Shown in pieces: positions 1 through 28,900 of a stretch of DNA of 28,900 nt. Position numbers and translations under genes: made by a program. Source of the DNA: a virus; IMG/VR virus record IMGVR_UViG_3300025168_000455, positions 1-28,900 of that record; one strand, written 5' to 3'. Within the stretch, counting starts at the first letter, position 1, and each line of letters begins with the position of its first letter. The notes under the pieces were generated by a model. It was not told the DNA's origin. It made no database searches and saw nothing but the letters and a program-made list of their open reading frames with translations.

Positions 1-88
1 GCTTTGCAATCCTAGCTTCTAGTTGTGCAACCTTGTTGTTTGCAGCAGGTGCCTTTTTAGTAGTTTTCTTTTTACTTTTGTCAGCCAT
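1..88 (-). CDS. Lysine-rich hypothetical protein, 3' end outside window
   Basis: Only the first 29 codons are visible, because the frame runs off the left edge. The protein begins MADKSKKKTTKKAPAANNKV and continues into a sequence that looks like the start of a helix (QLEARIAK), so a basic N-terminal tail followed by a coiled coil is likely. The start at 88 follows an A-rich leader ending in ATTATG, the same context as several other late genes here, and there is no clear Shine-Dalgarno. It is the most downstream visible gene of the leftward late operon, 4 bp after the 26 aa gene that ends at 93. Function unknown. Confidence 0.6.
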   Translation of the reverse strand, partial: MADKSKKKTTKKAPAANNKVAQLEARIAK

Positions 89-92
89 AATG

Positions 93-173
93 TTATTTCT
101 TTTTTGGCATTCCGCGCTTTTTAGCTGATGGTCTGCCTACTTTTTTACCGTATGTTCCTTTTCCGTAGGGCAT
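93..173 (-). CDS. Tiny Gly/Lys-rich peptide (26 aa)
   Basis: A 26-codon frame starts MPYGKGTYGKKVGRP and ends in KKK. About a third of its residues are Lys or Arg, with Gly and Tyr making up much of the rest. Very similar MPYGKGTYG-type mini-proteins recur in my memory of marine phage genomes, which supports a real gene despite the size. It sits between two other tiny genes with 2-4 bp gaps, and its start has the A-rich AATTATG leader. The role is unknown; the charge would suit nucleic-acid or membrane contact, but that is inference. Confidence 0.55.
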   Translation of the reverse strand: MPYGKGTYGKKVGRPSAKKRGMPKKK

Positions 174-175
174 AA

Positions 176-256
176 TTATTTTCCTCTTAGTTTGTTAATG
201 ATTAATTTAATTTTAGCAATTAAAGAATCCTTAGTTTTACATAAAAAACATTTCAT
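176..256 (-). CDS. Tiny CxxC peptide (26 aa)
   Basis: A 26-codon frame begins MKCFLCKTKDSLIAKIKLII and ends LRGK. It has one CxxC pair (Cys3, Cys6) and then a short amphipathic, lysine-containing helix. The start at 256 has the AAAATTATG leader shared by late genes here. The gaps are 4 bp from the holin-like gene and 2 bp to the next peptide, so it sits tightly in the operon. A single CxxC could bind metal only as a dimer or with a partner. No family was recognised. Confidence 0.45.
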   Translation of the reverse strand: MKCFLCKTKDSLIAKIKLIINKLRGK

Positions 257-260
257 AATT

Positions 261-656
261 TTACTTGATTGATGATGACCCAAAGTAATAACCAACTATA
301 GCCAATACAGTTTGCCTTATCTCTGGTAGTATAACATATCCTTCAAGGGTAATGTAGTCAATACCTTGGAAAAGTCCAAAAAATCTAGAGTATTCAGAAC
401 CTACTGTAATACCTTCTGGGCTATGAGCCAACAAAAATGGTGCTACAACGACCGCAAATAGCACTACGCATACAATCATACGCCTTACCCAAGAACCACC
501 CCTCTGAGAGGCTTTCTCGTGGCTTATATCGGCTGCCTCTTGCTTAGCAATCATAGAGCTTATGTTAGCTTGCTGAGATTGCACAAGTGAACCTATGAGT
601 TTAAATATAAACCCACTTGCTCCACCGCCTAATAAAGCTATAAGTTCAGTAGTCAC
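261..656 (-). CDS. Putative 3-TM holin
   Basis: This 131 aa protein has three hydrophobic segments: about residues 6-24 (Gly-rich), 59-78 (VCVVLFAVVVAPFLLA) and 108-126. Basic and polar linkers lie between them, including a helix around residues 27-52. Size and topology match phage holins of the three-TM gene-transfer-agent type (Pfam GTA_holin_3TM), which form inner-membrane lesions that release the muralytic enzyme. The start is GTG at 656 and overlaps the stop of the upstream 55 aa gene in a GTGA junction, indicating translational coupling. The only muralytic candidate in the window is at 13991 on the other strand. Another phage membrane protein is possible. Confidence 0.6.
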   Translation of the reverse strand: MTTELIALLGGGASGFIFKLIGSLVQSQQANISSMIAKQEAADISHEKASQRGGSWVRRMIVCVVLFAVVVAPFLLAHSPEGITVGSEYSRFFGLFQGIDYITLEGYVILPEIRQTVLAIVGYYFGSSSIK

Positions 657-820
657 TTAGCTTTAGCCTTAGCTGTTTTAGATAAGTCGCTTAGGTGATA
701 TAGTTTCCTAGACGATTTAGTGTGTGTTTTCCCAGAATGGACACTACCGTTGGGCATCTTGTGCATACCACCAGTGTGTTTTGTTCCATCTCGAAAATAG
801 TGTTTTACCCCTTTAGCCAT
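653..820 (-). CDS. Conserved small basic phage protein (55 aa)
   Basis: The protein begins MAKGVKHYFRDGTKHTGG, continues with HKMPNGSVHSGKTHTKSS, and ends in a Lys/Ala tail. The run of His, Lys, Gly and Thr is distinctive. I recall closely similar MAKGVKHY-type small proteins in marine tailed phages, always of unknown function. It overlaps both neighbours: the stop shares bases with the GTG of the holin-like gene, and its ATG shares one base with the TAA of the 41 aa gene upstream. The eight-odd histidines could bind metal, which is speculation. Confidence 0.65.
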   Translation of the reverse strand: MAKGVKHYFRDGTKHTGGMHKMPNGSVHSGKTHTKSSRKLYHLSDLSKTAKAKAK

Positions 821-945
821 TACTTTTTCTTTTTAGGAAAACCAGCTTTCATATTTTTATATGCTTTAGCTGATATTGTAGATTTAGATTTAGGACGGCT
901 TGTTCCTGCTTTTTTTCTCTTATTTATATTTTCGTATAGTGACAT
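820..945 (-). CDS. Small lysine-rich protein (41 aa)
   Basis: A 41-codon frame begins MSLYENINKRKKAGTSRP and ends in PKKKK. It is strongly basic and rich in Ser/Lys repeats (PKSKSTISAK). It lies in a run of five tiny basic genes, with a 1-base TAATG junction to the next gene and a 1 bp gap from the previous stop. Similar short proteins with a xxKAGTSRPKSKSTI centre occur in aquatic phages as far as I recall, always uncharacterised. No fold can be inferred. Confidence 0.55.
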   Translation of the reverse strand: MSLYENINKRKKAGTSRPKSKSTISAKAYKNMKAGFPKKKK

Positions 946-946
946 A

Positions 947-1210
947 TTAACATTTCCATTTGCGAAGAGCTAATGCTTTTCTGGTTGGACGACCCTTTGA
1001 ATCTTTCATAGGTCCTTTAACGCCAGACATTCTGGCACAAAATGATTTCTTTCGAGCTTTGTTTTTTCCTTTAGGATTACTTTCTGTCACAGGTCTTTTT
1101 AAATTAGAACCCGTTTTCCTGTTGTAGTAATCTCTACCCTTCTGAGACAATCCACCCGTTGGGTTTTTATGCTCTTTGCGCATCGATACGCCTTTTTTCT
1201 TTTCGCTCAT
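947..1210 (-). CDS. Small basic protein, DUF6321-like (87 aa)
   Basis: The 87 aa protein is highly basic. It contains a GGLSQKGRDYYNRKTGSNLK block at residues 19-38, then KSFCARMSGVKGPM (about 55-68) and a C-terminal GRPTRKALALRKW segment. This order of blocks resembles the small phage/host family annotated as DUF6321 in Pfam (from memory). Function is unknown; the basic charge suggests nucleic-acid contact or packing in the virion. The start ATG at 1210 overlaps the TGA of the upstream 49 aa membrane gene (ATGA). Being conserved and embedded in the late operon, it is a real gene with good probability. Confidence 0.7.
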   Translation of the reverse strand: MSEKKKGVSMRKEHKNPTGGLSQKGRDYYNRKTGSNLKRPVTESNPKGKNKARKKSFCARMSGVKGPMKDSKGRPTRKALALRKWKC

Positions 1211-1356
1211 TTTAATATCTTATATATAGATATAGCAGTATGTATAATTGTCATTATTGATGCAATTCCCGCTAGCAATAAACTTATATCCATTAATCCC
1301 CACGATGCTAATAATCCCATAAATGATATTCCTAATCTGTCTATTAAACCGTCCAT
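1207..1356 (-). CDS. Small membrane protein (49 aa)
   Basis: A 49-codon frame begins MDGLIDRLGISFMGLLASWG and then has a hydrophobic stretch of about residues 24-45 (ISLLLAGIASIMTIIHTAIS), predicted as one transmembrane helix and possibly two short ones. It is coupled to the downstream basic gene by an ATGA overlap. Placement near the 3-TM holin candidate makes a lysis-accessory role (antiholin or second holin) conceivable, but nothing in the sequence proves this. A larger plus-strand frame covers the same bases, but it has no phage-like content and opposes the operon. Confidence 0.5.
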   Translation of the reverse strand: MDGLIDRLGISFMGLLASWGLMDISLLLAGIASIMTIIHTAISIYKILK

Positions 1357-1360
1357 TGTT

Positions 1361-1747
1361 CTAAGTTGTTAATTCTGTTATAACTAAAGTTGTTCGTTCT
1401 GTTATGTAAGATGTATCAACGGCAAACTTTGCTTTTTTTATTAAATCTTTATCAAAATAATTCTGTGACTCTTCTGTTAGCCTATGAGCTTTACCAGCAA
1501 CTATATCAGCTTGCGTTGGCGTTGTACCATCTATAGTATAAAATACTCTTTGTTTTTTAGCAATATTCGGCAAAGGAGAAACTACTTCGACTAAACAAAC
1601 CTTAGTGTACCTTGAAAAATCAATTACAGTTTTTACACTAAAGGCATCATTTTTTTCCCATCTCCTAAAATGCCTTCCTGCGTTTGGTCGGTTTATACGT
1701 AACGTAGGAACTTGGCATTCTTCCCTATTTGTTTCGAATACGTTCAC
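1361..1747 (-). CDS. Small structural-type protein, paralogue of the 1751-2080 gene
   Basis: 128 aa, GTG start at 1747. The C-terminal two-thirds is predicted beta-rich and matches the neighbouring 109 aa protein: FYTIDGTTPT against CFTIDGSAVD, AHRLTEESQNYFDKDLIKKAKF against SHRLQAGNQYYFNAELISQAKF, and TELTT against SELTN at the ends. The N-terminal RINRPNAGRHFRRWEKND part is extra. No family name was recognised. Position after the putative adaptor and upstream of small genes suggests a virion accessory, for example a head- or tail-decorating protein. It follows the paralogue with a 3 bp gap. Confidence 0.7.
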   Translation of the reverse strand: MNVFETNREECQVPTLRINRPNAGRHFRRWEKNDAFSVKTVIDFSRYTKVCLVEVVSPLPNIAKKQRVFYTIDGTTPTQADIVAGKAHRLTEESQNYFDKDLIKKAKFAVDTSYITERTTLVITELTT

Positions 1748-1750
1748 AGT

Positions 1751-2080
1751 TTAATTAGTTAACTCTGACGCATACATTATTGCTTCTGCAGAAGCACTAG
1801 GCAGTTTTTTAAACTTAGCTTGCGATATTAATTCTGCATTAAAGTAATATTGATTACCAGCTTGTAATCTATGTGATTTTGAAGTGTCTACGGCACTACC
1901 ATCTATGGTAAAACAAAAACCAGAACCTAATACAGTAATGTATATAACTTTAGTTCTGTCTTTGAAAGCACCAAAGGTTTTTGTGTCTGTAGACCCTGCA
2001 CCAGTATGGGGGATGCTAATTGTTTGTGATGTTGCACCTTCGGTTGGTACATTGTATCTGTTTACTGTATAAGAGTTCAT
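1751..2080 (-). CDS. Small structural-type protein (109 aa), tandem paralogue
   Basis: A 109 aa protein rich in Thr, Ser and short beta strands (QTISIPHTGAG, KVIYITVLGSGFCFTIDGSA). The central TIDG and HRL...YYF...LI..AKF blocks match the following 128 aa gene, so the two probably arose by tandem duplication. No catalytic motif or membrane segment is visible. The 1 bp gap from the upstream 338 aa gene indicates co-translation. A small virion decoration or tail-associated protein is the most economical reading, but the family is unrecognised. Confidence 0.7.
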   Translation of the reverse strand: MNSYTVNRYNVPTEGATSQTISIPHTGAGSTDTKTFGAFKDRTKVIYITVLGSGFCFTIDGSAVDTSKSHRLQAGNQYYFNAELISQAKFKKLPSASAEAIMYASELTN

Positions 2081-2081
2081 G

Positions 2082-3098
2082 TTATCTTGATTGGCGATTT
2101 ACGTAAGTTGAAAATCGCATAGTGGCGTTGTTGTTGTTAGCTATTATATCATTACGTTCAAGCTGAAGGTCTAAAGCCCCTTTGGCTATTTCTTCTTCAG
2201 TCATTGCTTTTTGATGTTGTCCATCCATGCGCAAGAAATCAGCGTATGCTGTATGCGCTATAAATGAGAAAAATTCTTCTGGAACTATTTCTGTAGAGGT
2301 TCCGTAATCAGAAGATGTAGTAAATTTAACAAAAGGTTTCTTGTATGTTACAAATGCACTATTACCAGTAAGAGTAGAGTTAACAATATTAGCCCCATCT
2401 GCATCTACAAAAAAATCATATTCAATAGAAGAATTTCTTTGCAACGCCCTTTCTTGGTATATTCTTATAAAATCACCGATTGTTGCAAGAGTGCCTGTAG
2501 CTTCAGAAGTGTTAAGTATTGGAAAAAGCGGAGAATCGTATAAAATTTTTGCACAACCATTTACTTCAATGTTTGCGGGACTATTTGCTGGGCTGATACT
2601 TGCCCCACTGTGACCCCATTCCTTAACTTCCGCTGGGCTACCATAAATTGCAGTATCTGTAGTGTTTTGATGAAAATAATGTATACCATTATCTGCAGTA
2701 TATGTGACTACATTAGTAATTGGATTAATTGTATATTCAGAACCAGAAAATAAAAACCACCTTCCGCTTCGTCGACAAAAACTATTCGTTTTACTAGTAG
2801 TTGATACAAATACATCCGCTCCACTATCTCTGCCTAAAGCAGTATCCGAAGTGCCAACCTTTACAAACATAGCGTCTGGTGGGCTTTGATTTTGATAATT
2901 TTTAAATTCAATAGAAACCACTGGTCTTTCTTCAGAGGGAACTAAATAACGAACCCAGCTAGGTGATTGCAAATACGCTTGGTAATACCTGCGGTTTATA
3001 AACCTAGACACATCGGCTTGTTCTTCGGCCGTAAAAGCATTAACGCCCGCCAAAGATTGCACTAAGTTAAATAAATCTCCGTATGTCCTATTTTGCAT
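2082..3098 (-). CDS. Putative head-tail adaptor or neck structural protein (338 aa)
   Basis: The N-terminal 60 residues (MQNRTYGDLFNLVQSLAGVN, then a helix ending in FINRRYYQAYLQSPSW) form a helical domain of the kind seen at the start of phage head-tail adaptor proteins. The rest looks beta-rich, with many Thr/Asn strands such as YTINPITNVVTYTADNG. The C-terminal part (FIAHTAYADFLRMDGQHQKA) is helical again and resembles the tail of similar phage adaptors. Location, two genes after the capsid and before small structural genes, supports a neck or tail-tube role. A TAATG junction couples it to the upstream gene. Family assignment is by pattern, not by search. Confidence 0.6.
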   Translation of the reverse strand: MQNRTYGDLFNLVQSLAGVNAFTAEEQADVSRFINRRYYQAYLQSPSWVRYLVPSEERPVVSIEFKNYQNQSPPDAMFVKVGTSDTALGRDSGADVFVSTTSKTNSFCRRSGRWFLFSGSEYTINPITNVVTYTADNGIHYFHQNTTDTAIYGSPAEVKEWGHSGASISPANSPANIEVNGCAKILYDSPLFPILNTSEATGTLATIGDFIRIYQERALQRNSSIEYDFFVDADGANIVNSTLTGNSAFVTYKKPFVKFTTSSDYGTSTEIVPEEFFSFIAHTAYADFLRMDGQHQKAMTEEEIAKGALDLQLERNDIIANNNNATMRFSTYVNRQSR

Positions 3099-3409
3099 TA
3101 TATTTTATTAGGGGATAAGTCCGAAAACTTCTTGTTATAGTATTGTAAAAAATTCTTAGAATGCACTTCGTTGTGTCCATACTTACTCGTAAGTCGGAAA
3201 AATTCTCTAGCAGGCATAGTAGCTACGCATTTTCCTAAACTAGGATGCGTCTTGCCTTTCATTTCGTGTGCTTCTTTTTTTGCTTGAGCAACTCTTAGAT
3301 GCTCTGTTTCTCTTTCAAGTTTAAACCCACTTTTGATTTCATTCAAAAATGCTTGGTCTAACTCTCCGTCAGTAAAACTTCTTGGTAAATCTGTAATAAT
3401 ATCGGTCAT
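3098..3409 (-). CDS. Hypothetical protein in head gene cluster (103 aa)
   Basis: The chosen start is ATG at 3409 (MTDIITDLPRSFTDG). An upstream in-frame TTG at 3445 would put the start inside a terminator hairpin and is unlikely. The protein is polar and mostly helical (LNEIKSGFKLERETEHLRVAQAKKEA), with a C-terminal FFRLTSKYGHNE segment. I recall similar sequences next to capsid genes in marine phages, unannotated. It directly follows the U-tract of a terminator-like hairpin and has no Shine-Dalgarno, so it may be expressed only by read-through. It ends in a TAATG overlap with the 338 aa gene. Confidence 0.65.
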   Translation of the reverse strand: MTDIITDLPRSFTDGELDQAFLNEIKSGFKLERETEHLRVAQAKKEAHEMKGKTHPSLGKCVATMPAREFFRLTSKYGHNEVHSKNFLQYYNKKFSDLSPNKI

Positions 3410-3439
3410 AAAAAAAATGGCAGGGGGCTTTCGCCCCCC
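3410..3439 (-). terminator. Rho-independent terminator after capsid genes
   Basis: On the minus strand a perfect 6 bp GC stem, GGGGGC/GCCCCC, is closed by a GAAA (GNRA-type) tetraloop. It is followed after CTGCC-like spacing by eight T residues (A8 at 3410-3417 on the plus strand). This is a textbook intrinsic terminator placed downstream of the capsid and decoration genes. It is not at an operon end, because genes continue on the same strand, so it would attenuate rather than end transcription. The T-tract abuts the ATG of the next gene. Confidence 0.8.
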
Positions 3440-3454
3440 AACCAAAATATAATA

Positions 3455-3907
3455 TTAGGCGTTTAAGCGTCTAATAGCTAGTTGAAGTGTTAGTTCACCT
3501 GTTGTACTTACATCAAGTGCTGAAGCTGAAGTAACAGTAATGTTACCATCTGCTGCTGCTACAACTTTTAAGGCTGTAACTGATGAACCAGATGTATCAA
3601 TAGTTGGCGATAAACCAAGTCCTGTATCTACTTTAATTTGAACAGTATTGACGTTTGAGTTAAGGATTAATCCTTCTGCTTTAACGCCACTGCCATCAAT
3701 AGCTGCATCGTATCCAACACTAAGGTTAGAACTTACGCTGAAGGCTTCACTAATGTTTAAAGCAGCGCCATGAATGACATCTCCTTTTTTCACTGGAATA
3801 TTTACTAATGTAGTTGTATTACCAGCGGCAGTAGTGAAATCGCCTGGAGATAAGATAATTTTATCTGTGTATCCGTCTGCGGATTCGTTAATAGTTAATC
3901 TAGACAT
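3455..3907 (-). CDS. Putative head decoration/stabilisation protein (150 aa)
   Basis: The start is placed at ATG 3907 (MSRLTINESADGYTDKI), because AAAGGAGA lies 11 bases upstream and the longer frame would overlap the capsid 3' end. The 150 aa protein is beta-rich and almost free of Cys, Trp and long helices, with Ser/Thr/Val-rich strands (VIHGAALNISEAF, VQIKVDTGLGLS, LTLQLAIRRL). It lies directly after the major capsid gene, the usual place for decoration or cement proteins. It is the last gene before the terminator, consistent with capsid-level expression. The fold inference is from composition only. Confidence 0.7.
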   Translation of the reverse strand: MSRLTINESADGYTDKIILSPGDFTTAAGNTTTLVNIPVKKGDVIHGAALNISEAFSVSSNLSVGYDAAIDGSGVKAEGLILNSNVNTVQIKVDTGLGLSPTIDTSGSSVTALKVVAAADGNITVTSASALDVSTTGELTLQLAIRRLNA

Positions 3908-3926
3908 AATATTTTTTTCTCCTTTG

Positions 3927-4940
3927 TTAAGCGATAATTTTACCGTGAGCTGCTGGGTGGTAAACACCTAGTGTAAGCGCACAATCAACAAATCCACGTT
4001 CGCCACCACCTAAGTTAGGTAAGCGTGTGCTTCCCATAGGGATGAGGTCGTGAATACCGACATAGTTAGGGTTAATAATGTAACCATCAGCGTGACTGGT
4101 GTTATCTCCAGTAACGGTAGCAGGTGCAGTATCTGGGTTCATATTAACAACTGATACGACTCCGTGGTCAGACTCATATAACTCAACTGATAACTTGATA
4201 GTTGTTTGCCCTTGGTCCATATTTACAACACGTAATGGATTAGTACCAACATTTGCACTTAAACGAGCAAAGTCTGATATACGTCTACGTAGACCTGTAT
4301 CAGCAACAAGCATCATATTAGAAGATTCTCCTGTTTGACGGAAGATACTTGATAATTGAGTGTTGAGGATTGACTCTGTGTACAAGCTACCCGCGTCAGA
4401 GTTATTTGCAGTAGGAGTTGCATAAGCTGCAGGAATATCGGTAGGTGTACCCGCGATAGTAGTTCCATCAGCTAACCATGTACCTAAACCGCGAAGACCA
4501 TAATTAGTACCAGCACCGTTCTCTACAGAGCGGTCATTAGAACTAAGGATAGTAGCTTCAACGTCACGTTTAAGTTCACGTATTGCTTTTGATTCGGCTT
4601 GGGCAACTTTTGCAGGTCCAACAGAGTCAACAGCTTCTTGTAAATCAGAAACCATATAATCTCTACGGAATTTTTGCACGTAATTACCTAGGCGCGCACG
4701 GTCAGCGAATTTGTCATCGAATGTAGTGACATCTGCTCCTTCTGAGACACCAGTGGTCACAGGGGATTTCAGTTTGTCAACTGTCCATTCAGCGAATGTA
4801 GCTGAGGCTTTCTGCTTTGAGGCAGATGAAAGGACTGGAGTTTCTTCGGGCGCAAGGATTGTTAAGACATCTGTCAAATCCTCACGATTAGAAACTGCAG
4901 AACCTGTATTTGTTGTATCGAATGTATTTGAAAACGACAT
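3927..4940 (-). CDS. Major capsid protein, SU10/DUF5309-like
   Basis: A 337 aa protein whose N-terminal part (SNREDLTDVLTILAPEETPV, then FAEWTVDKL) resembles the SU10-type major head protein family (Pfam DUF5309), an HK97-fold shell protein. Further support: a long helix of about residues 100-132 (SVGPAKVAQAESKAIRELKR), a DTGLRRRISDF segment and a C-terminal LGVYHPAAHG. It follows the scaffold gene, with a 12 bp gap, and precedes a decoration-like gene, the usual head order. The leader is A-rich (TTAAAAATTATG) with no SD, notable for what should be the most abundant virion protein. Confidence 0.88.
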   Translation of the reverse strand: MSFSNTFDTTNTGSAVSNREDLTDVLTILAPEETPVLSSASKQKASATFAEWTVDKLKSPVTTGVSEGADVTTFDDKFADRARLGNYVQKFRRDYMVSDLQEAVDSVGPAKVAQAESKAIRELKRDVEATILSSNDRSVENGAGTNYGLRGLGTWLADGTTIAGTPTDIPAAYATPTANNSDAGSLYTESILNTQLSSIFRQTGESSNMMLVADTGLRRRISDFARLSANVGTNPLRVVNMDQGQTTIKLSVELYESDHGVVSVVNMNPDTAPATVTGDNTSHADGYIINPNYVGIHDLIPMGSTRLPNLGGGERGFVDCALTLGVYHPAAHGKIIA

Positions 4941-4952
4941 AATTTTTAAGTT

Positions 4953-6008
4953 TTACTTTCTATTTTGCATTTGTAAGGTTCTTAGAGCTACGAAATCAGC
5001 AGCAGTTCCGCTATCGCTAAACTGTTGAGACACCGATTGTATTTTTTTAACTGTTCTTGGAGCAGTTTTTTCAGACTTAGCAGCTGTTGTTGATGCAGTT
5101 TTAGGAGGAGTGCTTCTTATTCTTGGAGCAGGTGTAGTACGTGAAGTAATAGCCTTTCGTCCGTACATACTGTTTGCTGCGTGAGCAACAAGATACGGCA
5201 TTTGTACGGCTACCTCTGGGTTGTCTTTAGTTAAATCACTTAACCTTTTGTCACCCATCATTGACTGATACTTTTTATACACTTCACTTTGTTCGTTTTT
5301 CATCCAAGGCAATTCAACTCTGGCCTTCTGTTCAAAGGCGGACTTGGCTTGAGAAGCATCGTGTTGCTTCTTAATAGTCTGCATTTGGGCTGGAATGAAT
5401 TTCCGTATCATGTTTTGAGAATGCCTCAATGTTTTACGAACTTCTGCTTTAGTAACATCTCTTCCTTCTACTGTAGCAATAATGTCTTCTGGACCGTAGT
5501 CACCTTTCTCATACAATAAATCTTCTGCCCAATCCACAACTTCTTGTGCATTGACGGCTTCTGTTTGTAATGCTTGAGGGTCAATAACTTTCTTTAAAGG
5601 ATTGTCTTTTACAACAGGAACTTTCTCTTCTTTTTGTTTTTGGAGATTATTCAACTGCTCTTCCATTTTCGCCATACGTTCTTCAGCTGCTTTTCTTTTG
5701 GCGGTTAATTCACCGTATCTAGCAACTGCATTACTGTTAAGCTTCTTGGAGACTTCCTTAATTTGGTCTTCAGACATACTGTCTAAATCTAACTGTGAAA
5801 GAACGTCTGCTTCGGTTTCTTCAGTTACTTCATCCGTGGCGCTCTTTTCAACCACTTCTTCTTCAACTGCTTCCTCCTTAGCTACTACTTCGGGTTCTTC
5901 CTTTTGAGAAGAACCAACTCGACGATTTATAAAATCGTTGGGTGTCATATTCTGTACGCCATTTTTTTGTTCTGACTCTGCGGTGTCAGTGCTGTTTTCT
6001 TCTGTCAT
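4953..6008 (-). CDS. Capsid scaffold protein
   Basis: 351 aa. Residues 1-75 are acidic (EEVVEKSATDEVTEETEADV), followed by a long coiled coil of about residues 75-130 (KKLNSNAVARYGELTAKRKA, EERMAKMEEQLNNLQKQKEE). A Ser/Thr/Lys/Pro-rich basic region of about residues 285-330 lies near the C-terminus (TPAPRIRSTPPKTASTTAAK). Acidic start, central coiled coil and basic C-terminal capsid-binding tail, placed between portal and capsid genes, is the standard scaffold layout. The scaffold would direct shell assembly and then leave. AGGGAG lies about 11 bases before the ATG. No protease motif was seen. Confidence 0.82.
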   Translation of the reverse strand: MTEENSTDTAESEQKNGVQNMTPNDFINRRVGSSQKEEPEVVAKEEAVEEEVVEKSATDEVTEETEADVLSQLDLDSMSEDQIKEVSKKLNSNAVARYGELTAKRKAAEERMAKMEEQLNNLQKQKEEKVPVVKDNPLKKVIDPQALQTEAVNAQEVVDWAEDLLYEKGDYGPEDIIATVEGRDVTKAEVRKTLRHSQNMIRKFIPAQMQTIKKQHDASQAKSAFEQKARVELPWMKNEQSEVYKKYQSMMGDKRLSDLTKDNPEVAVQMPYLVAHAANSMYGRKAITSRTTPAPRIRSTPPKTASTTAAKSEKTAPRTVKKIQSVSQQFSDSGTAADFVALRTLQMQNRK

Positions 6009-6052
6009 AATTTGTCCACTCCCTTTACGCCTGGAGAGATTGCGATAAAATC

Positions 6053-6058
6053 ATTATA
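6053..6058 (-). promoter_or_regulatory. Possible promoter -10 (TATAAT) before scaffold
   Basis: On the minus strand a perfect TATAAT overlaps the end of the 79 aa gene and lies 45-50 bp before the scaffold ATG, in one of the largest gaps of the late cluster. The region where a -35 should be reads TATAAA at 17 bp spacing, a poor match. With the terminator at 3410-3439, a promoter here would bound a scaffold-capsid-decoration unit. The evidence is one hexamer, so confidence is low. Confidence 0.3.
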
Positions 6059-6293
6059 CTACATTAGACAAGCGCTTTATATGTTCGCTATGAGTAATCT
6101 GTAAAGTTTGCCAATCTACAATCTGTAATATTTGGTCATAAGTCAAAATTCTACCAGAGATTTGCTGAATACTTTCAGAATTAGAGTTATGCAATTCTGC
6201 TATAGCCTCTTCTCTTAGTTGATGAATTGTGTTTATTAGCACCGCAAAATGTTCGTGGTGCTTTAGATATTTCAGTGCTTCCTCTAGTGACAT
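6054..6293 (-). CDS. Hypothetical protein between portal and scaffold (79 aa)
   Basis: A mostly helical 79 aa protein (MSLEEALKYLKHHEHFAVLI, then HQLREEAIAELHNSNSESIQ and TYDQILQIVDW). Small helical proteins with a similar pattern occur beside the portal gene in many podovirus-like aquatic phages, where their function is not known to me. It begins 4 bp after the portal stop, which supports co-translation. No signal peptide, membrane segment or metal site is visible. Confidence 0.7.
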   Translation of the reverse strand: MSLEEALKYLKHHEHFAVLINTIHQLREEAIAELHNSNSESIQQISGRILTYDQILQIVDWQTLQITHSEHIKRLSNVV

Positions 6294-6297
6294 ATAC

Positions 6298-8388
6298 TTA
6301 TTGGTTAATACCTTGCATACCCATTCCTCCCATGTTGGCAGGCTGTGTGCCTACCTTACCTATTTGGGCGTTCTGAGCTTGTTGTTGCATAAATGTATAC
6401 TGACCAATGTATTTTTCTAAACGAGCCTTAAATGCTTCATCAGATTGTAATCGTTCTGCAATGTCAGGCTGCTGAGTGTATTGCTTCAGCACTTGCATTG
6501 CTACTTGACCACCGTTTGGTCTTGCAGGCATTTCTATACCAGCAAATATCTTAGCTAAATCATCCGTAACATTCTTAACCATTTCTTGTTGAGCTTGTTT
6601 ACCAGGTTGTAAAATGCTATCAGCAAGTATAGGGTCAATAGAGTTAGCTACTGTTTCCAATAGAGCATCCATATTTATGCGTCCGCTTCTATCCAGCTGT
6701 GTCAACGATACCAATGATTGTAGTTTTTTCTCTTGAGTATCTTTGTCTGTACTTAATACATCGTAAGAAACAATGATGTCGTAATTTTCGTTCGGGTCTC
6801 CCTTTGAAAATTTCTGTGGGTCTGCTGCACCTGTTACTTTAAAAAATACTTCATCGGGTCCAAATCGCTGGAAGCATTTCCAAGTCATTCGCAACACTTC
6901 GGCAGCATGGTTTAAGAATTTGTCTATTAAAAATTGCCTGCGAACTGGTGCTAATGGATTTTCAAAGTCTAATCCTACTAGCGCGTCTGCTTGCATTTCC
7001 AAGGTTCTTTCTATTTCTATAGAGCCTTGGTTGATTTGCGGAGCAGGAGCAAAGTCTAAGTCGCCCTTTCTTCTGTAAGGAATCATTCTACCAGGTCCCC
7101 AATCTGTAGGAGCTTGTCCTACTGGGTGCAATATAGGCGGAAGTGTAGCAATGCTGTTTCTGTCTATACGAGAATCGCGTTCTACCTTTACTTGATTCTG
7201 AATACCTCTAAGAATATCTGGGACAGTCATTGTATCGTACAATCTTTTGCTGTCTTCGGATAGCTTAGTTACTACTACAGGATAATCCTCGTAGCCATTA
7301 AGCAATTCAAACTTGGCAAACGCAGGTGCTTCTTCGTTACCAGTAAAGTTTTTGTGAAATACAGTGCAGTAAATGCCTTCTGAACCATCTTCATCATCGA
7401 ATAACCTTTGATAGCCATAAACGATTTCAACCAAATCATCTGATTCGTATATTTCGTCGCTGCTAGAGTTACTGCGTCGGCCTTCATTATCTCTTTCTAG
7501 GGAGTCTATGTTTACGCCTCTGTAATTTTCTATCATGTAATCAACAAAGTTTTGGTCCCATCCGTCTGTAACCACTTTGTTTTCTAACTCTTGGGCTGTA
7601 TAGTAAGTTCTCCAAAAGCAATAAGGGGATTTCTGTGGGTCAGTAACATAGCTAGGAAAGAAAAAGTCTCCGTCGGGTGCAAGTGTTTTAACCTCTGGCG
7701 CATCTACTTGCCGTCTTACTGTAGGCAATTCTGTAGAACCAGTTTCTCCTAGTTCTTTAATTGCTTTCTTGGCTCTTGCACTGTTAACACCAGGGAATGT
7801 ACTAATTAATAAACTCTGTGCTACCTCGGTATCTCCACCTTCGGTAATAATCTGTGCCATCTCTGGAGATACTTGAGCTATCTGTTCTAAGCTAATCGCT
7901 TGCAAAAACTTTCTGTCTTCGCGTTGCCACCCTACATAAGTAACTAAGATGCCGCGTTCTAACAAATAGTTAGCACCAAGCTCCATCTCTTTCTTAAACC
8001 TAGGGATGTATCCGCTGGATACCATCCATTTTAAAAAGCCCGAAACCGTTTTGGCTCTAGCTAAGTCTTTAGAGTTAACAGGGAATGCCTTTACGTTTGC
8101 ACGACTAAGGCTAGAAACAAACATAGAAACTAATCGTGTTATACGTTCGTCAATTACGTGGGACTCAATGTCAGAAGCACCTTCCCAAGGAAAGGCATCG
8201 GCTCCGTGTTTTCTGTGGTCGCGGCTTTTGCCAGGCCACCAATTTCTCCTTTCGTCGTAGCTACTACGGCAAAGGTCAAAATAATACTCCAGCTCTGTAA
8301 CAGTTTTGCTGTAAGCGTATCTTAAAGTTTTTACATCTGGCTCTTTACTTACATAAGTAAGAGATTTAGAAATTTCAGCGTTTTCCAT
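6298..8388 (-). CDS. Portal (head-tail connector) protein
   Basis: A 696 aa protein, in the size range of P22-type portals. The early part holds a WWPGKSRDHRKHG and FPWEGASDIESHVIDERI segment, then RFKKEMELGANYLLERGILV, typical of phage portal N-terminal domains. The centre includes DILRGIQNQVKVERDSRIDR, and the C-terminal tail is Gln-rich (MQQQAQNAQIGKV, GGMGMQGINQ), consistent with a helical barrel. It follows the terminase and a 125 aa gene and precedes the scaffold, the classical packaging order. Portals form the 12-mer vertex through which DNA enters and leaves. The start ATG at 8388 has no obvious SD. Confidence 0.88.
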   Translation of the reverse strand: MENAEISKSLTYVSKEPDVKTLRYAYSKTVTELEYYFDLCRSSYDERRNWWPGKSRDHRKHGADAFPWEGASDIESHVIDERITRLVSMFVSSLSRANVKAFPVNSKDLARAKTVSGFLKWMVSSGYIPRFKKEMELGANYLLERGILVTYVGWQREDRKFLQAISLEQIAQVSPEMAQIITEGGDTEVAQSLLISTFPGVNSARAKKAIKELGETGSTELPTVRRQVDAPEVKTLAPDGDFFFPSYVTDPQKSPYCFWRTYYTAQELENKVVTDGWDQNFVDYMIENYRGVNIDSLERDNEGRRSNSSSDEIYESDDLVEIVYGYQRLFDDEDGSEGIYCTVFHKNFTGNEEAPAFAKFELLNGYEDYPVVVTKLSEDSKRLYDTMTVPDILRGIQNQVKVERDSRIDRNSIATLPPILHPVGQAPTDWGPGRMIPYRRKGDLDFAPAPQINQGSIEIERTLEMQADALVGLDFENPLAPVRRQFLIDKFLNHAAEVLRMTWKCFQRFGPDEVFFKVTGAADPQKFSKGDPNENYDIIVSYDVLSTDKDTQEKKLQSLVSLTQLDRSGRINMDALLETVANSIDPILADSILQPGKQAQQEMVKNVTDDLAKIFAGIEMPARPNGGQVAMQVLKQYTQQPDIAERLQSDEAFKARLEKYIGQYTFMQQQAQNAQIGKVGTQPANMGGMGMQGINQ

Positions 8389-8407
8389 TACAAGGTATTA
8401 TAGCACA

Positions 8408-8785
8408 TCAATCAACAATGGGTGCAGGTATCCATTTGAATTTAGTTTCTTCCCCAGAATTATCTGCTTCGATGTAAACATATTTGTCCATAAAACTTTT
8501 ATTAAGCATTCTAGCAGGTATAGAAACCACAACCCTTTTAACCATTTCTTTTACATATACATAAATGTACCTAGGGTTAGGCGCTGTACCTATAACTCTG
8601 CCTCTGTAAACCTGTGGGATAGGTACATAGCTATCAATAATATCTTGCCCAGCTTCGTTAACCCAAGTATTTTTACCCTTTCCGCTGAGCATATCTTCCT
8701 CTAGTTGTAATGTAGCAATTTCCATTGCTTCATCAAAAGACACTCCCATGTCTTCTGCTATTTCTTTTAGTTTACGTTTTGGCAT
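8408..8785 (-). CDS. Hypothetical protein with IF2-N-like helical start (125 aa)
   Basis: Residues 3-24 (KRKLKEIAEDMGVSFDEAME) look like the small helical module at the start of bacterial initiation factor 2 and some DNA-binding helix-turn-helix domains. The second half is beta-rich (RGRVIGTAPNPRYIYVYV, KRVVVSIPARML, KYVYIEAD). It is coupled to the terminase by a TAATG overlap. A packaging accessory or DNA-binding role fits both the context and the N-terminal helix pair but is inferred. No full family was recognised. Confidence 0.7.
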   Translation of the reverse strand: MPKRKLKEIAEDMGVSFDEAMEIATLQLEEDMLSGKGKNTWVNEAGQDIIDSYVPIPQVYRGRVIGTAPNPRYIYVYVKEMVKRVVVSIPARMLNKSFMDKYVYIEADNSGEETKFKWIPAPIVD

Positions 8786-10440
8786 TAGTATCCACCCTTT
8801 CCTCTACTTGTAGCGCCCAAATCTCTTTTGTCAAGGTGGTCGGGTCCTTCGCCTCCATTTGCCATACGCAAGTATCTAAGCGCATCAAAGAAGTCTTTTA
8901 GGGCTTCGTCGGCCTTTCCCTTAGAATTATAATTTATAATACTATCAATTAAATTACCGCAATCCTTATGTATATAACATATAGGTTTGTTTGCTGCATC
9001 TACTGCTTCATTAGGATTATAGTTAAACCAATCGTCTAAAGCAGATATACCAATGTCCTCTTGCCTGCCGTCAGAAGGTATAAAGTTCATATCAAAATCA
9101 TCAAAAGAGGTAAACAAGTCCTCATTGTTTTCGTTTTCCCTAGCAAAATACCGCGAATCACCTATGCGTTCTATAACTGTTATGCCAAGGTCACTCTCTA
9201 TTTCCTTGAATAACTTTGCATATCCTTCCACGTTGTACCCAATCTTTTTAGCTGCTGGTCCATATCGCCACTTCGGGTCGCCAAAAATAGCCCATTCCCC
9301 ATAGCTATCTCTATCGGGGAACTCTTTCCGAATAAAGATTTCTCCTTTTCTATTAACAGCAGCCCATAGAGCAACATAGTTTCTGGCTCCTGCTGGGTCG
9401 ACCACTTGATAACAAGAATACCTTTTTGGGTCCGTAATATTAGGGAAGGTGTATCCGTATTTGTTTTTTGTTTCTGATAGTACATTAACTTCTGTGTTAA
9501 ACAATGGAAGCAAAGAAGTCATTGATTTAACAGGAACTCCGTATGCACGAACCATAATCTCGTCTTCGTGCCTGCCTCTAAGGTCTTTAGCTATTCTATC
9601 ATAACCTCCAAATGGATTCTCGTCTGAATGCAGATATACAATGCTCGCGTCTCTGCCAGGGCTGTACTGCTCTATAGGCACCTCCTTGTTTATCAGTTCC
9701 GCGTGCCGTGTCTGCTTGGTCTCTGCGTTCTTTAGATACTCAGCAATGAAAGGGGTATAGCCATCAATAGGGGTAAAACCTATAAGCAACTTAGAATCCC
9801 TAGTAGCCAATCTGAATCGCAAGGTATTTACTAGCGCTGCGTCCCCAAGGTACTCATCTAGCCAAGCCCCTATGTTTTTACTGTCTGGGTTCTTGAAGCC
9901 GAACTCAAAACCTTCTAAGATAGTTTGATTGTTGCTGAACTGCGTATATGTCTTAAAGTCTACTCTGGTCTTAGTATCTGGAAAAATAAACGACTGCCCA
10001 GTAAATCCATTCTGCATAGAGTAATTAATGTAACCCTCTGTACTCTTAGTCTTTCTTCTAAACTCCTTAGGCATCATATCCCACATAGCTTTCTGCTGAA
10101 CCTTTATACTGGTATCTATGTTCTGCGAAAAACAAATAATGTGACCCTCCATGTTTTCAGTCACTGCTTTCATTATAAGCTTAGCGCAGCCCGTGGTCTT
10201 ACCACTTCTATTACCACCTAGGACTAGGCATTCATTATAATCTTCAAGACCCTTGTATATGCGCTTCCAACCATCTAGGTCAAAGCCGTACCTTACAGGG
10301 TCTTCCTCCGAGGCGCGAATCCGACCTTCGTGAGCATCGTACAATGATTTTAAAAGCTTAGGGTCATTCTCCCCTAGGATTACAATCTCTTTGTCAGTAG
10401 GAGGGCTTAGAATAGGATGCGGAGTAAAGCTAAGTTCCAT
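8785..10440 (-). CDS. terL: Terminase large subunit (DNA-packaging motor)
   Basis: 551 aa, the normal size for TerL. The N-terminal ATPase has a Walker A GGNRSGKT at residues 75-82, a Walker B-type AWLDEYLG at about 192-199 (Asp195, Glu196) and an LLIGFTPIDG coupling motif at 218-227. The C-terminal RNase-H-like nuclease begins at VVDPAG (Asp348) with a further acidic ERIGDSRY (Asp428). It pumps DNA into the prohead through the portal and cuts the concatemer. The ATG at 10440 overlaps the end of the small upstream frame by 11 bp. The cutting mode cannot be told from this alone. Confidence 0.93.
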   Translation of the reverse strand: MELSFTPHPILSPPTDKEIVILGENDPKLLKSLYDAHEGRIRASEEDPVRYGFDLDGWKRIYKGLEDYNECLVLGGNRSGKTTGCAKLIMKAVTENMEGHIICFSQNIDTSIKVQQKAMWDMMPKEFRRKTKSTEGYINYSMQNGFTGQSFIFPDTKTRVDFKTYTQFSNNQTILEGFEFGFKNPDSKNIGAWLDEYLGDAALVNTLRFRLATRDSKLLIGFTPIDGYTPFIAEYLKNAETKQTRHAELINKEVPIEQYSPGRDASIVYLHSDENPFGGYDRIAKDLRGRHEDEIMVRAYGVPVKSMTSLLPLFNTEVNVLSETKNKYGYTFPNITDPKRYSCYQVVDPAGARNYVALWAAVNRKGEIFIRKEFPDRDSYGEWAIFGDPKWRYGPAAKKIGYNVEGYAKLFKEIESDLGITVIERIGDSRYFARENENNEDLFTSFDDFDMNFIPSDGRQEDIGISALDDWFNYNPNEAVDAANKPICYIHKDCGNLIDSIINYNSKGKADEALKDFFDALRYLRMANGGEGPDHLDKRDLGATSRGKGGY

Positions 10441-10681
10441 TATCTTCTTCGTCGTCTACCTCAGCGTCTTCCCAGATTATCATATCTATGTCATCCTTGT
10501 TCATCTCCGCTACAGTCTCCCTGCATAAAGTCTTACCTATGTAGTAATTAGTATAATCATACTTCAATGAATCAGTTTCATCTATTACTACTATAGTCCA
10601 GTTAGGAAAATGCTCAGATAAAATAGCCCTAGCTTTTTCAAAAGCCTCTTCCTCTGCGTCTGACATCTTATTCCTCTGCAT
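10430..10681 (-). CDS. Small acidic hypothetical protein between terminase genes (77-83 aa)
   Basis: Acidic, with FPNWTIVVIDETDS in the centre and a C-terminal IDMIIWEDAEVDDEED. Two starts are credible. ATG 10681 has a strong GGAGGT 5 bases upstream, inside the end of the small-terminase gene. ATG 10666 (MSDAEEEAF) has AGAGGA and begins 1 bp after the upstream stop, which is the more usual spacing. It overlaps terL by 11 bp. Its sandwich position suggests a packaging accessory, but there is no motif to support a function. Confidence 0.6.
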   Translation of the reverse strand: MQRNKMSDAEEEAFEKARAILSEHFPNWTIVVIDETDSLKYDYTNYYIGKTLCRETVAEMNKDDIDMIIWEDAEVDDEEDNGT

Positions 10682-11210
10682 CTATTACCTCCGCTTCTAT
10701 TATTCTCAGCCTTTCCTTGGCTGCTTGGATTGTTTCTTCGTAGTCTTCCTGGGTTACTACCGTTCTGCTCTCAGTTATTGAACTAGCTTCGCCCCTTGCT
10801 GTCAAGGCTTGCCTTGCTGAGTTTGCTTTAGCAATGCTTATCTCCTTAATATCCCTAGGCGTAGGCTCATATTCGCCCGTATGTATGCGTCCACGGACGC
10901 TATCTACTATATCTTCCTCTAAACTTTCTAGGTTTACATAGCTTCTAGCCGCTAATTGCCCGCCAATCTCTCTGAACTTGTTCTTGTAGTCAGCGTAATC
11001 TACCAATACATTGATGATTGTACCACGGTCATAGCCGTATTTGCGTATCATAGCCGTCTGCGAGACCCCAAGTGAGTATAAATATAGTATATGCGCCACC
11101 TTTTCGGGGTTATGACGAGACAAACTCTTGGCTTTCATAAGCTCTTTATCGTCAGCAACTTCTATAATCGCTTGTTTTATCTCTGCTTCTAAGTCCGCTT
11201 TAGCACTCAT
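10668..11210 (-). CDS. terS: Terminase small subunit
   Basis: 180 aa. An N-terminal helix-turn-helix is visible at about residues 42-72 (YLYSLGVSQTAMIRKYGYDR then GTIINVLVDY), a DNA-recognition module typical of small terminases. The middle contains a helical oligomerisation-type region (DIKEISIAKANSARQAL) and the end is acidic (IEAEVIDAEE). It is the first gene of the leftward late operon, one gene ahead of terL. It would recognise the packaging site and load TerL. The assignment is from HTH, size and position, since small terminases diverge strongly in sequence. Confidence 0.78.
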   Translation of the reverse strand: MSAKADLEAEIKQAIIEVADDKELMKAKSLSRHNPEKVAHILYLYSLGVSQTAMIRKYGYDRGTIINVLVDYADYKNKFREIGGQLAARSYVNLESLEEDIVDSVRGRIHTGEYEPTPRDIKEISIAKANSARQALTARGEASSITESRTVVTQEDYEETIQAAKERLRIIEAEVIDAEE

Positions 11211-11243
11211 CTGTTAATTTTCTCACATGCATCTGCTAATTTT
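11208..11243. repeat. Direct repeat at terminase start, 22 bp period
   Basis: CATCTGTTAATTTT at 11208-11221 and CATCTGCTAATTTT at 11230-11243 differ by one base and are offset by 22 bp, two helical turns. Read on the minus strand, each is an AAAATTA(A/G)CAGATG start context. The inner copy holds the terminase ATG. The outer opens a 10-codon frame (MHVRKLTDEC) that ends just inside the terminase gene. Confidence 0.7.
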
Positions 11244-11254
11244 AACAGACCTAT

Positions 11255-11275
11255 ACCATACAAGAACCATACAAG
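11255..11275. repeat. ACCATACAAG direct repeat over promoter -10
   Basis: ACCATACAAG occurs at 11255-11264 and again at 11266-11275, perfect copies with an 11 bp offset, so both sites lie on the same DNA face. They overlap the -10 area of the leftward promoter candidate, the right place for a regulator of late transcription. The regulator is unknown. Confidence 0.6.
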
Positions 11276-11297
11276 TATATAAGGACTCAAATGTCAA
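11269..11297 (-). promoter_or_regulatory. Leftward (late operon) promoter candidate
   Basis: On the minus strand a perfect -35 TTGACA (11292-11297) lies 17 bp from a TTGTAT (11269-11274). A closer TATACT sits at only 12 bp spacing. Transcription would start about 50 bases before the small-terminase ATG. It is the only good -35 hexamer in the divergent region facing the late genes. The -10 is weak, suggesting that an activator or the overlapping repeats are involved. Confidence 0.45.
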
Positions 11298-11300
11298 TAG

Positions 11301-11329
11301 CCCCTTGAGCTTTCCAAATTTTTAAGGGG
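11301..11329. other. Hairpin CCCCTT/AAGGGG beside late promoter
   Basis: CCCCTT (11301-11306) pairs with AAGGGG (11324-11329). With G-T wobbles the stem can extend to 9 bp around an AT-rich loop. It lies a few bases upstream of the -35 on the late side and is not followed by a T-run in either direction, so it is not a standard terminator. It could be a protein-binding or mRNA element. Confidence 0.45.
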
Positions 11330-11334
11330 TCAAT

Positions 11335-11449
11335 TATATATATATATAAAACGACGCTTCGGAAATTTAGGCCCCCGCCCCCCCATACACGCGCACGCAC
11401 GCAGGTATAATGACGCGCGCGGAGTAAACACCCAGGCACGCGCGACTGT
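11335..11449. other. AT run, C-tract and CG-rich alternating island
   Basis: A TATATATATATA run (from about 11335) is followed by a C-tract (GCCCCCGCCCCCCC, 11371-11384). Then comes an island of alternating purine-pyrimidine steps rich in CG (for example ACGCGCACGCACGCA and GACGCGCGCGGA) to about 11446, with an isolated TATAAT at 11406-11411 that lacks a good -35. CG-rich alternating DNA is prone to the Z form, and the sharp shift from an otherwise AT-rich genome is unusual. Confidence 0.6.
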
Positions 11450-11545
11450 TTGTACATGATGGGCCTTTTTTTTACACGATTGAGAATGCATCATTTCACC
11501 CAGGTTAAGTCTCTCAATTAATGGTTCGGTTTTAGTGTGGTTTCC

Positions 11546-11619
11546 TTGCCAGCATTTGCAGTTGCTTGCAGTTGCTTGCGAGTGTTTGCAGTTGCTTGCG
11601 AGTGTTTGCAGTCAATTGC
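11546..11619. repeat. TTGC box array with exact 10 bp period
   Basis: TTGC begins at 11546, 11556, 11566, 11576, 11586, 11596, 11606 and 11616: eight boxes, each 10 bp apart. Extra TTGC copies lie at 11562, 11572 and 11592. Within the array GTTGCTTGCGAGTGTTTGCA (11571-11590) is repeated exactly at 11591-11610. All main boxes face the same side of the helix, as in iterons or arrays for a cooperative DNA-binding protein. It lies 110 bp before the first early gene, so an origin or an early-promoter control site are the leading readings. Confidence 0.85.
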
Positions 11620-11729
11620 GGCAATTGGCCATGCTTTACAACCTAATGTTTATGCGGGCTAGAGAAGAAAATGCAGTTTTTTTAAAATAAATCTTGTTTT
11701 TTAAATAAAAGTATGATTTATTGTTAATC

Positions 11730-11957
11730 ATGAACATAAATCAAATGCAAAATGAAAACACTCAAGCTTTTAAACTACGCGTGAAAAAGCTTTTACAAGA
11801 TGACAGTTTAGACAACTACGAATTAAACCGCAAATTAAATCATTTAGACAATTTATTAAATACATTGCATAAATATGATTTAATCAGTGACAATCAATTA
11901 AGCCACCTGGACGGGTGGTTCTTTGACATAAAAGAAAACGCTCACTCAAACATTTAA
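11730..11957 (+). CDS. Hypothetical early protein (75 aa)
   Basis: The start is ATG 11730 (MNINQMQNENTQAFKLRV). A TTG at 11721 is the only longer alternative. Helical and polar, with KKLLQDDSLDNYELNRKLNH and LDNLLNTLHKYDLISDNQLS, so probably a small all-alpha protein; the end contains HLDGWFFDIKENA. It is the first gene of the rightward operon after the control region. First early genes often counteract or redirect host functions, but there is no evidence of that here. Family not recognised. Confidence 0.65.
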   Translation: MNINQMQNENTQAFKLRVKKLLQDDSLDNYELNRKLNHLDNLLNTLHKYDLISDNQLSHLDGWFFDIKENAHSNI

Positions 11958-11983
11958 TAAAACCAAATAAAATAAATAGAAAT

Positions 11984-12100
11984 ATGAGTAAATTTAATAA
12001 AATAATTGAAAGCGCCTTTTATCGGCCCGCAATAATTGCATTTACGATAATCACCATTGCAGCGGCAGCAGCAGTTTTAACAATCTTAGAAAATCTTTAA
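11984..12100 (+). CDS. Small membrane protein (38 aa)
   Basis: A 38-codon frame begins MSKFNKIIESAFYRPAI and is followed by one hydrophobic helix (IAFTIITIAAAAAVLTIL, about residues 17-34). The leader AATAAATAGAAATATG has no SD but matches the A-rich context of neighbouring early genes. Short N-terminal basic stretch plus one TM gives a likely N-in orientation. It is too short to classify. Confidence 0.5.
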   Translation: MSKFNKIIESAFYRPAIIAFTIITIAAAAAVLTILENL

Positions 12101-12120
12101 TAAAAACTAATAAAATAAAA

Positions 12121-12360
12121 ATGAAATTTGATAACATATTCGGCTACTATAGCCACGAAACAAAAGAAGCCGTTATTTATGACGGCCGTAAAAACACCCG
12201 TATTTATTACGCTATTATTAACGGTAAGGAAAGAAAATTGCCTAACGGCGGGTTTTCAATTCCTACGCTTTACCGCAAAAAAGTAACGTTTGAGACATAC
12301 AAACGCAATTTTAATAAATTTTGCAATGCAGCGGACGCGGACGAAAGGGAGGCAAAATGA
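12121..12360 (+). CDS. Hypothetical protein (79 aa)
   Basis: Begins MKFDNIFGYYSHETKEAVIY with alternating beta-type segments (AVIYDGRKNTRIYYAIING) and a basic FETYKRNFNKFCNAADADER end. The leader AATAAAATAAAAATG lacks SD. The stop overlaps the ATG of the Gp88-like gene (ATGA), so the two are translationally coupled and may share a function. No family recognised. Confidence 0.65.
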   Translation: MKFDNIFGYYSHETKEAVIYDGRKNTRIYYAIINGKERKLPNGGFSIPTLYRKKVTFETYKRNFNKFCNAADADEREAK

Positions 12361-13220
12361 ATAGGCAACACGCAATTTTGTTTGTAAAAAATATTGATAA
12401 TCTTAAAAAGACTAAATCTCTTTTAAAAGATATCATTTTAAACGATAAGCCAGGCTGGCAACGCTACGCGGGAAAGCTGTTGGAATATATTGACAGCGGC
12501 TTTAATGGCAAGGCGGCTTTTTCTATAATTGCGGCTAAAGGAAATAAAAAACTTCCTTTTTATGCTTTTTCAAGTTTAGCGCTTGCCGATTGTCCAGGCG
12601 CTGGAGATTGCAAGAAGTTTTGCTATTCTTTAAAAGCCTGGCGATATCCTGCCGCTTTCTTTAGACAGCTGCAAAACAGTTTATTGCTAAGGTATAAACC
12701 GCAGGTAATTAAAAACGCTTTTTACGCAGTACCAGAAAACAAAACATTGCGTTTATTTGTTGACGGTGACTTTAACAGCGTCGAAACATTGCGTTTCTTT
12801 ATGGATTTATGCAAGGCCCGCAAAGATTTAAACGTTTACGGCTATTCAAAAAGTTGGAAAATCTTTTTACAATTAAACGCAACGGGCTATGATTGGCCGT
12901 CAAACTATTTGACAAACGCAAGCAGCGGCAGCATTTACGCAGGGACGGGGCTTCAAAATGCTTTTTTAAAGTTGCCAGTTGTCCGCGGTTCGTTTGATGC
13001 TGTAAAGGTTGAAAAGCGTTTTATTGATTCTAGAGCATACCAAGACAAAACGCAGCCTTTGTCTAAAGAATATCGGGCAACCGTTGCCAAAATATTAAAA
13101 AACGCGGGCGGGCGCGGGTTTGCTTGTCCTGGTAATTGCGGAAACTGTTTGCCAGCAGGGAGGCATGCTTGCGGCTCTAAACAATTTGCGGGCGTTTCTA
13201 TCGGAATAGGCGTGCATTAA
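12357..13220 (+). CDS. Gp88-like cysteine-cluster protein (287 aa)
   Basis: The start is ATG 12357, with AAAGGGAGG just upstream. The signature ALADCPGAGDCKKFCYS (residues about 63-79), followed by AWRYPAAFFRQLQNSLLL, matches the pattern of the phage/plasmid Gene-product-88 family (Pfam GP88), in which Cys residues follow a CPG motif. A second cluster, CPGNCGNCLPAGRHACG, sits near the C-terminus (about 261-277). Eight conserved-looking Cys suggest an iron-sulfur or zinc site. The biochemical role of the family is, to my knowledge, not settled. Central VDGDFNSVETLRFFMD and YGYSKSWK strands look enzymatic. It is coupled to the 79 aa gene. Confidence 0.7.
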   Translation: MNRQHAILFVKNIDNLKKTKSLLKDIILNDKPGWQRYAGKLLEYIDSGFNGKAAFSIIAAKGNKKLPFYAFSSLALADCPGAGDCKKFCYSLKAWRYPAAFFRQLQNSLLLRYKPQVIKNAFYAVPENKTLRLFVDGDFNSVETLRFFMDLCKARKDLNVYGYSKSWKIFLQLNATGYDWPSNYLTNASSGSIYAGTGLQNAFLKLPVVRGSFDAVKVEKRFIDSRAYQDKTQPLSKEYRATVAKILKNAGGRGFACPGNCGNCLPAGRHACGSKQFAGVSIGIGVH

Positions 13221-13240
13221 TAAACAACAAATAAATAAAT

Positions 13241-13429
13241 ATGAAAATAAAGCAATTAGTTAGAGAACTACAAAACTACTCAAATGACACACAAATAACA
13301 TTTAAACTTATTGAAGATAAACACGACGAAACCCAGGACAAAAAAATAACTTGGGTCGGAGCAATCGACACTTCGCTTTTAAATAGTAATGAATCTCGGG
13401 TCGATATTGGTTTAATAATAAATAAATAA
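13241..13429 (+). CDS. Hypothetical protein (62 aa)
   Basis: MKIKQLVRELQNYSNDTQIT starts a small protein in the style of short phage frames that begin with a (L/V)xELxxYxxD helix and then a beta strand (FKLIEDKH, KITWVGAIDT). The A-rich AAATAAATAAATATG leader is shared with neighbours. It probably folds as one helix plus a few strands. Function unknown. Confidence 0.6.
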   Translation: MKIKQLVRELQNYSNDTQITFKLIEDKHDETQDKKITWVGAIDTSLLNSNESRVDIGLIINK

Positions 13430-13431
13430 AT

Positions 13432-13566
13432 ATGAATAAATTAAAATATAATCCTAAAGAAACGAAAGAAGACAAGTTTGAGAAAATCTATTCTCAGCTT
13501 TTAGAAAAGAAAATGTTTAGAGAAGCAGTAAAACAAAATAAATTAAAGTTTATAATAATTAAATAA
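13432..13566 (+). CDS. Small basic protein (44 aa)
   Basis: A 44-codon frame begins MNKLKYNPKETKEDKFEKIY and ends LKFIIIK. It is Lys-rich and mostly helical. It starts 2 bp after the previous stop, with the AATAAATAAATATG leader, and stops 1 bp before the next gene, so it fits the packed operon. No motif is visible. Confidence 0.5.
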   Translation: MNKLKYNPKETKEDKFEKIYSQLLEKKMFREAVKQNKLKFIIIK

Positions 13567-13567
13567 A

Positions 13568-13849
13568 ATGAAAATAACAATTAAAGAAATAGAAAACAAA
13601 ATCCATTATTTAAACAAGTTAACGGGGCAGCCCGAAACTTTTTACAGGCCGACTGAAAGCAGCCGCTTGGAAGCGCAAGCGGGTCATTACTTCCTGCAAC
13701 AGCCTGGCGGCGGCGGCTATAGGCTGTGCCAACTGTGCGAGGGAGGCGGAGAAACTGATATCATGGGTATTTACACGCGGGCGGAATTGCACGCTTGTTT
13801 AAGCGCTTTAATCATGGGCTTTAACCTGGGAAAGGAGGCGCAAAAATGA
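13568..13849 (+). CDS. Hypothetical protein (93 aa)
   Basis: Begins MKITIKEIENKIHYLNKLTG, then ETFYRPTESSRLEAQAGHYF and a Gly-rich GGGGYRLCQLCEGGGETDIM, ending with a helix (TRAELHACLSALIMGFNLG). The layout resembles phage-encoded small proteins with a GHYxLxxxxGGY(R/K)L core that I have seen unannotated. The CxxC pair at 54-57 (CQLC) could bind metal. It overlaps the next gene by ATGA. Confidence is in the gene, not in the function. Confidence 0.65.
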   Translation: MKITIKEIENKIHYLNKLTGQPETFYRPTESSRLEAQAGHYFLQQPGGGGYRLCQLCEGGGETDIMGIYTRAELHACLSALIMGFNLGKEAQK

Positions 13850-13989
13850 GTGTTCCCGAATACCAAGAAAGCATTATTCTTTACGGGGTTTATGCTGTGC
13901 TAGATAAGGCGATAGACGAAGCGGTAAAGCGTGGCGTTGACATTGAAACAATAAACGCAGCGATAAAAAATTACATAGAGAGCAAATAA
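13846..13989 (+). CDS. Small helical protein (47 aa)
   Basis: A 47-codon frame begins MSVPEYQESIILYGVYAVLD and continues KAIDEAVKRGVDIETINAAI, two short helices. A strong AAAGGAGG lies 8 bases before the ATG, and the start overlaps the upstream TGA, so translation is well supported. No family recognised. Confidence 0.55.
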   Translation: MSVPEYQESIILYGVYAVLDKAIDEAVKRGVDIETINAAIKNYIESK

Positions 13990-13990
13990 A

Positions 13991-14398
13991 ATGATTGCAT
14001 TTAAAACATTAATTTTAGCGCTTGCGATTGTAGAAAGTGGCTTAAATCCCCAAGCGATTGGGGACGACGGCCAAGCTGTGGGACTGCTGCAAATTCATAA
14101 ATGCGTTGTCCAGGATGTTAACAATTTTTACCGCGCGAGGTATGAACCCGACGACCGTTTTAACCCAGAAAAAAGCAAAATTATTTGCTACTATTATTTA
14201 AAATACTGGGGCGAAGTGTATAAGAAAAAGACTGGCAAGCAGCCAGACGCACGCATTTACGCGCAAATCTGGAACGGTGGGCCGTATGCTTGGAGAAAAA
14301 ATGACCCGATTGTAAAGAAAAGACTTGCAACCTATTGGGAAAAGGTAAACAATCAATTACAGCAACATATAAACAATAAAACAAAAGGAAAAACATGA
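13991..14398 (+). CDS. SLT-type lysozyme/lytic transglycosylase, endolysin candidate
   Basis: 135 aa. VESGLNPQAIGDDGQAVGLL (catalytic Glu15) is the goose-lysozyme/SLT signature, followed by LLQIHKC at 32-38 and RIYAQIWNGGPYAW (about 88-101), the substrate-cleft strand. It would cut the glycan backbone of peptidoglycan. The 14 residues before Glu15 are hydrophobic but too short and too close to the active site to be a cleavable signal. Release would then need a holin, and the 3-TM candidate lies at 261-656. Finding it in the early operon is odd for a lysis enzyme. A virion or cell-wall remodelling role is an alternative. Confidence 0.8.
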   Translation: MIAFKTLILALAIVESGLNPQAIGDDGQAVGLLQIHKCVVQDVNNFYRARYEPDDRFNPEKSKIICYYYLKYWGEVYKKKTGKQPDARIYAQIWNGGPYAWRKNDPIVKKRLATYWEKVNNQLQQHINNKTKGKT

Positions 14399-14589
14399 GT
14401 GATATGAGAATAGACAGAGAGGGAGAAGAAGAGATTGACACTGACTGCCAAAGCTGCGGAGGAATGGGGGAACATTTTAGTTTTTACCCGAATACGCATA
14501 CCTGCCAAAGGTGCGACGGCACTGGAGTAGACCGAGAAAAAGCCCATGAGGCTGGGCTTGGTTACAGCGCAGGGGGGTGGGACGAATGA
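14395..14589 (+). CDS. DnaJ-type zinc-finger miniprotein (64 aa)
   Basis: Two CxxCxGxG-type motifs, CQSCGGMG (residues 18-25) and CQRCDGTG (about 37-44), form one paired zinc-binding module like the cysteine-rich region of DnaJ. Upstream is an acidic stretch (MRIDREGEEEIDTD). There is no J-domain, so it is not a complete co-chaperone. AAAGGA lies 6-11 bases before the ATG, which overlaps the endolysin stop. Such small zinc proteins are common in phages and may regulate host proteins or DNA processes; here that is unproven. Confidence 0.7.
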   Translation: MSDMRIDREGEEEIDTDCQSCGGMGEHFSFYPNTHTCQRCDGTGVDREKAHEAGLGYSAGGWDE

Positions 14590-14834
14590 ACTACGCGGTA
14601 TTTATTCAGCACAAATTAGGCGGTTTCGTTTGCACTGTTTTTAAAAATATTGTAGAAGCTGAAGCGCACTACTCCGAAGCCTTAGAGCATGGAGCCAGGA
14701 GCGGCTTTATTACTGTAGTAATAGAGGGAACTTACAACGGGGACACCTACGAATCTAGCGACCTGCCACTAGAAATGAAGTTGCCTCAGGACTTAGATGA
14801 ACATCTCGAATTGATGCAAAAAGAAAATGAATAA
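14586..14834 (+). CDS. Hypothetical protein (82 aa)
   Basis: The ATG at 14586 is chosen (MNYAVFIQHKLGGFVCTV), because it overlaps the upstream stop as ATGA; the GTG at 14577 is less likely. A beta strand start, a helix (NIVEAEAHYSEALEHG), then ITVVIEGTYNGDTY and an acidic tail. A small alpha/beta fold is likely, the family unknown. It joins the replication gene by a TAATG overlap, which suggests it belongs to the same regulatory unit. Confidence 0.6.
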   Translation: MNYAVFIQHKLGGFVCTVFKNIVEAEAHYSEALEHGARSGFITVVIEGTYNGDTYESSDLPLEMKLPQDLDEHLELMQKENE

Positions 14835-15253
14835 TGGAGTATTTTACCCTGCAAGTAGAGGCTGCGAAAAAGTACGGGGTCAACGCTGCGATAGTTTTGC
14901 ACTGCATTATCTACTTTGTACTATCAAATAAGCGTGCTAATAAGAACAAGAAGAATGGAAGGTTTTGGACTTACAACTCTTATGGGGGTTGGGTTCAGAG
15001 CCTTCCTTTTTTTACGGCTACTCAGATTCGTGGGGCTTTGCAGAAGCTGCGAGAACAGGGCGCAGTCGAGACGGGGCGATTTAATAAAAAAGGATATGAT
15101 AAGACTCTCTGGTATACAGTCAGTAATGAAATATTACAAGAAGCAGAGGCCTCAGAATACTGGACTAAAAGAATTTCAAAATCTACAAAAGCGTCTGCTA
15201 AAATTGTCAGACCAATACCATACAAGGAGTACTTAAATATAGAACCCTATTAA
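14834..15253 (+). CDS. Winged-helix replication protein (replisome organiser N-domain type)
   Basis: 139 aa. The order AAKKYGVNAAIVLHCIIYFV, then YNSYGGWVQSLPFFTATQIR and ALQKLREQGAVETGRFNKKG, ending DKTLWYTV, is the typical phage replisome-organiser or DnaD-like winged-helix domain. The recognition helix is near TATQIRGALQKL and the wing near GRFNKKGYDKTLWY. It would bind the origin and help load the DnaB-type helicase encoded at 19451. The usual C-terminal helicase-loader domain is missing, so it is short. The origin is either inside this gene or at the repeats near 11.5 kb. Confidence 0.7.
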   Translation: MEYFTLQVEAAKKYGVNAAIVLHCIIYFVLSNKRANKNKKNGRFWTYNSYGGWVQSLPFFTATQIRGALQKLREQGAVETGRFNKKGYDKTLWYTVSNEILQEAEASEYWTKRISKSTKASAKIVRPIPYKEYLNIEPY

Positions 15254-15255
15254 TC

Positions 15256-15324
15256 ATGAGAACAATTAAAATAATATCTAAGCAACTGTCGAAGAAACCC
15301 AAGAAAAGAAAGGCGACCAAATGA
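15256..15324 (+). CDS. Tiny lysine/arginine-rich peptide (22 aa)
   Basis: A 22-codon frame reads MRTIKIISKQLSKKPKKRKA plus two residues. Eleven of 22 residues are Lys or Arg. It sits 2 bp after the replication gene and overlaps the next start as ATGA. The tight junctions argue that it is translated, but it is too short for firm support and could simply be a coupling leader for the nuclease gene. Confidence 0.35.
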   Translation: MRTIKIISKQLSKKPKKRKATK

Positions 15325-16082
15325 GCGGACATTTTTACGATTGCACAAGCGAGCCATACTTAACTGCCGCGAAAACACCTGTGCAGGCAAGAAAGCTAAA
15401 AGCTTACCCGTCTGTCACTACTATCTTGTCTATTCAGATGGAAGATTTTATGCACAACACCTGGATACCCAGAAAATTGGTAGAATTAGCGAGAGATTAC
15501 CCCACTGCGAGCGTGCAGCAGATTCAAGACATGAAGTACGGGTACAGAATATGCCCAGAAACGAACGAGAAGGTATCTTCAAGCCATTTTGGAACAATGG
15601 TCCATGCTAGGCTAGAGGATATAATAAATAATCTCATTACGGGCGAAGGGTTGGCCGAGGCTGTGACTGATTACGACGCGTGGGCTGAACCTTTTATTGA
15701 TTTTATTTTAAGGGAAGGAATAGAACCTAGGGCTTGCGAGAGAATATTGTATTGCGACAAGATGAAAAGCGCAGGGTCAGTCGATTTTATAGCTAAGGTT
15801 GACGGCAAATATCATTTGTATGATTACAAGTGCAGAGATACAAAAGGAACAGGCGGCAAGTTTTACGAAAAGAAAGACTGCACGCAGTTGGCTATTGAAT
15901 CTAAGTGGCTGCAGCAAGACCTGGGCTTAGATTATACTCCTATGGCTACCAGTGTGTGCATTTGCACCGAAAGCAAGAAGCATTATCACAAGAACTGGAG
16001 CTTAACTCAGATGCGCAAAGGCGTTACGCGATTTAAGAACTTAAACAAACTCTACAGGATGGATTGGATGAACGCGAAATGA
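15321..16082 (+). CDS. PD-(D/E)XK exonuclease, Cas4/RecB-like
   Basis: 253 aa with the Cas4/RecB nuclease order: a His in GTMVHARLEDI (His95), GSVDFIAKVDGKYHLYDYK with Asp155 and the Asp168-x-Lys170 pair, and a distal Gln in CTQLAIES (Gln189). This is the metal-dependent core that degrades DNA ends. I do not see the four-Cys iron-sulfur cluster of true Cas4. It sits next to ERF, endonuclease VII and a second nuclease, so end-resection for recombination is the likely job. The start ATG has AAAGGCG 8 bases upstream and overlaps the previous TGA. Confidence 0.8.
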   Translation: MSGHFYDCTSEPYLTAAKTPVQARKLKAYPSVTTILSIQMEDFMHNTWIPRKLVELARDYPTASVQQIQDMKYGYRICPETNEKVSSSHFGTMVHARLEDIINNLITGEGLAEAVTDYDAWAEPFIDFILREGIEPRACERILYCDKMKSAGSVDFIAKVDGKYHLYDYKCRDTKGTGGKFYEKKDCTQLAIESKWLQQDLGLDYTPMATSVCICTESKKHYHKNWSLTQMRKGVTRFKNLNKLYRMDWMNAK

Positions 16083-16432
16083 AACACAATAACGATTTCC
16101 AGCATGACCTAGAAGTCGGACAGGTCAAAGAGAAGGAGCTTGCAGACTTACTTGAAAACAAAACGATTGAAGTCAAAAGAGATTTGATTGCTAAAGACAC
16201 GGGTAATGTTTTTATTGAATACGAATGCAGGGAGAAGCCTAGCGGCATTGCGACAACGAAAGCAGATTTTCATTGCATTGCAGTAGAACATTTATATATA
16301 ATTTTATCTACAGAAAAATTAAAAGATATTGTACGCCCATACTTTGGCACCGACAGGGATGTTTTAGGGGGCGACAGCAATCGCAGCAAAGGAATTAAAC
16401 TACCACTTAAACAATTAATAAAACTAAAATGA
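16079..16432 (+). CDS. Second PD-(D/E)XK-type nuclease-like protein (117 aa)
   Basis: The start is ATG 16079 (MKHNNDFQHDLEVGQVKEKE); a TTG at 16064 is the longer alternative. ADLLENKTIEVKRDLIAKDT followed by GNVFIEYECREKPSGIATTK is the pattern of small phage PD-(D/E)XK proteins, with ExK at about 34-36 in IEVKRD, a preceding acidic region and a conserved GNVFIEYE strand. The first Asp of the active site cannot be assigned with confidence. It overlaps the upstream nuclease stop as ATGA, so the pair is coupled, and the last bases overlap the methyltransferase ATG. Confidence 0.65.
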   Translation: MKHNNDFQHDLEVGQVKEKELADLLENKTIEVKRDLIAKDTGNVFIEYECREKPSGIATTKADFHCIAVEHLYIILSTEKLKDIVRPYFGTDRDVLGGDSNRSKGIKLPLKQLIKLK

Positions 16433-17697
16433 ATCATGATTATACTACCAAAACAATTAGTCACCTTAGCCTCTGTTCAGGTTATGAAGGAATCGGAAGA
16501 GGACTTAGAGCAGTGCTTCCAAATATCAGAGAAATCGCTTTTGTGGAGGTCGAAGCCTTCGCTGTTGCGAACTTGGCGAACAAGATGGAAGCGGGGTTCA
16601 TTTATCCAGCACCTATATACACGGACCTTAAAACCTTCCCGTACAGAAAATTTCGAGACAGAGTGGACATCCTTAGCGGAGGTTTTCCCTGCCAACCTTT
16701 CTCTCAAGCTGGAAGTAGAAAAGCAACTGAAGACCCAAGGCATTTATTTCCCTTTATCGCAGAAGGAATCAGAGAGTGCCAACCTAGAATTGTTTTCCTC
16801 GAAAACGTTGAAGGAATCCTTAGCTGCAAGACCCAGGACGGAGAACCAGTTCTCCAATATGTCCTCCGAACATTGGAAGAGTTGGGTTACAGAGCAACGG
16901 CAGGAATATTCTCAGCGGGTGAAGTCGGCGCACCTCACCAGAGAAAGCGAGTCTTCATCCTTGGGATGGCCAACGGCAAGGACGAGCGATGCCGAGGGCG
17001 GACGCATCGAGACGGAGATGACAAGCAGTGGCTTCAAGAGCAAGAGGCACAAGAGCAATCAGACCTTCGGAGCGAAGCTAAGGGACGCAGTGGAGACCCA
17101 CGAGGACAAGAACTGGGCGTCACCAGTCGCGATGAACGATGGGATGTATGTAGACAACAGTCCGAACGAGAACAAGAGGCACTCTCAAGGACTAGCAACT
17201 CAAGCAGTACGGAATTGGTCAACACCGAGAGCGAGTGCGACAGACAGCAGTCGTCCAAACAACAAAGGGGGGATACCCTTGAGCGACCAAGTGAAACGGA
17301 ATTGGGCAACTCCATCAACAATGGACAACCTACCAGCAAGGAGTCCCGAAAAGTTAGCGGAAGCCAAGAAGAAGGGTGGTTGCAAGAACCTCCGAGAGGA
17401 AGTAGTAAATCCGAAGAACTGGGGAACTCCGAAGGAACAAGACAGTCGAGCAGCATTGACGGACAGAGGCAAGCACAACTTGGGGGAACAAGTCCACGGG
17501 ATGCACAATGGCCAGCAAGACCCAACCAAGAACAATACAAATGGGAAGAACCCCGTGTCATTGAAGTTGAATCCAAATTGGGTGGAGCAACTGATGGGAC
17601 TTCCAACAGGGTGGACAGACTTCGACTTCTCGGAAATGGAGTAGTCCCACAAACTGCTGCTAAGGCATTTTATACATTAATCAATAGACTACCGTGA
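16429..17697 (+). CDS. dcm: DNA cytosine-5 methyltransferase (Dcm family)
   Basis: 422 aa with all key C5-methyltransferase motifs in one frame: I LSLCSGYEGIG (13-23), IV GGFPCQPFS with catalytic Cys88 (84-92), VI ENVEG (125-129), VIII QRKRVFIL (171-178) and X LGNGVVPQ (about 401-408). The stretch between VIII and X, where the target-recognition domain belongs (about 180-395), is low-complexity and rich in Gln, Glu, Arg and Ser. That is unlike a normal TRD and is explained by the overlapping frame 16436-17644. It could protect phage DNA or modify gene control. The start is the first ATG, 16429, overlapping the previous stop. Confidence 0.9.
   Translation: MNHDYTTKTISHLSLCSGYEGIGRGLRAVLPNIREIAFVEVEAFAVANLANKMEAGFIYPAPIYTDLKTFPYRKFRDRVDILSGGFPCQPFSQAGSRKATEDPRHLFPFIAEGIRECQPRIVFLENVEGILSCKTQDGEPVLQYVLRTLEELGYRATAGIFSAGEVGAPHQRKRVFILGMANGKDERCRGRTHRDGDDKQWLQEQEAQEQSDLRSEAKGRSGDPRGQELGVTSRDERWDVCRQQSEREQEALSRTSNSSSTELVNTESECDRQQSSKQQRGDTLERPSETELGNSINNGQPTSKESRKVSGSQEEGWLQEPPRGSSKSEELGNSEGTRQSSSIDGQRQAQLGGTSPRDAQWPARPNQEQYKWEEPRVIEVESKLGGATDGTSNRVDRLRLLGNGVVPQTAAKAFYTLINRLP
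16436..17644 (+). CDS. Nested frame inside methyltransferase: repeated W-x-TP protein, overlapping gene candidate
   Basis: A 402-codon open frame, one base shifted from the methyltransferase, begins 7 bases after its ATG and lies wholly inside it. It has five W-(x)TP/SP units: GWPTARTSD (178), NWASPVAMND (227), NWSTPRASATD (261), NWATPSTMDN (290) and NWGTPKEQDS (329). It ends in LNPNWVEQLMGLPTGWTD. That pattern is familiar from phage methyltransferase-associated sequences and stand-alone phage frames, so it does not look like a random shadow. Its first 130 codons run antiparallel in content to the methyltransferase catalytic core and may be less meaningful. No SD is seen. Function unknown. 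Confidence 0.5.
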   Translation: MIILPKQLVTLASVQVMKESEEDLEQCFQISEKSLLWRSKPSLLRTWRTRWKRGSFIQHLYTRTLKPSRTENFETEWTSLAEVFPANLSLKLEVEKQLKTQGIYFPLSQKESESANLELFSSKTLKESLAARPRTENQFSNMSSEHWKSWVTEQRQEYSQRVKSAHLTRESESSSLGWPTARTSDAEGGRIETEMTSSGFKSKRHKSNQTFGAKLRDAVETHEDKNWASPVAMNDGMYVDNSPNENKRHSQGLATQAVRNWSTPRASATDSSRPNNKGGIPLSDQVKRNWATPSTMDNLPARSPEKLAEAKKKGGCKNLREEVVNPKNWGTPKEQDSRAALTDRGKHNLGEQVHGMHNGQQDPTKNNTNGKNPVSLKLNPNWVEQLMGLPTGWTDFDFSEME

Positions 17698-17858
17698 ACC
17701 AATATGAAATAATCTACAGGCATAGCGATATGCGCCCAGACTACAGAGGATACTCTTTAAAGTGGGGCAACGACGCTAAGTCTGTTGCTAAAACTTTTAC
17801 TAAGAAAAAGCCTTACATAAGAATCGAAGAAATTAATGAAATACATTCCCAGTCATAA
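17694..17858 (+). CDS. Small hypothetical protein (54 aa)
   Basis: A GTG-start frame overlapping the methyltransferase stop as GTGA. It reads as a Tyr/Arg-rich strand set (YEIIYRHSDMRPDYRGYSLK, then WGNDAKSVAKTFTKKKPY) and ends 23 bases inside the endonuclease VII gene. The amino-acid content looks protein-like and fills an otherwise empty 138 bp gap in a tightly packed operon. Family unknown. Confidence 0.5.
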   Translation: MNQYEIIYRHSDMRPDYRGYSLKWGNDAKSVAKTFTKKKPYIRIEEINEIHSQS

Positions 17859-18276
17859 ACTTAAAGAATTTAGGGAAGCCAACACCCCTAAAAAATGCCC
17901 TATCTTAAAAGTAAAACTAAGTGACGCAGTCGTAGACCACTGTCACAAGACGGGAATGATAAGGGGCATCTTGCACAGGCAAGCTAACGCATGGGAGGGC
18001 AAGGTATTTAACTCTTGGCGAAGGTATGCACAAAACAACAGTTTATGCAGCTACATAGAAACCCTGGAGAACCTCGTGCAATACTTAAAGCGAGGCTGCA
18101 CGGATTATTTACACCCAGTGGGCTTGGTACAATTAGGCAAGCGTTTTGCTAAGCTTAAAAAAGAAGAACAGGTCTTAGCTTTAAAACAATTTAATTTTAA
18201 AAAGGATGAAATAAATGCTTGCGTAAACACAGAAGACAGAGTAAAACTGTACAAGCAATTTTTGAAGAATTTATGA
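17836..18276 (+). CDS. Recombination endonuclease VII-like HNH nuclease
   Basis: 146 aa. VVDHCHKTGMIRGILHRQAN (Asp34-His35-x-His37 with Asn51, then WEGKV) is the active-site block of the T4 endonuclease VII/T7-type HNH-fold family. These enzymes resolve Holliday junctions and branched DNA before packaging. Only one zinc-type CP Cys pair member precedes it (CPILKV at 21), so the classical four-Cys zinc site is reduced. The C-terminal half is a helical arm with Lys-rich ends. It overlaps the 54 aa frame by 23 bp and the ERF gene by ATGA, matching a recombination module. Confidence 0.82.
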   Translation: MKYIPSHKLKEFREANTPKKCPILKVKLSDAVVDHCHKTGMIRGILHRQANAWEGKVFNSWRRYAQNNSLCSYIETLENLVQYLKRGCTDYLHPVGLVQLGKRFAKLKKEEQVLALKQFNFKKDEINACVNTEDRVKLYKQFLKNL

Positions 18277-18716
18277 CAACAAATAAACAAAACGTAAAAG
18301 AAAAACTCCTTGCTATACAAGCAAGTTTAAAAGCTCCAAAGGGGCAAATGAATAAGTTCGGTGGATACTCATACAGGTCAGCCGAAGACATACTGACTGC
18401 AGTTAAACCGCATCTTGCGTCTACAGGCACTACATTGGTAGTATCGGACGACGTACAAGAGGTAGGCGGCAGAGTATACGTAAAGGCTACAGCTTCACTT
18501 GCAGACGTTAGCTCTGATGAAGCAATCTCTACGACGGCCTTTGCTAGGGAACCCGAAGAACAAAAGGGAATGAACCCTGCACAAATCACAGGCAGTGCTA
18601 GCAGCTACGCTAGGAAATATGCTTTAAACGGATTGCTTTGCATTGACGATGTCAGAGATGCAGATGCTACCAACACTCACGGAAAAACAATAAAAACTCA
18701 AACAAGTATAATATAA
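18273..18716 (+). CDS. erf: ERF-family single-strand annealing protein
   Basis: The start is ATG 18273 (MTTNKQNVKEKLLAIQ), overlapping the endonuclease stop; the longer frame from 18219 would read into that gene. 147 aa. KFGGYSYRSAEDILTAVKPH and ITGSASSYARKYALNGLLCI followed by DDxxDAD are the two defining ERF blocks. ERF proteins form rings that anneal complementary strands, and a nearby RecB-like exonuclease can supply the ssDNA ends. The domain is compact; the Ser/Thr-rich tail is short. Late concatemer formation through recombination is a likely use. Confidence 0.85.
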   Translation: MTTNKQNVKEKLLAIQASLKAPKGQMNKFGGYSYRSAEDILTAVKPHLASTGTTLVVSDDVQEVGGRVYVKATASLADVSSDEAISTTAFAREPEEQKGMNPAQITGSASSYARKYALNGLLCIDDVRDADATNTHGKTIKTQTSII

Positions 18717-18718
18717 TT

Positions 18719-18946
18719 ATGGCTAAAGAATACGATGAAACAAACACCTTCAAACTCTTTGTACAAGATGTAGAAGAAGGTTCAAAAAAACCTAACCTTA
18801 CTGGAGAGATTAATATCGAAGGTAAAGTTATGCGCCTAGCGGGCTGGACTAAGGTTTCTGGCAAAGGAACTAAATGGGTCAGCGGAGTGCTATCCGAAAA
18901 ACAAGATAGCCCAGTGCAAGCAGCAAAGGTAGAAGCACCTTTTTGA
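18719..18946 (+). CDS. Small beta-rich protein, DUF736-like (75 aa)
   Basis: MAKEYDETNTFKLFVQDVEE leads into TGEINIEGKVMRLAGWTKVS and GKGTKWVSGVLSEK, alternating strands typical of the small DUF736-like phage proteins that sit beside ssDNA-handling genes. Its place after ERF would suit an ssDNA-binding accessory, an inference. The stop shares one base with the next ATG (TGATG). Confidence 0.6.
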   Translation: MAKEYDETNTFKLFVQDVEEGSKKPNLTGEINIEGKVMRLAGWTKVSGKGTKWVSGVLSEKQDSPVQAAKVEAPF

Positions 18947-19299
18947 TGCAAGCATTACCAGATAGCGGAGCAAGGACGGCATTCGAAACGGGTGCCGTCC
19001 GTGACTCTATGCAAGGCAAAGGATTTCCTAGTATGATTCCGACCTGCGCAATAATGGCTATGGCCAAGCGCTTTGAAGATGGAGCTACGAAATACGGAGC
19101 GGACAACTGGAGAAAGGGCATACCTACATCCAGGTATTGTGACTCAGCATACAGGCATTTGATGCAGTGCAGAGATGGCGATACCACAGAGGACCATTAC
19201 GGTGCGGTGCTTTGGAACATGGCTTGCTGGCTATGGACAAAGAAACAAATAGAAGAGGGCAAGCTGCCCGAAGAACTAGACGACATTAATTATGGATGA
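18946..19299 (+). CDS. dATP/dGTP diphosphohydrolase-type nucleotide enzyme (117 aa)
   Basis: The start is ATG 18946, with a TTG at 18943 as the only alternative. The sequence follows the Pfam dGTP_diPhyd_N pattern: SMIPTCAIMAMAKRFEDGAT, then KYGADNWRKGIP, DSAYRHLMQ and EDHYGAVLWNMACW with acidic metal ligands. The fold is the all-alpha MazG/dUTPase-type pyrophosphohydrolase group. It would hydrolyse purine dNTPs to monophosphates, shaping the nucleotide pool. In cyanophage S-2L-type phages a related step supports 2-aminoadenine DNA, but no PurZ or DatZ partner is seen here. It overlaps the next gene by 8 bp. Confidence 0.75.
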   Translation: MQALPDSGARTAFETGAVRDSMQGKGFPSMIPTCAIMAMAKRFEDGATKYGADNWRKGIPTSRYCDSAYRHLMQCRDGDTTEDHYGAVLWNMACWLWTKKQIEEGKLPEELDDINYG

Positions 19300-19441
19300 T
19301 TATATCGACGACTATTTAAGAGTAATGAATGGCAAGGCCGTCTTTGCCAAGACAGACGAGGAAGTAAAACAAATTTTTTACAGGAAAGCAAAGCGAGACA
19401 TTAGTTTGGCTATCGAGGCAGGACTTATAAAATGGAAATAA
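19292..19441 (+). CDS. Small hypothetical protein (49 aa)
   Basis: A 49-codon frame begins MDDYIDDYLRVMNGKAVFAK and continues as a charged helix (EVKQIFYRKAKRDISLAIEA). It begins 8 bases before the previous stop and ends 9 bases before the helicase start, filling a gap in the operon. No motif visible. Confidence 0.5.
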   Translation: MDDYIDDYLRVMNGKAVFAKTDEEVKQIFYRKAKRDISLAIEAGLIKWK

Positions 19442-19450
19442 ATAAAAAAA

Positions 19451-20773
19451 ATGGAAAAAATATTACAAGAACCCTATTCATTGGAAGCGGAGGAAGGATT
19501 AATATCCTGTCTCTTTGCAGAAGATGGCAACAACATCTATGACTCTGTATCGCAGTTAGTTAACCCAGATGATTTCTACGTTGAGAGAAATCGGGTTATA
19601 TATACTGTCATAGAAGAGCTTTGTAAAAACAACTACCCAGTAGATGACATTACTGTCCTAGATAGGGTCAAATCTAAGGGCTTAGAGGACACTATAGGTG
19701 GTATCTCTGGGCTGTACGAAATACAGGGCAGAGCTTGCAGCGTTATAAGGCACAGGTATTACGCCAAGATTGTCCGTGACAAGGCGATAGCACGCGGGGT
19801 GATACGTATGTCCCGCGGAGCAATAGAATCGATTGTAGGGGGTTCTGAAGCCCTTACAACGGCAACCACGATGGAGAAGGAGCTGTCTGACATTTCGGAT
19901 AGAGTGAATACAGAGGAATCCTTCAGCGACGCTGGCGAATTATTAGAGCAGAAGCTTACAGCTATGTCGGAAAATCGTTATGAATTTACAGCACTCAGCA
20001 CAGGTATCGGACATTTGGACGAGAAACTTGACGAGGGTGGTATTGGTAAAGGAGAGGTATTTGTCATTTCGGCACCTACTTCTTGTGGTAAAAGTCAGTT
20101 GGCTTTGAACATAGTGCTTCGGGCTGCAGTTCAAGATAATATTCCTATTGGTATATTTAGTTTTGAGATGCCAGCCGAGCAACTTATGAAACGTATGATA
20201 CAAACAGCGAGTACAGTAAATCTCAGGCGCATAAGAGATAATGTCGCTTCTCAATCTGAGAAGGATAAAGTCTTTGCTGCGCTCAAGAAAGTACGCAATG
20301 CACCTATTTATGTAGAACACTTTGTGCGCAACATAGATGAGCTACGTTCAAAAGCCAGGTCGATGAAAAGGAAGAAAAAAATAGAAGCCCTAGTAATTGA
20401 TTACCTGCAACTAATACCTTACGACGCTCGCATGAGCAAGAATGACGGAATCGCTTTGGTCTCCCATAGGATAAAACAATTGGCCATGGAACTAAACATC
20501 CCTGTTATCTTATTAGCGCAAGTTAATAGAGAAGGCGCAAAGAGAGACTCTGGTCTATCTATGCACGACCTTAAAGATAGCGGAGATATTGAGAACGACG
20601 CAGATGTCATTTTACTTATGTGGGCTAGAGGTGGAGACTTACAGAACTGTCGTGTACACGACGGGTCAACGTCTTACCTCGAACTAAATTATAAGATAGC
20701 CAAAAACCGTGAGGGCGAAAGAGACCTCATGGGTAAATTCAAATTCATTAACCATATAGGAAGATTCCAATAA
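19451..20773 (+). CDS. dnaB: Replicative DNA helicase, DnaB family
   Basis: 440 aa, close to normal DnaB length. The N-terminal helical domain (about 1-150) begins with PYSLEAEEGLISCLF and DDFYVERNRVIY, as in bacterial DnaB. The RecA-like motor has Walker A APTSCGKS (208-215), FSFEMPAEQL with Glu239, Walker B ALVIDYLQLI (313-322, Asp317), the sensor Gln357 in LLAQVNREG, and LKDSGDIENDADVI near the end. It unwinds DNA at the fork; a primase is not visible in the window. The leader is A-rich without SD. Its own loader is probably the winged-helix protein at 14834. Confidence 0.93.
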   Translation: MEKILQEPYSLEAEEGLISCLFAEDGNNIYDSVSQLVNPDDFYVERNRVIYTVIEELCKNNYPVDDITVLDRVKSKGLEDTIGGISGLYEIQGRACSVIRHRYYAKIVRDKAIARGVIRMSRGAIESIVGGSEALTTATTMEKELSDISDRVNTEESFSDAGELLEQKLTAMSENRYEFTALSTGIGHLDEKLDEGGIGKGEVFVISAPTSCGKSQLALNIVLRAAVQDNIPIGIFSFEMPAEQLMKRMIQTASTVNLRRIRDNVASQSEKDKVFAALKKVRNAPIYVEHFVRNIDELRSKARSMKRKKKIEALVIDYLQLIPYDARMSKNDGIALVSHRIKQLAMELNIPVILLAQVNREGAKRDSGLSMHDLKDSGDIENDADVILLMWARGGDLQNCRVHDGSTSYLELNYKIAKNREGERDLMGKFKFINHIGRFQ

Positions 20774-20949
20774 TGTCAGACGTATACTACACAGAAACAG
20801 AAGAAATATTAAAGCAAGGCTTGCATCAAATGACGAAGGCCTGTGATGCAATCACAAAACAAAATGAAATACTGAACAACGATATAACTAACCTAAAGAA
20901 CAGTTTGACATCAGCCAAAGAAAAGCTTTTAGTTAACGGTATTAATTAA
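20773..20949 (+). CDS. Small coiled-coil protein (58 aa)
   Basis: 58 residues in one helix-like run (KACDAITKQNEILNNDITNL then KNSLTSAKEKLL) with heptad-type Leu/Ile spacing, so a coiled coil is likely. It is coupled to the helicase by a TAATG overlap and is the last gene before the terminator. No family. Confidence 0.55.
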   Translation: MSDVYYTETEEILKQGLHQMTKACDAITKQNEILNNDITNLKNSLTSAKEKLLVNGIN

Positions 20950-21044
20950 TATATATTGCGAAGGTAAGCTGCTTGAGTAATCGGCAGCGGGTGTGGTTTT
21001 TCACTTGTGATATTTTGCCCGCCTATTTAACCCCTTCTATTTGG

Positions 21045-21075
21045 AAAGGTACTCTCGAAAGGGGGTACCTTTTTT
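21045..21075 (+). terminator. Terminator closing the early operon
   Basis: AAAGGTAC (21045-21052) and GTACCTTT (21065-21072) form a perfect 8 bp stem with a 12-base loop, and the 3' arm runs into six T (21070-21075). It ends rightward transcription between convergent operons. The T-run overlaps the stop codon of the opposing 1268 aa gene. Just before it, TCACTTGTGA (21001-21010) and a GCGGG/CCCGC pair could add structure. The minus-strand side lacks a T-run, so leftward transcripts may pass. Confidence 0.8.
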
Positions 21076-24000
21076 ATTTCAATAAAGCCCGATAGGTATC
21101 GTCTTTCAATACACCCTTCTTGGAAAGTTCTTCGTAAAAGACTCTTGCTCCTGGGTAAACATCTTCTAAGAATTGAATCTGTTTCAGGGCATCCATGCCT
21201 TTGATAGTAAGTTCGTGCTGACTTAAATTTAAATTTTGTTTTTTACGCGAGTTCTTCACAAAATTCATCATTTTCTTTTGCAGCATTGGGTCTTTGACAG
21301 CACGCAAAGTAGCCATTATCTTTTCGTTATTATCTTTTGTATTAGTATAGATATCTATACCTAATTCAGATATTAGTTCTTCTGTACTAGGAACATAGTT
21401 TCTCGGGATGTTTGGGATTTTACCAATTTGCAAGTATGCTCTTTCCGTAGAACTTACCCCAGAGGTTTTCATGATTTCGTTAGCTTCTTCTGCGCTTAAT
21501 ACACTGACATAGTTAGCATAGTCACGGGCTATTACACCAAATGAATCTCTGTACTTTCGGTTAGCTTCTTTATATATAGACTCACCTTTGTCTGGCAACA
21601 GTGCTAATTTGGGAGCTTGGTATTTTAACTCTTGAGTCCATTGTCTTTTGTTTGCACTAACATCTGCGTAGCGTTCTCTAGCTCTGCTTTGCGCAGCTCC
21701 AACCAAGTCTCTAGCATTACGACGTAAACCTATCTGCCTTAACAATACTTCGTTTACACCTTGTATTGCATCTGGATTAGTTCCGTTAATAAATTTTTGC
21801 GCTTCTCTTGCTTGCCCAGGCTTAAACATATCTTCAACAGCCCACTCTAAAATTTCCAAGAATCTTTTAATGTCATTTGGGTCAGTAGAAATCTTTTCTC
21901 CCCCGCCAAATTCTTTAATGTTTGCACGGACTTTTATTAAACCTGTAACAACAAACGCGCCTTCACCTACAAATTCTTTAAAAAGCATTTTTTGTAAATC
22001 CCCTTCACTAAATCCGTTTAAACCTGCGTCAAACGCTTGTGACATTAAAGTTTGTGGGACTAAATAAGAAGAGTTCATGTAAGTAAAAGTCTTAGCTTCT
22101 TCATTATAAGTAAACATTAACGGAGATTGTTGCGCGTAATCTTCTACAAATGAATCTTCTAGCTTTGTTTTTAATTCTGGGGTAACTCCTTCGGCTAACT
22201 CTGCAGCTTTCATAGCGGCTGGCACTGCCCCTAAAACTAAAGAAGTTCCTGTTAATCTTCTAACGCCTTCTACATAAGAAGCCTGTTTGTTTACAGGGCC
22301 TAAATCTATACCTAGTTGACTTGCGAATTTACCAGAAAACAAATCCTTGATTTGCCTTGCTTGATTGTATTGATTTCTAGCAAGCTCCATTGTAAATGTA
22401 GCAAACTGCGGAGTCCATCCCCATTTTGTGGTACTTCGTAAGAAAGGATTTACTTTGTCGTACTGCTGGTAAACATCATTGACCATTTTAGCGGCTGTTC
22501 TTTTAAGGTCATCAGCTCGATTGCTTTTAGCTAAGTCTGGATATATTTTTTTTAACCTAGATTGTGTTACCTTCCAAGCATAGTATCTGAACGCAGTATC
22601 TGGAACTTGGTAAACTGCGGCTACAGGATTTAATGCTTTTTGCACAGGAGTTGCAGCCCCATTTATATTAGAACGAATATCAGAAGCAGTAATGTTTCCT
22701 GTTTTTATGCCATAAATTTCTGCATCTTTTAGTTCTGCTAACATTTTTTTAGACAACTTGTGGCTCCCTTCAAACCAATCTGCGTCACTCCATGCTACCC
22801 TAGCTCCATTCCAAAATTGTATAGGATTTCCTATTGGATTTATTCCTAGTTGAATTAAGGTAGCCGCATTGCCATATATTTGCACAAAATAAGAAGGGAT
22901 GTTTCCCAAAACCTTTGTAGCTTTAGACAAACCTATGGCATCATTTAAGCCAGTTAAAGCCGCAGCCGCTATGTCAGAGTGATTGTTTACTGCATTAGAT
23001 GCGTACAATTGATTGTTTGCTATAGCTACCTCTGGGCTTACATATAAACCAGTATTCCCACCCCTTCCGCTTAATTCAACTGAACCTGGGATATCGTCTG
23101 GGTTTTTGCTAGCCATTCCCATCTTTAATAATATTTCCGAAATCTCATTATCGGTTTGATGTCTAGCTACTAAACGCGTGAGCCTAGTTACTGTTCCTCT
23201 AGCGCGTTCTCCTGGGTCATCTATTACACCCATCATATCCATTAGAGCTGCATCTACTTCTGGGTCTAATCCCCTAGCTCTTATAGGGCTATCAATGGCT
23301 TGTTTAGCAGCGCCTGAGGCTTTGAACTTTCTGTTCCTAGCTCCATTCTTTATTATGTCTTCAACAATTTGCTCGGCTTTTTCTAAGTTAGTTAAATCTG
23401 CTACTTCTTTGCCATTTATATTTTTGTAACTAAATTCACCCTTTGCCGAATCAAATGATTCTATGCCGACAGCAATATCTTCCCCATCATCTAGTTTCTT
23501 TTTAATGGCAGCAATAGCTGCGGATTTCTTGTCTTTGTTGGGTATAAAACTGTCATCAGTAAACAATTGATACTCCCTAGCGGTATATTGTCCGTCTCGC
23601 ATAGAACGCCTTATTTCTGCAGCCAGAAGCATTCTACTTTCTTCGTCCATGCCTTGGATTAAATCGTTGTCTAACTGTTGTAATAAAATTTTCTGTTGCT
23701 GCTTAACGAAATCTTTCCATTGCAATAATGTATTACCTATACCAGTTTTTTCTAACTCTGGGTCAAGTTGTCCTGTGTCAAAAAATCTATCAACATAAGG
23801 ACGCATTGATGGGTTGTTTGCTAATACGCGTTGCACAGCTTTTACAACTCGTTCGCCTTGGGCATCGCCAGCCCTTATAATATTTTGATAATCGAGTGCC
23901 GCCTCGGCCACCCTACGATTTACAATAGAAGGAACAGCACCAGCAATCTTTTCTTTTATTATACCAGGAGGCAAACGATTGTAGAGTTTTGTTAGCCAAC

Positions 24001-24880
24001 CTACATTATTTGGGTCAAACTTAGATTTAGTTATTTGTTCTACAGCATTGTCGCTAGCTGCGCCAACTCTAGTTTCTTCGACTTGCCTTAAAATATTTAA
24101 TGGGTCTGGTGCGTTTCCTTCGTCTGCCGCTGCCGCTATGTCTTTAGCTGTAATGTCATTTCGTATAACAGCTTCTTGTATTGCATCTTCAGCTTCTTGT
24201 CTACTCCTAGCTCCTGCAGAAAGTTTTTTTACACCTGCGCCCAAAGCACCACCTATAACAACACCCGTTGCTGCGTAAGTCAGTGTATCACCTAGCCCCG
24301 CTAACTCACGTTTATTTATTACGGATTCTATCTGTGCTTCTGCTGCTCCAGTAATACCACCTTCAATGGCTCCATACTTAATGGCTTTATCGCTAGCCCT
24401 CACGAGGCTCTTAGCACCTCCCTTTAAGGCCTGTATGCCAGTGCCAGGTATTAAGTTAATCATGCCCGCGGCTATAGCCCTACCCCAGTTTATATCTGCA
24501 TCTGGGTTTTCAATTTTTTGCGCAGCTATACTACCTGTAATACCAAAACCAATAGCCCCAACTCCGTATCCTACACCAGCTCCTATTGCAGTGCCAACTA
24601 TAGGAACAGCAGAACCAATAGTGCCACCTAAAGCAGCAGTCCCGTACTTTCCTGCGGTACCGATTGTCATTTCTGTACCCATAGAACCAAGAAATTTAGC
24701 TCCGCCTACGACAAAACCATCGCCCTCGGAAGGAGTAGAAGTATTTCCTTGTTGCTCTTGCTCTTTCTTTAATCTATATAACTCTTTAACCTTTTCGTAT
24801 CTAGTAGGGTCTTCTTGAGCTACATTTTTATTCTCAGAAAGCCATTCGAGAACCTCTCTAGAAGTTTTAGGTTTACTCAT
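21074..24880 (-). CDS. Very large virion/DNA-ejection protein (1268 aa)
   Basis: 1268 aa. Residues 1-45 are charged (LKKEQEQQ end). They are followed by a Gly/Ala-rich hydrophobic region at about 55-120 (VPIVGTAIGAGVGYGVGAIG) and again at about 200-220, as seen in internal virion proteins that enter the host membrane during DNA ejection. The remainder is long alpha-helical (for example LQWKDFVKQQQKILLQQLDN). Size, order and the large neighbours match the inner-core protein gene set of podoviruses, although no lytic-transglycosylase motif is visible. It overlaps the 359 aa gene by 8 bp and is last in the leftward operon. Confidence 0.75.
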   Translation of the reverse strand: MSKPKTSREVLEWLSENKNVAQEDPTRYEKVKELYRLKKEQEQQGNTSTPSEGDGFVVGGAKFLGSMGTEMTIGTAGKYGTAALGGTIGSAVPIVGTAIGAGVGYGVGAIGFGITGSIAAQKIENPDADINWGRAIAAGMINLIPGTGIQALKGGAKSLVRASDKAIKYGAIEGGITGAAEAQIESVINKRELAGLGDTLTYAATGVVIGGALGAGVKKLSAGARSRQEAEDAIQEAVIRNDITAKDIAAAADEGNAPDPLNILRQVEETRVGAASDNAVEQITKSKFDPNNVGWLTKLYNRLPPGIIKEKIAGAVPSIVNRRVAEAALDYQNIIRAGDAQGERVVKAVQRVLANNPSMRPYVDRFFDTGQLDPELEKTGIGNTLLQWKDFVKQQQKILLQQLDNDLIQGMDEESRMLLAAEIRRSMRDGQYTAREYQLFTDDSFIPNKDKKSAAIAAIKKKLDDGEDIAVGIESFDSAKGEFSYKNINGKEVADLTNLEKAEQIVEDIIKNGARNRKFKASGAAKQAIDSPIRARGLDPEVDAALMDMMGVIDDPGERARGTVTRLTRLVARHQTDNEISEILLKMGMASKNPDDIPGSVELSGRGGNTGLYVSPEVAIANNQLYASNAVNNHSDIAAAALTGLNDAIGLSKATKVLGNIPSYFVQIYGNAATLIQLGINPIGNPIQFWNGARVAWSDADWFEGSHKLSKKMLAELKDAEIYGIKTGNITASDIRSNINGAATPVQKALNPVAAVYQVPDTAFRYYAWKVTQSRLKKIYPDLAKSNRADDLKRTAAKMVNDVYQQYDKVNPFLRSTTKWGWTPQFATFTMELARNQYNQARQIKDLFSGKFASQLGIDLGPVNKQASYVEGVRRLTGTSLVLGAVPAAMKAAELAEGVTPELKTKLEDSFVEDYAQQSPLMFTYNEEAKTFTYMNSSYLVPQTLMSQAFDAGLNGFSEGDLQKMLFKEFVGEGAFVVTGLIKVRANIKEFGGGEKISTDPNDIKRFLEILEWAVEDMFKPGQAREAQKFINGTNPDAIQGVNEVLLRQIGLRRNARDLVGAAQSRARERYADVSANKRQWTQELKYQAPKLALLPDKGESIYKEANRKYRDSFGVIARDYANYVSVLSAEEANEIMKTSGVSSTERAYLQIGKIPNIPRNYVPSTEELISELGIDIYTNTKDNNEKIMATLRAVKDPMLQKKMMNFVKNSRKKQNLNLSQHELTIKGMDALKQIQFLEDVYPGARVFYEELSKKGVLKDDTYRALLK

Positions 24881-25952
24881 CGTTGAATACGTCTGCTTCT
24901 AACTCGGCTATACTTGATTCTCCTGGTTTATTTGCTTCCCACTTGGCTAGTGCCGCTTGAAACGCTGCTTCAGCTTCTATTTTAGCAGGACCAAAGGCAG
25001 TACCCAATAAACTGTGTACATAATCTTTCTTTTTAGGTTTAGCTTTTTTCCATTCTTTTTCAGTGCTGTATAATTGCTTTGGGGATGCCACAGGTTCCAC
25101 AGTTACAGGTACGTCATCGCCTTCATCTTCAATGACCTGGTTTCCATAACGTTCTTTCAATTCCGCTACGGTCATAAGTCTTTCGCCAATCTGTTCTTTT
25201 ATAGTAGTAGGCAATCCTAATGTATTTAACACTCGCATTGCTTCTCCTATTTTGCCATCTTCAAGGAACGTAGCAGCATCGCTTAGTTTGGCGTGTTCAA
25301 ATGTATAATCACTAATACCTGCAGTAGTATTGCCGTGCGCAATAATAGTATTTTTGTACTCCGCAACTTTTGCCATCAAACTGTCTGCTACAAGTGTGTC
25401 TTGAATAGTTGGCAAAATTTCATAATGAGCTTTGCTGACTGTTTCTACCGTAGGGGTTTCCCCTGCCTCTATAGCTATTTGTTGTAAAAGTTTTGAAGAT
25501 TGTTGATTTATGTTTTGTGCTTCAAGTTTTTGGTTTTGCAACTTAATTTTGTTTTCTCTTTCCTGTGCTACCTTCATTTCTTCTTGTTGGGCATTGGCAG
25601 CAGTAATGTAAGCATTGACAACAGCTAAATCGGACTGCGTATAATTACCATCAATAAACCTTTTGTATGCTTTTGTTGTAGCATCATTAGAACCATTGTC
25701 TACCCCAGCTTGCAATTGAGCCACAATGTTTTCGTTTTGTGACGTAGCTGCAAGTATTTGCCCGTGAATAATTTTAGATTTTTGAAAATCATCACGCAGT
25801 TTCTCACTTGCTTGTAAGTCAAACGCACGCTTTTCTTTCTTAGCGTCGTCAACAATCTTCATTCCTTTAGCACCAGTTTCTACCATGCTATCAAAATTTA
25901 AAGAAGCCAAACTAGGGTTTGGTCTTGAACCAGATGAAATACTTATAGCCAT
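24873..25952 (-). CDS. Helical virion protein (359 aa), probable internal/ejection protein
   Basis: Long, Gln/Ala/Lys-rich helices dominate (AITAANAQQEEMKVAQERE-type stretch near residues 115-135, then KLEAQNINQQSSKLLQQIAI), giving a coiled-coil profile. A Pro/Lys-rich, acidic C-terminal tail (KAKPKKKDYVHSLLGTAFGP) follows. There is no enzyme motif. Genes with this profile next to a giant Gly-rich protein are usually internal core or ejection proteins of podoviruses. The start ATG at 25952 has the AAAAAATTATG leader without SD and lies 6 bp after the LPDF-repeat gene. Confidence 0.7.
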   Translation of the reverse strand: MAISISSGSRPNPSLASLNFDSMVETGAKGMKIVDDAKKEKRAFDLQASEKLRDDFQKSKIIHGQILAATSQNENIVAQLQAGVDNGSNDATTKAYKRFIDGNYTQSDLAVVNAYITAANAQQEEMKVAQERENKIKLQNQKLEAQNINQQSSKLLQQIAIEAGETPTVETVSKAHYEILPTIQDTLVADSLMAKVAEYKNTIIAHGNTTAGISDYTFEHAKLSDAATFLEDGKIGEAMRVLNTLGLPTTIKEQIGERLMTVAELKERYGNQVIEDEGDDVPVTVEPVASPKQLYSTEKEWKKAKPKKKDYVHSLLGTAFGPAKIEAEAAFQAALAKWEANKPGESSIAELEADVFNDE

Positions 25953-25958
25953 AATTTT

Positions 25959-28900
25959 TTAATTGAAAAAATCTTTTATCATACCACCAATGCTTTTAAC
26001 GTCTTCAACCCCTCTTTTAATGTTAGTGATTGAATCTTTAGCGTCACTAATTTGTTCAAATATAGTTCTTTTTTCTGCTACAGAGCCTGCTGTTGAATAA
26101 GCTCTTTCTAAAGTTGCTAAATTATCTTCAGCCATTCTTAGTTTCTGTTGATTAGCATAATCTACGCTACCCATGTCAAGTATACTGCTAGCATCAAACG
26201 AGGTAGTAATGTTTCCTGCTCCCGAAGTATAAGGGCTATCTGCTCCTATTACACTAGGTAAATCACCATACAGAGCTTTCTCCATGTTTCCTAAGTTACT
26301 TAATTGATTTGTAGCAAATTGGTCTCGGTCTCTTCTAATACTTTCTTCTTCGCCAAATTGCTTCATCATTGTAATCGGGTCATACTCACGACCACGTTGC
26401 GCCCCAAACAGATATCCTGTTTGTTCTGCCCTTGCTCTTTGGTTAGCAGTCAGTCCACCACTTGCTTCGTCTGCAGCGCGTTCAGCCATTGCTCTCTGTT
26501 GTTGCAATCCAAACGCTTGGTCTGGATACAATTCTTTCATTTGCTCTTGGTACTGTCCGCCAAATTCTTGCATTAAGCCTAAGTCTGACTCTCTGCGTAA
26601 ACGTCTTTGCTTGTCAGCCAAATCCTGGGTCTCTTCAGCTAGTGCAGAAGTTCTAGCAAACGCATCTCTGTCTTGCCCTAGCATATACTCGCTAAGGCCT
26701 TGGGTTATTCTTGGGTCTGCTAAACCTTCACTTTTCCCACTAGGAAAAGCTTCACGTGCAGCGGCTTCACCGTACATGATTTTGTATAAATTATATGCTG
26801 GGTCAAATTCTTGTGCCATATTTCCTCCACTTATTGTATCACCTGTGTCTATTCCTGTGTTATTTCCATAGTCAACGTAGTCGGGGTCTGGGTCGGTGTC
26901 ATCCATTCCTCCATCTGCAGGCGGTAATCCCGATTCATCATCAAAGATACTTCCTTCAGAAAAGTCAACTATTGGCTCTCTTCTTTTTCTTTCTGTGTCG
27001 TAAATTCCTTTAGCTGTTGAACCAGCTGCAGTAAAGTCATCAAAGCTTAGATAACCTTCTTGAAAGTCTGTACCTAATGCTTCTTCATAGTCCTCAAACA
27101 ATTCATCAATGTCATCTACCGTAAACGTACCCTCTGTATCATTGACCACGAAATCTGGTAATTCGTAAACACCACGGATTCTGTTTTGAGCTGCATCCCT
27201 GGCTGCTTCTAACTCATCTAAATAACCTGTAAACTGACCTTCTTCAAAAAATTGATTATCTTGAAATTCTTGCAATTCGTCTATGGCTTCCGAGTAAGCA
27301 GTGCCTAATGCTGGCATTCTATCGTAAACAGTAAAGTCGGGCAGTGTATATCCTATAAGAGGTGTTCTTATTGCGTTGTAATTAGTATCAAGTTCAGACT
27401 GAAAAGCATCAAACTGAGCGCGGTCAATGTATCCTTTGTCTAAGAAATTAACCTTTAGGTCGTTTATAATTGTAGCGTACTCATCGTCTAATTCACTTGT
27501 AGTACCATCTGGGCTTAAAGCGTTTACAGTAAAGTCTGGTAAAGTGTAGACAGGTGTAATTTCAGTTTTTCTAGTCGCAGCTGCATTAGTTATGCTTTCA
27601 AGATTCCCGTCGTATTCGTCTTGGGTAATATATCCGCTCTCTAAATAATTATCTAATTCAAATACAGCTTGCGCTTCAAAATCATTTAGCCCATCTAAAT
27701 CTCCGTCAGCTATTACATTGAAGTCTGGCAACTCATAGTCTGGTACAAATAAATTCTCTTCAAACACAGGTTGTATACCGTCTGCGTAATCACGTTCTGC
27801 TTGTTTTTGTGCTTCGGTTAAATCCGACGCTTCTAAAGCTGAGTCAAATTCAGCCCTTAATGCTATAACTTCTTCTACGCTTGTAGCAGAGCTAGGGTCA
27901 AACGAAGCATAACTAGCGTAGGTATTTAAACCCGCTATAATTGCATCTGTTGTTTTTTTGTTTAAAGCTAATTCTCCTCTTTTCTCTTCTAGTTTTCGAG
28001 CGTTATCAGCTGCTAAATCCTCTGCCTCAAACTTGTTTAACCCATTTACTTTAACCTTTTGCAATATTTCATCTATAGAATTAAATTCAGCTTCAGTTAA
28101 ATCAACACCTATGCGTCCAAATAAACCTTCTCTGTATGCACTGATTGCATCAGAAAATTCTTGCTCGGTGTCTGCGCTTACCACAAAGTCTGGCAATACA
28201 GTAATAGCGCTTAACTCATTAGTTAACTTATAAAGGTTTCTTGCGAAATTAATTGCTTCCGTTTTTTGTTCTTTGGTCGCATCGCTTTCGTTTACATAGT
28301 CTTCGTAATCCTCAAAATCCGAAAAAGCATTACTGCTAGTAACAACAAAATCATCTAATTGCACATATTGGTTGGCCTGCAGTGCGGCTATTTCAGCAGA
28401 TAGGGTTGACCTCGTGATGCCAAGGGCATCTAATTGCTCGTCTAAATTATCAGATTGCGTTACATAATTGTTTATTTCTACTTCTGCATCCCTATAGCCA
28501 CCTATGATTGTTTCAAAGCTATTGTATTGGTCTTGGGTAATACCCCCGTCTGTGCCTATTAAATCCCCAAGGTCTTCCATGTAACTATCGTAGTAGTCGT
28601 TTACATCGCCTCCTGAGGGAACCACAAAGTCTGGCAATACATAATCTACTTCTAGTTGTTCGTTTTGGAAATTGTACTCAGCGTCTGCTAAAGCTTTCTC
28701 TACTGCGTACTGCGATTGCGACAGCCCCAAGTCTTGCAAGTTTGTTATAAATGCAGTGTGCGCTTCCCCTAAATCTTTTCGGTTTTGGTAAGCTCTAGCT
28801 TCAAAAGGTTCGCCAATGTCTTTGTATTCCAATGCTTGAGACGTACTTAGTTGTCCCCTTAATGTTTCTTCCCTTTGTTCCGCTGCATCTGCCCTAGCTG
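25959..28900 (-). CDS. LPDF-repeat virion protein, 5' end outside window
   Basis: Open to the right edge, so at least 980 aa are encoded. The Leu codon TTG at 28830-28832 is internal, not a start. Counting from that codon, (L)PDF(V/T/N)V-type motifs occur at residues 66, 159 (LDDFVV), 213, 368, 431, 497 and 558, mostly 54-66 aa apart, each followed by helical and acidic text often carrying a GYI(T/D)..(E/Q)FD element. The last 300 residues are unlike the repeats and hold SGGLTANQRARAEQTGYLFG and YDPITMMKQFGEEES, a pattern of podovirus structural proteins. A large virion component, possibly internal or tail-attached, is likely. Confidence 0.7.
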   Translation of the reverse strand, partial: ARADAAEQREETLRGQLSTSQALEYKDIGEPFEARAYQNRKDLGEAHTAFITNLQDLGLSQSQYAVEKALADAEYNFQNEQLEVDYVLPDFVVPSGGDVNDYYDSYMEDLGDLIGTDGGITQDQYNSFETIIGGYRDAEVEINNYVTQSDNLDEQLDALGITRSTLSAEIAALQANQYVQLDDFVVTSSNAFSDFEDYEDYVNESDATKEQKTEAINFARNLYKLTNELSAITVLPDFVVSADTEQEFSDAISAYREGLFGRIGVDLTEAEFNSIDEILQKVKVNGLNKFEAEDLAADNARKLEEKRGELALNKKTTDAIIAGLNTYASYASFDPSSATSVEEVIALRAEFDSALEASDLTEAQKQAERDYADGIQPVFEENLFVPDYELPDFNVIADGDLDGLNDFEAQAVFELDNYLESGYITQDEYDGNLESITNAAATRKTEITPVYTLPDFTVNALSPDGTTSELDDEYATIINDLKVNFLDKGYIDRAQFDAFQSELDTNYNAIRTPLIGYTLPDFTVYDRMPALGTAYSEAIDELQEFQDNQFFEEGQFTGYLDELEAARDAAQNRIRGVYELPDFVVNDTEGTFTVDDIDELFEDYEEALGTDFQEGYLSFDDFTAAGSTAKGIYDTERKRREPIVDFSEGSIFDDESGLPPADGGMDDTDPDPDYVDYGNNTGIDTGDTISGGNMAQEFDPAYNLYKIMYGEAAAREAFPSGKSEGLADPRITQGLSEYMLGQDRDAFARTSALAEETQDLADKQRRLRRESDLGLMQEFGGQYQEQMKELYPDQAFGLQQQRAMAERAADEASGGLTANQRARAEQTGYLFGAQRGREYDPITMMKQFGEEESIRRDRDQFATNQLSNLGNMEKALYGDLPSVIGADSPYTSGAGNITTSFDASSILDMGSVDYANQQKLRMAEDNLATLERAYSTAGSVAEKRTIFEQISDAKDSITNIKRGVEDVKSIGGMIKDFFN

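Follow-up and report, generated by a model that had tools for sequence, protein, structure and literature searches.

The locus examined here raises the question of how two long open reading frames can share one 1.2-kb stretch of viral DNA, and whether both of them are genes. It lies in a window of 28,900 nucleotides, the whole stretch that was analysed, from the IMG/VR virus record IMGVR_UViG_3300025168_000455. Frame 0 (alpha; 16429-17697, plus strand) codes for a C5-cytosine DNA methyltransferase of 422 aa that carries motifs I-VIII and X, and the +1 frame (beta, or 'WTP'; 16436-17644, plus strand) codes for a protein of 402 aa with a W-x-TP cassette array and a motif-IX-like end. A sequence-only reading had described both frames, which we confirm at 422 aa and 402 codons, and had left the choice among a true overlapping gene pair, a target domain reached by frameshifting and a relic; it had also raised the loss of the target-recognition domain (TRD) to overprinting.

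The two frames begin at paired starts, ATGAATCATG (16429-16438, plus strand), with the frame-0 ATG at 16429 and the +1 ATG at 16436. The first ATG overlaps the TGA stop of an upstream gene of 122 aa (16064-16432, plus strand; phrog_13596, unknown function), to which it is coupled by a 4-nt ATGA overlap, and phage C75C1 has a short hypothetical gene at the equivalent upstream place. No promoter or terminator above shuffles was found in the region. Two antisense ORFs (190 and 150 aa; minus strand, 17034-17606 and 17200-17652) lie beneath the cassette region, where composition probably accounts for them. GC and AT skew change sign at about 11-12 kb and about 21 kb of the window, which matches a plus-strand replication block flanked by minus-strand blocks.

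The frame-0 product was identified as a C5-cytosine methyltransferase by Pfam PF00145 (E 4e-38) and PHROGs phrog_363 (E 9e-55), with NCBIfam in agreement. Its catalytic half (16462-16971, plus strand) holds motifs I-VIII, among them PCQ of motif IV (residues 87-89; 16687-16695), ENV of motif VI (residues 125-127; 16801-16809) and QRKRV of motif VIII (residues 171-175; 16939-16953), and motif X (RLRLLGNGVVP) is found in RVDRLRLLGNGVVP (17608-17649, plus strand), on bases common to the end of the +1 protein. Motifs I, IV (PCQ), VI (ENV), VIII (QRxR) and X are invariant or nearly so across 50 homologues. Within motif X, R394, L398, R399, G402 and N403 are invariant, and R364, P365, Q369, W372, E373, P375 and R376 are nearly so in the conserved segment that precedes it, WPARPNQEQYKWEEPRV (17509-17559, plus strand). 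AlphaFold gives a confident core (residues 10-181, pLDDT about 90) and motif-X helices (pLDDT about 95) separated by a disordered gap, and the AF2 core and motif X align with M.HhaI with a VIA Z of 20 over 195 residues (rmsd 2.9). Residues about 182-360 are rich in Gln, Glu, Arg and Ser and mostly have a pLDDT below 50. Thus residues and low pLDDT both bear out the earlier description of motifs I, IV, VI, VIII and X in frame 0 and of Gln/Glu/Arg/Ser-rich filler where the TRD is expected. The predicted frame-0 fold is one without a TRD, and neither TRD nor motif IX is found in the polypeptide that carries the catalytic motifs.

The C half of the +1 protein appears to be the target-recognition region, judging from its W-x-TP cassettes and motif-IX-like end. 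In the cassette array (16967-17530, plus strand), where frame 0 is low-complexity filler, three units are exact (WSTP 17216, WATP 17303 and WGTP 17420) and two are degenerate (WPTA 16967 and WASP 17114), so that the five W-x-TP units counted previously were a slightly generous number. The array is followed by LNPxWVEQLMGxPxGWT. The motif-IX-like segment, LNPNWVEQLMGLPTGWTD (17567-17620, plus strand), has L378 and V383 invariant and N379, P380, W382, E384, L386, M387 and G388 nearly so, and its profile matches the in-frame IX regions of actinophages, although the label 'IX-like' comes from position and an in-frame homologue, not from a structure. The motif X end of frame 0 overlaps the GLPTGWTDF end of the +1 frame just as had been described.

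Searching both translations, as had been proposed, gave the frame-0 families above and one clear match for the +1 protein, phrog_1008 ('DNA methyltransferase', E 3e-18). Positions 37-284 of phrog_1008 are matched by the +1 frame and positions 286-320, which correspond to motif X, by frame 0 of the same virus record; therefore, one family elsewhere spans what two frames divide here. The +1 protein was not recognised by Pfam or NCBIfam, and a solved-structure search with its profile returned no meaningful match and no solved TRD (best E 0.2). Modelled alone by AlphaFold, it gave a poor fold (pLDDT 51), too poor for structure comparison; this might be expected if a partner is needed, yet it is no evidence in itself.

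The cassettes lie between motifs VIII and IX, as in multispecific phage C5-methyltransferases. The 139 loci yielded 496 cassettes and 44 clusters of at least three, and the same cassette stands at ordinal positions 1-6 in different loci, which indicates that the cassettes are shuffled modules. Some cassettes, for example WATPNTMDxLPxxxxExLAxxKKKGGCKNLREEV and WGTPKEQDSRAxxxDRGKxNLGEQV, recur almost unchanged in genes that are divergent elsewhere (L052, L058 and L065, in the +1 C half), suggesting from sequence likeness that single cassettes recombine.

The same parts are found in other arrangements among related phages. The methyltransferase of mycobacteriophage IrishSherpFalk (L075) carries, in this order and in a single frame, motifs I-VIII, LPTP cassettes, LNPAFPEWMMGWPTGW and motif X; it matches phrog_363, and its residues 194-390 match phrog_1008 (E 1e-57). 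In comparison with the dual genes, the cassette-IX part of its C half matched +1 frames and its motif-X part matched frame 0, and 100 shuffled queries gave no match. By these matches, the +1 region is homologous to in-frame TRD-IX regions, and the TRD was apparently not lost to overprinting, but is found in +1, with the same cassettes present in the continuous protein of the mycobacteriophage. Within 1489-2661 of L075, the +1 frame has an open stretch of 177 codons over the catalytic half that resembles the N-terminal part of the +1 protein and a first LPTP unit; this stretch may be forced by composition or may be a trace of overlap.

Actinophages Kampy (78/77), Lilbooboo (32/33) and Familton (7/6) have two adjacent genes, both annotated as DNA methylase, in which gene one carries I-VIII and gene two, in the +1 frame, carries LPTP cassettes, IX and X; the genes overlap by 23, 32 and 209 nt, respectively. 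Arthrobacter phage 1191A (L072, 1558-2673) is mixed, with the IX-like segment and motif X in frame 0 and the LPTP cassettes in +1. In Paenibacillus phage Redbud, a +1 'g50 internal gene', REDBUD_51 (705 nt, 234 aa), is annotated inside the C5-methyltransferase gp50 and carries WxTP cassettes and LNPDWVECLMGFPIGWTD; this internal ORF, of 234 aa only, is annotated as hypothetical, with no second-subunit reading in the record. The two frames also overlap extensively in phages of Microcystis, Acidovorax, Synechococcus, Lacticaseibacillus and Bacteroides, as well as in bacterial genomes of the Acidovorax group. The relatives thus form a graded series of single frame, two genes with a short overlap, internal gene and full overlap. 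In the tree of the catalytic half, which is unrooted and so gives no order of the arrangements, one branch divides all full-overlap forms from those of the actinophages.

These homologies bear directly on the possibility that the overlap is real, but that the +1 protein is an unrelated overprinted phage protein, for example an anti-restriction or host-targeting one. For the N-terminal half of the +1 protein, neither a relative beyond the overlap nor one of solved structure is known, and the weak fold prediction for the +1 protein would also be in line with such an origin. However, the C half is homologous to the TRD-IX region of the single-frame methyltransferase and to that of the actinophage second subunits, and the two pieces missing from frame 0, a foldable TRD and motif IX, are the very ones that the +1 frame supplies, so that we consider an unrelated protein unlikely.

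The pair of frames is retained far beyond the window. The +1 protein of phage C75C1 is 42% identical to that of the window locus over the full length, and frame 0 is 46.5% identical. A first sample of IMG/VR loci was picked by the +1 protein, whose search gave 64 loci; of the loci compared, 66 of 66 had both frames open along most of the gene, with the +1 offset constant throughout. Since this sample had been chosen by the +1 frame, a second one, of 80 loci, was drawn with only the methyltransferase frame as query in an alignment-based search (a pattern-based search gave 2 loci). Its +1 frames had 0-2 stops per gene, compared with 5-53 in the +2 frame of full-length genes, and +1 cassettes or the IX motif were present in 74 of the 80, as against none in frame 0; these counts are over loci that share ancestry and are not phylogenetically independent. 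The six exceptions were mostly broken or short frame-0 ORFs. Judged by these open frames and shared motifs, related phages and prophages have kept the arrangement in well over a hundred genes.

Start codons follow the same pattern. A twin start, ATGTGG, is present in 103 of 139 loci, where translation of the +1 protein (Met-Trp) would begin at the ATG and that of frame 0 at the GTG, two bases downstream, and most of the remaining loci have two starts within about ten bases. The paired starts argue for independent initiation of the +1 product. In Acidovorax phage Alfacinha3 (L073, 1496-2662) the annotated 'cytosine-specific methyltransferase' is the +1 (MWLYxP) frame, as is an annotated hypothetical gene in Synechococcus phage Ssp-JY39 (L171, 1501-2616); in both, the actual catalytic frame, from a GTG two bases later, is unannotated.

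Stops are strongly avoided in the +1 frame. Across 136 loci 48 were observed, compared with about 785 expected from frame-0 amino acids and codons, and most of the observed ones are presumably the stop with which the +1 gene itself ends; the trimmed region was free of +1 stops in 98 of the 136 loci, against an expectation of about 6. Nor is the avoidance due to chance in the window locus, as synonymous permutation of its frame-0 codons gave a mean of 5.4 +1 stops and no stop in only 7 of 10,000 shuffles, and 25 stops interrupt its +2 frame along this stretch. The synonymous-site check on homologous loci that the sequence-only reading had called for pointed the same way: four-fold degenerate sites of the catalytic half had a divergence of 0.34, against 0.73 in neighbouring genes of the same loci, and were the lower of the two in 46 of 46 loci (Wilcoxon p 4e-9), a comparison also made by identity class. 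Individual codons are frozen even where the proteins are only about 41% identical (Pro62 CCT in 57/57, Gly153 GGT in 57/57, Ala163 GCG in 58/58 and Gly385 GGT in 56/56), in contrast to Pro87 of motif IV, which takes all four codons.

The position of the differences shows which frame dominates where. In the catalytic half they concentrate at the third codon position of frame 0, in the cassette array and the rest of the C half they concentrate at the third position of +1, and the final 38 codons are constrained in both frames. Amino acid similarity of the +1 frame in the catalytic half is slightly above the level forced by frame 0 (permutation mean z about 2.3, mostly stop avoidance), a weak excess, since much of the +1 sequence in this half is already dictated by frame 0. 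Therefore, the codon-pair permutation is not our main argument, and the case for the catalytic half is made by stop avoidance, frozen codons and four-fold sites. On these substitution patterns, both frames are under purifying selection.

Programmed ribosomal frameshifting would offer another route to one enzyme, with translation starting in frame 0 and shifting to +1 after motif VIII to give a single I-VIII-TRD-IX protein. The order of the motifs along the DNA fits this explanation, as frame 0 supplies I-VIII and is followed by the TRD and IX of the +1 frame. Actinophages include the single-frame version, and split actinophage genes meet at this same junction. Frameshifting, however, needs no open, start-bearing and synonymously constrained +1 frame over the catalytic half, and all three are seen, while a second shift back would be required for motif X, which is read in frame 0 from bases shared with the +1 protein end. 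A programmed frameshift is expected to leave the second frame without its own start or constraint upstream of the shift, which is not what the starts and the catalytic half display, and we regard it as quite improbable. That only one frame is functional, the other being a relic or by-product of composition, is scarcely credible, for although the same DNA is read as WxTP units in one frame and as [LMV]-x-N-[TS]-x-S repeats in the other, so that each reading is partly dictated by its counterpart, and +1 similarity in the catalytic half is mostly forced, this explanation is opposed by stop avoidance, four-fold constraint, frozen codons and a motif X kept in frame 0 downstream of the +1-dominated region, and a dominant frame that differs between the halves means that neither frame alone explains the data. 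Conservation, constraint at synonymous sites, the avoidance of stops and the paired starts thus speak strongly for a true overlapping pair.

We therefore return to the two frames as a gene pair and ask what they form. The locus probably encodes a split C5-methyltransferase whose catalytic and specificity polypeptides come from the same DNA in two frames, most like M.EcoHK31I; on the best reading of the sequences it would be a larger and modular version with a nearly complete overlap. The small gene of M.EcoHK31I is reportedly nested in the large gene in another frame. In M.EcoHK31I (YGGCCR), motifs I-VIII and X belong to the large polypeptide and motif IX to the small one (Lee, Kam and Shaw 1995, cited in PMC3404938). 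The window locus shows the same division, with I-VIII and X in one polypeptide and the IX-like segment in the other; the likeness drawn here is one of motif division. The large polypeptide of M.EcoHK31I also has the predicted TRD (PMC3404938), whereas the window locus has filler at this place and its cassettes in the +1 product. The window locus further differs in its overlap of nearly the whole gene and its twin starts.

Other known enzymes share some features with the locus. The actinophage pairs likewise have the catalytic half in one frame and cassettes and the IX-like region in +1, but they overlap by 23-209 nt and carry motif X in the second gene. The alpha and beta genes of M.AquI overlap slightly, unlike the near-complete overlap of the window locus. 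M.AquI is a C5-methyltransferase split in the variable region into two polypeptides (PMC3404938). Its motif X is in the small polypeptide, whereas in the window locus motif X is in the catalytic frame; IX and X together in the small polypeptide are found in the actinophage pairs. Methyltransferases of the SPR and phi3T type carry several exchangeable target-recognising cassettes between motifs VIII and IX, but in a single frame and a single chain, whereas the window locus uses two frames. These Bacillus phage enzymes are multispecific, solitary methyltransferases (Gunthert et al. 1986, cited in PMC4190342).

In the split enzyme that we propose, frame 0 would give the catalytic polypeptide, which holds motif X as well as the AdoMet-binding and catalytic motifs I-VIII. 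The +1 frame would give the specificity polypeptide, with an N-terminal part of unassigned role, exchangeable W-x-TP cassettes at the place of the TRD and the IX-like end. Translation would begin at two neighbouring starts, in relatives mostly ATGTGG, so that one upstream region serves both products. We infer that the two pair physically in trans as one C5-methyltransferase and that the cassettes choose the sequences to be methylated. The methylation would most likely shield the phage DNA against host restriction, as phage methyltransferases usually do (PMC4190342).

Both split C5 enzymes and the complementation of fragments are well documented (PMC3404938), and a split C5 enzyme with overlapping genes is already known. 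The near-complete overlap, the specificity cassettes in a second frame, the twin start and the breadth of the arrangement look new, and a literature search of open-licence papers found no description of this overlap. In double-stranded DNA genomes it is rare for two long genes to overlap almost completely, and those that do usually encode unrelated proteins; the two frames of this locus, by contrast, seem to specify parts of a single enzyme that complement each other. It follows that many database entries misread such loci, with one of the frames, sometimes the wrong one, picked and labelled the methyltransferase.

In a broader reading, to which we give about even chances, these loci would represent a widespread class of phage methyltransferases that keep a combinatorial specificity array in one frame of the DNA for the catalytic subunit. 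The cassettes could recombine freely because their antiphase reading need only stay open and hydrophilic, as a linker, and one gene would provide both halves of a multispecific enzyme with their expression coupled. The arrangement offers a testable model for how phages diversify their methylation targets, as well as a natural source of split methyltransferases.
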